Below are positions 1 through 64,000 of a stretch of 64,000 bases of DNA, piece by piece. Under the pieces are notes generated by a model. The model did not search any database, was not told where the DNA came from, and saw only the letters and a list, made by a program, of their open reading frames with translations. The DNA lies in NCBI RefSeq assembly GCF_030813515.1, contig NZ_JAUSUK010000001.1:1550001-1614000 (forward strand). Direction: 5' to 3'. The stretch is from Rhodopseudomonas julia. Its GTDB lineage: Bacteria > Pseudomonadota > Alphaproteobacteria > Rhizobiales > Afifellaceae. The translations under genes and the position numbers were made by a program. How positions within the stretch are numbered: the first letter of the stretch is position 1; each line of letters starts with the position of its first letter.

Positions 1-1662
1 GGCCGCTTCGTGCCGTTCTATTACAATTACGGCGACGGGGTGAGCGAGACCCATGCCACCGATATGGCTCTGCCCTGGTATCAGGTTCCGTTCAAGAGCG
101 GCGAACCCTTCATGACGGATCCGACGATCTACACGATCGACGGCAGCGATATCATGCTGACTTCGGCCGCTTTTCCGCTCGAGTTGGATGGGAAGACGAT
201 CGGTGTCGCCGGCGTCGACATCGAGCTTTCGAGCCTCTCCAAGGAATTCGCCCAGATCCGCCCCTATGATGTCGGCCATGTTCGCCTCGTCTCGCATGGT
301 GGGTTGTGGACGGCGACGGATGATGCGGAAAATCTCGGAAAGCCGGTCAGTGAGACGGCTCCGGAGTTGTTCCCCGCTGTCGAAAAGGCGCTGAGCGCGG
401 GAACCCGCCAGCTCGTGCGCGACGAGGCCGGGGTGCTCAATGTCATCGTGCCGACCGGGATCCAGGATATCGACGGCAATTGGGCGGTCATCGTTTCCGT
501 GCCTGAGGCCGTGATCTTGAGCCCGGCCCACCGGCTTTCGAGCTGGCTGGTGATCGGCGGCCTGGTTTTGCTCGCGCTTCTGGCGGCGGTGCTCGCCGTG
601 CTCACGCATCGTATGATCCGACGCCCGCTGGCGCGCAGCGTCGGCACGATCCGCGCGCTGCAGGAGGGGCACCTCGATACGCCGATCGTCGATACCGATC
701 GCGGCGATGAGATCGGCGACATCAACCGCGCCCTTTCCGATTTCAAGGCGAGCATGATCAAAGCCGAGGAGCTTGCCGCCGCGCAGGCCCGCGAGCGGGA
801 GCTGCGCGAACAGCGGGCGAGCCGCATCGAGGCGCTCAACGGACGGTTCGATCAGGCGATTTCCGGGATTCTCGAAACGGTCGGCGCGTCCGCCACCACG
901 CTCAAGCTGACCGCAGAGAGCATGTCGGCGATCGCCGAGGAGACGAGCAGCCAGGCGACGACCGTCGCCGCCGCCTCCGAACAAGCCTCGACGAATGTGC
1001 AGACCGTTTCGGCTGCGGCCGAGGAATTGTCGTCCTCCGTTCAGGAGATCGCCCGTCAGGTGCAGCAATCGACCGATATGGCGAAGACGGTGAGCGAAAG
1101 CGCCGAGCAGAGCCGCGGCGTGGTGCAGGGTCTTGCCGCCTCGGTGAAGAAGATCGACGAGGTCGTGCATCTGATCGCCGATATCGCCAACCAGACGAAC
1201 CTGCTGGCGCTCAATGCGACGATCGAGGCGGCGAGAGCCGGCGAATCCGGCAAGGGCTTTGCGGTCGTTGCCGCCGAGGTGAAAAGCCTCGCCACGCAGA
1301 CGGCGAAAGCGACCGAGGACATCAGCCGGCAGATCGGCGACGTGCAGATGGGAACGGGCAGCGCCGTGGAGGCGATCGAGAACATCGTGACCGCGATCCG
1401 GGAGGTGAGCCAGGTCACCGTCGCGATCGCCGGATCGGTGGAAGAGCAGAACGTCGCCACCCAGGAGATCGCCCGCAACGTCCATGAGGCGGCGTCCGGC
1501 ACATCGGAAGTGTCGAGCACCATCGTCGGCGTGACGCAGGCGGCCGGCGAGACGGGCTCCGCCTCGGGCCAGGTGCTGTCGGCGGCCGAGGAACTCAACC
1601 AGCACGCAGGCGCGTTGCGCGCCATGGTGCGCGAATTCCTGGAGGATGTGCGCGCCGCCTGA
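1..1662 (+). CDS. Methyl-accepting chemotaxis protein, 5'-truncated by the window edge
   Basis: Transmembrane chemoreceptor that passes ligand binding in the periplasm to CheA/CheW. The frame is open from base 1, so the true start lies upstream; the GTG at 10 is not a credible start. The visible N-terminal part resembles the distal half of a dCache sensor domain. It is followed by one membrane helix (about residues 178-200, counting from base 10), a HAMP domain (about 203-255) and a long coiled-coil signalling domain. The conserved hairpin tip reads [18 protein letters not shown], followed by [15 protein letters not shown]. The C-terminus ends EFLEDVRAA, so no CheR-tethering pentapeptide is seen. 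The ligand cannot be inferred. The nearest downstream gene is unrelated. Confidence 0.93.
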
Positions 1663-1778
1663 GGGGCGGCGCGTCGTGCGCACGAAAAGATCTCCGAAGC
1701 TCTTCCGGTCGGTCGAAATGACCGGCCGGGATTGCTAGATATCGCTCAGTGACGAGGCGATCAGCCAGGGAGACGAGG

Positions 1779-2024
1779 ATGAACGAGGCTTCGAACAAAT
1801 CCTCCGAAGAGGACATTCAGGCCGAAACGGCGGTGACGCCGCGGCGCGAGCTTCCGGAGGCCGCCAAGCGCGCTCTCGCCGAGGCCGAAGAGCGCCGCAG
1901 ACAAGAGGCCGAGGCACGTGCCGCCGCGGAGGCGGCCCGGGCAAAAGAGTTCAATGGGGTCGAAGGCCCCGAGCCGGTGCGCTTCGGCGATTGGGAGCGC
2001 AAAGGCCGCGCGATCGATTTTTGA
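1779..2024 (+). CDS. SDHAF4-like small protein (DUF1674 family)
   Basis: An 81-residue protein whose C-terminus, GPEPVRFGDWERKGRAIDF, is the signature of the DUF1674/SDHAF4 family. In eukaryotes and some bacteria this family helps the flavinylated SdhA subunit assemble into succinate dehydrogenase. The N-terminal two thirds are a charged, Ala/Glu/Arg-rich helix of low complexity. The ATG at 1779 is preceded by a purine-rich AGGGAGACGAGG stretch; an in-frame GTG at 1749 is less likely. It lies about 9 kb from sdhCDA in this window, so any functional link is inferred from the family and not from an operon. Confidence 0.8.
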   Translation: MNEASNKSSEEDIQAETAVTPRRELPEAAKRALAEAEERRRQEAEARAAAEAARAKEFNGVEGPEPVRFGDWERKGRAIDF

Positions 2025-2286
2025 CGGGCTGATCAGGGGGAAGGCGGACCGGCGCGTTTGCCGGCTTCAAGGCCGCGACAGGCGAGCAGGCGTAATGAGG
2101 TTGATAGGGGAGGCATCTCTACGTTGCTCCCCCGGATTTCATTGCCTCATATCGATCAAGAATTTCTGGACTATCCAGATCGACTGTATATCTTAGATGG
2201 TGCCAAGTCGCTCCTGCGATCCGAACTGTCGCCGGATGGTGTGCGTGCCAGTCCCAAGGGATTGGATAGGACGCAGGAGCGCGAAT
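2025..2286. other. Non-coding stretch at the edge of an AT-rich islet
   Basis: No convincing gene is seen. Base composition changes from GC-rich to visibly AT-richer within this stretch and stays so to about 3120. Near 2108-2133 GGGGAG and CTCCCC arms could pair across a 14-base loop. No integrase, flanking direct repeat or tRNA fragment is recognised that would define an insertion boundary. Confidence 0.4.
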
Positions 2287-2904
2287 TCACCTGAACTCCC
2301 ATACGTTCTGCAGCTGACCATTGTCGTGGAGCATGTCGCGCCACCGGCTGGCTTCTTTGCGATCGTGTCGGTAGGACCGCGCGATCGCGCCGGCTGACAT
2401 ATCGGCAAGTTGTATCAAGGGGTCCCGGGTCGAGTCTTTCAGGTCCCATTTTCTGACAGAACCTGTTTCGATGTGTTGTCTCAGGTAAGCCCGCAATTGT
2501 TTCTTGAACAGCCGGTCGCCGGATCCATCGATCACGACTTTGGCGTCTCTCAGGACGCCGCCGTCGTTTTGCATCATCATTCTAACGAAGAACTTGTAAA
2601 AGCTCTCTTTGACAGTCCGAAGGGCCTCAGAGTGTATGAGGTGCTTCTGTACAACCACTGCCCGAACCGAAAATTCTTGCTTAGAAAGACCTTCAAAGAA
2701 TGCGTCTCGTACCGACCCGCTGCACTTGTTGAACTTGAATTCAGGCTGGATCCTCAGCCGACTTCGTAGTGCCGCAATATGAAGGCCCGTCTCTTGCGCG
2801 TCAGAAGAGTTCTGAAACACAACCATTGATGTGACGAATATCGGTGTCGAGCCCCGTTCAAGCTTAAACCCTGGGTCGCCCGATTCGTCTATAAATACAT
2901 ACAT
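2287..2904 (-). CDS. DUF3800 family protein
   Basis: A 205-residue protein of the DUF3800 family, which is thought to have an RNase H-like fold and is often found in accessory or defence-related DNA; its biochemical role is not settled. The sequence shows the family's acidic N-terminal strand YVFIDESGDPG, an internal VVIDGSGD segment, and the C-terminal LIQLADMSAGAIARSY helix with the conserved Asp. The base composition is distinctly lower in GC than its neighbours, consistent with recent transfer. It stands alone: no transposase, restriction gene or toxin partner is adjacent. The start at 2904 (MYVFIDESG) fits the family because the acidic motif sits at the extreme N-terminus. Confidence 0.8.
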   Translation of the reverse strand: MYVFIDESGDPGFKLERGSTPIFVTSMVVFQNSSDAQETGLHIAALRSRLRIQPEFKFNKCSGSVRDAFFEGLSKQEFSVRAVVVQKHLIHSEALRTVKESFYKFFVRMMMQNDGGVLRDAKVVIDGSGDRLFKKQLRAYLRQHIETGSVRKWDLKDSTRDPLIQLADMSAGAIARSYRHDRKEASRWRDMLHDNGQLQNVWEFR

Positions 2905-3120
2905 GCCCGAATTTATAAAATTTTGCCGCTCCTAAGAAGAGGTGACGGCCTGTCGCTTATTCTGAAAAAGGATTGTGACGGCGACAGTCTGCCTTGTCAC
3001 TTCCAATGCTTGAATAACTGCGTCCGTGCACCGAGACCCCTCGAGGCTTTGCCGTGCCTGCAGTGATCCGATCGAAATCGATCGTCTGACCGACCGGCGA
3101 CTGAGCCAGCTGTTTTCACA

Positions 3121-3148
3121 TTGTCAATTAACCGGCATCCGCTATTAT
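3121..3148 (+). promoter_or_regulatory. Candidate sigma-70 promoter for the nuclease gene
   Basis: TTGTCA at 3121-3126 and TATTAT at 3143-3148 are separated by 16 bases, a good match to -35 and -10 hexamers. The predicted transcription start would fall at about 3155, on the ATG of the nuclease gene, implying a leaderless transcript. The -10 element overlaps the left end of a 20-bp palindrome. Confidence 0.45.
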
Positions 3149-3165
3149 AGGAACATGTTCCTATA
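3146..3165. promoter_or_regulatory. 20-bp perfect palindrome centred on a start codon (putative operator)
   Basis: TATAGGAACATGTTCCTATA reads identically on both strands and is centred within the ATG at 3155-3157. It overlaps the last bases of a candidate -10 box and the predicted transcription start, an ideal position for a repressor site. It is not the GTTC-N7-GTTC direct repeat expected of a rhizobial LexA box. The cognate regulator is unknown. Confidence 0.5.
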
Positions 3166-3613
3166 TCGATTCGCTCTCTCTCTTCTCACCTTCGCCGTGC
3201 CGGCTCTGCCGGCTGCGGCGGGTTCTGAGCTGCCGGGGCTCTACCGGGCGGTGGTTGAGCGCGTCGTCGACGGCGATACGCTGGCGGTGCGGGCGACGAT
3301 CTGGCTCGACCAGGAGGTGCGGGTGCTGGTGCGGCTGCGTGGCATCGACGCGCCGGAGCTGCGTGCGCGTTGCCTGGCGGAAAAGTTGCAGGCTCTGGCG
3401 GCGACAGATGCGCTCGCCGCGCTCGTCACCGATCCGGCCGTCACCTTGAGCGAGGTGGAGGGCGACAAATATGGCGGGCGGGTCGTCGCCGATGTGCGCG
3501 ATGCGAAGGGCCGCGATCTCGGCGCCCTGCTGCTGCAGGAGGGGCTGGTGCGGGCCTATGCCGGCGGCCACCGGGACGGATGGTGCGGAAAGCTGTCGCT
3601 CAAGGCGGATTGA
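3155..3613 (+). CDS. Secreted thermonuclease-family (SNase-like) protein
   Basis: A 152-residue staphylococcal-nuclease-fold protein expected to cleave nucleic acids outside the cytoplasm. An N-terminal signal peptide (FALSLLTFAVPALPAAAG) is followed by the SNase core. VVDGDTLAVRA holds the metal-binding Asp, RLRGIDAPELR holds the catalytic Arg and the conserved Asp-Ala-Pro-Glu, and EVEGDKYGGRVVADV corresponds to the Asp-x-Tyr-Gly-Arg segment. GLVRAYAGG is the usual final helix. The ATG at 3155 gives a clean signal peptide; an upstream in-frame start at 3026 would add about 43 unrelated residues. No good ribosome-binding site precedes 3155, consistent with leaderless translation. Confidence 0.82.
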   Translation: MFLYRFALSLLTFAVPALPAAAGSELPGLYRAVVERVVDGDTLAVRATIWLDQEVRVLVRLRGIDAPELRARCLAEKLQALAATDALAALVTDPAVTLSEVEGDKYGGRVVADVRDAKGRDLGALLLQEGLVRAYAGGHRDGWCGKLSLKAD

Positions 3614-3682
3614 AGACGTTTCAGCGCGGGTGTGCGATGGGGCGGCGGCCTGGGCCGGCCGCCCCGATCTCTGGCGTCGGGC

Positions 3683-4375
3683 TCAGACTTCGACGAGCTT
3701 GTCCGGCAATTCGTTCGGGTTTTCCTGGCCCGCCGGAATATGCTCTTCGAGGATTTTTCCGCAGGCGGTGATCGCCTTCACCAGGCCGTCGGCCAGGGCA
3801 CCCTTGCGGCTGTCCTCGATGAGCTCGGCCACGATCTCGTCCCAGACGCTCTGGTCGACATGGGCGTCGATGCCCTGATCAGCGATGATCGCCGCATAGC
3901 GCTCCGCCAGCGACACGAAGATCAGGATGCCGGTGCGGCCTGCGGTTCCGTGGAGATTGTGCGCCATGAATTGCTGCATGGCATGACGCTCGGCGCGCTG
4001 GCGGCGGACGAATTCCGGCACCAGGAGGGGCCGGAGCGACGGCAGCGAGGCGAGGAGCCCGAGCAGGATCAGGAGCACGATCTCGCCGGCTGCCACGACG
4101 CGGGCATCGAGGGCGTCGCCCCAGAGGTCGTGCGATTGCGCGAGCCATTCATTGCCGGGCGCAGGCGCCGTGAGCCAGGCTTCGGCGAGCGGGTAGAGGA
4201 AGGCGACGGCAATGCCCGCAAAGAGCGTGGCAAGCGCCGCCCAGAGAAGCGGAATGAAGCGATAGCTGTCGCTGGTTTCCGCAGCGACGGCGAAAATCTC
4301 GCCGGAGGTGCCGCTTTCGGCCGTCCGGATCGCTTCGGCGATGCGGGCGTGTTCGGTGGGGTCGAGAATGGCCAT
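3683..4375 (-). CDS. TPM-domain membrane protein (third gene of lemA operon)
   Basis: A 230-residue protein of the TPM (TLP18.3/Psb32/MOLO-1) family. The N-terminal ILDPTEHARIAEAIRTAE segment is the usual TPM beginning, interrupted by two hydrophobic stretches at about residues 40-68 and 92-116. The C-terminal half carries the family motif ILIFVSLAERYAAIIADQGI. The gene lies 9 bases downstream of a second TPM gene, and the lemA-TPM-TPM order recurs in Proteobacteria. A role in envelope or membrane-protein maintenance is assumed from family context; no enzymatic activity is established. Confidence 0.8.
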   Translation of the reverse strand: MAILDPTEHARIAEAIRTAESGTSGEIFAVAAETSDSYRFIPLLWAALATLFAGIAVAFLYPLAEAWLTAPAPGNEWLAQSHDLWGDALDARVVAAGEIVLLILLGLLASLPSLRPLLVPEFVRRQRAERHAMQQFMAHNLHGTAGRTGILIFVSLAERYAAIIADQGIDAHVDQSVWDEIVAELIEDSRKGALADGLVKAITACGKILEEHIPAGQENPNELPDKLVEV

Positions 4376-4384
4376 GTCCGTCTC

Positions 4385-5125
4385 CTACCAGCTGCCCGAC
4401 GAGCCGCCGCCGCCGAAGGAGCCGCCGCCACCGGAAAATCCGCCGCCGCCGCCACCGAAGCCGCCGCCGTAATTGTTGAGGCCCCCGACAAAGCCGCCGG
4501 TGCGGCGGCGGCCCTTTCCGCGCGGGCCGAAGAGGCCGGAGAACATGATGATGAAAAACACGGCCAGGAAGATCATCGTGAAGATGGTGGGACCGATGTC
4601 GCCTTCCGGCACGCGTTCCTTGGCGCGCTTGACCCAGGCTTCGCGGTCGCCGCCGAGGACGGCGACGATGTCTTCGACGCCGCGGGTGATGCCGCCTGGA
4701 AAATCGCCCGCCTTGAAGCGGGGGATGATGGAGCCTTCGATGATGAGTTTGGAGATCGCGTCGGTGAGCGTGGGCTCGAGCCCGTAGCCGACCTCGATCC
4801 TCACCTGACGCTCGTTGGGGGCGACGAGGAGAAGGACGCCGTTGTCCTTGTCCTTCTGGCCGATCTGCCAGGCGCGGCCGAGATCGACGCCGTATTCTTC
4901 GATGGAGCGGCCGCCGAGCGAGGGGACAGTCGCGACGACGAGCTGGTCGGAGGTCTTCTTTTCCAGATCGTCGGAGAGGGCGACGAGCTCCGCCTCTTCG
5001 GTGGGCGAGAGGAGATCGGCCGCATCGACGACGCGGCCGGTGAGTTTCGGGAAATCCTGGGCGGCGGCCGGCGCGATGAAGGCCGGCGCGACGAGGATCA
5101 GAACAGCAGCAAAAAGGGCGCGCAA
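4385..5125 (-). CDS. TPM-domain protein with Gly-rich C-terminus (YgcG-like)
   Basis: A 246-residue protein with a signal peptide (ending near PAAAQ), a periplasmic TPM domain at about residues 28-155, one membrane helix (about 178-196) and a tail made almost wholly of Gly, Ser and Phe. The TPM core contains LSPTEEAELVALSDDLEKKT and ALAWQIG-like family positions. The organisation matches YgcG-type proteins. It follows lemA by 18 bases and precedes the other TPM gene by 9 bases, so the three are probably co-transcribed. The family role is uncertain; plant homologues act in photosystem II repair. Confidence 0.83.
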   Translation of the reverse strand: MRALFAAVLILVAPAFIAPAAAQDFPKLTGRVVDAADLLSPTEEAELVALSDDLEKKTSDQLVVATVPSLGGRSIEEYGVDLGRAWQIGQKDKDNGVLLLVAPNERQVRIEVGYGLEPTLTDAISKLIIEGSIIPRFKAGDFPGGITRGVEDIVAVLGGDREAWVKRAKERVPEGDIGPTIFTMIFLAVFFIIMFSGLFGPRGKGRRRTGGFVGGLNNYGGGFGGGGGGFSGGGGSFGGGGSSGSW

Positions 5126-5143
5126 AACGTCTCTCGTCTCAGA

Positions 5144-5839
5144 TCAATTGCCGGTGCCGGTGGCGGGCTGGTCCGCCGGCTGGTTCTCGTTGGCCGGGGC
5201 GGTCTCGTTGGCGGGGGCATTGAAATTCACCCCCGGCGCATTGCTGCCGCCGAAATCGACCTGCGGGGCGTTGGCGTTTTCAGGTGCGGTTTCGAAATTC
5301 GCCATCGGCTCGTAGCCGGAATAAAGCGTCATCGCCCAGAGCCGGCCCGGGAAGGTCTTGAGCTCGGTGTTGTATTTGCGGACCGCCTCGATGTAGTCGC
5401 GACGTGCCACGGCGATGCGGTTTTCCGTGCCTTCGAGCTGCGATTGCAGCGCCAGGAAATTCTGGTTGGATTTGAGATCGGGATAATTCTCGGTGATGGC
5501 GAGAAGCCGGCCGAGGGCGGCGCCGAGCTCGCCTTGCGCTTCCTGGTAGCGGCGCATGGCTTCGGGATCCGTCGGATCGACGTTGAGATTGGTCTGCGTC
5601 GCCTTGGAGCGGGCCTCTACGACGGAGGTCAGGACGTCTTTTTCCTGACGGGCGAAGCCCTTCACGGTCTCCACGAGGTTCGGCACGAGATCGGCACGGC
5701 GCTGATACTGGTTCTCGACCTGGCTCCAGGCGGCCTTCGCCTGTTCTTCGTAGGTCGGAATGGTGTTGACGCCGCAAGAGGCGAGAAAGATGGCCACGAA
5801 GCCGATGAGAGCGACGCGAAGGCCGGTGAGCGGGCGCAT
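5144..5839 (-). CDS. LemA family lipoprotein
   Basis: A 231-residue LemA-family protein. MRPLTGLRVALIGFVAIFLASCG is a lipoprotein signal with the lipobox Leu-Ala-Ser-Cys, so the protein is probably anchored through the Cys. The conserved LemA stretch follows: WSQVENQYQRRADLVPNL and later RLLAITENYPDLKSNQNF. The C-terminus is an Asn/Ala/Pro-rich low-complexity tail. The start at 5839 is supported by a GGAGG box just upstream and by the lipoprotein signal; the frame stays open farther upstream without any similarity. First gene of a lemA-TPM-TPM operon. Confidence 0.9.
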   Translation of the reverse strand: MRPLTGLRVALIGFVAIFLASCGVNTIPTYEEQAKAAWSQVENQYQRRADLVPNLVETVKGFARQEKDVLTSVVEARSKATQTNLNVDPTDPEAMRRYQEAQGELGAALGRLLAITENYPDLKSNQNFLALQSQLEGTENRIAVARRDYIEAVRKYNTELKTFPGRLWAMTLYSGYEPMANFETAPENANAPQVDFGGSNAPGVNFNAPANETAPANENQPADQPATGTGN

Positions 5840-5949
5840 GAAAACCTCCGGTGAATGCGGGCGAAAGGTAGTGCCGCGCGTTTGACGCGCAAGCGACAAT
5901 CGTAGGCGATGTGGCCCGAAAGTGGGAATTTGCCGCGGATCGAACATGC

Positions 5950-6357
5950 CTAACCGCCGGCGTGGCGTCCTGCGAGAAGCCAATAGACGAAGGCTCCGAC
6001 CGTGCCTGCGGCGGAGAAGATCGCGATGTCGGAAAATTCCGAGGCCGGCGGGCCGGCAATGCCGAGGATGGTCGCGGCCGAGCCGACCACCGCGCCGAAG
6101 ACGAGATGCAGGATGAGCGAGCGCCAGCCGAAGCTTTCGGCAAACAGGATCATCAGGAAGGCCGGGATGCCGGCGACGGCGCCGACGACGAAGGCGGCGA
6201 AGAAGGACACGAGCGCCGCCTTGACGGCGTAATCCTGAAGCGCCTCACCTGGATGAAGCTCCGGCGGCACGGAAAAATAGAGAACCGCCGCCGCCGCCCA
6301 GCAGGCGGCGATGAAAGCGATCGGTATGAGGAGGATAATCCGCCAGACCCGGGCCAT
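5950..6357 (-). CDS. Small integral membrane protein, unknown function
   Basis: A 135-residue, very hydrophobic protein with about four predicted membrane helices (residues about 6-28, 47-75, 84-103 and 112-130). I recognise no domain. It starts 11 bases after the end of rlmN on the same strand, so it probably shares that transcript. Nothing else in the sequence hints at function. Confidence 0.7.
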   Translation of the reverse strand: MARVWRIILLIPIAFIAACWAAAAVLYFSVPPELHPGEALQDYAVKAALVSFFAAFVVGAVAGIPAFLMILFAESFGWRSLILHLVFGAVVGSAATILGIAGPPASEFSDIAIFSAAGTVGAFVYWLLAGRHAGG

Positions 6358-6368
6358 GCCGGTGGAGC

Positions 6369-7625
<1,257 letters not shown>

Positions 7626-7665
7626 GGCGGTATCGAAGGTGGGTCTTAGCACAGGCTCATGCAAA

Positions 7666-7694
7666 CGAAAACGGACCGCCCGTAGGACGGTCCG
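7666..7694 (-). terminator. Intrinsic terminator of the ialB gene
   Basis: On the minus strand, CGGACCGTCC and GGGCGGTCCG pair (one G-T wobble) around a TAC loop and are followed by TTTTCGTTT. It lies 26 bases after the ialB stop and ends about 40 bases before the rlmN start, so rlmN probably has its own promoter or depends on read-through. Confidence 0.75.
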
Positions 7695-7719
7695 CTTCGA
7701 AAATCGCGGCCTTTGGCCG

Positions 7720-8217
7720 TTATTTACATTCGGAAGCGACCTTGCTGCTCGCCGCCGTCACTCCTGAAAGGGAGAATTGATAGCTCGTCTCGTTGCCGCG
7801 GCGCGACGTCCCGGTCACCGTCATCTGGCGCCCGCTCTTCATCGCGGCATAGAGCTGCGGCTCCTCGGCTTCGTTCAGAAGCCAGGCGCTGTCGCCCTTG
7901 GTAAACATCGTGAACTTCTTGCCGTCGATGTCGACGGTCACCGTCGACTTGTCCTCAAAGGCGTAGCCGACAACGAAGTTCGCCTCATGGCCGATGTTTT
8001 CCGCCGGGCTTGAACGCACGAAGAAGGCGACTTTGCCGTGATTGAGATTCGCCGGCATCTCCTTCTTCGGAGTGGAGTGAATGAAGCAGACGGTGCCCTT
8101 GTCGCCGGGATAGCTCCAGGCCGTCCAATCGTTGAACTGACCCAGCGAATTCGGCGTCTGAGCAAAGGCTGCGGTCGCGACGATCAAGAATAGGCTCGTC
8201 AGAAATGTCCTTAGCAT
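7720..8217 (-). CDS. Invasion-associated locus B (IalB) family protein
   Basis: A 165-residue secreted protein of the IalB family, first described in Bartonella but common in free-living Hyphomicrobiales. [20 protein letters not shown] is a clear signal peptide. The mature part begins with the family pattern [21 protein letters not shown] and contains paired beta-strands such as [21 protein letters not shown]. The molecular function is unknown. The start at 8217 is chosen because it begins the signal peptide; a longer frame adds 14 residues. Position next to rlmN is a gene order I associate with rhizobia. Confidence 0.85.
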
Positions 8218-8430
8218 GCCTGTCCCGCAATCGATGGTTTCTACGAAGCCAAGCCGCATCGGCGAGGCGTCGGTCGTGATGGTCGCTCTAGAGATGCGTC
8301 ATCGTGGTTACTAAATCATGAACCGAGCATGGGTCACAGGCGAAGCCTGCCGGCATCCGTTTGATCGGTTCGATGCCGGGCCATGGTTGTTTGGGAAAAA
8401 ACGGCCAGATTTTGACGGAGGAGCGTTTCC
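8218..8430. other. Intergenic region with a small dyad
   Basis: No gene is seen. An inverted repeat CCGGCATC (8350-8357) with GATGCCGG (8372-8379), separated by 14 bases, may form a hairpin. It has no U-tract on either strand, so I do not call it a terminator. Confidence 0.35.
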
Positions 8431-8808
8431 TCAGGCTCCGGCGCCTATTTCTTCCTCGAGAGCCCGGCTTGCGGCGGTGCGATGTTCCTCGCGAATGGAG
8501 GAGGAGACGGCGGCAAGCGCTGCAGCCAGAACCGAGGCGTCATCGAGAAAACCGAGGCCGACGATGAAATCCGGCACGAGGTCGAAGGGGGACACGAAAT
8601 AGGCGAGGGCTGCGACCACCGTCAGCTTGGCGCGCGTCGGCGTGCGCGGATCGAGCATGGCGTAATAGGCGGACACCACTTCGTGCATGAAGGGAATCGT
8701 GCGCAGCGCCTTCCTGACCGTCGGCCAGAACCGGTGCTTGATTTCCGCTTCCTTGTCGGCCGCATCCTCCGGGCCGAGAATCTCAATATCAGGTACCGTA
8801 CGTGGCAT
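8431..8808 (-). CDS. DUF1232 (YkvA-like) membrane-associated protein
   Basis: A 125-residue protein with the DUF1232 core YFVSPFDLVPDFIVGLGFLDD, the diagnostic Pro-Asp-x-x-Pro-Asp hydrophobic hairpin of this family. The preceding segment AKLTVVAALAYF is a hydrophobic helix. Function is unknown; the family is widespread and possibly membrane-linked. The ATG at 8808 has a GGGAG box six bases upstream and is preferred over a TTG at 8835. Divergently oriented to the following dehydrogenase gene. Confidence 0.8.
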   Translation of the reverse strand: MPRTVPDIEILGPEDAADKEAEIKHRFWPTVRKALRTIPFMHEVVSAYYAMLDPRTPTRAKLTVVAALAYFVSPFDLVPDFIVGLGFLDDASVLAAALAAVSSSIREEHRTAASRALEEEIGAGA

Positions 8809-8936
8809 CTGGCGCTCCCATCTGATGGTGTTCAATTGGGGCGCGAGTGGTCCTTTCGCAAGACGCGGGGCTTGGCTAAGAGGGAGCAGAGCGAGGGTCA
8901 GGGGCCCGCCTGGCGGGCTTTCAAGGGGAGGACAGA

Positions 8937-9722
8937 ATGCAGCTCAATTCCGATATCGCAGCGATCGTGACCGGCGGGGCTTCAGGTCTCGGCGAGGCGA
9001 CGGCACGCATGCTCGCCCATCAGGGCGTGCGGGTGACGATCTTCGACATGAACGAAGAGCGCGGACGGGTGACGGCCGGCGACATCGGCGGCACGTTCGT
9101 TCCGGTCGACGTCACCGATGCCGCGAGCGTTGAAGCGGGGGTCGAAAAAGCGCGCGCGGCGCATGGCGTGGAGCGCATCCTGGTCAATTGCGCCGGCATC
9201 GCGCTCGGGCGCAAGACGCTCGGCACCGACCGGAAGACGGGCGAGCTCAAAGCCCATGACATGGCCTCGTTCCGCAAGGTGGTGGAGGTCAACCTCATCG
9301 GCACCTATCAGATGATCGCGCAATCGGTTCCGGAGATGTCGCAGTTGAAGCCGATCACGTCGGACGGCTGCCGCGGCGTCATCGTCGTGACCTCGTCGGT
9401 GGCGGCGACCGACGGACAGATCGGCCAGGCGGCCTATGCCGCCTCCAAGGGGGGCGTCCTCGGCATGACGCTGCCGGTCGCGCGCGACCTCACCGAATAC
9501 GGCATTCGCGTCTGCGCCATTCAGCCGGGCGTGTTCGAGACGCCGATGGTTTCCGGAATGCCGGAAAAAGTGCGCGAGAGCCTCGCCGCCGGCGTGCCGT
9601 TTCCGAAGCGCCTCGGCCAGGCGCACGAATACGCGCATGTCGTGAAGTTCATCTGCGAGAACGATTATATGAACGGCGAATCGATCCGCCTCGACGGGGC
9701 GATCCGTCTCGCGCCGCGGTGA
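8937..9722 (+). CDS. SDR-family 3-hydroxyacyl-CoA dehydrogenase (HSD10-like)
   Basis: A 261-residue short-chain dehydrogenase resembling type II 3-hydroxyacyl-CoA dehydrogenases (17-beta-HSD type 10 group), which oxidise hydroxyacyl-CoA with NAD+. The nucleotide-binding motif is VTGGASGLGEA, Asp at the end of beta-2 (IFDMNEE) indicates NAD preference, NCAG is present, and the catalytic Ser-Tyr-Lys lies in VTSSVAATDGQIGQAAYAASK split over positions typical of the family. The C-terminal NGESIRLDGAIRLAPR is characteristic. An AGGGGAGGAC box precedes the ATG. The substrate assignment rests on family resemblance only. Confidence 0.85.
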   Translation: MQLNSDIAAIVTGGASGLGEATARMLAHQGVRVTIFDMNEERGRVTAGDIGGTFVPVDVTDAASVEAGVEKARAAHGVERILVNCAGIALGRKTLGTDRKTGELKAHDMASFRKVVEVNLIGTYQMIAQSVPEMSQLKPITSDGCRGVIVVTSSVAATDGQIGQAAYAASKGGVLGMTLPVARDLTEYGIRVCAIQPGVFETPMVSGMPEKVRESLAAGVPFPKRLGQAHEYAHVVKFICENDYMNGESIRLDGAIRLAPR

Positions 9723-9740
9723 GGGAGTGAGCGGCGATCT

Positions 9741-9764
9741 CGACAGGCCGGGCTCGGCCTGTCG
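9741..9764. terminator. Strong hairpin between convergent genes
   Basis: CGACAGGCCG and CGGCCTGTCG form a perfect 10-bp stem around a GGCT loop. It lies 18 bases after the dehydrogenase stop and 8 bases after the toxin-gene stop, between convergent transcripts. Neither strand has a U-tract, so it may be a processing or attenuation hairpin and not a classical terminator. Confidence 0.5.
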
Positions 9765-9772
9765 GGAGCTTC

Positions 9773-10042
9773 TCAGTTTGCGGACTGATCTTCCTCGATG
9801 TGCTCGAGGATAACGTTCTTGTTGTCGTCGATCCTGAATATGACGACAAGAGGAGGTGCAAGAGGTGTGCGCTTGGTGCGAGCGTATCTGAATGAAACGA
9901 AGTCGCTCTCAAAATGCGGGAACCCATAAGGATTCCTATAGAGTCCTTCGACAATACCCTCCATCGCCTCGTCAACAGCGCGATATCCGCCAATCTCCTG
10001 GATAGCCTCCTCGAACGCGTCCGAAGCGATTATCTCGCGCAT
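9773..10042 (-). CDS. Putative toxin partner of Panacea-domain antitoxin
   Basis: An 89-residue protein with the layout of a small toxin: an N-terminal helical part (AIQEIGGYRAVDEAMEGIV) followed by beta-strands SDFVSFRYAR, LVVIFRIDD and NVILEHIEED. This arrangement recalls RelE/ParE-fold toxins, but similarity is too weak to assign the family. Its ATG overlaps the stop of the upstream antitoxin gene by one base (TGATG), implying translational coupling. Base composition is lower in GC than the surrounding core genes. The toxin role is inferred mostly from the partner and operon order (antitoxin first). Confidence 0.6.
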   Translation of the reverse strand: MREIIASDAFEEAIQEIGGYRAVDEAMEGIVEGLYRNPYGFPHFESDFVSFRYARTKRTPLAPPLVVIFRIDDNKNVILEHIEEDQSAN

Positions 10043-10626
10043 CAGGCAGAGCGCCAGCCCAGTCGCTCACCCATAGCGGCAAAGTGCTTGAGCCCTTCCG
10101 GTGGCAACGGCGCGTCTTCGAACAGAGCAGATTGGTACGGCATCGGGTCCCCGTTGTATCGGGTCTTCCAAGCAATCCCATGCGAAAGGTCACTCGATTC
10201 CGTGCCCGTCATATTCCAATAGTGCCATATTGACTCGTCGATGTAGTCGAGATCGTCTGGGCTGAAGAATTTTAACACCGGCTCGGATAAAGCTTTATGC
10301 CGGCGCTCCATGAATTGACCTGCACCCCTGCTTTCGATTTCGAGCAAGTTATCTCGTAGCATCTCTGCAATCAGTGGCGGCATCTCGACAGGTGCTGGTC
10401 CGAGTTCGAGACGTTGATATTGTCTGCCTGTGACCGGGATCCGACGTTCATAGAACGAACGGAAGTCCGCACGCCAAAGTATTTTGTTGAGCTTGATCGC
10501 GCCGAAACGAGGCATGTCCTCCGATTTTTGGCACACGTACAGGATTGCCTCTTTCAGTCGGCGCTGACCGCCCGGAAGAGGCACAACGTAAGCCACATTT
10601 CGTGCCGCTCGGTCTTTCCAATCCAC
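10042..10626 (-). CDS. Panacea/SocA-like (DUF4065) antitoxin
   Basis: A 194-residue protein of the Panacea (SocA-like, DUF4065) family. The hallmark N-terminal helix and loop are EAILYVCQKSEDMPRFGAIKLNKILWRADF, followed by a helical region rich in charged residues; the segment MERRHKALSEPVLKFFSPDDLDYI also fits the family. Panacea domains neutralise many unrelated toxins, and the gene beside them usually encodes the toxin; here that is the 89-residue protein coupled by a TGATG overlap. The start is a GTG at 10626 with only a weak ribosome-binding site. The gene is AT-richer than its neighbours and lies immediately downstream of the sdhCDA terminator. Confidence 0.8.
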   Translation of the reverse strand: MDWKDRAARNVAYVVPLPGGQRRLKEAILYVCQKSEDMPRFGAIKLNKILWRADFRSFYERRIPVTGRQYQRLELGPAPVEMPPLIAEMLRDNLLEIESRGAGQFMERRHKALSEPVLKFFSPDDLDYIDESIWHYWNMTGTESSDLSHGIAWKTRYNGDPMPYQSALFEDAPLPPEGLKHFAAMGERLGWRSA

Positions 10627-10815
10627 GGCTGCTGCCCATCAATTCGCGCTGATGAAAGTTAGGTTATATCTATTGGGCGTTCAAGCAGTGAGAGCAAGCG
10701 GCGTGGCTACCTAAAAGTTGTTCGCTTTAGAAAATCTTCTTGGGTGAGTAGCTTTGGTTGTGCCTGAACGTTGATCATGTTGATTGATGCACAGCAGCGG
10801 GGATCCGGCGCCATC

Positions 10816-10843
10816 AATAAAAAAGGGGCGCCGGAGCGCCCCT
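10816..10843 (-). terminator. Intrinsic terminator of the sdhCDA operon
   Basis: On the minus strand GGGGCGC, a TCCG loop and GCGCCCC form a 7-bp stem (8 bp with a flanking A-T pair), immediately followed by TTTTTTATTG. It lies 26 bases after the sdhA stop. It indicates that transcription of the sdh operon ends after sdhA, before the toxin-antitoxin genes. Confidence 0.88.
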
Positions 10844-10869
10844 GTCGTGAACTTTGATGTCGGCCGGCG

Positions 10870-12717
10870 TCAGTAGACGCGCTTCTTCGGCTCGATATAG
10901 GGCACGTCGTTCGACATCGTGTAGGTGTGCACCGGCCGGTCTTCGAGGCGCACCGTATGGGCGGCCTCGTCGATGAAGGCGAGGCTGTGCTTCATCCAGT
11001 TCTGGTCGTCGCGATCCGGGAAATCCTCGCGCGCATGGGCGCCGCGGCTTTCGTGCCGGTTGGCGGCCGCTTCCATCGTCACCACCGCCTGGGTGATGAG
11101 GTTCTGGAATTCCAGCGTCTCGACGAGATCGCTGTTCCAGATCAGGGAGCGGTCGGTGACGCCGATGTCTTCGGCGCCGCGCCAGACTTCGTCGATCAGC
11201 TTGCGGCCTTCTTCGAGCACCGGCCCGTCGCGGAAGACGGCGCAGTTCGACTGCATCACCTTCTGCATGCGGTCGCGCAGCGCCGCCGTCGGCGTGCCGC
11301 CCTTGGCGTAGCGGGCACGGTCGAGGCGGGAGAGCGCGAAATCGTCGGAGCCCGCCGGAAGATCCGGATGGCGCTCGCCGGGGCTCACCGTTTCGGCGCA
11401 GCGATCGCCGACGGCACGGCCGAAGACGACGAGGTCGATGAGCGAGTTGGAGCCGAGGCGGTTGGCGCCGTGAACGGAGACGCAGGCGGCCTCGCCGACA
11501 GCCATCAGGCCCGGAACGACGGTATCGGGATCGCCGCCGACCTTGGTCAAAACCTCGCCGTGATAATTCGTCGGCACGCCGCCCATATTGTAGTGGACGG
11601 TCGGCAGGACCGGGATCGGCTCCTTGGTGACGTCGACGCCGGCGAAGATTTTTGCGGTTTCCGAGATGCCCGGCAGGCGCTCGTGCAGGACGGCCGGATC
11701 GAGATGCTCAAGATGCAGCTCGATATGGTCCTTTTCCTTGCCGACGCCGCGGCCTTCGCGGATCTCGATGGTCATGGCGCGCGAGACGACGTCGCGGGAG
11801 GCGAGATCCTTCGCGGACGGGGCATAACGCTCCATGAAGCGCTCGCCTTCGGAGTTCGTCAGATAGCCGCCCTCGCCGCGCGAGCCCTCGGTGATGAGGC
11901 AGCCGGCGCCATAGATGCCGGTCGGGTGGAACTGCACGAATTCCATGTCCTGCAGGGGGAGGCCGGCACGCAGCACCATGCCGTTGCCGTCGCCGGTGCA
12001 GATATGCGCCGAGGTGCAGGAGAAATAGGCGCGGCCGTAACCGCCGGTCGCCAGAATCGTCTTATGGGCGCGGAAGCGGTGAATGGAGCCGTCTTCCAAG
12101 CAGAGCGCGATGACGCCGCGGCACTGACCCTCGTCCATGATCAGATCGATGGCGAAATATTCGATGTAGAATTCCGCCGAATGCTTCAGCGCCTGGCCGT
12201 ACATGGTGTGCAGCATGGCGTGGCCGGTGCGGTCGGCGGCGGCGCAGGTGCGCTGCGCGGTGCCTTCGCCGAAGCGGGTGGTCATGCCGCCGAAGGGGCG
12301 CTGATAGATCTTGCCCTCCTCGGTGCGCGAGAAGGGCACGCCCCAATGTTCGAGCTCGTAGACGGCTTTGGGCGCGTTGCGGCAGAGATATTCGATGGCG
12401 TCCTGGTCGCCGAGCCAGTCCGACCCCTTGACGGTGTCGTACATGTGCCAGCGCCAGTCGTCCTCGCCCATATTGCCGAGGGCGGCCGAGATGCCGCCCT
12501 GGGCGGCCACCGTGTGGGAGCGGGTCGGGAAGACCTTGCTGATGCAGGCGGTCTTGAGGCCGGCCTGGGAGGCGCCGAGCGCCGCTCGGAGACCCGCGCC
12601 GCCCGCGCCGATGACGACCACGTCGAAGGCGTGGTCGATGATCGGATAGGCTTTGCCGTTTTGGTTGGGGGCGCCGGTCGCGCCGTTCGATTGTCCGTTC
12701 TGGCCGTTGGTCGCCAA
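10870..12717 (-). CDS. sdhA: Succinate dehydrogenase flavoprotein subunit
   Basis: Catalytic subunit of respiratory complex II, which oxidises succinate to fumarate and passes electrons to the SdhB iron-sulfur subunit and then quinone. It has the FAD-binding [15 protein letters not shown], the covalent-FAD His in [10 protein letters not shown], the substrate-site [15 protein letters not shown], and a C-terminus [13 protein letters not shown]. The start is a TTG at 12717, one base after the sdhD stop, with GGAGG five bases upstream; that box is itself the end of sdhD. This gives 615 residues, normal for the family. A TTG at 12729 overlaps the ribosome-binding site. No sdhB follows. Confidence 0.97.
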
Positions 12718-12718
12718 G

Positions 12719-13093
12719 TCAGCCTCCAAGGGCGATGATCAGGATGGAAAGGATGCCGAGGATGGCCAGCGCGTAGGTGAAGAGCGTGTTGGCGAGATAG
12801 CTCAACACCTTCACACCTTCGTGGTGGATGTAATCCTCGATCACCGATTCCATGCCGATGCGCATGTGCAAAGAGAGATTGAAGGTGAAGCCGATGAGGA
12901 TCGCCGCGATGAAGGGATTGGCGATGCGGTCATGGGCCGTCTGGTAATCCGCGCCGATGAGCGAGGCGAGGATCAAGAGGAAGGCGAGAACCAGCGGGAT
13001 GTTGGCGAAGGCCGTGACCCGCTGCTGGATGAAATGGCCGGTGCCCTCCTTGGCGGAGCCGCGGCCGCGGGCTTTTGCAAGCGGTGTGCGCAT
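12719..13093 (-). CDS. sdhD: Succinate dehydrogenase membrane anchor subunit
   Basis: A 124-residue membrane anchor of complex II with three hydrophobic helices (about residues 28-47, 58-78 and 96-122). The segment [19 protein letters not shown] matches the first helix, and [21 protein letters not shown] contains the haem-ligand His and the Asp-Tyr pair near the quinone site. It lies 12 bases after sdhC and abuts sdhA. Confidence 0.93.
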
Positions 13094-13105
13094 GACGGGG
13101 CCTTT

Positions 13106-13501
13106 CTAGAGGGCGAGGAGGATGACGATCCACAAAAGCAGGGTGAGGCCGACGGAGCCGGCGAGCGAGGCCCAGGCGAGCTTCTGCGTCACCGGCTTTT
13201 CGTAGCCTGCGCCCGTATCCCAGATGAAGTGGCGGATGGCGCCCATCAGATGCTGCATGAGCACCCAGGTGTAGCCGAAGAGGACCAGCCAGCCGAGCGG
13301 CGAGCCGAAAAACCAGGTCGCCCAACCATAGGCTTCCGGCCCCGAAGCGAGGGCGACGATCCAGCCAATGAAGAAAAGCGAGCCGATATAAAGGCCGATG
13401 CCAGTGATGCGGTGCAAGATCGAGGTGACCATGGTGATCGGCCAGCGGTAGATCTGCGTGAAGGGCGACAGCGGTCGCTGTCGTTCAGTCAAATCTTTCA
13501 T
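13106..13501 (-). CDS. sdhC: Succinate dehydrogenase cytochrome b556 subunit
   Basis: A 131-residue membrane subunit of complex II. RPLSPFTQIYRWPITMVTSI is the family signature, SILHRITG contains the conserved Ser and His of helix I, and the second helix carries HLMGAIRHFIWD with the haem His. Three membrane helices are visible. An AGGAG box precedes the ATG at 13501. First gene of sdhCDA; a 9-bp tandem repeat lies in its upstream region. Confidence 0.95.
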   Translation of the reverse strand: MKDLTERQRPLSPFTQIYRWPITMVTSILHRITGIGLYIGSLFFIGWIVALASGPEAYGWATWFFGSPLGWLVLFGYTWVLMQHLMGAIRHFIWDTGAGYEKPVTQKLAWASLAGSVGLTLLLWIVILLAL

Positions 13502-13568
13502 CGAACGCTCCTTGGCCCCTTCATAACGTGCCGATCGGGTGTTGCAAACGCGTCGGTTGGATAATGCT

Positions 13569-13586
13569 CATGCATGCCATGCATGC
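13569..13586. repeat. Tandem 9-bp repeat upstream of sdhC
   Basis: CATGCATGC occurs twice without spacing at 13569-13577 and 13578-13586, about 70-85 bases upstream of the sdhC start on the opposite strand. Each unit contains the palindrome CATGCATG or GCATGC. Location in the likely sdh promoter region makes a regulatory role possible, but nothing proves it. Confidence 0.55.
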
Positions 13587-13662
13587 GACGATTGGCTTTG
13601 CACCGGCGCGCGCAAGCAAAGCGCCGGCGCGGAGAAAGCTGTGCTCTTTGTGCGGCGGTTCA

Positions 13663-13881
13663 TCAATAGTCGCTCAAGCGAAAATTCTCAGCCGCACTTT
13701 CGACCTGCCAGTCGCCGTCGGCCTCCTTGACGATCGCCTGGGCGCAGACCGTGCGCTTCGCCTCCGTGTCGAAGGTGAGGGCGGGCGAGCCGTGCAATTG
13801 CCAGCCGGCGTTGAGGGCGGCGGAGACGCGCTTGCAGAAGGTGGCGTCGTCGGGGCCGGTGAGAAGACGGTAGAGCTTCAT
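13663..13881 (-). CDS. DUF1737 domain small protein
   Basis: A 72-residue protein beginning MKLYRLLTGPDDATFCKRVSAALNAGWQLHGSPALTF split into typical DUF1737 positions: the Tyr-x-Leu-x-x-Gly start, the Gly-Trp-x-x-x-Gly turn and Pro. The function of this family is unknown. The start overlaps the stop of the upstream CoA-ester lyase gene by four bases (ATGA), so the two are co-translated. The operon precedes sdhCDA on the same strand. Confidence 0.8.
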   Translation of the reverse strand: MKLYRLLTGPDDATFCKRVSAALNAGWQLHGSPALTFDTEAKRTVCAQAIVKEADGDWQVESAAENFRLSDY

Positions 13882-14747
13882 GCTTGATCTCTGTCGGCGA
13901 TTGCACGTGCTCTGGCAAGCAGGCTTTCGGCGACATGTAAATGCAGCCTTTCGACCATGCGCCCCTCGATGCCGATCGCACCCTTGCCGGCATTTTCCGG
14001 GCGGGCGAAGGCTTCGACGATCGTCTCGGCTTCGGCGATCTCTTCAGCGCTCGGTGCAAAGATGCGGTTCGCCGTGTCGATCTGGCGGGGATGGATGAGG
14101 CTCTTGCCGTCGAAGCCGAGGGCGCGCGCGTGCTCGCATTCCGCTTCAAGGCGGGCGTCGTCGCCGAAATCGTTCAGGACGCCGTCGATGGCGACGAGCC
14201 CATAGGCGCGGGCGGCGGCGATGACGCTCATCATCCAGGGCAGGAAGGCGCCGCGGTCATGGGCCGGGCGCACGCCCGTCTCCTTGGCGAGATCGTTGAG
14301 GCCGAGGACGAAGCCTTTCAGCGGCAGTTTTTCGGAGGAGGCGGCGATTTCGGCGAGGTTGAGGAGCGCCTTCGGCGTCTCGATCATCGCCCAGAGCGAG
14401 ATGCGGTCGAGTGCATCGGCCTGGTCGAGGGCGTCGGCGACGCGCTCCAGATCGGCCGCGCTTTCGACTTTCGGGACCAGCAGGCCCTCGGGGCGCGCGG
14501 CAAGCGCGGCGAGAAGATCCTCCGTCGCCCATTCGCTCGAAAGACCGTTGATGCGCACGAGGACGGGCGCGGAAAAAGGCTCGGCGAGAGCCTCGCGCAG
14601 CGCCTCGCGGGCGTCTTCCTTGCGGTCGGGGGCGACGGCGTCTTCGAGATCGACGATGATGGCGTCGGCGACAAGGCCGCGCGCCTTGGCGAGTGCCCGC
14701 GGCTTGTCGGCCGGAACGTAAATGAGCGAGCGGAAGACTGGCGGCAT
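13878..14747 (-). CDS. HpcH/HpaI-family CoA ester lyase (CitE/malyl-CoA lyase-like)
   Basis: A 289-residue TIM-barrel lyase of the HpcH/HpaI family that cleaves or hydrolyses acyl-CoA esters. SLIYVPADKPRALAKA is the CoA-binding beginning; IIVDLEDAVAP, VRINGLSS, ETPKALLN and GFDGKSLIHPRQI carry the metal-binding and catalytic Glu, Asp and His positions of CitE-like enzymes. Citrate lyase beta-like, malyl-CoA lyase or malyl-CoA thioesterase activity are all possible; no citrate lyase alpha or gamma genes are near, which argues against true citrate lyase. Coupled to a DUF1737 gene. Confidence 0.83.
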   Translation of the reverse strand: MPPVFRSLIYVPADKPRALAKARGLVADAIIVDLEDAVAPDRKEDAREALREALAEPFSAPVLVRINGLSSEWATEDLLAALAARPEGLLVPKVESAADLERVADALDQADALDRISLWAMIETPKALLNLAEIAASSEKLPLKGFVLGLNDLAKETGVRPAHDRGAFLPWMMSVIAAARAYGLVAIDGVLNDFGDDARLEAECEHARALGFDGKSLIHPRQIDTANRIFAPSAEEIAEAETIVEAFARPENAGKGAIGIEGRMVERLHLHVAESLLARARAIADRDQA

Positions 14748-14846
14748 GGGTCGTCTCCGGGAAACTTGTCCGGTTCGGGTGGAGGCAGCAGTCCTGGCCA
14801 GGCGCGGCCCGCGATCAGTCCCGAGGCGAAAGCGAGATGACGGGCG

Positions 14847-15728
14847 TCAGCGGGTCGGGACCGGCTCGTCGCTGCGGTAATCGTAGAAGCCGCGGCCCGC
14901 TTTGCGGCCGAGCCAGCCGGCCTCGACATATTTCACCAGGAGCGGGCAGGGGCGGTATTTGGAATCGGCGAGACCCTCGTAGAGCATCTGCATGATCGAC
15001 AGGCAGGTATCGAGACCGATGAAATCGGCGAGCTGCAAGGGGCCCATCGGATGGTGCGCGCCGAGCCGCATCGCCGTGTCGATCGCCTCCACATTGCCGA
15101 CGCCCTCATAGAGCGTATAGATCGCCTCGTTGATCATCGGCATCAGGATGCGGTTGACCATGAAGGCGGGAAAATCTTCCGCCACGGCGATCTTCTTGCC
15201 GAGCGAGGTGACGAAGCGCTTCGCCTCTTCGAAGGTGGAATCTTCCGTCGCGATGCCGCGGACGAGCTCGGCGAGCTCCATCACCGGCACCGGATTCATG
15301 AAATGCATGCCGATGAAGCGTTCGGCGCGGTCGGTGGCGGCGGCGAGCCGGGTGATCGAAATCGACGAGGTGTTGGTGGCGATCATCGCCTCGGGATCGA
15401 GGATCGGGCAGACCTCTGCGAAGACCTTGCGTTTCACCGCCTCGTCTTCCGTCGCCGCCTCGATGAGAAGATCGGCCGGGGCCAATCCTTCGACGCCCTT
15501 GGCGGGCCGCACGCGGGCGAGCGCCGCCTGACGCTCTTCCTCGCTGATACGGCCGGAGGAGCGCTGGCGGGCGAGCGTGCCTTCCAGGGTGGCAAGCCCC
15601 GCCTGCAGCCGATCCGGGGAAATGTCGTGCAGGATCACATCGTAACCGGCCAAAGCGCAGACATGGGCAATGCCTGCGCCCATCTGGCCTGCCCCGACTA
15701 TGGCGACCGTTTTGATCTCATCCGCCAT
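14847..15728 (-). CDS. hbdA: 3-hydroxybutyryl-CoA dehydrogenase
   Basis: NAD(P)-dependent enzyme that interconverts 3-hydroxybutyryl-CoA and acetoacetyl-CoA in fatty-acid, butyrate or PHB metabolism. It has 293 residues with the Rossmann motif VAIVGAGQMGAGIAHV, the catalytic His-containing GMHFMNPVPVMELAELV, the ATNTSSISIT Ser segment and C-terminal PMGPLQLADFIGLDT and KAGRGFYDY. It follows etfBA on the same strand with about 150 bases between, an arrangement found repeatedly in Hyphomicrobiales, consistent with a shared role in acyl-CoA oxidation. Confidence 0.94.
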   Translation of the reverse strand: MADEIKTVAIVGAGQMGAGIAHVCALAGYDVILHDISPDRLQAGLATLEGTLARQRSSGRISEEERQAALARVRPAKGVEGLAPADLLIEAATEDEAVKRKVFAEVCPILDPEAMIATNTSSISITRLAAATDRAERFIGMHFMNPVPVMELAELVRGIATEDSTFEEAKRFVTSLGKKIAVAEDFPAFMVNRILMPMINEAIYTLYEGVGNVEAIDTAMRLGAHHPMGPLQLADFIGLDTCLSIMQMLYEGLADSKYRPCPLLVKYVEAGWLGRKAGRGFYDYRSDEPVPTR

Positions 15729-15816
15729 GGATCATCTCTGTTGCTGGCGCTTGCGTTGAATATTGAACAAGCTTCGGGAAAGGGGAAGTGTGCGTCGCAA
15801 CATTTTCCGCATTGCA

Positions 15817-15848
15817 ACGGGCCCTTCTCGACGCAGGGAAGAGCCCGT
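15817..15848 (-). terminator. Possible hairpin after etfA
   Basis: ACGGGC and GCCCGT arms, with an inner CTTC/GAAG pairing after one mismatch, enclose a 10-base loop 30 bases downstream of the etfA stop. There is no U-tract, so it is a weak terminator candidate or an RNA-processing hairpin. Confidence 0.3.
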
Positions 15849-15877
15849 CACTGAAGTTTACGCGGCGACGATTTAGA

Positions 15878-16822
15878 TCACGCGCCGGCCTTGTCGAGCT
15901 CGGCGGTGAGTTCCGGCAGGGCCGTGAACAGATCTGCGACGAGGCCGTAATCGGCGACCTGGAAAATCGGCGCCTCCTCGTCCTTGTTGATCGCCACGAT
16001 GACTTTGGAATCCTTCATGCCGGCCAGGTGCTGGATGGCACCGGAGATGCCGCAGGCGATGTAAAGATCCGGCGCCACGATCTTGCCGGTCTGGCCGACC
16101 TGCCAGTCGTTGGGGGCGTAGCCGGCATCGACCGCGGCACGGCTTGCGCCGACCGCCGCGCCGAGCTTGTCGGCGAAGGGGAGCATGACCTCGTCAAACT
16201 TTTCCTTGGAGCCGAGGGCACGTCCGCCGGAGACGATGATCTTGGCGGCGGCGAGTTCCGGGCGTTCGCTTTCCTGGATCTTGGCACTGACATAGCGCGA
16301 TTTTCCGGGATCGGCCGGGGCCGACACCGTCTCGATCGGCGCTTCGCCGCCGGCTTCGGCCGCCTGGAAGGCGGATGTGCGCACCGTCACGACTTTCTTG
16401 GCGTCTTTCGCCTTCACCGTCTGGATGGCGTTGCCGGCATAGATCGGGCGCTTGAACGTGTCGGGCGCCACGACCTCGACGATGTCGGAGACCTGCATCA
16501 CGTCGAGGAGGGCTGCGACGCGCGGCATGACGTTCTTGCCGCCGGTGGTGGCCGGCGCGAGGACGGCGTCGTAATCGCCGGCAAGGCCCTTGATCAGATC
16601 CGCCATCGGCTCGGCGAGATGATGGGCAAGCGCCTCGTCTTCAACGAGGAGCACCTTGGCCACGCCCGCAAGCTTCGCGGCCTCTTCGGCCGCCGGGCGC
16701 GCATCCTTGCCGGCCACGAGAATGTGAACGTCTCCGCCCATCTCCCTGGCGGCGGTGAGCGCCTTGGCGGTCGCCTCGTTGAGGCTCTGATTGTCGTGTT
16801 CTGCGACGAGTAGAATGGTCAT
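15878..16822 (-). CDS. etfA: Electron transfer flavoprotein alpha subunit
   Basis: FAD-binding subunit of ETF, which collects electrons from acyl-CoA and other dehydrogenases and delivers them to ETF-quinone oxidoreductase. The 314 residues start [22 protein letters not shown]. The C-terminal FAD domain shows [32 protein letters not shown] and [18 protein letters not shown], all family signatures. The ATG at 16822 lies 11 bases after etfB, with a GAGG box eight bases upstream. The frame is open farther upstream but antisense-like and not part of the gene. Confidence 0.96.
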
Positions 16823-16833
16823 TTCGCGATCCC

Positions 16834-17583
16834 TCAGAGTACGCCCGCTTCGTTTTTGAGTTTTTCGACGAGTTCGGCCGGGGAACCCACCATGACGCCG
16901 GCCTGGCGCTTCGCCGGCTCGCGCGTCTCCACGACTTCGAGGCGCGGCGTCAGGTCGACGCCGTAATCGTCGGCCGTCTTCGTCTCGATCGGCTTCTTCT
17001 TCGCTTTCATGATGTTGGGAAGCGAGGCGTAACGCGGCTGGTTGAGGCGCAGATCGGCCGTCACCACCGCCGGCAGAGAGATCGAGAGGGTTTCCAGACC
17101 GCCGTCGATTTCGCGGGTGACTTCCGCTTCCTCGCCCTTGATTTGAAGCTCCTTCAGGAAGGTGCCCTGCGACCAGCCGAGAAGGGCCGAGAGCATCTGG
17201 CCCGTCTGATTGCAATCGTCGTCGATCGCCTGTTTGCCCATGATGACGAGGCCGGGCGCCTCGGCCTCGACGATCGCCTTCAGAATCTTGGCGACGGCAA
17301 GCGGTTCGACGGTGCCGTCAGCCTGGACGAGAATGCCGCGATCGGCACCCATGGCGAGCGCCGTACGGATCGTCTCCTGCGACTGCGAGGGGCCGACGGA
17401 GACGATGACGATCTCCTCCGCGCTGCCCGCCTCCTTGAGGCGAATGGCTTCTTCGACCGCGATCTCGTCGAAGGGGTTCATCGACATCTTCACATTGGCG
17501 AGGTCGACGCCGGAGCCGTCGGCCTTGACGCGCGCCTTTACGTTGTAATCGAGCACCCGCTTAACCGGGACGAGAACTTTCAT
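16834..17583 (-). CDS. etfB: Electron transfer flavoprotein beta subunit
   Basis: AMP-binding subunit of ETF, 249 residues. [19 protein letters not shown] is the usual start, [16 protein letters not shown] and [20 protein letters not shown] are conserved, and [22 protein letters not shown] contains the recognition-loop region. First gene of etfBA; the divergent msrA gene shares a 178-base intergenic region with it. Confidence 0.96.
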
Positions 17584-17761
17584 CAGGCAACCTCCGTTGT
17601 TTGCCTTCGGTTAGCGTTGCTCACCCACGGTGGCAAGAGAGCGCACCCCAAAGTTTCCGTTAACGTCAGCCGGTCGTTCTCGCGTCAAAGCCGCGTGAGG
17701 CGCCTCGTCGCAGGCATCGAGTTGCACCATATCGGTGCGAAGACGCTCGTGAGGTTCTGCC

Positions 17762-18433
17762 ATGAAAGCCATTCTTGCTGCAGCCGCAGCTTTCGCCATG
17801 CTCGCCCTCGCAAGCGCCGCCGGGGCGCAAGAGAAGGCGGGCCAGGCGCCGGGGGGCCAAGACACCGCCATTTTCGCCGGTGGCTGTTTCTGGTGTGTGG
17901 AGGCTGACTTCGACAAGGTGCCGGGGGTCAAGGAGACGATTTCCGGCTTCACCGGCGGTGAGCTGCGCAACCCGACCTATCATCAAGTCTCGGCCGGCGG
18001 GACGGGCCACAAAGAGGCGGTGAAGATCACCTACGATCCAAGTGTCGTCAGCTACGAAAAGCTTCTCGACGTCTTCTGGCATTCCGTCGACCCGACCGAT
18101 GCGGGCGGGCAGTTCTGCGACCGCGGCGACAGCTACACGACGGCGATCTTTGCGCTTAACGACAAACAGCTTGCCGCGGCAAAGGCCTCTAAGACGGCGA
18201 CCGAAAAAGAGCTCGGCCAGAAAATCGTGACGGAGATCGAGAAGGCCGGAGAGTTCTGGCCGGCCGAGGCGTATCACCAGAATTATTATCGAAGTGAGGA
18301 TCGCATCCTGTCGCGCTTCGGCTATGTCACCAAGGCCTATGCCTATAAGGGCTATCGGGAAGGCTGCGGCCGCGACCAGCGGCTGAAGCAATTGTGGGGC
18401 TCAGACTATCTGCGCGGGATCAAGCAGAGCTGA
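17762..18433 (+). CDS. msrA: Peptide-methionine (S)-S-oxide reductase, exported
   Basis: Repairs oxidised methionine (S-sulfoxide) in proteins. A signal peptide (AILAAAAAFAMLALASAAGAQ) indicates a periplasmic enzyme. The catalytic motif FAGGCFWCVEADF contains the nucleophilic Cys; GFTGGELRNPTYHQVSAGGTGHKEAV and HSVDPTDAGGQFCDRG are standard MsrA segments, and the C-terminal GYREGC provides a resolving Cys. It has 223 residues. It diverges from etfB. No msrB is adjacent. Confidence 0.93.
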   Translation: MKAILAAAAAFAMLALASAAGAQEKAGQAPGGQDTAIFAGGCFWCVEADFDKVPGVKETISGFTGGELRNPTYHQVSAGGTGHKEAVKITYDPSVVSYEKLLDVFWHSVDPTDAGGQFCDRGDSYTTAIFALNDKQLAAAKASKTATEKELGQKIVTEIEKAGEFWPAEAYHQNYYRSEDRILSRFGYVTKAYAYKGYREGCGRDQRLKQLWGSDYLRGIKQS

Positions 18434-18474
18434 CGGACGCAGGCCAGTTCTTCGCAGGGCGTCTTCTGGTGGGT

Positions 18475-18837
18475 TTAGGGCGTCCGGGGACCGAGTAGGA
18501 TGACGGCCGTGCCGAGAAGGCAGATCGCGGCCCCCGTCACATCCCAACGGTCGGGTCTCAACCCTTCGACGCTCCACAGCCAGAGGAGCGAGGCGGCGAT
18601 ATAGACGCCGCCATAGGCGGCATAAGCGCGCCCGGCCGCATCCGTCTCAACAAAGGTCAGCGCCGAGGCGAAGACGAGCAAAGCGACGAGGCCCGGCGCC
18701 AGCCACCAGACCGATCGGTCGAGCCGAAGCCAGGCCCAGAAGGCGAAGCAGCCGGCTATCTCGGCAATCGCCGCGACGACATAGGCGAGAGCGGTTTGCA
18801 AACGGGGCTCCATTGCGAATGGCTGTCGCTGTGCCAT
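18475..18837 (-). CDS. YnfA/UPF0060 family membrane protein
   Basis: A 120-residue (112 if the ATG at 18813 is used) membrane protein with four hydrophobic helices. The sequence follows the UPF0060/YnfA pattern: [56 protein letters not shown]. YnfA is related to small-multidrug-resistance transporters, and efflux has been reported for some members, but substrates here are unknown. Neither candidate start has a strong ribosome-binding site. Confidence 0.85.
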
Positions 18838-18913
18838 AGCCGATCGCGGCGGACAGGCCCAACACTCGGATAAGATGGGCGTGATCGACGGTGCCCGGGC
18901 GCCGCGGTTCTGC

Positions 18914-19612
18914 TCAGCGCGGCAGGTCGCGGTCGAAGAGGGGGACGCCGCGGCGGCGGAGCGGCACGACGAGAAGGGCGCCGAGGGCGAAGCCGCCGAT
19001 ATGCGCCCACCAGCCGATATTGCTCGATTCCGGTGTCGACATTGCGAGATTGGCGATCTGAAAGACGAGCCAGGCGCCGAGCACGAGGAAAGCGGGAAGG
19101 CGAAGGGGAATGCGGCCGAAGGCCAGGACCCAGAGTTTGACCTTCGGATGCAGGATCAGATAGCCGCCGACGATGGCCGCCACCGCGCCCGATGCGCCGA
19201 TGAGGGGCGCCTCAGAGGCGGGATTGGCGAGGGTGTAGATGTAGCCCGAGCCCGCCGCGCCGAGGAGATAGAAGACGAGATAGCGCAGATGGCCGAGCGC
19301 ATCCTCGATGTTGTCGCCGAAGATCCACAAGAACAGCATGTTGCCGCCGAGGTGGATGATGTTGCCGTGCAGGAAGGCATAGGTGAGGAAGCTCAGCTCT
19401 TCCGGGATCAGCACGAAGCTCGGCGGCAATTCGGCGATGTCGTTGACGACGGAGGGGATGAGGCCGAGCGAGATCGCGGCCATCAGCACGCGCGCCGCAT
19501 CAAAGCCGCCGGTCAGGACAAAGCATGCCGCCGTGACCGCGATGATCGACCAGTTGACATAGGGCCGACGGATATAGCCGAGTGGATTGGCGTCGTGGAG
19601 CGGCAGGAACAT
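18914..19612 (-). CDS. Rhomboid family intramembrane serine protease
   Basis: A 232-residue polytopic protein with about six membrane helices. The catalytic Ser is in [16 protein letters not shown] (GxSG) and the His partner is in [15 protein letters not shown]; the [18 protein letters not shown] segment is the conserved L1/helix-2 region. Rhomboids cleave membrane proteins within the bilayer; the substrate is unknown. It sits just downstream of the cobalamin adenosyltransferase gene on the same strand, about 70 bases away. Confidence 0.92.
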
Positions 19613-19683
19613 CGTTTACGTCAAGCCTTCCGCGTCACGCTTTCTGTGCCGGGTCGTCTATGTCGGGTCGGGCGGCGATGCCG

Positions 19684-20277
19684 TCAGCGGTTCTTCCCCG
19701 GCACCCAGAGGATGTCGGTCTCGCCCTTGCCGTTCACCCAGCGGCTCGCCACGAAGAGAAAATCGGACAGCCGGTTCAGATATTCGATCACCGGGGCGCC
19801 GACCTTTTGCGGCTCGTGGCTCGCCAGGGAGACGGCGAGGCGTTCGGCGCGTCTGACGACGGTGCGGGCGAGATGGAGATGCGCGCCCGCCGTCGTGCCG
19901 CCCGGCAGGATGAAGGAACGCAGCGGCGACAGCTCCTTGTTGAGCCGGTCGATATCGTGTTCCAGGCGCTCCACCTGGGAGTGGAGGATGCGCAGCGGCT
20001 CGTATTCAAGCGGCGTGCCATCATCCGGGCAGGCGAGATCGGCGCCGAGATCGAAGAGGTCGTTCTGGATGCGCGCGAGCATACCGTCGACGGCCTCGAT
20101 CGGCTCGCCGAGCGCGAGATCGAGGCTCGAGCGCACGACGCCCAAAATGGCGTTCGCCTCGTCGACGGTGCCGTAGGCTTCGACGCGCAGATCGTATTTC
20201 GGGCGCCGCTCGCCGGTGCCGAGCGCGGTGGTACCGTCATCGCCCTGGCGCGTGTAAATTTTGTTCAGGACGACCAT
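19684..20277 (-). CDS. Cob(I)alamin adenosyltransferase, PduO-type
   Basis: Transfers the adenosyl group of ATP to cob(I)alamin, forming coenzyme B12. It has 197 residues with the PduO-type signatures KIYTRQGDDGTTALGTGERRPK (nucleotide-binding, split across start), DEANAILG, QNDLFDLGADLA, and the substrate-binding FILPGGTTAGAHLHLARTVVRRAER. C-terminal YLNRLSDFLFVASRWVN is typical. Called cobO or pduO in different annotations; the fold here is the PduO type. Confidence 0.93.
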   Translation of the reverse strand: MVVLNKIYTRQGDDGTTALGTGERRPKYDLRVEAYGTVDEANAILGVVRSSLDLALGEPIEAVDGMLARIQNDLFDLGADLACPDDGTPLEYEPLRILHSQVERLEHDIDRLNKELSPLRSFILPGGTTAGAHLHLARTVVRRAERLAVSLASHEPQKVGAPVIEYLNRLSDFLFVASRWVNGKGETDILWVPGKNR

Positions 20278-20502
20278 CGGCTTCTCCGTTTTTCAGGCGA
20301 AGCCAAAGACTAGGGCAATTCGGAGAAGTTTGAAGCGCTTTCGACGGGAGAGTGCCGCAGCGTTTCGCCGGGCGAAATCACACTCCCGTCCCACTGTTTT
20401 TCCGAATGCCTTTCCGCGGACGTCTATTTGCCCATGCTTCCGACGGTCTTTGCAGGCCGCCGGGCACCGGCGCGGCCATGGCGGCCGCGGCCCGGGAAGA
20501 GG

Positions 20503-21111
20503 CTAGAACTTGTATCCCACCATCACGCCGGCATGGGTGAGGCCGTCATTGTCGTCGCAGAGGCCGGCATTCGAGGAATGGTCGATGCGGGCGATGACGC
20601 GCAGATGCTGGGTGACGTTGACGCCGATGCCGGCGCTTTCACGAAACAGCGCCGAGCAGCCGAGGCGGGCGCCGGTTTCCACGTGATCGGTGTTGCCGTC
20701 GTGGATGGTGCCGCCGAAGGTGCCTTCCAGGAAAATCCGGTTGGTCAGATTGTAGTCCCAGGTGAGGCCGGCATAGACCTGATTGGTGCCGCCCGAGGTG
20801 GTGACGGTGCCGCCGATATGCGGGCGCGGGCGCAACAGGAAATCGACGAAACGGTTGTCGAAGGGCGTCATCGGATTGCCGAAGAGGACTTCGCCGTTGA
20901 GGAAGACGCCTTCTTCCTCGTCGGTGAGGCGATGGCGATCATCGAGGAAACCGGTGGCGCCGATGCGCACTTCGTCGAAGAAATGATAGGTGCTGACCGG
21001 CTCGGCCGCATAATAGACGGGGTCGGCAGGCGCGGCCGGCAGATCCGCTGCCAGTGCCGCAGATGTTCCGAAGAGCGCAACCAATCCTGCGCCAAAGCTC
21101 AATAACCGCAT
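20503..21111 (-). CDS. PagL-like acyloxyacyl hydrolase (lipid A 3-O-deacylase)
   Basis: A 202-residue outer-membrane beta-barrel with a signal peptide (LLSFGAGLVALFGTSAALAA). Alternating hydrophobic strands end in the terminal Phe motif MVGYKF. Near the C-terminus, VIARIDHSSNAGL carries the His-Ser pair and Asn of the PagL/lipid A 3-O-deacylase family, with a following DDNDGLTHAG segment matching the usual Asn-x-Gly-x-x-x-x-Gly. The family trims the 3-position acyl chain of lipid A. Sequence identity across the family is low, so function is probable but not certain. The ATG at 21111 is preferred over an adjacent GTG at 21114. Confidence 0.72.
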   Translation of the reverse strand: MRLLSFGAGLVALFGTSAALAADLPAAPADPVYYAAEPVSTYHFFDEVRIGATGFLDDRHRLTDEEEGVFLNGEVLFGNPMTPFDNRFVDFLLRPRPHIGGTVTTSGGTNQVYAGLTWDYNLTNRIFLEGTFGGTIHDGNTDHVETGARLGCSALFRESAGIGVNVTQHLRVIARIDHSSNAGLCDDNDGLTHAGVMVGYKF

Positions 21112-21259
21112 CACAGCCCCGTGAAATTATCCCTTCGGCTTTAGCTTTGCCGAGCGGGCGCGGCAACGCCCTTTGCCGGAAAGGCGGCGAAACGCGGCCA
21201 AAGCTTCAGCGATTGTTGCCCCAAAGGCACGCTCGTCTCAGCTGGTGCTCGGCCAGATT

Positions 21260-21439
21260 TCAGCGGGTGCTGAGCCAGAGGCCCGCCATCAAAACGATGA
21301 CGGCGAGAAGCTGCAAGCCGACGCGCCAGCGCATCAGGCTTTGCGAGCGATTGGGGCTGCCGCCGCGCAGCATGTTCCACAATCCGAGTACAAGCACGAC
21401 GAGAACGGCAAGGACGGCGACCGGACCAAGATATTCCAT
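21260..21439 (-). CDS. Twin-transmembrane (HIG1-like) small protein
   Basis: A 59-residue protein with two membrane helices joined by a short basic loop: MEYLGPVAVLAVLVVLVLGL, then a loop NMLRGGSPNRSQSLMRWRVG, then LQLLAVIVLMAGLWLSTR. The Gly-x-x-x-x-Arg-x-Gln-x-Leu-Met-Arg-Trp-Arg-Val loop matches the HIG1/twin-transmembrane family, which in alphaproteobacteria includes small proteins associated with respiratory complexes. Same strand as the adenosyltransferase and PagL-like genes. The role is inferred from family only. Confidence 0.78.
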   Translation of the reverse strand: MEYLGPVAVLAVLVVLVLGLWNMLRGGSPNRSQSLMRWRVGLQLLAVIVLMAGLWLSTR

Positions 21440-21536
21440 GGTTTTCCTGCCTTGGCTGAGGACAAGTCATCCGCATTAAGCCAGCCACAGACGAGACGCA
21501 AATCTGAGAGGTGGCGGAAGCGGGCTGTCGTTTTTC

Positions 21537-22376
21537 CTAATTGGTGGCGCGCGTCGCGGCTTTGTGCAGCAACCGGCGCGGCAGAAGCCTCCGGCCGAAG
21601 GCGGCGATCCTGGTCTGGCGGGTGACGGCATAATGGGTTGCCGGATTGGGCGCCTCGCAGGCCTCGATCAGAACTTCGAGGACCGCTTCGGGCCCGAGCT
21701 GACCAAAGGTGTTGCCGCCCTTTTCCATGGAGGCGAGGCGGCGGCGGTAATAGGCGGCATGGACGGAGGCGTCGATGTCGACGTTGCGATGAAAGGCGGC
21801 GACAGCGTTTTCCGTCATGCGGCTTTCAATGGGGCCGGGCTCGATCGCCACGACCTCGATGCCGGTGTGGGCAAGTTCGATGCGCAAGGTGTCGGTGTAG
21901 CCTTCGAGTGCGAATTTCGAGGCGTTGTAGGCGCCGCGGAAGCCGAGCGCGACGAGGCCGAGGACGGAGGAATTCATGACGATGCGGCCGGTGTTCTGGC
22001 GGCGCATCACCGGGATCACCTGCCGGGTCAGCTCGTGCCAGCCGAAGAAATTGGCATCGAACTGGGCGCGCAGGACGGCAGAGGAGAGGTCTTCAAGGGC
22101 GCCCGGCTGCGAATAGGCGCCGTTGTTGAAGAGGGCGTCGAGGCGGCCCTCCGTGGCGGCGAGCACGGAGTTCAGGGCGGCTTCAATCGAGGCCTCGTCG
22201 GCATAGTCGAGATAGATGGCTTCGAGACCGTAGCGGGCGCCGGCTCCGCGCAGGGCCGCGAGATCCGCCTCATTGCGCGCCGTGGCGAAGACGCGCCAGC
22301 CGCGCCGCGCCATGCCGAGAGCGCAATGGCGGCCGATGCCGGAAGAGCAACCGGTGATCAAGATGCTGCGGGCCAT
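21537..22376 (-). CDS. SDR family oxidoreductase
   Basis: A 279-residue classical short-chain dehydrogenase. SILITGCSSGIGRHCALGMARRG is the NAD(P)-binding region; the Ala-Thr-Ala-Arg stretch after beta-2 suggests NADP preference. NNGAY replaces the usual NNAG, and the catalytic residues lie in IVMNSSVLGLVALGFRGAYNASKFALEG (Ser-Tyr-Lys). C-terminal IEPGPIESRMTENA is typical of retinol-dehydrogenase-like SDRs. Substrate unknown. The start at 22376 begins the Rossmann strand and has an AGGACAG box upstream. Confidence 0.85.
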   Translation of the reverse strand: MARSILITGCSSGIGRHCALGMARRGWRVFATARNEADLAALRGAGARYGLEAIYLDYADEASIEAALNSVLAATEGRLDALFNNGAYSQPGALEDLSSAVLRAQFDANFFGWHELTRQVIPVMRRQNTGRIVMNSSVLGLVALGFRGAYNASKFALEGYTDTLRIELAHTGIEVVAIEPGPIESRMTENAVAAFHRNVDIDASVHAAYYRRRLASMEKGGNTFGQLGPEAVLEVLIEACEAPNPATHYAVTRQTRIAAFGRRLLPRRLLHKAATRATN

Positions 22377-22555
22377 GTGCGCCTGTCCTTTGGTCCCCCA
22401 TGTCCGGGGTTCGTGAAATCGGGCTTTTCTCGGTCCTTGTCCGCGCTTCCTCCTAGGCAATCAAGTGGCGGCGGCTTAAGGCGGGAGGAGATCCGAAATC
22501 CGCCGCCCACAGCCGCCCACAGTGGCCGAAGCCGCCGCAACCGCCGCCAACGCCG

Positions 22556-23512
22556 ATGTCCGACACCGCCAGCATCGTCCTCACCATTTTCGGCCTCATC
22601 GGGATCGGCTATCTCGCGGCGCGCTTCAAGCTCCTGAAGATGGAGACCGGCGGGGCGCTCGCCGATTTCGTCTTCACCATCGCCATTCCGCTCCTTCTGT
22701 TTCGCACGCTGGCGCATGCCGATTTCCACGGCCTGTCGCCGTGGCGGATCTGGATTGCGTATTTTGCGGGCGTGCTCGTCACCTGGACGGTGGCGCATGT
22801 GCTGGTGCGGCGGCTGTTCAAGCGCGACACGCGCTCAGGCGTCGTCGCGGGCGTGTCGGCGGCCTTCGCCAATACGGTTCTGATCGGCATTCCGCTGGCG
22901 CGCGCCACCTATGGCGATCCCGGCACGGTGGTCGTCCTCATTCTCGTCTCGGTGCATCTGCCGGTGATGATGGCGGCAAGCCTCGCCCTCAACAGCTGGG
23001 CGCGGCGGCGCGACGGGCTGGTCGCCGAGGTGGAGAGCAGCCGCGCCATGTGGGGGGCGTTCGCGCTCGAACTCATCCGCCATCCGCTCATCATCGGCAT
23101 CATTCTGGGCGGCATCTGGCACGTTTTCCATCTGCCGATCCCGGGGCTCGCCGAAAAACTGATCGACAGCCTCGCCGACGTGGCGGGACCGGTGGCGCTT
23201 TTCGCCTGCGGCATGGGGCTCGCCCGCTACGGCATCGCCCGCAACATTCCGGCGGGTGCGGTTCTTGCCGGCATCAAACTTTTCTTCATGCCGCTCGTGG
23301 TTCTGCCGGTGGCGCTTCTCGTCGGGCTCGGCCCGGTGCCGACCTCCGCCCTGGTGCTGGTGGCGGCCTGTCCGACCGGCGTCAACGCCTTCCTCATCGC
23401 CACCCGCTTCGGCACGGGCGAGGCACTCGCCTCCAATACGACCCTGATCTCGACGGCCTTCGGGGTCGGCGGTGTCGCCTTCTGGCTGATGGTTTTGCGC
23501 GCCTTGACGTGA
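22556..23512 (+). CDS. AEC family transporter (auxin efflux carrier-like)
   Basis: A 318-residue membrane protein with about ten helices in two inverted halves. IFGLIGIGYLAARFKLLK and FVFTIAIPLLLFRTLA match the first half, and ACPTGVNAFLIATRFG near the C-terminus matches the second crossover. AEC transporters in bacteria move dicarboxylates such as malate or malonate; the substrate is not predictable here. It converges with gluQ, leaving only three bases between the genes. Confidence 0.88.
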   Translation: MSDTASIVLTIFGLIGIGYLAARFKLLKMETGGALADFVFTIAIPLLLFRTLAHADFHGLSPWRIWIAYFAGVLVTWTVAHVLVRRLFKRDTRSGVVAGVSAAFANTVLIGIPLARATYGDPGTVVVLILVSVHLPVMMAASLALNSWARRRDGLVAEVESSRAMWGAFALELIRHPLIIGIILGGIWHVFHLPIPGLAEKLIDSLADVAGPVALFACGMGLARYGIARNIPAGAVLAGIKLFFMPLVVLPVALLVGLGPVPTSALVLVAACPTGVNAFLIATRFGTGEALASNTTLISTAFGVGGVAFWLMVLRALT

Positions 23513-23515
23513 AGA

Positions 23516-24424
23516 TCAGGCAACGGACGCGGCCGCCGGTGGGGCAAAGCCCAGGCTAAGGCGAATCTCGTCCGGGGTGGCGCCGGCCTCGCGCAGGTCG
23601 CCCAGCGCGGTCGAGCCGGCGGATTTTGCGAGCTTGCGGCCCTCCTTGTCGAGGATCAGCCGGTGATGGTGGTAGAGGGGCGCGGGCAGGCCGAGCAGCA
23701 CCTGCAGGAGGCGGTGGACCGAGGTCGCCGCTTCGAGATCGGCCCCGCGCACGACATGGGTGACGCCCTGATAGGCGTCGTCGAGGGTGACGGCGAGATG
23801 ATAGCTCGCCGGCACGTCCTTGCGCGCCAGAATGACGTCGCCCCAAGTGCTCGGATGGGCGCTCACGCGTGTCGTTTCTCCGGTCTCAAGATCGAGCTCC
23901 TGCCAGGCGAGCGGCTCAAGGCCGGCGAGAGCCCGGCGCATATCGAGGCGGAGCGCATAGGGGGCGCCGGTCGCGATCCTGTCGGCGCGCATTTGGCTCG
24001 ACCAGTCGCGTTCGAGGCCCGGATAATGCGGGGCGCCATCGGGATCGCGCGGCCAGGTGTGGCCGGTCTTTTCCTTTTCAGAGATGGCGCCACGGATTTC
24101 CGAGCGGCTCAAAAACGCCGGGTAGAGAAGGCCGAGCCGATCCAAGGCGGCCAGCGCGCCGGCATAGGCCGGAAAGCGGTGGCTCTGGCACAGAACCGGC
24201 TGTTCGAAGGCGATGCCGAGCCAGGAGAGATCATCGAAGATCGCCTGGGTGAATTCCAGACGGGCGCGGGTGTAATCGATGTCCTCCATGCGCAGGAGGA
24301 GGCGGCCGTCTGCGGCCCCGGCGGCGCGCTCGTTGAGGAGCGCGCTATAGGCATGGCCGAGATGCAGATAGCCGTTCGGGCTCGGCGCGAACCGGAAGAC
24401 GGGTTTTTCAGGCGCGCGGTTCAA
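23516..24424 (-). CDS. gluQ: Glutamyl-Q tRNA(Asp) synthetase
   Basis: Truncated glutamyl-tRNA synthetase paralogue that attaches glutamate to queuosine at position 34 of tRNA-Asp. It has 302 residues, the size of the catalytic domain alone. FRFAPSPNGYLHLGHAYSAL contains the HIGH-type motif HLGH, and KLAKS is the KMSKS equivalent. The zinc-binding Cys pair of the E. coli enzyme is replaced by YPAFLSRSEI, so the zinc site is absent. The start appears to be a TTG at 24424, overlapping the end of the upstream EamA gene by 17 bases, which suggests coupled translation. Confidence 0.9.
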   Translation of the reverse strand: MNRAPEKPVFRFAPSPNGYLHLGHAYSALLNERAAGAADGRLLLRMEDIDYTRARLEFTQAIFDDLSWLGIAFEQPVLCQSHRFPAYAGALAALDRLGLLYPAFLSRSEIRGAISEKEKTGHTWPRDPDGAPHYPGLERDWSSQMRADRIATGAPYALRLDMRRALAGLEPLAWQELDLETGETTRVSAHPSTWGDVILARKDVPASYHLAVTLDDAYQGVTHVVRGADLEAATSVHRLLQVLLGLPAPLYHHHRLILDKEGRKLAKSAGSTALGDLREAGATPDEIRLSLGFAPPAAASVA

Positions 24425-25340
24425 TCGAGGGAGGCGTCCTGGTGCGCCGTTCGCGATAGAGAATGAAAAGGCCGCTCAAGATGATAATCGCACCTCCCAG
24501 AACCGTCGAACGCGGCGGGATATCGCCGAATATGACGAAGCCGAGAGCGGTGATCCAGAGAATCTCGCTGTAGACGAAAGGCGCAAGCAGGGTGGCGGGC
24601 GCGAGCTCGTGCGCCTTGATCAACAGCCAGTGGCCGAGGCCGCCGAAAAAGCCGGTGGCGATGAGGAGACCCCAGAGAAAGGTGCTGGGAACGGTCTCCC
24701 ATTGGGCGATGCCGAGCGGCGCGATGGCGAAGCTTGCAAGGATCGCCGGCATGACGATCATGCTCTGCGCGGTTTCGCGCCCGGCCATCTGGCGCGTCAG
24801 GATGACGTAGAGCGCGTTCGAGGTCGCAGCCCCGACCGAGAGAAGCATCGCCGGCTCAAACGCCCCCGGCACCGGCTGGATGATGATGAGCGCGCCGAGG
24901 AAGCCGACGACGACCGCCGCCCAACGCTGCGGCCCCGCCCATTCGCCGAGCATCGGCCCGGCAAGGGCCGTGACGATGAAGGGGCCGATGAAGAAGATGC
25001 TGACCGTCTGGGCGAGCTGAAGATGGCGCACGGCCAGGAAGTTGAACAAGGTCGAGCCGACGAGGCAGCAGGCGCGCGCCACCTGGAGCTTCTTGTTGCG
25101 CGGCAGACAGAGCGCCATGTCGCGCCAGGGCCGGAAGATGAGGAGCGTCAGGAGAAAATGCGTGAGAAAGCGCACCCAGACGATCTGCATCGCCGGCAGC
25201 CACTGACCGAGATATTTCGCCGTCGTGTCGAGACAGGCGAAGCAGAGAAAGGCGAGCATGATGAGAAGAAGCGCACGCAGGCGCGCCGCGGCGGCGCCTG
25301 CGCCGGCGCCTGCGCCGGCGTCTTCGGAGAGAGAGACCAT
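24408..25340 (-). CDS. EamA/DMT family transporter
   Basis: A 310-residue drug/metabolite-type transporter with ten helices in two EamA repeats (about residues 22-150 and 165-295). FACLDTTAKYLGQWLPAMQIVWVRF and the FFIGPFIVTALAG segment match the first repeat. The N-terminus has an Ala/Gly run (AGAGAGAAAA) encoded by two exact 12-bp repeats. The substrate is unknown. It overlaps gluQ by 17 bases at its 3' end. Confidence 0.87.
   Translation of the reverse strand: MVSLSEDAGAGAGAGAAAARLRALLLIMLAFLCFACLDTTAKYLGQWLPAMQIVWVRFLTHFLLTLLIFRPWRDMALCLPRNKKLQVARACCLVGSTLFNFLAVRHLQLAQTVSIFFIGPFIVTALAGPMLGEWAGPQRWAAVVVGFLGALIIIQPVPGAFEPAMLLSVGAATSNALYVILTRQMAGRETAQSMIVMPAILASFAIAPLGIAQWETVPSTFLWGLLIATGFFGGLGHWLLIKAHELAPATLLAPFVYSEILWITALGFVIFGDIPPRSTVLGGAIIILSGLFILYRERRTRTPPSIEPRA
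25293..25316. repeat. Two exact 12-bp tandem repeats in the EamA gene
   Basis: GGCGCCTGCGCC occurs at 25293-25304 and 25305-25316 with a partial third copy after it. It encodes alternating Ala and Gly near the N-terminus of the transporter, before the first helix. Copy number could vary between strains because the unit is a multiple of three. Confidence 0.6.
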
Positions 25341-25512
25341 TTCGCATGCAAAGGGCCTTCCAGGCCGGAAAGCAAGCTCTCATCGTTCTCTCACCTCTGG
25401 CCCTCATCTCTCGCCCTCATCGGTGGCGGCAGCGCTCCCTTGCGCAAAAGGCGTTGCAGAGCGGGCGTATTTGCTTTTCACATGGATGTGAGACGCGTTG
25501 GAGAGGCTTCCC

Positions 25513-26307
25513 ATGTTGCGCCTTTGGCAGGATCTGACGAGCCCCGAACTCGCCCGATGCGATCCGGCGCGCACCGTGGCGATCCTGCCGATCGCGGCCA
25601 CCGAGCAGCACGGGCCGCATCTGCCGCTCGGCACCGATTGTCACATCGCCGAAGGGCTTGCGGGGGAGCTCGCGAAGACACTCGATCACGACGTCGAAGC
25701 GCTGCTTCTTCCGACGATCGGCGTTGGCGCCTCGCTCGAACACATGTCCTTTGCCGGTACGCTGTCGCTTTCGGCGGCGCAGATGACGCAGATGATCGTG
25801 GCCATGGGCGAAGGGGTGGCGACGGCCGGCCTCAAGAAGCTCATTCTGATCAGCTCGCATGGTGGCAACAGCCCCTCGGCGGCGGCGGCCGTGCTCGAGC
25901 TTCGGGCGCGCCATGGGCTTCTCGCGGTGACGACGAGCTGGCGGCGTTTCGGCCTGCCGGCAGAGTTTGCCGACGATTCGGAGCGCGCCGTCGGCATTCA
26001 CGGCGGCTTCGTGGAGACCGCGCTGATGCTGCATTTCAAGCCCGATCTCGTCCGGCATCTTTCGCTCGCCGATTTCCCGTCCCGGCAAAGCGGGCTCGCC
26101 GAGCGCTTTCGCCGTCTTCGCGCCTATGGCGATGTCGGCTATGGCTGGCTCGCAGAGGATCTCAATGCCGAGGGCGTCGTCGGCAATGCCGCTGCGGCGA
26201 GCGCCGAAGCGGGAGCCGCGATCGCCCGGCATCAGGCGCGGGGCATGGCCGAACTCGTTCATGAGGTGGTGGCTGTCGACATGCGAGAGTGTCTTGCCGA
26301 AGGCTGA
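25513..26307 (+). CDS. Creatininase family protein
   Basis: A 264-residue metal-dependent amidohydrolase of the creatininase family. The metal ligands are visible in EQHGPHLPLGTD (Glu, His, Asp), SSHGGNSPSA (His) and GIHGGFVETALM (Glu). Family members include creatinine amidohydrolase and the MftE maturation peptidase; no mycofactocin genes or creatinine pathway genes are nearby, so the substrate is open. The ATG at 25513 is supported by a GGAGAGG box. Divergent from the EamA gene. Confidence 0.87.
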   Translation: MLRLWQDLTSPELARCDPARTVAILPIAATEQHGPHLPLGTDCHIAEGLAGELAKTLDHDVEALLLPTIGVGASLEHMSFAGTLSLSAAQMTQMIVAMGEGVATAGLKKLILISSHGGNSPSAAAAVLELRARHGLLAVTTSWRRFGLPAEFADDSERAVGIHGGFVETALMLHFKPDLVRHLSLADFPSRQSGLAERFRRLRAYGDVGYGWLAEDLNAEGVVGNAAAASAEAGAAIARHQARGMAELVHEVVAVDMRECLAEG

Positions 26308-26400
26308 GGCGCGACAGGGCTTTACGGCGGCCCGCAGCTTTGATTCAACCAGCGCCGGGCGCGTTTAGAGACGCTTTGAGAGAGGCGACGAGGAGGACAT

Positions 26401-27354
26401 TTGAAGGACGCATCGATCGCCATCATCGGAGCCGGTCTCGCCGGTCTCGCCGCTGCCAGGCGTCTGCGCGAGGCGGGGCTCGACCCCATCCTGTTCGAAG
26501 CGGCCGGAAAATCCGGAGGGCGGCTTTCTTCAGAAGAGGTCGCCGGCGTGCCGGTCGATGCGGGCGCGGTCTATGTGACGGCCCGCGAAGAGCCGTTCAA
26601 ATCGTTCATGCAGGAGGCGGTCTTCGCCGGCAAGGCGACCGGCTGGGCGCCGACCGGACGCGAGAGCGACGAGCCCTGGCTCATCGGCCTTCCGAGCATG
26701 GACGGCCTCACCGATTTCGCCGGAAAAGGGCTCGATATCCGCACGCATACCGCGGTTGAACGGATCGGCCGGGCGAGCGAAGGCTATCTCCTGCAAAGCA
26801 ATGCCGCGCCGATCGGGCCGTTCGATGCGGTGATCGTGGCGCTTCCCGCCTCGGCCGCCGAACCATTGCTTCATGCCCACGGCAAGCCTTTCGACCGCCT
26901 GTCGGAGGTGGTGATGCGCCCGGCGATCGCCGGGCTCTTCGTCTTCGACGGCGCCGTGCCGATCACGGCCGATTGGACGTCGCGGCGCGGCGATTTGAGC
27001 GCCGCCATCCGCAACAGCTCGAAAGCCGGCCGCGGCGACACGGAAAGTTTTGTCGTGCATGCGGCGGCGGATTTTTCCGATGCGCATTTCGGCGAGCGCG
27101 AAGACGAGCTGTCGGAGCGGCTGCTCGAGCTTCTCGGCGCCGAGGCCGACGGACCTCTGCCGCCCTTGATGGCCCGCAAAATCCGGCGCTGGCGCCAGGC
27201 GCTCGTCGCGGTGCCCGCCGGCGAAACCTGTCTCGTCGGGGCGAAAGGGCGGCTTGTCGCCTGCGGCGACTGGTGCATTGCCGCACGTTCGGAGGCGGCG
27301 TTCATCTCCGGCACCGCTGCGGCGGAAGCCGTCATCGCGTCATTGTCGGATTAG
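26401..27354 (+). CDS. FAD-dependent oxidoreductase (renalase/amine-oxidase-like)
   Basis: A 317-residue flavoprotein with the dinucleotide-binding start IAIIGAGLAGLAAARRLREAG, then LFEAAGKSGGRLSS and the C-terminal LVACGDWCIAARSEAAFISGTAAAEAV, which closes the FAD site. The short length and this pattern resemble bacterial renalase-like proteins that oxidise reduced nicotinamide isomers, but direct evidence is lacking. The start is TTG at 26401 with AGGAGG four bases upstream. It may be co-transcribed with the creatininase gene 93 bases before it. Confidence 0.78.
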   Translation: MKDASIAIIGAGLAGLAAARRLREAGLDPILFEAAGKSGGRLSSEEVAGVPVDAGAVYVTAREEPFKSFMQEAVFAGKATGWAPTGRESDEPWLIGLPSMDGLTDFAGKGLDIRTHTAVERIGRASEGYLLQSNAAPIGPFDAVIVALPASAAEPLLHAHGKPFDRLSEVVMRPAIAGLFVFDGAVPITADWTSRRGDLSAAIRNSSKAGRGDTESFVVHAAADFSDAHFGEREDELSERLLELLGAEADGPLPPLMARKIRRWRQALVAVPAGETCLVGAKGRLVACGDWCIAARSEAAFISGTAAAEAVIASLSD

Positions 27355-27384
27355 GGTTCCGACACCTCCCGCCGCGTCGGTGCG

Positions 27385-28464
27385 TCAGGCGGCCTGAGAG
27401 CGCCGCTTGACGGCGGTCAGCCGCTCTTCGGCAAGCCGATCGGCGATCGCGGCCGTCGTCGTCTTCTCTTCCGCGGCAAGCGCAAAGATCGCTGCAAGCG
27501 TTGCGCCGATCGCTTCCACCTTGTCGCGCATCTCCGTCTGCGAGCGGCCGGCGCCGGCCAGGGCAAGCGCCACGACGCCGCCGGCATTGATGGCGTAATC
27601 CGGCGCATAGAGAATGCCGCGCTCACGCAGGCGCCCGGCATCGTCCGACTCGGCGAGCTGGTTGTTGGCGGCGCCCGCCACGATGGCGGCGCGGATCTGC
27701 GGAATGGTGATGGCGTTGAGCCCGGCGCCGAGGGCGCAGGGGGCGAAGAGATCGACCGGCGCAGCATGGATTTCCGCCACTGGCACGGCAAGCGCGCCCC
27801 AGGCCTCTTCGGCGCGCGCCAGGGCTTTCGCATCAATGTCGGAGACGAGAAGATCGGCACCGGCCTCGTGCAGCTTTTCCGCGAGGTGCCAGCCGACATG
27901 GCCGAGCCCCTGGACCGCGACGCGGATGCCTTCCAGCGAGCTCGAGCCGAAACGGTATTCGACAGCGGCGAGAATGCCGTGAAAGACGCCGAGCGCCGTA
28001 TAGGGCGAGGGATCGGCCACGCCCGAGGCCGGCGTGCCGCGGACATGCTTCGTCGCGCGCGCCACATCGGCCATGTCGGCGGGGGTGGTGCCGACATCTT
28101 CCGCCGTGATGTAGCGGCCGGCGAGCTCTTCGATCGCGGCGCCGAAGGCCTGAAAAAGCGCCGGGGTCTTGGGCGCGCCGGGGGCGAGAATGATGACGGC
28201 CTTGCCGCCGCCGAGATTGAGCCCCGCGAGCGCGTTCTTGTAGGTCATGCCGCGCGACAGGCGCAGAACATCCTCAAGGGCCGCGCCTTCGTCGGCGTAA
28301 CGCCAGACGCGGCAGCCGCCGAGAGAGGGGCCGAGCGTGGTGTCGTGAATGGCGATGTAGCCGGCAAGGCCCGTCGCCTCGTCTTCTATGCGCACCACTT
28401 CTTCGTGTCCTTCGAAGGCGGGATGGCTTGCGAGCTCGGCTTCCGACAAGGCGATGACGGGCAT
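27385..28464 (-). CDS. Leucine/valine dehydrogenase-type amino acid dehydrogenase
   Basis: A 359-residue NAD-dependent oxidative deaminase of the Glu/Leu/Phe/Val family. The catalytic region is LGPSLGGCRVWRYADEGAALEDVLRLSRGMTYKNALAGLNLGGGKAV in outline: the substrate Lys in GGGKAV and the catalytic Lys in MTYKNAL. Asp in TAEDVGTTPADM and the Rossmann motif VAVQGLGHVGWHLAEKL follow. Length and the LGGCRV pattern fit leucine/valine dehydrogenase more than glutamate dehydrogenase. It releases ammonia and a branched-chain keto acid; direction in vivo is unknown. Confidence 0.9.
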   Translation of the reverse strand: MPVIALSEAELASHPAFEGHEEVVRIEDEATGLAGYIAIHDTTLGPSLGGCRVWRYADEGAALEDVLRLSRGMTYKNALAGLNLGGGKAVIILAPGAPKTPALFQAFGAAIEELAGRYITAEDVGTTPADMADVARATKHVRGTPASGVADPSPYTALGVFHGILAAVEYRFGSSSLEGIRVAVQGLGHVGWHLAEKLHEAGADLLVSDIDAKALARAEEAWGALAVPVAEIHAAPVDLFAPCALGAGLNAITIPQIRAAIVAGAANNQLAESDDAGRLRERGILYAPDYAINAGGVVALALAGAGRSQTEMRDKVEAIGATLAAIFALAAEEKTTTAAIADRLAEERLTAVKRRSQAA

Positions 28465-28693
28465 GGCTCAGGTCCTCTTCCTCTTTGGGGTGTTTCCTCT
28501 TCGGGCAGAGATAGGCCGGAGGCGCGAAAGCTTCTGGCTGGAGGAGCGCTGAAAAGCCGCATCAGGAGGGGCAAATGACTTTCTGCCGCGACGTCGTGCG
28601 AAAGATTATTCCGCCGTGCTGTCGCCGCACTTGTGGGAGAAAGCGCCTTTGCGTCCGCCGAATCGGCCGGATGCGATGACCGGAGACTGCCCG

Positions 28694-29344
28694 ATGGCGC
28701 GCCGATTGCTTCCGCTCTTCGTTCTGGCCCTCGCGCTCTTGCCAGGGGCGGCGCTGGCACATCCGCATGTGTGGGTGGATGTCGCCTCCGAAGTCTCCTT
28801 CGACAAAAGCGGGCGCATCGTCGGCATCCGCCACCATTGGCGCTTCGACGAGGCGTTTTCCGCCTATGCGACGCAGGGGCTCGACGCCGACGGCGACGGC
28901 AAATTGTCGGCCGAAGAGCTGAGGCCGCTCGCCGAGATCAACGTCACATCGCTTGCGGATTATGGCTTCTTCACTGAGCTCACGGCCGGCGGCGAGCCGG
29001 TCGCACTCGGCGATCCCGTCGATTACTGGCTGCAGCCGAGCGGCAAGCGGCTCATTCTGCACTTCACCCTGCCGCTCAAGGAGCCGATCGCGGCAACGGC
29101 GCCTGTCGAGCTCGTCGTCTCCGATCCGGAATATTTCGTCGCCTTTTCGCTGCCGTCGAAAGAGGCCGTGCGGCTTGCCGATGCGCCGGCCTCGTGCAAG
29201 CTCGAGGTAACGCTCGGCGAGGAACCGGACGCGACGGCGGCGGCGATGCTGGCGACGATCGGCGCGGATCAGCGCGAGCTTCCCGCGGAATTCAAGAGCC
29301 TGACGGCCGGCACCGAGAATGCCGCCATGATCACATGTCCCTGA
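28694..29344 (+). CDS. DUF1007 family secreted protein (Ni/Co transporter partner)
   Basis: A 216-residue protein with a signal peptide (LLPLFVLALALLPGAALA) followed by HPHVWVDV, the DUF1007 hallmark; this His-x-His at the mature N-terminus could bind metal. An EF-hand-like acidic loop, LDADGDGKLSAEEL, is present as in other DUF1007 members. Such proteins are typically encoded beside NicO/RcnA-type transporters and are thought to handle divalent metal in the periplasm. The stop overlaps the next gene by 10 bases. The ATG at 28694 gives the cleanest signal peptide; one at 28676 is possible. Confidence 0.83.
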   Translation: MARRLLPLFVLALALLPGAALAHPHVWVDVASEVSFDKSGRIVGIRHHWRFDEAFSAYATQGLDADGDGKLSAEELRPLAEINVTSLADYGFFTELTAGGEPVALGDPVDYWLQPSGKRLILHFTLPLKEPIAATAPVELVVSDPEYFVAFSLPSKEAVRLADAPASCKLEVTLGEEPDATAAAMLATIGADQRELPAEFKSLTAGTENAAMITCP

Positions 29345-30405
29345 TGCGGCGGGAGGGGGGCGTTCGGCTTTGGACGCTTGTCGCGCTTCCGCTGCTTGCC
29401 GCCTTGTTTGTTCTCCTCGCTTGCGGTGCCGAGGCCGCGACATCGCCCTTCGGCGTCGGTCTGCCGGGCGAGGGCGGCGGGGCGGGGCTCGTGCCGATGA
29501 TCGCCGCCTTGCAGAAGGGGTTCTACCGCGAATTGACGGCGACCTTGTCGCGGCTCGCCTCCGACGGGTCGGCCTTCTGGTGGCTCGGCAGCGTCTCCTT
29601 CATCTACGGCATCGTGCATGCGGCCGGACCCGGCCACGGCAAGGTGGTGATCTCGTCCTATATCCTCGCCAACGAGAAGACGGCGCGGCGCGGGGTTCTG
29701 ATCGCCTTCCTGGCGGCGTTCCTGCAGGCGGTCGTGGCGGTGGCGCTGATCGGCGCGCTTGCGGCAGTTCTGGGGCTGACGAGCTTTGCCATCACCGATA
29801 CGGCGCGCGCCTTTGAGATCGGCAGCTATGGGCTCGTTCTGGCGCTCGGTCTCTTCCTGCTGTGGCGCAAATCACGGCGGCTTTTCGCGCGGCTGCGGTT
29901 GCGTCCGGGCCTTCGTCACGCGGGCGCCGACCTCGCGCCGGCTGCGGCCGGGGCGCATGGGCATGACGTGCATCTGAGCGAGACGCATGTTCATGACGGG
30001 CATACGCATGCGCACGGGCACGATCATCATCATGACCATGGCGCGTGTTGCGGGCATGTGCCGGATGCGGCGCTGGTGGAGAAGAGCCGGGGACTTGCAG
30101 GCGCTGCCGCGGCAGTCGTCTCCGTCGGCCTCAGACCGTGTTCGGGCGCCCTCATCGTCCTCGTCTTCGCCCTGTCGCAGAAGATCTTCTGGGCCGGGGT
30201 CGCGGCGACGTTTTTGATGGCGCTCGGGACCGGGCTCACGGTCGCGGTCCTTGCTGCGCTCGCCGTCGGCGCCAAGGGCGTGGCGGCCAGGCTTCTTCGG
30301 ACGCGGCCCGGCGCCGGCGCGGCCTTCGTCTCGCTGCTCGAATGGGGCGGGGCGCTCGCGATCACCGCGCTCGGCGGACTTCTGCTGGCGGGGGCTCTCG
30401 CCTAG
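29335..30405 (+). CDS. NicO/RcnA-family nickel/cobalt transporter
   Basis: A 356-residue membrane protein of the high-affinity nickel/cobalt (NicO/RcnA) family. SFIYGIVHAAGPGHGKVVISSY contains the metal-site His-Ala-x-Gly-Pro-Gly-His-Gly-Lys motif. A cytoplasmic-loop region from about residue 205 to 245 is extremely His-rich (HGHDHHHDHGACCGH). VSVGLRPCSGALIVLVFAL carries the second conserved motif. It overlaps the DUF1007 gene. Whether it imports or exports Ni, Co or Zn cannot be read from the sequence; no metal-responsive regulator lies beside it. Confidence 0.88.
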   Translation: MSLMRREGGVRLWTLVALPLLAALFVLLACGAEAATSPFGVGLPGEGGGAGLVPMIAALQKGFYRELTATLSRLASDGSAFWWLGSVSFIYGIVHAAGPGHGKVVISSYILANEKTARRGVLIAFLAAFLQAVVAVALIGALAAVLGLTSFAITDTARAFEIGSYGLVLALGLFLLWRKSRRLFARLRLRPGLRHAGADLAPAAAGAHGHDVHLSETHVHDGHTHAHGHDHHHDHGACCGHVPDAALVEKSRGLAGAAAAVVSVGLRPCSGALIVLVFALSQKIFWAGVAATFLMALGTGLTVAVLAALAVGAKGVAARLLRTRPGAGAAFVSLLEWGGALAITALGGLLLAGALA

Positions 30406-30423
30406 GCTTCTGCCGCCGCCCGG

Positions 30424-31203
30424 TCAGGTATCCTGTTCGGCGGCGATTTTCGCCTTGGCTTCCTGATGCTGGCGGATCGCCTCCGAGAACGCGGCAAAGA
30501 TCGCCCGCGAGGGCGGATCGCTCTCCGCCCAGTATTCCGGATGCCATTGCACACCGAAGGCGAAGCTCGCCGCATCGGAGACGCGCACGGCCTCGATGGT
30601 GCCGTCATCGGCGGTCGCTTCCACGACGAGGCCGCGGCCGAGCCGGTCGACGCCCTGGCGGTGGACGGAATTCACGCGGATGCGGTGGTTTCCGACGATC
30701 GCGGCGAGACGGCTGTCCTGCGCGAAGGTGACGTCGTGGGCGAGCGCGAAACGCTGATCCGGTTCGTCCGCCTGCGAGCGATGGTCGAAGCGGCCCTCGA
30801 TCTCCTGGATTTCCGACAAGAGCGCTCCGCCGAGCGCGACATTCAGCTCCTGAAAACCGCGGCAGACGGCGAGAAGCGGCAGGCCGCGCTGCAGGACGAG
30901 GCGGATCAGGGGGAGCGTCGTCGCATCGCGCGAGGGATCGAACGGTCCGTGCTTCTCCTCCGGCGTCACGCCATAGCGATCCGGATGCACGTTGGAACGC
31001 GAGCCGGTGACGAGGACGCCGTCGGCCATCTCCACGGCGGCATCGAGATCGATGCGGTCGGCCATGGAGGGAAGGATGAGCGGCACCGCGCCGATGCTGG
31101 TGATGGCTCTCAGATAGGTTTCGGCCACGGAATGCCAGACATAGCCGTCGGCGGGACGGACATCGGCGGTGACGAGAATGATGGGGGTGTTTCTGCTGCG
31201 CAT
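30424..31203 (-). CDS. Gamma-glutamyl-GABA hydrolase-like class I amidotransferase (PuuD family)
   Basis: A 259-residue peptidase C26 protein. The nucleophile Cys is in LLAVCRGFQELNVALGG, and the His-Glu of the triad is in FGVQWHPEYW. The N-terminus has the PuuD-like VTADVR and VLVTGSRSNVHPDRYG segments. PuuD cleaves gamma-glutamyl-GABA in putrescine breakdown; no other puu genes are nearby, so a different gamma-glutamyl substrate is possible. The ATG at 31203 has AGGA seven bases upstream; ATGs at 31215 and above are less likely. Confidence 0.88.
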   Translation of the reverse strand: MRSRNTPIILVTADVRPADGYVWHSVAETYLRAITSIGAVPLILPSMADRIDLDAAVEMADGVLVTGSRSNVHPDRYGVTPEEKHGPFDPSRDATTLPLIRLVLQRGLPLLAVCRGFQELNVALGGALLSEIQEIEGRFDHRSQADEPDQRFALAHDVTFAQDSRLAAIVGNHRIRVNSVHRQGVDRLGRGLVVEATADDGTIEAVRVSDAASFAFGVQWHPEYWAESDPPSRAIFAAFSEAIRQHQEAKAKIAAEQDT

Positions 31204-31383
31204 CGTGGCAGGCATCCTAATGCGGTCGGCGGGCAAAAGTCAGCCCGTCTTGTCGCGTCACGTGCAGCCTTTCTCAATCGGTTGATTGCCGCTTCGCCGC
31301 AGAGGGCCGCGCTGGACAGAGTTTGGCGAAAATGCAAGTTTTCCCGCCCGCTTAAGAAGACGACCCCAGGGAGGAAACAGAGC

Positions 31384-32475
31384 ATGGATCGTCGCTCGTT
31401 TTTGAAGACGGCCGGGCTTGGCACCGGTGCGGCCGCGGCCACCAGCCTTGCCACGCCAGCGCTGTCGCAAAACCGTATCCAGATCACGTGCGTCACTTCC
31501 TGGCCGAAGAATTTTCCGGGCATCGGCGAGGCGCCGGAACGGTTCGCCACCCTGATCGAGGGGGCAACCGACGGGCGCATCACCATGAAGGTCTATGGCG
31601 GCGGCGAGCTCGTCCCGCCCTTGAAGTGCAACGACGCCGTGCAGGAAGGTACGGCGCAGATGTACCATTCGGCCGATTATTACTATCAAGGCAAGCTCAC
31701 CGGCTATTCCTTCTTCTGCGCCGTGCCCTTCGGCTTCATGCCGGCGGAGATCGACGCCTGGATCCAGAAGGGCGGCGGCCAGGAATTGTGGGACGAGGTC
31801 GGCGGCCAGTTCGGCATCAAGCATCTGCCGGGCGGCAATTCCGGCTCCCAGATGGGCGGCTGGTTCAACAAAAAGATGCAGACCGTCGACGATTTCAAAG
31901 GCCTGAAGATGCGCATTCCGGGCTTCGGCGGCGACGTCATCACGGCGCTCGGCGGGACCTCGGTGACGCTTGCGGGCTCGGAAATCCTGCCGGCGCTGCA
32001 ATCGGGCACGATCGACGCGACGGAATGGGTGGGGCCGTGGAACGACCTCGCCTTCGGGCTCTACAAGGTCGCCAAGAACTATCATTACCCGGGCTTCCAC
32101 GAGCCGGGCTCGCTTTTGAGCTTCGGGATTTCGCGTCCGTTCTGGGACGGGCTTTCGGAAAGCGACCAGACGCTGATGACGGCGATCGCCTATGCCGTCA
32201 ACAACGAGACTTTGTCCTCTTACAACACCAATAACGGCCAGGCGCTGAAGACGCTCGTCAACGATCACGGCGTGGAACTCGTCGAGTTCTCCGACGACAT
32301 CTACCGCGAATTCGGCAAGGCGGCGAAAGACGTTCTCGACAAGGCCGGCAATTCCGACCCGCTGACCAAGAAGGTCTACGAGGCGTTCCTGGATTTCCGT
32401 GCCAAGGCGATCGACTGGACGAAGATTTCCGACCAGAGTTACGCCAACAAGCGGGCGCTGACGCCTTTCGTGTAA
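31384..32475 (+). CDS. dctP: TRAP transporter solute-binding protein (TakP/FcbT1-like), Tat-exported
   Basis: A 363-residue periplasmic binding protein for a TRAP transporter. The N-terminus DRRSFLKTAGLGTGAAAATS is a twin-arginine signal, unusual among binding proteins but common in the TakP/FcbT1 subgroup. The mature domain shows MYHSADYYYQGK, GGWFNKKMQTVDDFKGLKMRIPG and ATEWVGPWNDLAFGLYK, matching that subgroup, which binds alpha-keto acids or related monocarboxylates. GGAGG lies about nine bases before the ATG. An intrinsic terminator separates it from the permease genes. Confidence 0.9.
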   Translation: MDRRSFLKTAGLGTGAAAATSLATPALSQNRIQITCVTSWPKNFPGIGEAPERFATLIEGATDGRITMKVYGGGELVPPLKCNDAVQEGTAQMYHSADYYYQGKLTGYSFFCAVPFGFMPAEIDAWIQKGGGQELWDEVGGQFGIKHLPGGNSGSQMGGWFNKKMQTVDDFKGLKMRIPGFGGDVITALGGTSVTLAGSEILPALQSGTIDATEWVGPWNDLAFGLYKVAKNYHYPGFHEPGSLLSFGISRPFWDGLSESDQTLMTAIAYAVNNETLSSYNTNNGQALKTLVNDHGVELVEFSDDIYREFGKAAKDVLDKAGNSDPLTKKVYEAFLDFRAKAIDWTKISDQSYANKRALTPFV

Positions 32476-32533
32476 GTCTTCTGTCGCAAATGATGCGACC
32501 TGACGCCGAAGCGCGTTCGAACGCGTGATTTCT

Positions 32534-32557
32534 GGGGCGGGGTCACCCGCCCCTTTT
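32534..32557 (+). terminator. Intercistronic terminator between dctP and dctQ
   Basis: GGGGCGGG, loop GTCA and CCCGCCCC form a perfect 8-bp stem followed by TTTT and, after CGG, another TTTT. It lies about 60 bases after the dctP stop and 65 before dctQ. Partial read-through would give more binding protein than permease. A separate 14-bp palindrome, CGCGTTCGAACGCG, sits just before it at 32512-32525. Confidence 0.82.
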
Positions 32558-32622
32558 CGGTTTTATGCGCAGGGCTTAGACGGATGCGGCGGCGCGCTTG
32601 CGGCGCCGATAGGGGAGAGAGC

Positions 32623-33165
32623 GTGAAAGCCATTATCGCCGTGATCGACGGTCTCAACTACCGCATCGGCCGCGCCGTCATGTGGCTCGCCGTCCTGACG
32701 GCGCTCGTGCAATTTGCGACCGTCATCCTGCGCTACGTCTTCTCCATCGGCTTCATCCCGATGCAGGAATCGATCTGGTACATGCATGCGATCCTGTTCA
32801 TGACCGGAGCCGGCTTCACGCTCCTGCAGGACGGGCATGTGCGCGTCGACGTCCTCTACCGCGAGGCATCACCCCGCAAAAAGGCGCTCGTCGATCTCTT
32901 CGGCGCGCTGTTTCTGCTCCTGCCGGTGTGCGTGGCGGCCTTCTGGCTGTCGCTCGGCTATGTCAGCAATTCCTGGCGCATCCTGGAACGTTCGACCGAA
33001 GTGAGCGGCCTGCCGCTCATCTTCGCCTTGAAGACGTTTATCTGGGTTTTCGCCGTTCTCGTCGGGCTGCAGGGCGTGGCGATGGCGCTGCGGGCCGTCA
33101 TCGCGCTCAAGGAGCATGACGACAACTATACGGCGGCCGGAATTGTGCGCGACAGCGTCCATTAA
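32623..33165 (+). CDS. dctQ: TRAP transporter small permease
   Basis: A 180-residue DctQ-type protein with four membrane helices (about residues 17-35, 50-68, 90-112 and 133-157). QESIWYMHAILFMTGAGFTL and the following DGHVRVDVLYR are DctQ signatures. The start is a GTG at 32623 with GGGGAGAG upstream. It lies between dctP and dctM in one operon. Confidence 0.9.
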   Translation: MKAIIAVIDGLNYRIGRAVMWLAVLTALVQFATVILRYVFSIGFIPMQESIWYMHAILFMTGAGFTLLQDGHVRVDVLYREASPRKKALVDLFGALFLLLPVCVAAFWLSLGYVSNSWRILERSTEVSGLPLIFALKTFIWVFAVLVGLQGVAMALRAVIALKEHDDNYTAAGIVRDSVH

Positions 33166-33216
33166 TTCACGCAACCAAACGGGCCTCGTCCGCAGAACGG
33201 GCGATCGGCAAAGTTC

Positions 33217-34833
33217 ATGATCGACCCGCTCCTTCTTTGTCTCTTGATGTTCGTGGCGGCCTGCGGGCTTTTGACGGCGGGCTTTCCCGTCGCCTTCACG
33301 CTCGCCGGAACGGCTCTCGGATTCGCCCTCATCGGCTCCGCCTTCGACGTCTTTTCGCTGTCGCTTCTGACGGCCTTCCCGCAGTCGATCTTCGGTACGA
33401 TGACCAACGAAACCCTCGTTGCCGTGCCGCTCTTCGTCTTCATGGGGGTGATGCTGGAGCGATCGCGGATCGCGGAAGAGCTCCTCGACAATATGGGGCG
33501 GCTGTTCGGGTCGGTGCCGGGCGGTCTCGCATTTTCGGTGTGTATCGTCGGCGCGCTTCTCGCCGCCTCCACCGGCATCGTCGGCGCGACCGTCGTCACG
33601 ATGGGGCTGATGTCGCTGCCGACGATGGTGAAGCGCGGCTACAACAAGCGCCTCGCCTGCGGCACGATCGCGGCGTCGGGCACGCTCGGGCAGATCATCC
33701 CGCCCTCGATCGTGCTCGTGCTTTTGGGCGACCAGCTCTCCGTCGCCTATCAGAACGCGCAGTTCTCGATGGGGATCTTCGCGCCCGACACGGTGTCGGT
33801 GAACGATCTCTTCGCCGGGGCGCTGCTGCCGGGGTTTATGCTCGTCGGCCTTTATATCGTCTATCAGATCATCTACGTCATTCTCCATCCGGCCGAAGCT
33901 CCTGCGATCCCGCATGAGGAGCTCGGCGAGCTTTCCGGCTTCGCCTTCTGGGGGCAGGTCATCCATGCGCTCGCCCCGCCGGTCCTGTTGATCGTCGCCG
34001 TGCTCGGCTCGATCCTGATCGGCCTTGCGTCTCCGACGGAGGCGGCGGGCGTCGGCGCGATCGGCGCGACGATGCTGGCCGGCTACAAGCGCGACGAGCG
34101 GCGCGCCGGGCCGATCCTGATCGGCGTTGTGTGCATGGCCGGACTTCTCATGCTCACCTTTCTCTACGATCTGCGCTCGCAAAGAAGCGTCGTCTCGGTG
34201 GAGGAATGGGTGGCGATCGGCGCGGCCGTCGTCCTCACCCTCGGCCTTGCCTGGGGCGTGGCGGTGGCGCTCTGGCGCACCTTCACCTGGCGCGATCAAA
34301 ACCGCGAACGGGTGCTCGCGGCCGTGTGCCAGTCGACGATGGCGATTTCCGCGATGGTCTTCACCATCATCATCGGCGCGCGCATGTTCTCGATCGTCTT
34401 CATCGGTCTCGGCGGGGCCGATTTCATCGAGGAGTTCTTGACCGCGCTGCCGGGCGGCACGCTCGCGGCGATCCTTCTCGTCATGCTCGTCATGTTCCTG
34501 ATGGGCTTCTTTCTGGATTTCCTGGAAATCGTCTTCATCGTCGTGCCGATCGTGGCGCCGATCCTCCTGCAGATGGAGATGCCGGGCGGCGGCACGATGA
34601 ACCCGGTCTGGCTCGGCATCATGATGGCGGTCAATCTGCAGACATCGTTCCTGACGCCGCCCTTCGGCTTCGCGCTCTTCTATCTCAGAGGCGTGGCACC
34701 GCCCGATATCCGCACCACCGACATCTATCGCGGGATCGTGCCCTTCGTGATCATCCAGGTCTTCGCGCTCGTTCTGTTGTGGTTCCTGCCGGATGTGGCA
34801 ACCTGGCTGCCGCTCAAGCTCTACGGGAATTAG
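33217..34833 (+). CDS. dctM: TRAP transporter large permease
   Basis: A 538-residue DctM-type permease with at least twelve helices. PLFVFMGVMLERSRIAEELL, GCIVGA-type glycine-rich stretches, TMGLMSLPTMVKRGYNKRLA and IPPSIVLVLLGDQLS are conserved DctM motifs. It is longer than the roughly 430-residue DctM of C4-dicarboxylate systems; the extra segment and two further helices are usual in the FcbT3/TakM subgroup. Together with dctP and dctQ it forms a Na+-dependent secondary uptake system. Confidence 0.92.
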   Translation: MIDPLLLCLLMFVAACGLLTAGFPVAFTLAGTALGFALIGSAFDVFSLSLLTAFPQSIFGTMTNETLVAVPLFVFMGVMLERSRIAEELLDNMGRLFGSVPGGLAFSVCIVGALLAASTGIVGATVVTMGLMSLPTMVKRGYNKRLACGTIAASGTLGQIIPPSIVLVLLGDQLSVAYQNAQFSMGIFAPDTVSVNDLFAGALLPGFMLVGLYIVYQIIYVILHPAEAPAIPHEELGELSGFAFWGQVIHALAPPVLLIVAVLGSILIGLASPTEAAGVGAIGATMLAGYKRDERRAGPILIGVVCMAGLLMLTFLYDLRSQRSVVSVEEWVAIGAAVVLTLGLAWGVAVALWRTFTWRDQNRERVLAAVCQSTMAISAMVFTIIIGARMFSIVFIGLGGADFIEEFLTALPGGTLAAILLVMLVMFLMGFFLDFLEIVFIVVPIVAPILLQMEMPGGGTMNPVWLGIMMAVNLQTSFLTPPFGFALFYLRGVAPPDIRTTDIYRGIVPFVIIQVFALVLLWFLPDVATWLPLKLYGN

Positions 34834-34860
34834 AGCGCTCCATCGCTCAAGGGGGAACAG

Positions 34861-35637
34861 ATGCGCGCGGCCGAGCTCTTCGATCTCAACGGACAGGTGG
34901 CGCTCGTCACCGGCGCCTCCTCAGGGCTTGGTCGGCGCTTTGCGCATGTGCTCGCGGCAAACGGCGCAAAGGTGGTGCTGGCGGCGCGGCGCAGGGAGAA
35001 GCTCGAAGAGCTGGTGCGTGAGATCGAAGGCGAGGGCGGCTCGGCGCTCGCCGTCGCCTCTGACGTCACGGATAAGGCGAGCGTGGCGGCCGCCTTCGAT
35101 GCGGCCGAGGCGCGCTTCGGGACCGTCACGATCCTCATCAACAATGCCGGCATCGCGCCGGCGGGTCCCGCCATCTCGCTTCAGGACGATCTCTGGCGGC
35201 AGGTGATGGCGACCAATCTCGACGCGGCGTTCTTCGTGGCGCAGGCGGCCGCAGAGCGCATGGCGAAGGCGGAGACCGGCGGCGCCATCGTCAACATCGC
35301 CTCCGTCCTCGGCTTTGCCGTCTCGAAAGGGACGGCGCCTTATGCGACCTCGAAAGCAGCGCTCATCCATCTCACCAAGGCGCTGGCGCTCGAATGGGCG
35401 CGCTATCGGATTCGCGTCAATGCGATCGCGCCGGGCTGGTTTCTGACGGAGATCAACCGGGATTTCCTGGAGAGCACGGCGGGCGAGGCGATCGTCAAAC
35501 ACAATCCGATGCGCCGCTTCGGCGAGGAGGGCGATCTCGACGGGGCGCTGCTTTATCTCGCGTCACGGGCCAGCGCCTATGTGAGCGGCACGACGGTGAC
35601 GGTCGATGGCGGGCAAGTGCTTGCGGGCGGAGGATAA
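34861..35637 (+). CDS. SDR family oxidoreductase linked to the TRAP operon
   Basis: A 258-residue short-chain dehydrogenase. VALVTGASSGLGRRFAHVLA is the cofactor loop, AARRREKL after beta-2 suggests NADP, NNAGIAP is present, and the catalytic set lies in NIASVLGFAVSKGTAPYATSKAAL. The C-terminal YVSGTTVTVDGGQVLAGG is typical of FabG-like SDRs. It begins 27 bases after dctM with a GGGGGAA box, so it is probably in the TRAP operon and acts on the imported hydroxy or keto acid; that role is an inference. Confidence 0.87.
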   Translation: MRAAELFDLNGQVALVTGASSGLGRRFAHVLAANGAKVVLAARRREKLEELVREIEGEGGSALAVASDVTDKASVAAAFDAAEARFGTVTILINNAGIAPAGPAISLQDDLWRQVMATNLDAAFFVAQAAAERMAKAETGGAIVNIASVLGFAVSKGTAPYATSKAALIHLTKALALEWARYRIRVNAIAPGWFLTEINRDFLESTAGEAIVKHNPMRRFGEEGDLDGALLYLASRASAYVSGTTVTVDGGQVLAGGG

Positions 35638-35709
35638 TTCGGTTTCGGCTGGGTGAACCATCGAGCCCGCATGAACGTTTCCTGGACAGCCTCGTCAGGA
35701 GATGCAGCC

Positions 35710-35898
35710 ATGCCAGCCAAATCGAAAGCCCAGCAAAAGGCCGCCGGGGCGGCGCTTTCCGCCAAGCGCGGCGAGACCAGGAAATCCGATCTCAAAGGCG
35801 CCTCGAAGTCGATGTACGAGTCCATGGATGAAAAGGAGCTCGAGGATTTCGCCAAAGGCGGCCGCAAGGGCAAGCCGGAGCACGCATCCAAGAGCTGA
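35710..35898 (+). CDS. DUF3008 family small protein
   Basis: A 62-residue, highly charged protein: MPAKSKAQQKAAGAALSAKR followed by GASKSMYESMDEKELEDFA and a Lys/Gly-rich tail. This matches the DUF3008 family found in many Proteobacteria, probably a small stress-associated or nucleic-acid-binding protein, function unproven. An AGGAG box precedes the ATG. Confidence 0.82.
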   Translation: MPAKSKAQQKAAGAALSAKRGETRKSDLKGASKSMYESMDEKELEDFAKGGRKGKPEHASKS

Positions 35899-36076
35899 GC
35901 GCCCGCGCCGGCCTGGCGCGGCGCCGATCACCGCCGTGCGGGTGCCGCGGGGTCGTGAGCCTGCGACGCGCGCAAGATTCAGAAGCGGCAAAGCTTTTTA
36001 TGCGATATACACGCATAGATTGAAGAATCTGTGGCGGGGCTTGATTGTTGTTGGAAAAGCGCAACTTTGAGGTCTT

Positions 36077-37687
36077 ATGCAGCGTATCAAGTTTCGCTCC
36101 GAGCAAAGGCCAACCCCCACCGATTCTCAGGAGCTACACCGGAGCAGGGTCGTGATCCGAACCCTTCTGATCATCGCTGCGGCTGCGGTTGTCGGCTATG
36201 CCTTCAGCCTCAGTCTGGATTTCTTCGAGGCGCTGTACGATTTCAGTCGCCACCACGAATCCTGGCAGCTCGACGAAATTTTCGGGACGGCCGTCATCAT
36301 GACGGTCATCCTGCTCGGCGTTGCGATCTGGCGGGTCGTCCAGCTGCGCCAGGAGATGGCGGCCAAGGATACGGCCCAGCGCGAGGCGCAGCGCCTTGCA
36401 CGGCACGACGTCTTGACCGGGCTCCCCAACCGCCGGCGGCTGTTTGAGATTTTCGACAATCATGTGATCACCGCGCGGGATGCAGGGCGGCGGCTGGCCG
36501 TGCTGATCATCGATCTCGATCGGTTCAAGCCCGTCAACGACCTGCATGGGCACCAGATGGGCGACGAGGTTCTGTGCGTCGTCGCCGACCGGCTGACGCG
36601 GCTTGCGGCCGGCAGGGGTGTGGTGGCACGCTTCGGCGGCGACGAATTCGCCGCCCTTCTGGAGTATCAGGAGGACACCGACGAGCTCTTGCGGATCGTC
36701 CACAAGATCGTCCACGAACTGGCTCTGCCGATCCGCGTCAGGGGCCTACATCTGCGCATCGGGGCGAGCGTCGGCGTGGCGCTCTATCCCGACGACGGAG
36801 AAGCCGCTGACGTGCTCCTACGCAACGCCGACATCGCCATGTACCACGTCAAAGCGGAAGACCGCGGCAGCTTCCATTTCTTCAAGGCGGGGATGGATTC
36901 CGCCCTCCTGGAGCGCATCGAGCTCGAGCAGCAAATGGACGAGGCGCTGGTGAAGCGCGAGATCGTCCCCTACCTGCAGCCCGTCGTCGATCTCAAAACG
37001 GGCGGGATCGTCGGTTTCGAGATGCTGGCACGGTGGCTGCATCCGCAGAAGGGCGTGCTGTTGCCGGACCGGTTCATCGCCATGGCGGAGGACAGCGGCA
37101 AGCTGACCCGCATGACGCTTGCGCTTTTGGAGCAGGCGATGGAAGCGGCGGCCTCCTGGCCGTCGAGCTTCACCTTATCGATCAACCTTGCCCCCGTGCA
37201 GCTTGTGGATCCGGCCCTGCCGAGTCAGCTTCTCGACGTCCTGGCGCGCGCCGGCTTTGCGCCGCACCGGCTGGAGGTGGAGCTGACGGAAACGGCGCTG
37301 GTGGAGCGCATGGACGAGTTGAAGGTCGTGCTTGCAGCGCTGCGCAAGGCCGGGATCCGCGTCGCGCTCGACGATTTCGGCACGGGCTATTCCGGCCTCT
37401 ATCATCTGCGCGAATTGCATCTCGACACGCTCAAGATCGACCGCTCCTTCATCGCCGGCATGCTGGAGAGCGAAGACCGGCAGGCGATCGTGGAAGCGGT
37501 TCTGCATCTCAGCCAGGCGCTCGGCATCGACACCACGGCAGAGGGCATAGAGGACCTGGCGCTCGGCGAGAAGCTCGCCGAGCTCGGATGCCAACTCGGT
37601 CAGGGGTTCTATTACAGCGAGCCGCTGCCGTTGGAGGCTGTCGACGACCTCATCGGCCGCCACTGGCCGGTGCGCGCAAGCGCCTGA
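36077..37687 (+). CDS. Membrane GGDEF-EAL protein (c-di-GMP turnover)
   Basis: A 536-residue protein with two N-terminal membrane helices (about residues 26-46 and 68-90), a GGDEF domain (about 100-265) and an EAL domain (about 280-525). GGDEF is intact (RFGGDEFA), but the upstream inhibitory RxxD site is replaced by an Ala-Gly-Arg-Gly segment, so product inhibition is unlikely. The EAL motif reads FEML, keeping the metal-binding Glu; NLAPVQL, ELTETAL, LDDFGTGYSGL, LKIDRSFI, TAEGIED and GCQLGQGF keep the other catalytic positions. Both activities therefore look possible. A GAGG box lies upstream of the ATG. Confidence 0.93.
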   Translation: MQRIKFRSEQRPTPTDSQELHRSRVVIRTLLIIAAAAVVGYAFSLSLDFFEALYDFSRHHESWQLDEIFGTAVIMTVILLGVAIWRVVQLRQEMAAKDTAQREAQRLARHDVLTGLPNRRRLFEIFDNHVITARDAGRRLAVLIIDLDRFKPVNDLHGHQMGDEVLCVVADRLTRLAAGRGVVARFGGDEFAALLEYQEDTDELLRIVHKIVHELALPIRVRGLHLRIGASVGVALYPDDGEAADVLLRNADIAMYHVKAEDRGSFHFFKAGMDSALLERIELEQQMDEALVKREIVPYLQPVVDLKTGGIVGFEMLARWLHPQKGVLLPDRFIAMAEDSGKLTRMTLALLEQAMEAAASWPSSFTLSINLAPVQLVDPALPSQLLDVLARAGFAPHRLEVELTETALVERMDELKVVLAALRKAGIRVALDDFGTGYSGLYHLRELHLDTLKIDRSFIAGMLESEDRQAIVEAVLHLSQALGIDTTAEGIEDLALGEKLAELGCQLGQGFYYSEPLPLEAVDDLIGRHWPVRASA

Positions 37688-37779
37688 GGGCTAATGCCAT
37701 CGAGGAGTGTCGGCCGCGAGGAACGTTGCCCGGGAGGATTGTTGCCCCTGGCGGACGGTCGCAGGCGCGCGCTTTCGGC

Positions 37780-38007
37780 TCAGCTGTAGAAGATGCCCAG
37801 GATCTGGAGGAAGGCGCCGAGAACGAGGATCACGATGCCGAATTCGCCGGCGCGGCGAATGTTCTGCAGGATCGCACGCTCTTCGTCGTTTTGCGGCGGG
37901 CGAGGCTCCGGCATGCCGGGCTTCTGCGCCTGAAAGCCGACGCCGTAGCGCATGACGAGAAGAATACCGACCAGGTTGAAGATCACCCCGAAAAAGGTGA
38001 GGACCAT
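37780..38007 (-). CDS. Small two-helix membrane protein, unknown function
   Basis: A 75-residue protein with a helix at the N-terminus (MVLTFFGVIFNLVGILLVMR), a Pro-rich polar middle (GMPEPRPPQNDEER) and a second helix at the C-terminus (FGIVILVLGAFLQILGIFYS). I recognise no family. The start at 38007 is backed by a GGGAGATTGAG box. Convergent with the GGDEF-EAL gene. Confidence 0.7.
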   Translation of the reverse strand: MVLTFFGVIFNLVGILLVMRYGVGFQAQKPGMPEPRPPQNDEERAILQNIRRAGEFGIVILVLGAFLQILGIFYS

Positions 38008-38391
38008 CTCAATCTCCCATGTTCCAGGCGACCCGCGGTGTCGCTGGATTGCCAACCGAGGCTCCGGGCCGCAAGCAGGGCTCGCGACCGGCAGCAGAAA
38101 GGGGGCGCATCCCTTAGGCATCGGTTGCTGCAGAGACGATCTCTCGCTCTGCAAACGCAGCGACGCCGTATCGGCGAGCCCCCTCATGGCCATGCGACAG
38201 CCCCATGGCCGGAGTGTCAACCTAGCCTGACTCGTAAGGCGGTGGCAGCGGACAGTTTGTCTCTGCCTTTTGCGCTCGGTCTTCGTCTCTCGCCCGGCGA
38301 GCCGATAGGCCGATCTTAACGGCCGGCCCGCATAAGGGCCACGCGCGCTTCACGGCGCGTTCTGGGGGATTGAGGGTTTCGGAGGGGCGGG
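38008..38391. other. 384-base gap without a recognised gene
   Basis: No credible coding sequence. A dyad TGCAGAG (38129-38135) with CTCTGCA (38147-38153) around an 11-base loop is visible, with no U-tract. The stretch should contain the promoters of the divergent 75-residue membrane protein and the GT87 gene, but I cannot place them with confidence. Confidence 0.4.
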
Positions 38392-39657
38392 ATGAACGGC
38401 GGTCAGAGGCCGGCATGGCGCGAGATCAGCGCTCGCTATCGTCGCTACCAGCCTGTCATTCTCGGGCTGCTTGCCGCGGCGACGCTCGGAAGGGCCTATC
38501 GGTTTTCTGTTGCCGCAGAGGCGGATGGACCGGCTCGCCTCGTCGATTTCGACATGTTCCACATGGTCGCACGCCTGATCTGGGCGGGCCGGCTGGAAGA
38601 CGCGTACCGTTTCGACAGCCTCTGGCCGCTTCTCAAAGCACGCGGCGGGCTCGATTTCATGACCTGGGCCTATCCGCCGCCCTTCGACATCGTCGTGGCG
38701 CCGCTCGGGCTCTTGCCGGCCGGCGCCGCCTATCTCGTCTTCGTGGGCGGCACGCTCGCGCTCTATCTCTTCGCGCTCAAGCGGCTGGCGGGCGAAAACT
38801 TCGCTCTGGTGGCGATCGCGATCTTTCCGGCCTTTGCGATCGGTATCAGCGGCGGCCAGAACGGCTTTCTGACGGGGGCGCTGATTGCTCTCGCCTGCCT
38901 CGGCTTTGAAAAGCGGCGATGGCAGGCGGGGGTGCCGCTGGGGCTGATGATCATCAAGCCGCATCTTGCCGCGGGCCTTGCGGTCCGGACGCTTCTTGCC
39001 CGCCGCTTCGGGGCGGTGGTCGCCGCAGCTTGCACCGTCGTTGCGGCCTGTCTTGCCGCCACGCTTTGTTTCGGTGTCGGTATCTGGGCGGCTTTTCTGG
39101 AGGCGACAAAGGAGACCGGGGTCTTTCTCAAAGAGGGGTTCTTTCCCCTGCACCGGATGGTGTCGATCTATGCGACGTTGCGCAGTTTCGGGCTCGGTGT
39201 CGTGCCGGCCTTTGCGGCGCAGGGAGCGGTGGCGCTCGTCGCGCTTGCCGCGATCGTGCGCGTGACGTTCGGGGCCTTCACCTTGCGCCAGAGCCTCGGT
39301 GTGACGGCGGTCGCCTCGCTCCTCATCACCCCTTACGCCTATGATTACGATCTCAGCCTGCTCGGGGTCGGCCTGGCGCTGCTTCTGCCCGATCTCCTGA
39401 GCAAAGCGGGGAAGACCGCCCTCGGCGCGCTGTTTTCGCTCAGCTTCATCACCTGCGGTTACTGGCTCGTCGAGGCGGTCCCGCAATTGCTGGCGACGGA
39501 GGCTGACTTTGCGGATGCCGGCACGCTTCCGGCCTTGGCCGGCCTCACGCTGCTGGCGCTCTTTGCGTTGATCTGGTGGCTGACGGAGCGTTCACGCGCG
39601 GCAGAGGCGGCGCACCAAGCCGCTGCGGCCAATCCGGCGGCGGGGGCAGAGGCTTGA
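38392..39657 (+). CDS. GT87-family (DUF2029) membrane glycosyltransferase
   Basis: A 421-residue polytopic protein with about ten helices. DFDMFHMVARLIWAGRLEDAY and WAYPPPFDIVVAPLGLLP are the family's lipid-phosphate-sugar-dependent transferase signatures (the Asp and the Tyr-Pro-Pro box), and GISGGQNGFLTGALIALACL is the conserved Gly-Gly-Gln-Asn segment. LMIIKPHLA also fits. GT87 enzymes use polyprenyl-phosphate mannose or a similar donor outside the membrane. Acceptor unknown; no other polysaccharide gene is adjacent. Confidence 0.85.
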   Translation: MNGGQRPAWREISARYRRYQPVILGLLAAATLGRAYRFSVAAEADGPARLVDFDMFHMVARLIWAGRLEDAYRFDSLWPLLKARGGLDFMTWAYPPPFDIVVAPLGLLPAGAAYLVFVGGTLALYLFALKRLAGENFALVAIAIFPAFAIGISGGQNGFLTGALIALACLGFEKRRWQAGVPLGLMIIKPHLAAGLAVRTLLARRFGAVVAAACTVVAACLAATLCFGVGIWAAFLEATKETGVFLKEGFFPLHRMVSIYATLRSFGLGVVPAFAAQGAVALVALAAIVRVTFGAFTLRQSLGVTAVASLLITPYAYDYDLSLLGVGLALLLPDLLSKAGKTALGALFSLSFITCGYWLVEAVPQLLATEADFADAGTLPALAGLTLLALFALIWWLTERSRAAEAAHQAAAANPAAGAEA

Positions 39658-39684
39658 ATTTTCGGCTTGAGTTTTTCGATGGAA

Positions 39685-39759
<75 letters not shown>

Positions 39760-39937
39760 TTCCAAAGGGGTGCCGCCCGAAGGCGACTCGCGGGGATATA
39801 TCCTCTGCGTTTCGGCCGTGCAAGGCCCCGTGGGCAGAGTTCTTGACCGCGGTTCAAGATATTGTTTGCCGCGGCACGCAAAAGCGGCTGCCGCCCGGCA
39901 CCGATCGGATGGCGATCAGAGGGCGATGAGGAATCGA

Positions 39938-40300
39938 TCAGGCGGCGATCAGACGATCGACCTCGTTGACGAGATCGCGCAGATGGAACGGCTTCGAAAG
40001 AATTTTCGCATCCTGAGGCGCGGCCATGTCGGGATTGAGGGCGACGGCCGCAAAGCCCGTGATGAACATGATTCGAAGATCGGGATCGAGCGCGGACGCC
40101 TTGCGCGCCAGCTCGATGCCGTCCATCTCCGGCATGACGATGTCGGTCAAGAGCAGATTGAAAGGCTCGTCGAGCAATCGATTGTAAGCCGACAGACCAT
40201 TGTCGAACGCGAGAACGTCATAACCCGCATGTTCGAGAGCTTTGGTCAAAAAACGACGCATGTCCTCGTCGTCTTCGGCGAGCAGGATTCGACCTCGCAT
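39938..40300 (-). CDS. cpdR: CpdR-like single-domain response regulator
   Basis: A 120-residue receiver-only regulator. ILLAEDDEDMRRFLTKALE gives the acidic pocket, LLLTDIVMPEMDGIELAR the phospho-acceptor Asp, FITGFAAVALNP the Thr position, and KILSKPFHLRDLVNEV the conserved Lys. The extended similarity, including GFAAVALNP and LVNEV, points to CpdR, the adaptor that in its unphosphorylated form directs ClpXP proteolysis of cell-cycle regulators and is controlled by the CckA-ChpT relay. A GGAG box precedes the ATG at 40300. Divergent from an N-formylglutamate amidohydrolase gene, an order I associate with Hyphomicrobiales. Confidence 0.9.
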   Translation of the reverse strand: MRGRILLAEDDEDMRRFLTKALEHAGYDVLAFDNGLSAYNRLLDEPFNLLLTDIVMPEMDGIELARKASALDPDLRIMFITGFAAVALNPDMAAPQDAKILSKPFHLRDLVNEVDRLIAA

Positions 40301-40452
40301 GCTTCTCCAGCGCCTTCTGTCTTGAACCCGTCCGTTGTGAGCCCGCTCGGTAAATATCGGGTAAGCGGCCGGGAGACAATGACGGGACGGGTTCGTTATG
40401 GACAGGGGCGCGGCAGATCGGCAACATATCCGCATATGAGAAGAGGATTTTG

Positions 40453-41349
40453 ATGGACGAGCGCGTGGGAGAAGAGCTGCCGCCCCTGCGGCCTTTCAGC
40501 CTGCTGGGGCCATCTGACCCGGTCTCGCCCTTCCTGTTCAACTCGCCGCATAGCGGACGCTTCTATCCGAAGAGCTTTCTCGCCCAGTCGCAGCTCGATG
40601 CGACGGAGATCCGGCGTTCGGAAGATTTCATGATCGACATGCTGTTTGCGGGCGTCGCCGAACGCGGGGCGCCGCTTCTTTCCGCCGTCTATCCGCGGGC
40701 TTATGTCGATGTGAACCGCGAGCCCTACGAGCTCGAGGCGAAAATGTTTCGCGAGCCGCTTCCGGGCTATGCCAACAGTCGCTCGATCCGCGCGGCCGGC
40801 GGGCTCGGCACGGTGCCGCGCATCGTCTCCGAAGGTCGGGCGATCTATGCCGGGCCGATCGCGCTCGCCGAAGCGTTTCAGCGCATCGACAGGGTCTATG
40901 TGCCCTATCACGAAGCGCTCAGGCAGCGGCTTGCGGCCATTCATGCGCGGTTCGGCTTCGCCGTTCTGGTCGATTGCCATTCGATGCCGTCGTCGGCGCG
41001 CAACGCCGCGCCGGGCTTGCGACCCGATTTCGTCATCGGCGATCGTTTCGGGGCAAGCTGCGCACCGGAACTCACCGACCGGGCCGTGGAGCTCTTGCGA
41101 CGCCGCGGCTATTGCGTGGCGCGCAACAAGCCTTATGCCGGGGGCTTCATCACCGAGCATTACGGTCGTCCGCAGGCCGGGCTGCATGTGATGCAGGTGG
41201 AAGTGAACCGGGGGCTCTACATGGATGAAGAGGCGATCCGCCTCAACGACGGCTTCGAGAGCGTGCAAGTCCTCGTGGAGGATCTGGCGGCGGCCCTGAT
41301 GGGCGTCGCGATCACTCCGCCGATCGCCTTCGACGAGGCGGCGGAATAG
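40453..41349 (+). CDS. N-formylglutamate amidohydrolase family protein
   Basis: A 298-residue enzyme of the HutG-type N-formylglutamate amidohydrolase family, which releases formate and glutamate at the end of one histidine-degradation route. FNSPHSGRFYP contains the first metal His, VLVDCHSMPS another, and ITEHYGRPQAGLHVMQVEVNRGLYMDE the third conserved block. RAYVDVNREPYELE is also typical. No other hut genes are near, so it may act on other formyl or gamma-glutamyl substrates. AGAGG precedes the ATG at 40453. Confidence 0.88.
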   Translation: MDERVGEELPPLRPFSLLGPSDPVSPFLFNSPHSGRFYPKSFLAQSQLDATEIRRSEDFMIDMLFAGVAERGAPLLSAVYPRAYVDVNREPYELEAKMFREPLPGYANSRSIRAAGGLGTVPRIVSEGRAIYAGPIALAEAFQRIDRVYVPYHEALRQRLAAIHARFGFAVLVDCHSMPSSARNAAPGLRPDFVIGDRFGASCAPELTDRAVELLRRRGYCVARNKPYAGGFITEHYGRPQAGLHVMQVEVNRGLYMDEEAIRLNDGFESVQVLVEDLAAALMGVAITPPIAFDEAAE

Positions 41350-41434
41350 CGCGTGCGACACGCGTCAGCGGGGACGAGGCTGTGAAAGGATCTGCCTCCC
41401 ATCGCGCCACGCCTTCCAAAAAGGCATGGGCAGA

Positions 41435-41512
41435 AAGAAAAATGGCCGCACCGAAGTGCGGCCAAGTCTAGGGAGGAAACGCCCAATGAGGGCTGCGATA
41501 CAACGTATCGCA
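41435..41512 (-). ncRNA. MmgR/suhB-family small RNA
   Basis: A predicted transcript of about 78 bases on the minus strand. It opens with a hairpin TGCGATAC/GTATCGCA around GTT, then a short GCCC/GGGC hairpin, an exposed GTTTCCTCCCTAGACTT segment containing an anti-Shine-Dalgarno CCTCCC, and ends in a perfect terminator stem GGCCGCAC-TTCG-GTGCGGCC followed by ATTTTTCTTT. This is the layout of the alphaproteobacterial suhB RNA motif, studied as MmgR (77 nt) in Sinorhizobium meliloti, where it limits polyhydroxybutyrate accumulation. The neighbouring divergent gene is an inositol-phosphatase-family gene, as in the motif's name. Identification is from recalled consensus and structure. Confidence 0.85.
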
Positions 41513-41518
41513 ACGCAC

Positions 41519-41546
41519 AATCTATGCTGCTTTGCACAAGATGCAA
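41519..41546 (-). promoter_or_regulatory. Promoter of the MmgR-like sRNA
   Basis: On the minus strand, TTGCAT (41546-41541) and TAGATT (41524-41519) are spaced by 16 bases, fair matches to -35 and -10. The predicted start falls at about 41512, the first base of the opening hairpin, giving an RNA of about 78 bases. Confidence 0.6.
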
Positions 41547-41681
41547 GAGGCTTACGACATCGATTGTCCGTCGGGTTCCGATATAGTCACCCTGAACGGC
41601 AATGCAAACGTTTTGGGTAATTCGTCAAACCCCTGATAAAAAACGACTTTTCCTATACAGTGGCAAAACGGCAACCCTGCT

Positions 41682-42467
41682 ATGCATCCCATGGAAAGCT
41701 TTTTTCCCTTCCTGCACCGTCTCGCCGATGTGGCGGCCGATGCGATCCTGCCGCGTTTCCGCGCCGCGATCGCCGTCGACAACAAGCTTGCGTCGGGCTT
41801 CGACCCGGTGACGGAGGCCGATCGCGGCGCCGAACGCGCCATGCGCAAACTCATCCGCGAAACCTATCCCGACCACGGCATCATCGGCGAGGAATACGGC
41901 TCAGAAGGCGAGGATCGCTCGCATGTGTGGATCCTCGATCCCGTCGACGGCACACGCGCCTTCATCTGCGGCCTGCCGCTGTGGGGTTGTCTCACGGGTC
42001 TTCTGATCGACGGCAAGCCCGCCGCCGGGATGATGTCGCAGCCTTATATCGGCGAGCGCTTCTTCGGCTCTGCCGAGACCGGCAGCTTTCTGGCACGTGG
42101 CGGGGAGACGCGACCGATCAAGGTGCGCGCCTGCGCGGCGCTTGACCACGCACATATCTCCACGACCGACCCCAATCTCTTCAGCGAGACGGAAAGACCG
42201 GCGTTCGAGAGGCTGTCGGCGCGCGCGCGGCTGACGCGCTACGGCTATGATTGCTACGCTTATGCGATGGTGGCGATGGGCGGCATGGATTGCGTCGTCG
42301 AATCCGGGCTGAAGCCCTACGATATCGCACCGCTCATTCCGATCATCGAAGGCGCCGGCGGCGCGGTGACGAGCTGGGACGGCGGATCGGCTGCAAACGG
42401 CGGAAAAATCCTGGCCCTCGGCGACACATGTCTCACGCCTGAGGTGGAGGCGCTCCTGGCGACGTGA
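41682..42467 (+). CDS. Inositol-phosphatase-family protein (HisN/SuhB-like)
   Basis: A 261-residue Mg-dependent phosphatase of the inositol monophosphatase superfamily. The metal-binding motifs are FDPVTEADRGAE, IIGEEYG, WILDPVDGTRAFI and, near the C-terminus, KPYDIAPLIPIIEGAGG. The FICGLPLWG segment and overall pattern are closest to HisN-type histidinol-phosphate phosphatases, but inositol or other sugar phosphates are possible. It lies divergent from an MmgR/suhB sRNA. Its 3' end overlaps the convergent hydrolase gene by 35 bases. No strong ribosome-binding site precedes the ATG at 41682; an ATG at 41691 is an alternative. Confidence 0.88.
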   Translation: MHPMESFFPFLHRLADVAADAILPRFRAAIAVDNKLASGFDPVTEADRGAERAMRKLIRETYPDHGIIGEEYGSEGEDRSHVWILDPVDGTRAFICGLPLWGCLTGLLIDGKPAAGMMSQPYIGERFFGSAETGSFLARGGETRPIKVRACAALDHAHISTTDPNLFSETERPAFERLSARARLTRYGYDCYAYAMVAMGGMDCVVESGLKPYDIAPLIPIIEGAGGAVTSWDGGSAANGGKILALGDTCLTPEVEALLAT

Positions 42468-43425
42468 ACGGGGTGCGCCACGCTTCGTCGGGCTCGCCGA
42501 TGAAAGCATCGAAGGCGGCCCAGAAGATCTCGCGATAGCGGTCGTCCTCCTGGAGGATCTCGTGCATGGCGCCGGCGATGCGGACATTGCCGACGGTTTT
42601 GAGCCGAAGGGTGAATTCCTCGATCGCACGATTGGAGATGATGCTCTCCTGGCCGGCCATGGCGATGAGGACGGGGATCGGCACGCGTTCGGCAAATTCC
42701 GGCAAAGCGAGAAATTCAGCAGCACGCAGCGCCGAATGCACCCAGGCGAAGGTCGGGCCGGAGAGGCCGAGCTCGGGATGCTCTTCGATGAACTGGCGGG
42801 TGCGCTCGTAGCGTCGTTTGTCGGAGGTGACGCGGTTGCCCTCGAAGGGGCGGAGCTGAACGAGGTTGCCGCGGAAGGGGCCGGCGTACATCTCGCCGAG
42901 CCCGAGATAGTTCAGGATGCCGGTGACGACGCGCAGAAAATGCGTGCGCCCGCCCGCAAGGCCCAGAAGCGGCGCGGTCAGCACCATGCGCTCCACCTGG
43001 GTGCGGGCCCGCGCGGCATAAAGGAGGGCGACGGCGCCCCCGGTCGAATGGGCAAGAATGTTGTAAGGCGGATGGCAGCGGGCGAGCGCCACCTCGCGCA
43101 TCACCGTTTCGAGATCGACGAGATATTCGGAGAAATCGTCGACATGACCCTTGCGCGGATCGCCCAGGCTCCGTGACGAACCGCCCTGGCCGCGCCAGTC
43201 GAAGGTGACGACGGAATAGCCGCGACGGCGCAATTCTCCCACCGTCTCGAAATATTTCTCGATGGATTCCGCCCGCCCGTGGAGGAGGAGGATCGTGCCC
43301 CGCTTCGCCGAAGGCGCCGGATGCCACCAGGCGGTGCGCAGCTTGCGGCCATCCGGGGTGATCACGAATTCCGCGTTCGCGCCTTCCGGGATCGGGTTTT
43401 GCTCGGTTTCAAACAGAATGGCCAA
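42433..43425 (-). CDS. Alpha/beta hydrolase (monoacylglycerol-lipase/PldB-like)
   Basis: A 330-residue serine hydrolase. GTILLLHGRAESIEKYFETVGEL contains the oxyanion-hole His-Gly, VVTFDWRGQGGS the conserved Asp-x-Arg-Gly-x-Gly, and ILAHSTGGAVALLYA the nucleophile elbow (Ala-x-Ser-x-Gly in place of the usual Gly-x-Ser-x-Gly). The catalytic His is in AGAMHEILQEDD. The sequence is close to lysophospholipase L2-like proteins. The start is a TTG at 43425 with GGGAGG eight bases upstream. Confidence 0.86.
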   Translation of the reverse strand: MAILFETEQNPIPEGANAEFVITPDGRKLRTAWWHPAPSAKRGTILLLHGRAESIEKYFETVGELRRRGYSVVTFDWRGQGGSSRSLGDPRKGHVDDFSEYLVDLETVMREVALARCHPPYNILAHSTGGAVALLYAARARTQVERMVLTAPLLGLAGGRTHFLRVVTGILNYLGLGEMYAGPFRGNLVQLRPFEGNRVTSDKRRYERTRQFIEEHPELGLSGPTFAWVHSALRAAEFLALPEFAERVPIPVLIAMAGQESIISNRAIEEFTLRLKTVGNVRIAGAMHEILQEDDRYREIFWAAFDAFIGEPDEAWRTPFTSPGAPPPQA

Positions 43426-43507
43426 GGCTGCGCCTCCCGCAGCGCTGATACTGGGAAGTGGGTCGGGCGGCAAGCAGTGGCGTTCGAGCCTCGATGCCGT
43501 CCCACCC

Positions 43508-43544
43508 AAAAAGGGGAGCCGACGACCCGAAGGCCGCCGGCTCC
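43508..43544 (-). terminator. Intrinsic terminator of the small secreted protein gene
   Basis: On the minus strand GGAGCCG and CGGCTCC close a hairpin extended inward by CG/CG and GCC/GGT pairs around a TTCG loop, followed by CCTTTTT. It lies about 80 bases after the stop at 43622 and 80 bases before the hydrolase start. Confidence 0.8.
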
Positions 43545-43621
43545 GTCACCGGACGCTGGAGGGGGCAGGTGCAGCGCCCGATCTCTGAGGCTCCGTCGAG
43601 GGTGCCGGAGCGGTTTGAGGC

Positions 43622-44065
43622 TTAGCGACGCCAGCCGCCGTGATGACCGCCATTGTGACCACCGTTATGACCACCGTTATGACCGCGGGGGCCGGGGCCG
43701 AGGCGGCTCACGCTGATGACCTGGCCGTTATAGGCGTTGACCCGGAGCATCACCGGGGCGCCGCGACGGCCGCGGGCGGCGAGCGAATAGACGCGACCAC
43801 GGGTGTCGAAATAGCGGACCGGGGTGAAACCCTGGCGGCGCAGCTTGCGGGAGATGCGGTGCGTGCTGAGCTTCTGGTTCCAGTGGCGGCGGTTGTCATG
43901 GCGCCAGCCGCGACCGCGATAATCGATCTTGGTGACGGCGTCGCTGCGCTCGACTGTGATGCCGGCCTGGCTGGCGGCTGTGATCGGCGCCGCATTGGCG
44001 GCGGCTGCGAGCGGCAGGAACGAGAGCGTCGCAAGACCGGCGGCGGCGAGAATGTTGAGTTTCAT
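43622..44065 (-). CDS. Small secreted basic protein with Gly-His-Asn-Gly repeats
   Basis: A 147-residue protein with a signal peptide (LNILAAAGLATLSFLPLAAAANA). The mature part is basic (RGRGWRHDNRRHWNQKLS) and includes a PepSY-like stretch (RISRKLRRQGFTPVRYFDTRGRVYSL in outline, ending VNAYNGQVISVSRL). The C-terminus is a run of GHNGG units ending HHGGWRR, encoded by a 12-bp tandem repeat; the His could bind metal. I recognise no named family. It has its own terminator. Confidence 0.75.
   Translation of the reverse strand: MKLNILAAAGLATLSFLPLAAAANAAPITAASQAGITVERSDAVTKIDYRGRGWRHDNRRHWNQKLSTHRISRKLRRQGFTPVRYFDTRGRVYSLAARGRRGAPVMLRVNAYNGQVISVSRLGPGPRGHNGGHNGGHNGGHHGGWRR
43645..43680. repeat. 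12-bp tandem repeat encoding the GHNG units
   Basis: Three consecutive 12-base units start with GACC: one variant (GACCGCCATTGT) and two identical copies (GACCACCGTTAT). Read on the minus strand they encode the C-terminal Gly-His-Asn-Gly repeats of the small secreted protein. Length variation between strains would stay in frame. Confidence 0.75.
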
Positions 44066-44218
44066 GGCTTCGTCTCCTCAGTGATGCGGAGGGGCTGCCC
44101 TCCATCGATGTTTGGAGATTAGGCGGAGCTCACTGAACTCGTTCAGAACCGGCCGTTCATCTGGCGTTCAGCGGCAAAAGCCCGGGAAACTGCGATTTTC
44201 ACGCGCTGCACGAAAAGG

Positions 44219-44247
44219 CTTGAAAGGGATTTTGGGAGTTCCCATTT
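44219..44247 (+). promoter_or_regulatory. RpoH (sigma-32)-type promoter of hsp20
   Basis: CTTGAAA (44219-44225) and CCCATTT (44241-44247), 15 bases apart, match the heat-shock sigma factor consensus closely. The transcript would start at about 44253, giving a leader of about 96 bases before the hsp20 ATG. Confidence 0.78.
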
Positions 44248-44252
44248 TTCAA

Positions 44253-44348
44253 TCGGGACGCCGCAAGGGTCCCGCGGAAAGGGCGGATCGGCTTTTCGAA
44301 GAGGCCGTCTTTTCCTTCCCAGAATGTCGCTTCAATGGAGGACTTCAG
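44253..44348 (+). promoter_or_regulatory. ROSE-like RNA thermometer in the hsp20 leader
   Basis: The leader ends with TCGCT (44327-44331) facing AGGA of the ribosome-binding site (44339-44342). G26/C43 extends the pairing and the central G is bulged: this is the U(U/C)GCU-anti-SD core of ROSE elements, which melt on heating and free the ribosome-binding site. A GGGAC/GTCCC hairpin lies farther 5' (44255-44273). ROSE elements precede small heat-shock genes in rhizobia. The fold was derived by eye. Confidence 0.65.
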
Positions 44349-44831
44349 ATGCGTCAGTATGATTTGAGCCCGCTTTACCGTTCGACCGTCGGCTTCGACC
44401 GGTTGTTCAACATGCTCGATTCCATGGCAGGCTCGGAAAACGGCGGCCAGAGCTACCCGCCCTACAACATCGAGCGGACCGGCGAGAACGCCTACCGCAT
44501 CACGATGGCCGTGGCCGGCTTCGGCGAGCGCGATATCGACATTGAATCGAAAGAGAACATTCTCACGATCAAGGCACTGCGCAACGAGGACGAAAACGAG
44601 CGCGAACGCGAAATTCTCTATCGCGGGATCGCTGCACGTTCCTTCGAGCGCCGCTTCCAGCTCGCCGACCATGTCGAGGTGACCGGCGCGACCCTGGAGA
44701 ATGGCCTTCTGCACATCGATCTCGTGCGCGAGATCCCGGAGGCCATGAAGCCGCGCAAGATCGCGATCAGCGGCTCGGAGAAATCCGAAAAGCAGATCGA
44801 CGCCTCAATCGCGACCAGCAAGGCCGCCTGA
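44349..44831 (+). CDS. Hsp20 family small heat-shock protein
   Basis: A 160-residue alpha-crystallin-type chaperone that holds unfolding proteins. It begins RQYDLSPLYRSTVGFDRLFNML, the class A IbpA-like start of rhizobial sHsps. The alpha-crystallin domain spans about residues 35-130 (YPPYNIERTGENAYRITMAVAGF; ILYRGIAARSFERRFQLADH; GLLHIDLVREIPE). The C-terminal anchor is KPRKIAI, an Ile-x-Ile-type motif variant. GGAGG seven bases before the ATG is sequestered in a ROSE-like hairpin, and an RpoH-type promoter precedes it. A strong terminator follows. Confidence 0.95.
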   Translation: MRQYDLSPLYRSTVGFDRLFNMLDSMAGSENGGQSYPPYNIERTGENAYRITMAVAGFGERDIDIESKENILTIKALRNEDENEREREILYRGIAARSFERRFQLADHVEVTGATLENGLLHIDLVREIPEAMKPRKIAISGSEKSEKQIDASIATSKAA

Positions 44832-44861
44832 CACCCCGACCCGACCTCCAGTCATCGGTCG

Positions 44862-44889
44862 AAGGCGCCCCGCGAGGGGCGCCTTTTTT
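44862..44889 (+). terminator. Intrinsic terminator of hsp20
   Basis: GGCGCCCC, loop GCGA and GGGGCGCC form a perfect 8-bp stem (10 bp with flanking A-T pairs) followed by TTTTTT. It lies 30 bases after the hsp20 stop. On the opposite strand there is no U-tract, so it serves hsp20 only. Confidence 0.92.
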
Positions 44890-44938
44890 GTGTCCGGTTT
44901 TTTGGGGAGCCGCGGACGTGCCGCTTTGCGCTTGGGCC

Positions 44939-45997
44939 TTAAAGCCTGGCGCCGAGGAGCTCGACGAAGCGGTCGACCTCGTCTTCGCTGGTCTGGAAAT
45001 TGGTGATGAGGCGCACGAGGATTTCGTCTTCGCCTTCCTGAAGCTTCACGCCATGCGGACGCGGCCATTCCAGGAAGACGGCGCCGGCCTTGCGCAGGAA
45101 GGTCGCCTGTTCGCGCCGCAAAAAGGCAAAGCTCTCATTGGTCTCGCTCGGCCAGGCGAGGCGGGCCTTGTCGGAGCTTTCGATGCCGGCGCGCAGGCGC
45201 TCGGCCATGGCATTGGCGTGGGCGGCGAGCCGCAGCCACAGATCGTCGGCGAGATAGGCCTGGAACTGGGCGGCGATGAAGCGGGTCTTGGAGAAGAGAT
45301 GGCCGGCGCGCTTTCTGAGATAGGGAAGCTCGGCCGCCATCTTCGGATCGAAGAAGACGAGGGCTTCGGCGGAGACGCAACCGTTCTTGGTGCCGCCGAA
45401 GGATAGGATGTCGACGCCCTGGCGCCAGGTGATGTCGGCCGGGCTCTCGCCGAGCCGGACGAGGGCATTGGCAAAACGCGCCCCGTCCATGTGCACGGGA
45501 AGGTCGCGGCTATGGGCGATGGCGGTCAGCGTCTCGACTTCCTGGCGGGTATAGATGGTGCCGACCTCGCTCGCCTGCGTCAGCGAGAGCGCCATCGGCT
45601 GGCCGGCATGAACGAAATCCGGTGAAAAGCGCGATACGGCATCCGTGAACTCGCCCGGATCGATCTTGCCGAGCGGGCCGTCGAGCTGCATCAGGCGGGC
45701 GCCGCCCGTCTGGAATTCCACCGCGCCGCATTCGTCGACGACGATATGGCTTTCGCGGTGGCAGAAGACGGCCCCGCCCGGCTTGTTGACGGCGGCGAGC
45801 GCGAGTGCGTTCGAGGAGGTGCCGGTGCCGACGAAGAAGACGGCCACTTCACGCTCAAAAAGCGCGTTGAAGCGGTCTTCGACGGCGCGGTCGAGGGCGC
45901 TCACCCCATAGGCGTCGGCATGGCCGGCTGCCTGGTGGGCGATCGCTTCCACGATTTCCGGCGCGGCGCCGGACCAATTGTCGCTGGCAAACTGCAT
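44939..45997 (-). CDS. ltaE: Low-specificity L-threonine aldolase
   Basis: PLP enzyme that cleaves threonine or allo-threonine to glycine and acetaldehyde. It has 352 residues. FASDNWSGAAPEIVEAI is the usual start, FVGTGTSSNALAL binds the PLP phosphate, HMDGARFANALVRLG holds the PLP-ring Asp and Arg, and SFGGTKNGCVSAEAL contains the Schiff-base Lys. HIVVDECGAVEF is also conserved. It is convergent with hsp20 and divergent from gltB. Confidence 0.92.
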   Translation of the reverse strand: MQFASDNWSGAAPEIVEAIAHQAAGHADAYGVSALDRAVEDRFNALFEREVAVFFVGTGTSSNALALAAVNKPGGAVFCHRESHIVVDECGAVEFQTGGARLMQLDGPLGKIDPGEFTDAVSRFSPDFVHAGQPMALSLTQASEVGTIYTRQEVETLTAIAHSRDLPVHMDGARFANALVRLGESPADITWRQGVDILSFGGTKNGCVSAEALVFFDPKMAAELPYLRKRAGHLFSKTRFIAAQFQAYLADDLWLRLAAHANAMAERLRAGIESSDKARLAWPSETNESFAFLRREQATFLRKAGAVFLEWPRPHGVKLQEGEDEILVRLITNFQTSEDEVDRFVELLGARL

Positions 45998-46779
45998 ATT
46001 CGCGGCTTAGGGCCGGCGCGCCTCTTGCGCAAGGGGGCGTGGCGGCCTGCGACGTCGGACCGGGTCTTCAGATCTTGTCTGTTGAAGGTTTTCTCGGCGC
46101 GCGGGGCGCCGGCCGCGAAGTTCCATCGGCCAGGACGAGGTTTGTCTTTTTCGTTTCTGCGTCCTTCTGGGTCCCTTCCTCAAGGTGATGTGCGAAAGCC
46201 CGGCCTCGGGCTGCAGGCTCGCTTGCCGCCCGACAAGTCTCCGCCTTCGCCTTTCACAGACGAGCCCGCGTGCAACGGGACGAAAAAAGTCATTCAGGGT
46301 AGAGGAGTTTTGCGCCCGTCCCATCTCTCCTTTGACGAGGCGGGAAATTCTGGCATAGACGGTTGGCGAAAGCTGCCCAGCCGCAGCCGTGAAGCTTCTC
46401 TCCATGTCGGCGAAGCTTGCCACGGATTTCACCGCGCGGCGCCGGCGACGACGCAACAGCTCCGTTCGGCCTTCGAGCGGTGCGGAGAGTCGACTTGTCG
46501 TCTCTTGCAAAATTTGAGATGGTGAATGAATAGGACAGGTCTTCTGTCCTAGTTGGTGTAGGGCGCCGGTCCCGGGATCGCCGACAACGACGACGGGGCA
46601 TTAAAGGGCAGAGCGAAGAGCATTCCGCTCAACCCGAATGTGCCCAACCAGTTAAGTGTGAGCTACGGCGTTAAGCCGATTGCTCGAGCCGCATGTCCTG
46701 AACGAGGCATGCGACCCGAACGGAAGAGGTGCCCCGAGACGAAGGGTTTCGGTGCGGGGCGAGATGGCGGAGGCAGGCC
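45998..46779. other. 782-base intergenic region between ltaE and gltB
   Basis: No convincing gene. A reading frame at 46007-46510 (minus) is Arg-rich and has no recognisable domain. A candidate -35 TTGACG with an ATAGAC-like -10, 17 bases apart, lies near 46335-46363. The most regular element is the 8-bp dyad at 46531-46551. Most of this region probably carries the regulatory sequences of gltB; a small RNA cannot be excluded. Confidence 0.45.
46531..46551. promoter_or_regulatory. Perfect dyad upstream of gltB (putative operator)
   Basis: TAGGACAG and CTGTCCTA form an 8-bp perfect inverted repeat with a five-base spacer, about 230 bases before gltB. There is no U-tract, and the symmetry and spacing fit a dimeric regulator site. 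I do not recognise the regulator; it does not match the NtrC consensus. Confidence 0.45.
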
Positions 46780-49700
46780 GTGACGATGGAACCTCACCTC
46801 AAGAGCGAGCGGATGCGCGCAGCCGCGCAGGCGTTTGAGCGCGCGGAGCGCGTGCGCGGGGAGCGAAAAACGCCGGCCGCCGGCAAAGGCCTTCTCGATC
46901 CGCGCGGCGAGCGCGATGCCTGCGGCGTCGGCTTCATCGCCGATCTGAAGGCGCGGCCCTCGCATACGATCGTCGAGCACGGCCTCAAGATCCTCAACAA
47001 CCTGACGCATCGCGGCGCGGTCGGCGCCGACCCCGAGGTCGGCGACGGGGCGGGCATGCTGATCCAGCTTCCCGACGAATTCTTCCGCGGCGAGGCGGAG
47101 GCGGCGGGCTTTTCGCTGCCGCCGCTCGGCCGCTACGCCGTCGGCGTCATCTTCATGCCGCAGGACGCAGAGCTGCGCCGGCATCTGGAAGGCGTCGTGG
47201 AGCAGGTGGTGGCCGAGGAAGGCCAGACGGTTCTCGGCTGGCGCGACGTGCCGGTCGACAATTCCTGCCTGTCGAAGGCGCAGAAGATCCGTGCGGCGGA
47301 GCCCGTGCACCGGCAGGTGTTCATCGCCGCGGCCGACGGGCTCGAGGGCGACGATTTCGAGCGCCGCCTGTACATTCTGCGCAAGGTCATCTCCAACCGG
47401 GTCTTCCACGAGAGCGACGGCCGCGACAAGGGCTTCTACATCGTCTCGATGTCGAGCCGCACCGCGGTCTACAAGGGCATGTTCCTCGCCCATCAGCTCG
47501 GCGAATATTACAAGGATCTGTCGGATCCGCGCTTCGCCTCGGCGCTCGCGCTCGTGCATCAGCGCTTTTCGACGAACACGTTTCCGTCCTGGAAGCTCGC
47601 CCATCCCTACCGGATGGTCGCCCATAACGGCGAGATCAACACGCTCAGAGGCAACGTCAACTGGATGGCGGCTCGCCAGGCGTCGATCTCCTCGCCGCTT
47701 CTCGGCTCCGACATCGATAAATTGTGGCCGATCTCCTATGAGGGGCAGTCGGATACGGCCTGCTTCGACAATGCGCTCGAATTCCTGACCATCGGCGGCT
47801 ACGAACTCGCCCATGCGGCGATGATGCTGGTGCCGGAGGCCTGGGCCGGCAATCCGCTGATGGACGAGAAGCGGCGGGCTTTCTACCAGTACCATGCGGC
47901 GCTGATGGAGCCGTGGGACGGGCCGGCGGCGATCGCCTTCACCGACGGGCGCCAGATCGGCGCCACGCTCGACCGCAACGGGCTTCGGCCGGCGCGCTAT
48001 GTCGTGACCGAGGACGGCTTCGTCATCATGGCGTCCGAAGCCGGCGTCCTGCCGGTCGACGAAAGCTCGATCGTGCGCAAATGGCGCCTGCAGCCGGGTC
48101 GGATGCTGCTGATCGACCTACAGGAAGGCCGTATCATCGACGACGGCGAACTGAAGGCACGCCTTTCGGAAGGCAATCCCTATCGCCAGTGGCTCGCCCG
48201 CACGCAGATCGTTCTGGAAGACATGCCGGAGGTCGCCTCGCGCGCGCCGACGACGGCCGCCTCGCTGCTCGATCGCCAGCAGGCCTTCGGCTACACCCAG
48301 GAAGACCTGAAGATCCTGATGGCGCCGATGGCGGTGACCGGCCAGGAGGCGATCGGCTCCATGGGCTCGGATACGCCGGTCTCCGTGCTCTCCGACAAGC
48401 CGAAGCTGCTCTACACCTATTTCAAGCAGAACTTCGCCCAGGTGACGAACCCGCCGATCGATCCGATCCGCGAGGAAATCGTCATGAGCCTCGTCTCCTT
48501 CATCGGGCCGAGGCCGAACCTCTTCGATCTCGAAGGCCTGTCGGAGCGCAAGCGCCTGGAAGTGCGGCAGCCGATCCTGACCAATGCCGATCTCGAAAAG
48601 ATCCGCGGCATCGGCGACATCGCCGACAACCATTTCCAGACCAAGACGCTCGACATCACCTACAATGCGAGCCTCGGCGCCGACGGCATGGAAGACGCCG
48701 TCGATCGGCTGTGCCAGCGCGCCGAGAAGGCGGTGCTGGAAGGCTACAACATCATCATCCTGTCGGACCGCCTGGTCGGGCCGCAGCGCATCGCCATGCC
48801 GGCGCTTCTGGCGACGGCGGCCGTGCACCATCACCTGATCCGCAAGGGGCTCAGGACCTCGGTCGGTCTCGTCGTGGAGACGGGCGAGGCCCGCGAAGTG
48901 CATCATTTCGCGGTGCTCGCCGGCTATGGGGCCGAGGCGATCAACCCCTATCTCGCCTTCGAGACTTTGGCGCAGATGCATGAGCGCGGCGACTTCCCGG
49001 ACGTCGTCGATGCGCGCGAAGTGGTGGAACGCTTCATCAAATCCGTCGGCAAGGGGATTTTGAAGGTGATGTCCAAGATGGGCATCTCCACCTACCAATC
49101 CTATTGCGGCGCGCAGATCTTCGATGCCGTCGGGCTGTCGACCGCCTTCGTCGACCGCTTCTTCTTCGGCACGGCGACGATGATCGAAGGCGTCGGTCTC
49201 ACAGAGATCGCCGAGGAGACGGCACGGCGCCACCGCCTTGCCTTCGGCGACGATCCGGTTCTCCGGCGCACGCTCGAAGTCGGCGGCGAATACGGCTTCC
49301 GGATGCGCGGCGAAGACCATGTGTGGACGCCGGACGCCGTGGCACATCTGCAGCATGCGGTGCGCGGCGAAGGTTTCGAGCGTTTTCGGACCTTCTCCGA
49401 GATGGTGAACGGCGAAGCGGCGAAGCGGCTGACGATCCGCTCCTTGTTCCGCATCCGCGAGGCGGAGGCCATGGATCTCGAACCGGTGCCGCTGGACGAG
49501 GTCGAGCCGGCAGTGGAGATCGTCAAGCGGTTTGCGACCGGCGCGATGAGCTTCGGCTCCATTTCGCGCGAGGCGCATACGACGCTCGCAGTCGCCATGA
49601 ACCGCATCGGCGGCAAGTCGAACACCGGCGAGGGCGGCGAGGAGCCGGAACGCTTCGTGCCGAAGCCGAACGGGGATTCGGAGCGTTCCGCGATCAAACA

Positions 49701-51513
49701 GGTCGCCTCCGGCCGCTTCGGCGTGACGACGGAATATCTCGTCAATTCCGACATGATGCAGATCAAGGTGGCGCAGGGTGCAAAGCCCGGCGAGGGCGGT
49801 CAGCTGCCCGGCCACAAGGTCGATGCGGTGATTGCGAAAGTCCGGCATTCGACGCCGGGCGTCGGCCTCATTTCACCGCCGCCACATCACGACATCTATT
49901 CGATCGAGGACCTGGCGCAGCTCATCTTCGATTTGAAGAACGTCAATCCGGCGGCCGATGTGTCGGTGAAGCTCGTCGCGGAAGTGGGCGTCGGCACGGT
50001 GGCGGCCGGTGTCGCCAAGGCGCGCGCCGACCACATCACCATTTCCGGCTATGACGGCGGAACGGGCGCTTCGCCGCTCACCTCGATCAAGCATGCGGGT
50101 CTGCCCTGGGAGATCGGCCTTGCCGAGACCCACCAGACGCTCGTGCATGAGGGGCTGCGCTCGCGCGTGGCACTGCAGGTCGACGGCGGTCTCAGGACCG
50201 GCCGCGACGTGATCGTGGGTGCATTGTTGGGCGCCGATGAATTCGGCTTCTCGACCGCGCCTTTGATCGCGGCCGGCTGCATCATGATGCGCAAATGCCA
50301 TCTCAACACCTGCCCGGTCGGCGTCGCCACCCAGGACCCGGTGTTGCGCAAGCGCTTCCGCGGTGCGCCGGAGCATGTGATCAACTACTTCTTCTTCGTG
50401 GCCGAAGAGGTGCGCGAGATCATGGCGGCGATGGGCGTGCGCAAGCTCGAAGAGCTCGTCGGACGCTCCGACCGGCTCGACACGATGCCGCTCATCAAGC
50501 ACTGGAAGGCGAAGGGGCTCGATTTCTCCAAGCTCTTCTATCGCCAGGACGCGCCGGACGACGAGGTGCGCTGGACGAGGCGTCAGGAACACCCGATCGA
50601 GACGGTGCTCGACCGCAAGCTGATCAAGGAAGCGGCGCCGGCTCTCGAACGCGGCGAACCGGTGCAGATCGATGTGAAGGTCGCCAATCTCGACCGTTCC
50701 GTCGGCGCCATGCTGTCGGGCGAGATCGCTAAGCGCTATGGCCATGAGGGCCTGCCCGACGATACGATCGTGGTGAAGATGAAGGGAACCGCCGGCCAGT
50801 CCTTCGGGGCGTTTTTGGCCCGCGGCGTGACCTTCGACCTCGAAGGCGACGCCAACGATTACGTCGGCAAGGGGCTGTGCGGCGGGCGCATCGTGGTGCG
50901 GCCGGCGGAGAGCTTCCAGCTTCCGGCGGAGCAGGCGATCATCGTGGGCAACACGCTGCTTTACGGCGCCATCGAGGGCGAGTGCTATTTCTCCGGCGTC
51001 GCCGGCGAGCGCTTCGCCGTCAGGAATTCCGGGGCCATCGCGGTCGTGGAAGGCTGTGGCGATCATGGCTGCGAATACATGACCGGCGGCATCGTCGTCG
51101 TCATCGGCGAGACGGGCCGCAACTTCGCGGCCGGCATGTCGGGCGGCATCGCCTATGTGCTCGACGAGGATGGCTCGTTCGAGCGGCGCTGCAACCTCGC
51201 CATGGTCGAACTCGAACCGGTGCCAGAGGAAGAGGCGCTTCTGGAAGAGCTGCACCACCATGGCGGCGACATGGAATGGCACGGCCGCGTCAACGTCTCC
51301 TCCAACATGAACACGCATGACGAAGAGCGGCTTTTGACGCTCATCACCAACCATCACCATTACACGGGCTCCAAGCGCGCCAAGCACATCCTGGAGAACT
51401 GGGCGGACTTCCGGCCGAAATTCGTGAAGGTGATGCCGGTCGAATATCGTCGTGCTCTCGTCGAGATGGAAGAACGGCGCATGGGCGGCGGACGGCGCAT
51501 CGCGGCGGAGTGA
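46780..51513 (+). CDS. gltB: Glutamate synthase (NADPH) large subunit
   Basis: Large subunit of GOGAT, which makes two glutamates from glutamine and 2-oxoglutarate. It has 1577 residues. The class II amidotransferase domain starts at the Cys of [11 protein letters not shown] (about residue 48), exposed after removal of a propeptide. The synthase domain follows, with FMN-barrel segments STGEG-like [15 protein letters not shown] and [18 protein letters not shown], and the 3Fe-4S Cys cluster [15 protein letters not shown]. The C-terminal GXGXG beta-helix includes [11 protein letters not shown] and [12 protein letters not shown]. The start is GTG at 46780, six bases after GGAGG; an ATG at 46786 is an alternative. 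Confidence 0.97.
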
Positions 51514-51746
51514 GGCAAAGGTCGGGGCCGGCGACAGGCCGGCCCGTCAAGACAGATGCGGGACGCGCGACGAGAGACACGCGATCAGAAGCATGGGGCC
51601 GATCTGCGGGCATTTGCCCGCCAGGCGGAACTGGAAATCCAAAAAAGGCTGCGGCATTAAGCCTGACCGGATCGGGATCTCCGGCGGCGGGCTTTCGGCA
51701 CGACGATTGCGGGCGCGGCAGCGGGAATGACGGGTGAAGCGTAGTT

Positions 51747-53186
51747 ATGGCTAAAGTCACAGGCTTTCTGGAGATCGATCGGCAGGAACAGCGCTACCAG
51801 CCGGCGTCCGACCGCATCCGGCATTTCAAGGAATTCGTCCTGCCCTTGCCGGAGCCGGAAGTGCGCCGACAGGCGTCGCGCTGCATGGATTGCGGCATTC
51901 CCTATTGCCACGGGCCGACGGGTTGCCCGGTGCACAATCAGATCCCCGACTGGAACGATCTCGTCTGGCAGGGCGATTGGGAGGAGGCCGCACGCAACCT
52001 CCATTCCACCAACAACTTTCCCGAATGGACCGGCCGCATCTGCCCCGCGCCCTGCGAAGAGGCGTGCACGCTCAATCTCGAAGACGTGCCCGTCACCATC
52101 AAGACGGTGGAGCAGGCGATCGCCGACAAGGCCTTCGAGCAAGGCTGGATCCGCCCGCAGCCGGCGGAGAGAAAGACCGGCAAGCGCATCGCCATCATCG
52201 GCTCGGGCCCGGCCGGCATGGCGGCGGCCCAGCAGCTCGCGCGCGTCGGCCACGACGTGCATGTCTATGAGCGCGAGCCCAAGGCCGGCGGGCTCTGCCG
52301 CTACGGCATTCCTGACTTCAAGATGGAAAAATACCATATCGACCGGCGCGTGACGCAGATGGAAGGCGAGGGCGTCATCTTCCATTACGGCGTCAATATC
52401 GGCGTGACGAAGCCGATGAAGGAGCTCGTCGACGAGCATGATGCCGTCTTGATCGCCACCGGTTCTGAGCGGCCACGCGATCCGGGCATCGGCGGCATGG
52501 AATTGACCGGCGTGCATTACGCCATGCCCTATCTCATCCAGTCGAACCGCCGCGTGAACGGCGAGCCGGTGCCGGAGATCGATCATCCCGACGACATCTG
52601 GGCCGGACGCCGGCATGTCGTGGTGGTCGGTGGCGGCGACACGGCTTCGGACTGCGTCGGCACGGCTTTCCGCCAGGGCGCGATTTCCGTCACGCAGCTC
52701 GATATCCGCGCCTGCCCGCCGGAGAAGGAGAACAAGGCGCTCGTCTGGCCGTATTGGCCGACGAAGCTTCGTACCTCCTCCAGCCAGGCGGAGGGCGCGG
52801 AGCGCGAATTCCAGGCGGCGACGCTCGAATTCGTCGGCAAGAACGGCGTTCTGACCGGGGTGAAATGCGCCCGCGTCGATGAAAAGCGCCAGCCGCTCGA
52901 AGGCACGGAATTCATCCTCAAGGCCGATCTCGCCTTCATCGCCATCGGTTTTGCCGGGCCGCTCGAAGACACCTTCGTCAAGGAATTCGGCGGCGCGATG
53001 AAACAGGACCGGCGCACCAATATCCTCGCCGACGAAAAGAGCTACCGCACCTCGATCGACAAGGTGTTTGCGGCCGGCGATGTGCGGCGCGGGCAGTCGC
53101 TGGTGGTGTGGGCGATCCGCGAGGGCCGGCAGGCGGCGCGCTCGATCGACCAGTTTCTGATGGGCGAGACCTCGCTGCCGCTGTGA
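51747..53186 (+). CDS. gltD: Glutamate synthase (NADPH) small subunit
   Basis: FAD/NADPH subunit of GOGAT, 479 residues, feeding electrons to GltB. The N-terminal Cys motifs [17 protein letters not shown] and [12 protein letters not shown] bind two 4Fe-4S clusters. [24 protein letters not shown] binds FAD and [22 protein letters not shown] binds NADPH. The C-terminal [24 protein letters not shown] closes the FAD site. It follows gltB after 233 bases, in which a GGGCCGG/CCGGCCC hairpin without U-tract is visible. Confidence 0.97.
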
Positions 53187-53260
53187 CGGCAGATCTAAGC
53201 GGCGATGTGAGTTCAAATATAACGAGGGCCGGGGCCTCTGCGCGTTTCGACACGTGAGGT

Positions 53261-54694
53261 CTATTCGGCGCGTGCCGCTGACGCTGCGCGTTCTGCCGCT
53301 TCCGGTTCTGGATTTCCGGCCTCGGCGTCAGGCGAGGTGTCGGCCGAGGCGTTTTGGTCGCTTTCGGCCGGCTTTTCGGATGACGTCTCAGACGCCTTGT
53401 CGGCGGCTTTGACTTGCGGCGTGCGACGCTCCGGCGGCCAGCGGTAATCGTCGATGCGGCCAGCCGGCGGCTGTGCGCCGGCGATCATTTTGGCGAGCAG
53501 GGCTTCCGCCTCGGGCTCGACGCCCGTCTCTTCGGCCATCTGCGGCGCCGCCTCGGCGGGTGAGGAGGGCGGCACGGCTTTCTCTGCAGACGATTCGTCC
53601 GACGCAGCCGTCTTGGCGCCGGTGCCGGTCTCCGCCTCGGCGCTCTTTCGGGGCGTGTAGGTGGAGAGGCTGCCGGAGCTGCCCAAAATCAGCTTGTCGA
53701 TCGGGATCATGGCGCTGATCGCGGGCCGGGCTTCCTTCTCCGCCGGGGCCTCGCCCTCTTCGAGCGAGGCGAGGAACGGCGAGCCGGTCTTCAAGATTTC
53801 CTGCAGGTCGCGCTCGATGAAGAAGGCGAGCTTGCGCTGGCCGGCGCGGGTGAAATTGAGCCCGTCGCCGACGCGCAACTGCCGGTTCTGGCCGTTCATG
53901 TCCGGTCCGGAGGAGACGTATTTGCCTTCGTCGTCGGCAAAGCCGTTCCACACATCGACGAACTTCACCGGCGAATCTTCCAGCGTCTCGCGGTAGATGG
54001 AATTGAAGGCGCTGTAATCGCGCGACATGACGGAGGAGGCGACCGGCACGAGGCCCACCCAGACGCCCGGCTCGCCGCTTTCGGCGATGACATTGGCGAG
54101 TTTTGCGACGCGGTCGCCATAGGCCTCGTTCCATTCGTCGCCGCGCACCGCGAGCTTGCCGATCTCCTGGCGGTCGTTGCCGCCGAGCATGACGACGACG
54201 GCATCCGGCTTGTGCTCTTCGATGAGCTCGGGAAGCCGCGCCGGCCAGTCGTAGAAATCGTCGCGCACCAGGCCCGAAGAGCCGTTGGCGGCCTGGATGA
54301 TCATGACTTTCGGGTTTTCGGCGAAGGCCTCGTCGAGGCCCTTGGCAAGGCTGCGGGCGAAGAAATCGCCGACGACGAGGACGCGCTTTGCGTCTTCCGC
54401 CTTCTCCACGATCTCGAGCTGTGGCTCCACGGGTGCACGGGGCGTGCTGCGGCGCGAGGAACGGCTCGGGGCAGAGCGCTGCGGGGCGCGCTGACGCGTC
54501 TGCGGCTCCTGGCGCTGCGGCTGGGCATTGCGCTTCGGCCCGAACAGGAAGCGGAAGAGGGACGGCTGGCGGTCGTTCTGGGCGACGACGATCGCCTCCG
54601 CCGCTGCGGCACGCGAGGCGACAAATTCCGTCTCCGCGCCGAGAAAGGCGAGAGCGGCGAGCGCCACCATGAAGCCTGCAAAGAAACTGCGCAT
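53261..54694 (-). CDS. SGNH-hydrolase-like (DUF459) envelope protein
   Basis: A 477-residue exported protein. A signal peptide or anchor (FFAGFMVALAALAFLGAETEF) is followed by a basic Gln/Arg/Pro-rich linker (about 40-95) and an SGNH-like domain (about 100-315). The domain has RVLVVGDFFARSLAKGLDEAF, where Asp-Phe-Phe replaces the usual Gly-Asp-Ser, then NGSSGLVRDDFYDW, VVVMLGGNDRQEI with the Gly and Asn of the motif, and GLNFTRAGQRKLAFF in place of the His block. The C-terminal 150 residues are low-complexity Ala/Glu/Pro. Key catalytic positions look altered, so enzymatic activity is doubtful. It precedes galE and galU in a block of sugar genes read partly in the opposite direction. Confidence 0.8.
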   Translation of the reverse strand: MRSFFAGFMVALAALAFLGAETEFVASRAAAAEAIVVAQNDRQPSLFRFLFGPKRNAQPQRQEPQTRQRAPQRSAPSRSSRRSTPRAPVEPQLEIVEKAEDAKRVLVVGDFFARSLAKGLDEAFAENPKVMIIQAANGSSGLVRDDFYDWPARLPELIEEHKPDAVVVMLGGNDRQEIGKLAVRGDEWNEAYGDRVAKLANVIAESGEPGVWVGLVPVASSVMSRDYSAFNSIYRETLEDSPVKFVDVWNGFADDEGKYVSSGPDMNGQNRQLRVGDGLNFTRAGQRKLAFFIERDLQEILKTGSPFLASLEEGEAPAEKEARPAISAMIPIDKLILGSSGSLSTYTPRKSAEAETGTGAKTAASDESSAEKAVPPSSPAEAAPQMAEETGVEPEAEALLAKMIAGAQPPAGRIDDYRWPPERRTPQVKAADKASETSSEKPAESDQNASADTSPDAEAGNPEPEAAERAASAARAE

Positions 54695-54925
54695 CTCAAG
54701 CTCCCGCGCCTGGCCGGTTCGTCCGGTCGATCACCGAGATCGACGATGACGGCGCCTTCCGGTCGCGCGCCGAGGCTTTGTCGTGGCGCAAGCACATGGC
54801 GCGAACCGGCGCGGCGTTCAAGCCGCTCATTTCACGGCACATGTTAGCGTGGCTTCAGGCGCGGCAAAAGCGGCCGTGCAACGCCGGCGTGAGAAACCGG
54901 CCGTGAGAGGGGCGGCGATTGCGTC

Positions 54926-55912
54926 TCAGGCGGCGCGCATGGCCGCGCGGGCCTCCCAGGCGAGCGCGTGTTCCAGGATCGTTTCGAGATGGGAGAAGCG
55001 CGGCTGCCAGGCGAGCGTCTTCAGGATGCGGCGCGGATCGGCGACGAGGCTGACGATATCGTCGGCCCGGCGGGCGCGGGCGCGCACATCGAGCACTTTT
55101 CCGGCGATCCTTTGCACCGCGTCGATCACTTCAAGCACGCTGTGGCCCTGGCCATAACCGCAATTGACGGTGAGGCTGTCGCCGCCGGCTCGGAGATAAG
55201 CGAGGGCGGCCAGATGCGCATCGGCGGCGTCGGCGACATGCACGTAATCGCGAATGCCGGTGCCGTCGGGCGTGTCGTAATCGGTGCCGAAGACGGGCAC
55301 GTATTCGCGCCGGCCGAGGGCCGCTTCGAGCACGATCTTGACGAGATCGGTGGCGCCGACGATCGCATGGCCGACACGGCCCGACGGGTCGGCGCCGGCG
55401 ATATGCCCTGTGCGCAGGCTGACGCTCTTGAGACCATAGGAAGCGCCGGCTTCAGCGAGCATGCGTTCCGCCGAAGCCTTGAAGACGGCATAGGGCGTCA
55501 GCGGCTCAAGTGGCGCGGTCTCCGTGACGGGGTTTTCGGCGGGGTGGCCGTAGACGGCCGTCGATGACGAGAGGACGATGTGTTCGACGCCGTTGGCGAC
55601 GGCGGCGGCGATCAATTCGCGCGTCTTGATCGAGTGGTTCAGATAATAGCCGAGCGGATCGGCGACCGAATCGGCGACGACGAGGGCGCCTGCGAGATGC
55701 AGGACGGCATCGACGCGGCGCGTGCGCATGAGATGGTTGAGGAGAAGGCGGTCGCCGACATCGCCGATGACGAGTTCGGCGCCGCGCGGCACGGCCCATT
55801 CATAGCCTGTGGAAAGGTTGTCGAGGACGACGACATTCTCGCCCTCGTCGCGAAGCGCGAGCACGAGCTGGCTGCCAAGATAACCGGCGCCTCCCGTTAC
55901 CAGAACGCTCAT
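54926..55912 (-). CDS. galE: UDP-glucose 4-epimerase
   Basis: NAD-dependent epimerase that interconverts UDP-glucose and UDP-galactose, 328 residues. VLVTGGAGYLGSQLVLALRDEG binds NAD, VLDNLSTGYEWAV follows beta-2, SSSTAVYGHP contains the catalytic Ser/Thr and PYAVFKASAERML the Tyr-x-x-x-Lys. IAGADPSGRVGHAI follows. The normally strict Tyr-Phe-Asn before this segment is Thr-Gly-His here, altering the residue that contacts the uridine in E. coli GalE. The gene diverges from galU across a 149-base region, consistent with a shared role in exopolysaccharide or LPS sugar supply. Confidence 0.9.
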   Translation of the reverse strand: MSVLVTGGAGYLGSQLVLALRDEGENVVVLDNLSTGYEWAVPRGAELVIGDVGDRLLLNHLMRTRRVDAVLHLAGALVVADSVADPLGYYLNHSIKTRELIAAAVANGVEHIVLSSSTAVYGHPAENPVTETAPLEPLTPYAVFKASAERMLAEAGASYGLKSVSLRTGHIAGADPSGRVGHAIVGATDLVKIVLEAALGRREYVPVFGTDYDTPDGTGIRDYVHVADAADAHLAALAYLRAGGDSLTVNCGYGQGHSVLEVIDAVQRIAGKVLDVRARARRADDIVSLVADPRRILKTLAWQPRFSHLETILEHALAWEARAAMRAA

Positions 55913-56061
55913 ACGCGCCCGTCCTCTCTCTTCCTGGCCTTCACTTTTTGCGGGCGTCGCCTAGGTTTTGAGCCTGCGCGCGCCGCCCCGACCCGCCTGG
56001 ACTCGTGCGGGAAGCTTACTCTAAACGGGTGTCGCGCTTGTCCGTACCCGAAGAGGTTCCC

Positions 56062-56958
56062 GTGGTTAACCGGATCAGAAAAGCCGTCCTGCCTGTCGCA
56101 GGCCTCGGCACACGATTTCTTCCCGCTACCAAAGCCGTGCCGAAGGAGATGCTGACGATCGTCGACCGGCCCGTGCTGCAATATGTGGTCGACGAGGCGA
56201 AGGCGGCCGGCATCGAGCATTTCGTCTTCGTCACCGGGCGCGGCAAGGGCGTCATCGAAGACCATTTCGACATCCAGCCGGAGCTCGAAGACACGTTGAA
56301 GGCGCGCGGCAAGACCGCCGAGCTCGACGTGTTGAAGGCCGAATTGCCGCCGGCGGGCGGCACGAGCTTTACCCGCCAGCAGGCGCCGCTCGGGCTCGGC
56401 CATGCGATCTGGTGCGCGCGCGAGATCGTCGGCGACGAGCCGTTTGCCGTGCTTCTGCCCGACATGCTGATGCGCTCCGAGCCCGGCTGTCTGGCGCAGA
56501 TGATGACGGCCTACGAAAAGCACGGCGGCAACGTCATCGCTCTCGAAGAGACGGTGCCGGAACAGGTGCACAAATACGGCATCGTGGCGCTCGGCGAGGA
56601 CGACGATGTCGGCGTCGAAATCACCGGCATGGTGGAGAAGCCGAAGAAGGAAGAGGCGCCCTCGACCTTCTACATTTCCGGCCGCTACATCCTGCAGCCG
56701 GAGATCTTCAAGCTTCTGGAGACGACGAAGCCCGGCGCCGGCGGCGAGATCCAGTTGACCGACGGCATGAAGGCCTTGTCCGAGAAGCAGCGTTTCACCG
56801 GCGTGCGCTTCCGCGGCGTGACCTTCGATTGCGGCGCCAAATCCGGATTCCTTGCCGCCAATGTCGCCTATGCGCTCGACCGCGAGGACATCGCGGACGA
56901 TTTCAAGGCGGAGCTGAAGAAGCTCGGCAAGGATTGGCTGAAGGGGCTCGTCGGCTAG
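56062..56958 (+). CDS. galU: UTP-glucose-1-phosphate uridylyltransferase
   Basis: Makes UDP-glucose from UTP and glucose-1-phosphate; 298 residues. [33 protein letters not shown] is the nucleotide-binding start, [11 protein letters not shown] and VLLPDMLM hold the conserved catalytic Asp region, and [13 protein letters not shown] and [15 protein letters not shown] bind sugar phosphate. I chose the GTG at 56062, which has AGAGG five to six bases upstream and gives the standard length; the frame is open upstream to 56005. Confidence 0.95.
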
Positions 56959-57149
56959 TTTGGCCGATCACGGCGGCATTGCCGCATAAGGGGGCCGTAT
57001 AAGGGGCACCGAAAGGTCGGAGGCGATTTCGTCTCTGACCTCGCGTCCCTCGTGCGCCGCTCACCAGGGCGGCGACCTCTCGCCCGCGGCGCTCGCAGGG
57101 CTCCTTCAAGCCTGAGGATGACGCAAGCGGCGGAGACCGGACGGGCGCG

Positions 57150-58046
57150 ATGCGCATTCCCAGAACCACGATGGAACAATGGGCCGTCCTGCAGGCCGTC
57201 GTCGAGAACGGCGGCTTCGCCCAGGCCGCGGAACGGCTCAACCGCAGCCAGTCCTCGGTCAGCTATGCCATCAGCCGCCTGCAGGAGCGCCTCGGCGTCG
57301 CGCTCTTTCAGATCGAAGGCCGCAAGGCCCGGCTGACACCGGCCGGACGCAGCCTGTTGGCGGAGGCCAATCCGCTCATCGACGATCTCACCCGGCTGGA
57401 GGATCGCGCACGGTCGCTCGGCACCGAGGAGAGCCAGTTGCGGCTTCGGGTGGACAGCATCTTTCCCCGTCAGAGGTTGTTCGGCGCGCTGCAGGTGTTT
57501 GCCGAGCACCATCCGCATGTGGAGGTGGCGCTGCGCGAGAGTGTGCGCGTGCCCGAGCCGGATCGGGCCTCCGACGATTTCGATCTCGCCATCTCGCTCT
57601 GGCAGCCGGGACGAGCCGACCAGCATCCGCTCATCGACATCCCGATGCTGGCCGTGGCCGACCCCGGGCATCCGCTGGTGCGCAGGTCGGGCGGTGCGAT
57701 CACGCCGGCGACGCTGGCGCGCCATCTGCGTGTGGCCATCAGCGGCGACGGTGCGGTGATGGCGAGCGAGGGGCTGTCGCCGTCTGATGGCCGCACCTGG
57801 GACGTGAACAGCCTGGAAGCCGGCGTGGAGGCAGTTCTCAGCGGTTTGTGCTGGGGCTGGCTGCCGGAACATCTCGTTGCCGCGCATCTGGCGGCCCGAC
57901 GCCTGGTGGAGCTCGATCTCGTCAGCGGCAGCCGGAGGGTCATCCCGCTCGCGCTGAGCTGGGCCGACGAGACGCGGGCCGGCAAGGCGGCCCTGGCACT
58001 GGGCCGCCTGTTGCTCGACGGACCGGATCAGGTCCGGCTGGCATAG
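57150..58046 (+). CDS. LysR family transcriptional regulator
   Basis: A 298-residue LysR-type regulator. The winged helix-turn-helix is at about residues 8-65 ([40 protein letters not shown]), and the effector-binding domain follows (about 90-290), with [25 protein letters not shown] and [11 protein letters not shown]. It converges on padC with an 18-19 base overlap of the 3' ends and lies downstream of galU. Target genes are not evident; control of padC is possible but the convergent orientation is unusual for LysR regulators. Confidence 0.9.
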
Positions 58047-58543
58047 CCTTCGGGCAATTCCTCAGGCGCCACCGCGACGACGGTTTCGTCGTCGACCGCG
58101 CAGGTCTCCAGGAACGTCACTTTGGCGAATTCGTCGATGACGAGCTTAGGATAGGTCGGGCCGGCATCGCGGAAGGCGCGCATCTCGTCGAGATGCTCGT
58201 TCTGGAAGCACACCGTCTTCTTCGGATCGCGGGCGATCCATTGGGGGAAGAAGATGACGCCGTGCAGCTGGCGCTCGGCAAAGTTCACCGAGACGCTGAC
58301 GGAGGTGCCCGTCGGCTCGTCCCAGGACACCTTGAGCACGTCGTCGGAGAGACGCGCCAGATGCACCTTCTGATCGCGCACCCAGCGACCGCCGACCATG
58401 CCGCTGTGGATGCGGTAGTCGATGGTGTCGGCGTTCTTGATATACATCTCGTACTGCCAGCCATTGTCATAGGTGTAGATGAAATGGCGGCCGAGGAACG
58501 GCTTCAGTTCCTCGGGTCTGGTGGAGGCGTAATCTTCGCTCAT
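58028..58543 (-). CDS. padC: Phenolic acid decarboxylase
   Basis: Cofactor-free enzyme that decarboxylates ferulic, p-coumaric and caffeic acids to vinyl phenols, detoxifying plant-derived phenolics. It has 171 residues forming a lipocalin-like barrel. [18 protein letters not shown] contains the substrate-clamping Tyr-x-Tyr pair, [17 protein letters not shown] the catalytic Arg, and [13 protein letters not shown] the catalytic Glu. HGVIFFPQW is a family signature. The start at 58543 (MSEDYAST) fits the family length; no strong ribosome-binding site is visible. A perfect dyad lies about 80-95 bases upstream. Confidence 0.93.
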
Positions 58544-58622
58544 AGCTGAAATCCCGTTGCTGTACGGGAGGGAGGTAGGTCCGTGAAATCCGAATAAAAA
58601 GTTCGAAATTCGCGGCGATATG

Positions 58623-58637
58623 ATCGGAAAATCCGAT
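58623..58637. promoter_or_regulatory. Inverted repeat upstream of padC
   Basis: ATCGGA and TCCGAT form a perfect 6-bp dyad with an AAA spacer, 80-95 bases upstream of the padC start. It is a candidate operator for a phenolic-acid-responsive regulator; the regulator is not identified. Confidence 0.35.
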
Positions 58638-58757
58638 GGGTCGAGTTTTGCTCGGACCTGGGACGGGATGGGCGCGGATGCGGGGCATGAAGGGGTGACG
58701 AGTTTCAAGCCGGGATTTTCTGGCGGCGCGGAAATCGGAGACACCCTACCCCTGGCG

Positions 58758-58776
58758 CCTCCCCGCAAGGGGGAGG
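58758..58776. repeat. GC-rich hairpin repeat
   Basis: CCTCCCC and GGGGAGG pair around GCAAG. Short CCTCCCCGCAAGGGGGAGG elements are common dispersed intergenic repeats in Hyphomicrobiales genomes, so this is probably one copy. Only one copy is seen in this window. Confidence 0.5.
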
Positions 58777-58875
58777 GGAAGAGGGCGTGTCATGAGCTTC
58801 TTCCGTCAATCCTTGGATTCTGATGCTAAATTCTGGCCCCGGAGTCTGGTGCGAGATTCTGGGGTGCCTCGGACC

Positions 58876-60465
58876 CTAGCGCTTCAGGCGGAGGCGGACG
58901 GAGACGGTGTTGGTTTCGACCGTCTCGCCCGGGTCGAGGATCTTGCGCTCATAGGTGTAGCGGCCGACGAGGGCGGCGTAGCGGTTGAGGTCGTAGACGA
59001 GGCCACCGAAAGCGGTCCAGGTCGTCTCCGTGAGATCGACGCCGTGGTAATCGCGGTAATCGAGGCCGAGGCCCGCCTCCGCGAAGAGATTGTGGCGCAT
59101 GCGCCGCTCAAGCGTCAGATCGGCGGAATGGATGACGGAGCCCGAGGCGCCCTCGATCGTCGTTCCCTCCGTCGTCGTGGCGAGGTCGAGGCGGACATTG
59201 GTGAGGCGGCGGGGCGACCATAAGAGCGCGGCCGTCGCGAGCGGCGCGTTGAGGTCTTCGAAGCGGGGATCGTCGTAGTTTTCGTGGCGATAGCCGATGC
59301 CGATCTCGCCGGCGAGCTTCGGCGACAGATTGACGATGACGCCGCCGGTCAATTCGCCCCAGCGGCTGTCGCGGCGATAGCCGGCCGAATCCGTGCTCTC
59401 GTCGTAGCGGGTGGTGCCGAGACGCGCCTCGACGAAAGGCTCAAGCGCCGGCGAGATGAGATAGCTCGCACGCCCGGTCAGGGCATAATCGTTGTTGTTG
59501 CGGTCTTCCTGGCTGATCGTGGCGCCGGAGGCCGTCGTCACGTCCTCATAGGTTTCGCGCTCGAAGGAGCCGCGCAACGACATGCCAAGACGGTTGAAGC
59601 GCTGGGTGACGCCGAGAGCGGCGTTGTAATTCTGTTCGGCCGGACGTTCGACGGCGGCCGACGGCGTGTCGGGATCGGTGAAGGATTCCAGCGTGTAGAG
59701 ATAGCCCGCCTCGACATTCACTTCCGTGTCGGAGCTGATGTCGTAGCGGCCGGTGAATTTCGCCTCCGCCTCGCGGTCGTCGTTGGCATGGTCGTCGTAG
59801 AAGCTCGCCGTACCGCGGAGATCGAGTTCGACGGCGTGACGGTCCCAGTCGGATTGCAGATTGAGGATCGGAGCGACGAGACCGCCCGCCTCCCAGGATT
59901 GCTGTTCGTCGCCGTCGGGATTGTCGGAGGCGATGACGCCCAGATCGAGCGTCGGGCGAAGGACGAAGGTGCCGACGTGCACGCCGACCTGTGCGTAGGG
60001 ATCTTCCGCCTCTTCCTCCTCCACGACGCGGCGGATGAGACGGCGGCCGTCGAGCTGCGGCTTGGGCGTGACACGGCGTTCGCGCGGTTCCGGCTGAGGC
60101 GGGGGCGGGGGCCCGGCGAGAGGAGGGCCGATCGGTTCATCCGCTTGCGGCCCGAAAGGTGGCGGGCCGATGGGGGCGTCGGGCGTGGGATAGGGCTGGC
60201 CGGGCGGCGGAGGCGGCGGTGCGGCTGTCGCCCTCTGCCCGGCCTCGTCGCCCGTGTCGCCGGCGTCTGCCTCTCCGTCTCCCGCTTCTCCGGTGTCCTG
60301 AAACAGCGCGTCTTCGTCGGCGGCATCGGTGCCGCGCAAGGTGAAGTCGACGGGGGCTGAGGTTTCCTGCGCGCGAACGGGGCCCGCCTGCACGGCGAGG
60401 AGTGCGGGAACCAGGACGCCGATCAGTGCGGCGGAAGCAATGATGGCCGGCAGGCGCACGCGCAT
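58876..60465 (-). CDS. Outer-membrane beta-barrel protein with proline-rich linker
   Basis: A 529-residue protein with a signal peptide (AIIASAALIGVLVPALLAVQA). An acidic stretch is followed by a proline-rich linker (residues about 80-130, with PPPPPPGQPYP). From about residue 165 alternating beta-strands run to the end (TLDLGVIASDNPDGDEQ, the BBP2/OMP_b-brl pattern), finishing VSVRLRLKR and not in the usual aromatic residue. The barrel family is common in Hyphomicrobiales and of unknown function; roles in capsule or exopolysaccharide secretion have been suggested for relatives. Confidence 0.75.
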   Translation of the reverse strand: MRVRLPAIIASAALIGVLVPALLAVQAGPVRAQETSAPVDFTLRGTDAADEDALFQDTGEAGDGEADAGDTGDEAGQRATAAPPPPPPGQPYPTPDAPIGPPPFGPQADEPIGPPLAGPPPPPQPEPRERRVTPKPQLDGRRLIRRVVEEEEAEDPYAQVGVHVGTFVLRPTLDLGVIASDNPDGDEQQSWEAGGLVAPILNLQSDWDRHAVELDLRGTASFYDDHANDDREAEAKFTGRYDISSDTEVNVEAGYLYTLESFTDPDTPSAAVERPAEQNYNAALGVTQRFNRLGMSLRGSFERETYEDVTTASGATISQEDRNNNDYALTGRASYLISPALEPFVEARLGTTRYDESTDSAGYRRDSRWGELTGGVIVNLSPKLAGEIGIGYRHENYDDPRFEDLNAPLATAALLWSPRRLTNVRLDLATTTEGTTIEGASGSVIHSADLTLERRMRHNLFAEAGLGLDYRDYHGVDLTETTWTAFGGLVYDLNRYAALVGRYTYERKILDPGETVETNTVSVRLRLKR

Positions 60466-60550
60466 AGGCTTTCCCGTCCCGCGACGCGCGGGACATGCCT
60501 GCCAAGCGGTAAACGCTTATAGTTAACGCAAGGTTTGCGGACGTTTCGGC

Positions 60551-61015
60551 CTAGTCGTGGCTGAGCGGGACTTCGGGTTCGACCAGCAAGAGCGCGCCGT
60601 CCGCGCCGACGATGCGGATGCGCGTGCCCGCCGGCGTATCGGGGCCGCTCACCCGCCAGACGCTGTCGTCGATGCGGATGCGGCCGGAGCCTTCCGCGAT
60701 CGGCTCGGTGAGCGTGAAGGTGCGGCCGTGGAGACGGGCGGTGCGCAGGTTGAGATGTGGATCGCTCGACGGCGCGTCGCGATAGCCGAAGAAGCGGCGG
60801 CCGGCGAGCGCGGCGACCACCGACAGAACGGCAAAGCCCAGGATCTGCAGCTGCCACGGCCAGGAGATGGTGACGGCGCTCACCCCGATGATGAGCGCGG
60901 CGACGCCGAACCACAGAAAGAAGAAGCCGGGCGCAAGAATTTCCACGCCGAGAAGGACGAGCCCGAGGATCCACCAGGTCCAGCCGCCGAGGCTTTCGAT
61001 CGCGCTGACGATCAT
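60551..61015 (-). CDS. NfeD family protein
   Basis: A 154-residue short NfeD (NfeD1b type) with three N-terminal helices (residues about 10-75: GWTWWILGLVLLGVEILAPGFFFLW) and a C-terminal OB-fold (about 85-150: GRTFTLTEPIAEGSGRIRIDDSVWRV). NfeD proteins pair with SPFH/stomatin-like proteins to organise membrane domains. Its ATG overlaps the QmcA-like gene stop by four bases (ATGA), confirming the pair. Confidence 0.9.
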   Translation of the reverse strand: MIVSAIESLGGWTWWILGLVLLGVEILAPGFFFLWFGVAALIIGVSAVTISWPWQLQILGFAVLSVVAALAGRRFFGYRDAPSSDPHLNLRTARLHGRTFTLTEPIAEGSGRIRIDDSVWRVSGPDTPAGTRIRIVGADGALLLVEPEVPLSHD

Positions 61016-62019
61016 GAGATGTCACCGGAAGGCTCGGGCCGCTGACCGGTGAAGGGCACGCTGCCGCCACTGCCGCTGCCCGCGCGCACCGGACGCTCGT
61101 CCTTGTCGGCAAAGGCCTCGCGGGCGATTTCGGTGATGCCGCCGAGCGCGCCGATGACGGCGGAGGCCTCGACCGGCATGAGAAGCGTCTTCTGGTTGGG
61201 CGAGGTGGCAAAGGCCTTGAGCGCGCCGATATATTCCTGCGCCACGAAGTAGTTGATCGCCTGCACGCCGCCCTTGGAGATGGCCTCCGAGACATAGGCC
61301 GTCGCCTTCGCCTCGGCCTCCGCCTCGCGCTCGCGGGCCTCCGCGTCGCGGAAGGCGGCCTCGCGGCGGCCCTCGGCCTCCAGGATCTGCGACTGCTTCT
61401 CGCCCTCGGCCTTCAGGATCGCCGATTCGCGCATGCCCTGGGCCGTCAAGATCGAGGCGCGCTTTTCCCGCTCCGCCATCATCTGACGGTTCATGGAATC
61501 GATGAGGTTGCGCGGCGGATCGATGTCCTTGATCTCGATGCGGGTGATTTTCACGCCCCAGGGGCCGGCGGCGGCATCGACCACTTTCAGAAGCTTGTCG
61601 TTGATCTCGTCGCGGTTCGAAAGGAGCTCATCGAGATCCATCGAGCCCATGACGGAGCGGATATTGGTCATCGTCAGATTGACGATGGCGTTCTCCAGGA
61701 AATTCACCTCGTAGGCGGCGCGCGGCGCATCCATGACCTGGAAGAAGGTGATGCCGTTCACCGTCACCGTGGCGTTGTCGCGGGTGATGACTTCCTGGCT
61801 CGGCACGTCGAGCACCGTCTCCATCATGTTCATCTTGGCGCCGACGCGGTCGATGAAGGGAACGATGATGTTGAGGCCGGGCGACAGCGTCTTGGTGTAA
61901 CGGCCGAAGCGCTCGATCGTGTAATTGTGGCCTTGCGGCACCGTCTTGACGCTCGCGAAGAGAACGAGCGCGATCAAGACGACAAGGGCGATGACGACGA
62001 TATCGAATCCACCGAGCAT
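61012..62019 (-). CDS. SPFH/Band 7 family protein (QmcA-like)
   Basis: A 335-residue membrane-anchored SPFH protein: one N-terminal helix (residues about 5-24), then the Band 7 domain (ASVKTVPQGHNYTIERFGRYTKTLSPGLN; DIDPPRNLIDSMNRQMMAEREKRA) and a long coiled coil rich in Ala, Glu and Arg (about 195-245). It forms large oligomers that organise membrane microdomains and may modulate FtsH-type proteolysis. Translationally coupled to nfeD. Confidence 0.92.
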   Translation of the reverse strand: MLGGFDIVVIALVVLIALVLFASVKTVPQGHNYTIERFGRYTKTLSPGLNIIVPFIDRVGAKMNMMETVLDVPSQEVITRDNATVTVNGITFFQVMDAPRAAYEVNFLENAIVNLTMTNIRSVMGSMDLDELLSNRDEINDKLLKVVDAAAGPWGVKITRIEIKDIDPPRNLIDSMNRQMMAEREKRASILTAQGMRESAILKAEGEKQSQILEAEGRREAAFRDAEAREREAEAEAKATAYVSEAISKGGVQAINYFVAQEYIGALKAFATSPNQKTLLMPVEASAVIGALGGITEIAREAFADKDERPVRAGSGSGGSVPFTGQRPEPSGDIS

Positions 62020-62137
62020 GGGTGTTACTTCTCCTTGGGCCTGCTGCGAGGCCGTCTTCCTCTACATGGGAATCGCGTGCCTTCAGCGCCAATCTTCGTG
62101 GGCAATCTTGCCGGCTAAGGGCGGTAGCAGATTTCCG

Positions 62138-62282
62138 TTAATCGAACACGACGGGGATGATCACATCGCCGAGCTGCGGCCGAACGCGCAGGTCGCGCTC
62201 TTCTGGCACGCCCTTCGATAGGGCGTGGGCAAGAAGATGGCTGCGATCCGGCTTGGAGATCGCGGCGGGGGCGCGGTGGTTC
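62138..62282 (-). pseudogene. Possible orphaned C-terminal coding fragment
   Basis: A frame without a start codon runs to a TAA at 62138 and encodes SKPDRSHLLAHALSKGVPEE and then DLRVRPQLGDVIIPVVFD. Codon choice is gene-like and the ending looks like a real protein tail, but I recognise no family. It directly follows the ParE-like toxin gene on the same strand. It could be the remnant of a gene interrupted by the toxin-antitoxin module, or chance. Confidence 0.3.
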
Positions 62283-62285
62283 AGC

Positions 62286-62594
62286 CTAGTCGGGCCACTT
62301 CTCCACCTGCCAGTCCCGCGACGTGTGGATGATGCGCAAGATCACGACACTTTCGAGGCCCGCTGTCTCCCGAAGCTCGTAGGCGATGACGTAAGGCAGA
62401 CGCGGAGCCGACTTCTCATAGGTTCCTGTCACGCGCCCGGGCCGGCCTGTCGCCATCTGCCCAAGGGCCTTGCCCGCGTCTTCAATCCGTTCGGCAACCC
62501 GCGTAGCGGCTTTCGGGTTATCTCTGGCGATGTGCCTGACCTGTACCTTTATATCGTCCAGCGCTTCGCGGGACCATGTGATCGGCCGTTTCAA
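62286..62594 (-). CDS. ParE/RelE-family toxin
   Basis: A 102-residue type II toxin of the ParE/RelE superfamily. ITWSREALDDIKVQVRHIARDNPKAATRVAERI is the two-helix start, GRPGRVTGTYEKSAPRLPYVIAYEL the central sheet, and VVILRIIHTSRDWQVEKWP the C-terminal strand with the conserved His-x-x-Arg-x-Trp. ParE members poison gyrase; RelE members cleave mRNA; the sequence favours ParE. The start is TTG, overlapping the antitoxin stop by four bases (TTGA). Confidence 0.9.
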   Translation of the reverse strand: MKRPITWSREALDDIKVQVRHIARDNPKAATRVAERIEDAGKALGQMATGRPGRVTGTYEKSAPRLPYVIAYELRETAGLESVVILRIIHTSRDWQVEKWPD

Positions 62595-62863
62595 GCCTTG
62601 CCCGTTTGCTTTTCGGCTTTGGCTTCCGCGATGACGGCGTAGATTTCCGCCATCGCCTCATCATGGGGGATCACGCGACCGGCCGCGGCGTCGGCCTGGC
62701 CGCGCTTGATGCCGTCGATGATTTCAAGCTCACGCTCGACATAGGCGGCGACCGCTTCGCCGGCGAGGAAGGACTTGCTCCGCTGTGTCTCGGTTGCAAT
62801 GCGCGTGAGCTTGTCTTTCACATCGGGGCGAACCCGAATCGTCATGGTGGTGCTGGCGGTCAT
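62591..62863 (-). CDS. Ribbon-helix-helix antitoxin (ParD/CopG-like)
   Basis: A 90-residue antitoxin. The N-terminal ribbon-helix-helix (TTMTIRVRPDVKDKLTRIATETQRSKSFLAGEAVAAYVERE) binds operator DNA, and the acidic C-terminal tail neutralises the toxin. It precedes the ParE-like gene and overlaps it by four bases. A GTGTACAC palindrome about 25 bases upstream of its start may be an autoregulatory operator. Confidence 0.9.
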   Translation of the reverse strand: MTASTTMTIRVRPDVKDKLTRIATETQRSKSFLAGEAVAAYVERELEIIDGIKRGQADAAAGRVIPHDEAMAEIYAVIAEAKAEKQTGKA

Positions 62864-62881
62864 GGATACGCCTATGTGCTA

Positions 62882-62899
62882 GGATGTGTACACGTTAAT
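62882..62899. promoter_or_regulatory. Possible ParD operator
   Basis: The 8-bp palindrome GTGTACAC lies within GGATGTGTACACGTTAA, about 25 bases upstream of the antitoxin start, and a similar half-site TATGTGC precedes it. Ribbon-helix-helix antitoxins commonly bind such sites at their own promoters. Position and symmetry are the only evidence. Confidence 0.35.
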
Positions 62900-62959
62900 A
62901 CGCCGACGCAGACGATGCCATCCCCTTTGGTGGCGACGTTCAACTCGGACGATAATTCC

Positions 62960-63988
62960 CTAAAGCCAGCCCTGCAATTCGCGCATCACGACCGTCTTGA
63001 TGACGTGCATGCCGTGTTTGGAATCGTTGAGGCAGGGGATGTGGCTGAAGTTTTCGCCGCCATGCTCCTCGAACGTCTCGCCGACGCCGATGGCGATCTC
63101 TTCGAGTGTCTCCAGACAGTCCGAGACGAAGCCCGGATTCATGATGGCGAGCGATTTCACGCCCTCGTTCGCAAGCCTGGCCGTCGTCTCGTCGGTGTAG
63201 GGCTGCAGCCATTCCTCCGGGCCGAAGCGCGACTGGAAGGTGGTGAGAAGCCGCTCTTTCGGCCAGCCGAGGCGTTCCGCCAGGAGCCGCGTCGTCTTGT
63301 GGCAATGGCAGTGATAGGGATCGCCCTTCTCGAAATAGGATTTCGGCAGGCCGTGATAGGAGGTGATGACGACCTCCGGCGTGAAGTCGAGCCCGGCGAT
63401 GTGCTCTTCGACCGACTGGGCGAGGGCGTCGATATAGGCCGGCTCGTCATGCCAGGGCGGCGCCGTGCGGATCGCCGGCTGCCAGCGCATCTCCTTCAAG
63501 GCATCGAAGGTCTTGTCGTTCACCGTCGCCGTCGTGGTGGCGCTGTATTGCGGATAGAGCGGAACGATCAGGACCTTCTCGCAGCCCTTTTCCTGCAGGG
63601 CGTTCAGCTTTTCGGCGATCGACGGATTGCCGTAGCGCATTGCCCAATCGACCTCGATGCGCTCCTCGGCGGCAAAATCGGCGGCAAGCTTTTCGCCCTG
63701 GCTGCGGGTGAAGGTGCGCAGGGGCGATTCATTGCGCTCCTTGTTCCAAATCGTGGCATAGGCCTCGCCGCTCTTTTGCGGGCGGGTCGACAGAACCATG
63801 CCGTTGAGGATCGGCCACCACAAAAGGCGGGGCGTTTCGATGACGCGGCGATCCGACAGGAATTCCTTCAGATAGCGGCGCATCGGCCAGTAATCGGTGC
63901 CGTCGGGCGTGCCGAGATTGACGAGCAGGACACCGATGCGCCCGGCGCGCACGGGCGGATGGTCCGACGGAAGGACCATCTCCTTCAT
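62960..63988 (-). CDS. hemH: Ferrochelatase
   Basis: Inserts Fe2+ into protoporphyrin IX at the last step of haem synthesis; 342 residues. GVLLVNLGTPDG is the start motif, MRYGNPSIAEKL and PLYPQYSATTTATV form the porphyrin pocket, ITSYHGLPKSYFEKGDPYHCHC contains the metal-site His and following His/Cys residues, and FQSRFGPEEWLQPYTDE is the second signature. Glu in FVSDCLETLEEI pairs with the His. The ATG at 63988 is 12 bases from the window edge; the gene is complete. Confidence 0.96.
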   Translation of the reverse strand: MKEMVLPSDHPPVRAGRIGVLLVNLGTPDGTDYWPMRRYLKEFLSDRRVIETPRLLWWPILNGMVLSTRPQKSGEAYATIWNKERNESPLRTFTRSQGEKLAADFAAEERIEVDWAMRYGNPSIAEKLNALQEKGCEKVLIVPLYPQYSATTTATVNDKTFDALKEMRWQPAIRTAPPWHDEPAYIDALAQSVEEHIAGLDFTPEVVITSYHGLPKSYFEKGDPYHCHCHKTTRLLAERLGWPKERLLTTFQSRFGPEEWLQPYTDETTARLANEGVKSLAIMNPGFVSDCLETLEEIAIGVGETFEEHGGENFSHIPCLNDSKHGMHVIKTVVMRELQGWL

Positions 63989-64000
63989 GTCGTTTCGTCT

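Follow-up and report, generated by a model that had tools for sequence, protein, structure and literature searches.

Among the systems described so far, one close to that proposed here comes from Caulobacter crescentus, in which the sRNA CrfA sponges the alphaR8 sRNAs SisA-D, pairing with a 10-mer and acting with Hfq (PMC12559287). Within 10 min, CrfA reduces the level of SisA about five-fold, and the targets of SisA are relieved; overexpression of SisA also reduces CrfA (PMC12559287). In S. meliloti, the alphaR8 family is represented by MmgR (SmelC689), an RNA of ~77 nt with a conserved loop and hairpins that is present in single copy and subject to NtrC/AniA control, and whose loss raises polyhydroxybutyrate (PHB) and phasins. 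Papers from 2020 and 2025 state that MmgR had neither a known direct target nor a known partner for base pairing. This background is drawn, besides PMC12559287, from PMC7143759, PMC8844928, PMC8401924, and PMC3927594.

A second family of sRNAs, alpha-r9 (RF02343; S. meliloti SmelC289/sra32/smrC9), is given neither a function nor a partner in the literature passages available to us. We take SmelC289, or Smr9C, to be the founding alpha-r9, and a survey of 2012 is said to have named these sRNA families. The sections on SisA and CrfA in the Caulobacter paper leave alpha-r9 unmentioned (PMC12559287), and our literature search, which covered papers open without subscription, found no statement that alpha-r9 pairs with MmgR; as far as these searches go, a pairing of alphaR8 with alpha-r9 would therefore be new. 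In a review table, MmgR is listed under IZ/ZIII and SmelC289 under ZII, labels that we take to denote nodule zones, and such entries fit a pair of antagonists while proving nothing. The comparisons below suggest that alpha-r9 pairs with the loop of alphaR8 in many Hyphomicrobiales and antagonizes it, a reading that we hold at a probability of roughly two in three, and for which we infer expression, the involvement of Hfq, direction, and physiological effect.

The DNA analyzed (the window) is a stretch of 64,000 nucleotides from Rhodopseudomonas julia. On its minus strand, at 41512-41435, it carries a genuine and complete alphaR8 (MmgR/suhB, RF00519) sRNA gene, kept in each of the five genus genomes. 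Rfam cmscan places RF00519 at 41500-41429 (minus) over the full length of the model (1-77), with 62.8 bits and an E value of 1.4e-10, the gathering score being 41; this is the strong minus-strand match that a sequence-only reading of the same DNA, proposing an MmgR/suhB-type gene here, had named as its check. That reading had further described a 78-base RNA with three hairpins, an exposed anti-Shine-Dalgarno CCTCCC, and a terminator, and the hairpins, the exposed loop, and the terminator are borne out by folding: the segment 41512-41432 reaches -36.6 kcal/mol against -19.3 +/- 3.0 for dinucleotide shuffles (z -5.84), with none of 200 shuffles as stable. The predicted transcript (41435-41512, minus; RF00519 match, fold, and conservation), whose 78-nt length and start site are likewise predictions, would begin with a 5' hairpin, TGCGATAC-GTT-GTATCGCA (41494-41512, fold and alignment), followed by a second hairpin, GCCC-UCAUU-GGGC (41481-41493), recovered by the fold and by the paired positions of RF00519. 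The unpaired loop GUUUCCUCCCUAGACUU (41464-41480) comes next, and would serve both as the anti-Shine-Dalgarno (anti-SD) seed and, by two-strand folding, as the predicted alpha-r9 pairing site; UUUCCUCCCUAGACUU is free of pairing in the centroid fold. The RNA closes with a Rho-independent terminator, a 9-bp stem at 41464-41443 followed by TTTTT at 41442-41438, the single one found by the scan where 0.5 were expected from shuffles. By sequence and fold, then, the 10-mer UUUCCUCCCU lies unpaired after a weak hairpin and ahead of the terminator; the segment joining the loop to the terminator arm is one base shorter in this lineage than in the usual alphaR8 (CUUGGCCGC versus CUUGGGCCGC).

The promoter that had been read upstream stands in part. 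A -35-like TTGCAT (41541-41546, minus) is identical in the five genus genomes, and the -10-like element (41519-41524, minus) reads TAGATT here and TAGATT, TAAATT, or TATTTT across the genus; the region also contains TTGCATCTTGTGC, unchanged in all five genomes of the alignment. Both elements are weak, however: with their 16-nt spacer they match the consensus at 7 of 12 positions, and the promoter scan, with its threshold of at least 9 of 12, reported none at this locus. The spacer itself (41525-41540, minus) bears TTGTGC...GCA in the alignment, a dyad that is degenerate in the window and complete, as TTGTGC-N3-GCACAA, in three other members of the family (G249, G250, and G231); it is possible that this dyad represents a regulator site. 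The stretch 41438-41494 (minus) also resembles SorX (RF02784, singlet oxygen resistance RNA X), with 32.2 bits. Since the gathering score of that family is 46.6, membership was rejected; SorX may be a distant relative of alphaR8.

Most species are reported to have one alphaR8 copy adjoining an FGase gene (PMC12559287, 2025), as does SisA of Caulobacter. The same linkage is found in the window, where an FGase-family (N-formylglutamate amidohydrolase) gene occupies 40450-41349 on the plus strand (PF05013, 259.8 bits; TIGR02017, 125.6 bits, under its cut-off of 278.75). On the other side lies the divergent gene that had been assigned to the inositol-phosphatase family (41682-42467, plus): the superfamily, inositol monophosphatase, is right, but the gene scores as hisN, histidinol-phosphatase (TIGR02067, 298.3 bits, cut-off 275.15), not as SuhB. 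The genome contains a single RF00519 match at E 0.001, and at this threshold the family is recovered in 218 of 249 genomes of the order and in all 11 of the bacterial family. Widespread, single-copy, and in its usual neighborhood, the window alphaR8 is thus an unremarkable representative of an established family. Two genomes of one family carry three alphaR8-like copies in tandem over ~610 bases (L040, L044, and L049 in G071; L041, L045, and L048 in G211), the third of them under the cut-off and with the loop CUCCCUUGACUU; two others (G008, L318; G016, L322) have no RF00519 match, yet carry the sequence AAGTCTTGGGAGG on one of their strands.

The S. meliloti phenotype had been extended to this locus, with the observation that the window also holds a hydroxybutyryl-CoA dehydrogenase. 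That gene is present (14850-15731, minus; NF005715, 537.8 bits, cut-off 420). The 3-hydroxybutyryl-CoA dehydrogenase family is not confined to PHB synthesis, and its occurrence in the window is therefore no evidence for a PHB role, which would be borrowed by analogy from S. meliloti. A straightforward account would nevertheless be that the RNA is a conventional MmgR homologue limiting PHB via phasins, its complementarity to alpha-r9 being without function. Membership in RF00519, the S. meliloti phenotype, and two phasin matches above the Pfam cut-off in the genome (a third falls below) are all compatible with this account, but the start regions of the two phasins pair with the alphaR8 loop at chance level, 434 and 104 of 1000 permuted loops pairing equally well, and the partner complementarity and coevolution described below are left unexplained by it; we consider it unlikely. 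The start regions of hisN and of the FGase gene likewise show no pairing with the loop beyond chance. A direct mRNA target defined by long exact complementarity was also sought and rejected: CTAGGGAGG followed by ATG at Shine-Dalgarno (SD) distance occurs at one site in the genome, and this site is the sRNA gene read on its other strand.

The reading that we prefer, in which alpha-r9 pairs with alphaR8, turns on a second gene in the same genome. A search for complements of the alphaR8 loop with three or fewer mismatches returned two sites, one of which is the alphaR8 gene itself, against five for a reversed control pattern, so that the remaining site is unsurprising by number alone. It falls in a putative sRNA gene (G000, contig C2, about 1429427-1429564, plus) that is intergenic between proS (NF008979, 734.5 bits) and a DUF1467 gene (PF07330, 102.8 bits), ends in a terminator, and lies on the strand opposite to both neighbors; being on a contig other than that of the window, it was out of reach of the sequence-only reading. 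A 17-mer of this site is found in six records, namely Afifella marina, A. pfennigii, Afifella sp. IM 167, and three metagenome bins assigned to other phyla; we accordingly place the genome in or near the genus Afifella (Hyphomicrobiales). The gene is present in all five genus genomes, and in none of six other genomes of the family at the same DNA sensitivity. Within it, a block of 25 nt, GGCGGCCGGTCTAGGAAGGAAACGG, is invariant across the five genomes, three of which are mutually close (95-100% identity); outside the block, identity between the three distinct lineages is 59-66%, and none of 100,000 column shuffles yields a comparable invariant run.

Apart from one mismatch, this block is the complement of the alphaR8 loop, and the pairing can extend into the 5' arm of the alphaR8 terminator. 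The partner is also complementary to the alphaR8 10-mer, the feature by which a CrfA-type sponge would be recognized. Folding alphaR8 and the partner together gives two 7-bp helices that flank the mismatch, with a net gain of -17.3 kcal/mol that was equaled by none of 200 partner shuffles but by 28 of 200 alphaR8 shuffles. The partner RNA has a predicted length of some 120-140 nt. Its own fold is barely better than shuffles (z -1.34), and none of its 24 pairs has changed on both sides, so that its structure is drawn from the terminator and the energy only.

The most likely identity of the partner, judged by position, terminator, and site, is a divergent alpha-r9. Like alpha-r9, it is adjacent to proS, has a terminator of the GCAAGGC..GCCTTGC type, and carries a AGTCTTGGGAGGA block; it differs in that its single mismatch is shifted and in that it falls under the Rfam cut-off, scoring 22.5 bits against RF02343, whose gathering score is 45, and going unreported at E 0.001. 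A broader alpha-r9 model (R1), built from 23 sequences with the genus excluded, recovers the sense strand in all five genus genomes at 21.8-28.7 bits, where antisense overlaps of the terminator reach 15.6-29.8 and the control maximum is 18.3 bits in 102 kb. Across 248 genomes of the order, RF02343 itself is detected in 65 at E 0.001 and in 36 above the cut-off. At the 30 RF02343 loci fetched, proS is present in every case and DUF1467 in 20. When 19 DUF1467 loci were scanned, RF02343 was recovered at E <= 1 in seven, three of them passing the cut-off, with a best score of 72.5 bits.

In other Hyphomicrobiales, the corresponding alpha-r9 site has the consensus GCGGTCYRAGTCTTGGGAGGA, complementary to the alphaR8 loop. 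The core TCTTGGGAGG occurs in 64 of 65 RF02343 matches, a count that is partly circular because the RF02343 model contains this core. An independent set consisted of 70 regions picked solely by their DUF1467 neighbor, with positions from tblastn; some share a genus, and four (G072, G032, G128, and G026) are shorter than 900 nt, which can only lose matches. With up to two mismatches to the 14-nt loop complement AAGTCTAGGGAGGA, a site was found on the predicted strand in 38 of the 70 and on the other strand in two, and the reversed pattern was found in none on either strand; at three mismatches the corresponding numbers are 46 and two, with four and zero for the reversed pattern. Judged against permuted loops, the real loop was matched or beaten by at most two of 200 permutations in 46 regions on the predicted strand versus two on the other. 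The predicted strand lacks a site in 24 regions; among these, G227 and G246 have one on the other strand, and in six (G010, G024, G119, G130, G217, and G225) the RF02343 match of the genome carries the site elsewhere.

If the two RNAs pair, changes in one might be expected to be answered in the other, and the comparison of 65 genomes from 30 families, each genome's own alphaR8 (one copy each, although several genomes have more) being paired with its own alpha-r9, shows such coevolution. One genome represented each family, alphaR8 was permuted among families, and families were treated as independent; because only genomes with both alphaR8 and a recognizable alpha-r9 site could enter, the test measures fit given a site and not the frequency of sites, and G220, where there is no alpha-r9 site, was dropped. 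Cognate duplexes average -42.9 kcal/mol over the 30 families, against -40.3 kcal/mol for permuted ones (z -5.5; none of 20,000 permutations). The signal is found in both halves of the duplex, the loop half giving z -3.4 (p 0.001) and the terminator-arm half z -5.6. It holds over 20 random choices of family representatives (z -4.9 to -6.0) and, at z -3.2, after removal of the six top-contributing families; seven controls (reversed alphaR8, three column permutations, and three alpha-r9 flanks) gave z -0.8 to 1.4. Taken with the sites themselves, these results lend good sequence-based support to alphaR8 pairing with alpha-r9.

Individual genomes vary in how clearly they reflect this pattern. Compensatory pairs are seen in G025, where alphaR8 (67.1 bits) reads CCCUAAAC and alpha-r9 GTTTAGGG, and in G056, where they read CCCUUGAC and GTCAAGGG; in the latter the total is modest (-31.0 kcal/mol) and alphaR8, at 38.2 bits, is just under the cut-off of 41. 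The central position, usually mismatched, is paired in Afifella, where a new mismatch is found three bases from it. The alpha-r9 sites of G127 and G133 predict alphaR8 loops of CCCUUGAC and CCC-N-AAAC. The tested alphaR8 copy of G018 has two unpaired core positions, and a matching alpha-r9 change was found neither for it nor for the second copy beside it. Pairing is weak in G197 (-27.0 kcal/mol), G149 (-22.7), and G029 (-29.8). An alpha-r9 candidate is retained in G043 and G083, where no alphaR8 was found, and a search of the f43 genomes for alphaR8 by a 13-mer with one mismatch gave none that was convincing. Within the 12-nt core, aligned without gaps and with G-U allowed, exactly one position is unpaired in 52 of the 65 genomes, none in five, and two or more in eight; the single mismatch is usually at the same central position, whereas Afifella and certain other families have it at a different one. 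This regularity is largely explained by shared descent, since 43 of the 65 genomes have the core GTCTTGGGAGG in common. Perhaps the single mismatch permits exchange or turnover of the pair on Hfq in place of its cleavage as a perfect duplex.

The coevolution also bears on two other interpretations of the conserved block. It could be the SD sequence of a short leader ORF, with the resemblance to an alphaR8 complement arising because alphaR8 is itself an anti-SD RNA, and GGGAGGA would indeed make a good SD core. An ATG at SD distance, however, is present in just 3 of 71 cases, for which reason this interpretation was rejected; moreover, some 20 nt are conserved, including GCGGTCYRAGTCT outside the SD, and changes in the block track the genome's own alphaR8. 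We regard it as extremely improbable. CU-rich anti-SD loops are also reported for several alphaproteobacterial sRNAs, and alpha-r9 might mainly pair with these (AbcR/alpha-r15 and CCUCCUCCC-loop RNAs), its fit to alphaR8 being secondary. That the pairing runs through AGACUU and the alphaR8 terminator arm, and covaries in that half alone (z -5.6), argues against this, and we give the idea hardly any weight.

In the mechanism that we favor, in which alpha-r9 pairs with alphaR8 and counteracts it, the alphaR8 loop UUUCCUCCCUAGACUU would pair with mRNA ribosome-binding sites and repress them, presumably on Hfq, as suggested by S. meliloti and Caulobacter. The 25-nt block GGCGGCCGGUCUAGGAAGGAAACGG of the probable alpha-r9 in this genome would pair with the same loop, possibly reaching the 5' arm of the terminator, the predicted joining segments being UUUCCUCCCUAGACUU of alphaR8 and AGUCUUGGGAGGA of alpha-r9. 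Because the block would engage both the loop and the terminator arm, it would be expected to keep the seed occupied and to function as a sponge or as a partner in decay; with a match longer than those of mRNA sites, alpha-r9 may titrate or destabilize alphaR8. By analogy with CrfA, this sponge direction is the most likely one. The resemblance to Caulobacter extends to a second sRNA whose G/A-rich site is complementary to the same 10-mer. Unlike CrfA, the alpha-r9 gene lies by proS, and direction has been proven for CrfA only, which was compared here by description alone.

The same pairing could, conversely, operate in the opposite direction, with alpha-r9 as a target regulated by alphaR8 and not its sponge. 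All of the pairing evidence is symmetric and could equally describe regulation of alpha-r9, and the reduction of CrfA upon SisA overexpression offers a precedent (PMC12559287). Yet alpha-r9 is an sRNA that ends in a terminator and is most conserved in the very block that would pair, and in this it resembles a sponge, the direction demonstrated for CrfA (PMC12559287); we therefore rate alpha-r9 as a regulated target as distinctly unlikely. The stronger proposition, that alpha-r9 is a dedicated alphaR8/MmgR sponge across much of the Hyphomicrobiales, coevolved over many families and with its core duplex kept one mismatch short, strikes us as evenly poised between true and false.

A coevolving pair would give a testable role to both MmgR and alpha-r9, and for this reason the partner matters more than the sRNA of the window. 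If the proposed antagonism is true, the phenotypes of MmgR depend on alpha-r9; alphaR8 and alpha-r9 would also provide a comparison, outside Caulobacter, for the CrfA-SisA switch, and the two systems together would suggest that a counter-paired sRNA switch is common in Alphaproteobacteria.

Two further observations may be recorded. In the alpha-r9 RNAs L140 (G095) and L153 (G010), the first site is followed ~55 bases further downstream by another stretch, GGGAGGAAACGCC or AGGGAGGAAAC, whose complement lies in the remaining half of the alphaR8 loop. Elsewhere in the window, a DUF3800-IX RNA (RF02968, 53 bits, gathering score 36.8) lies at 2211-2283 on the plus strand, adjoining a gene for a DUF3800 protein (PF12686, 47.3 bits) at 2290-2931 on the minus strand.
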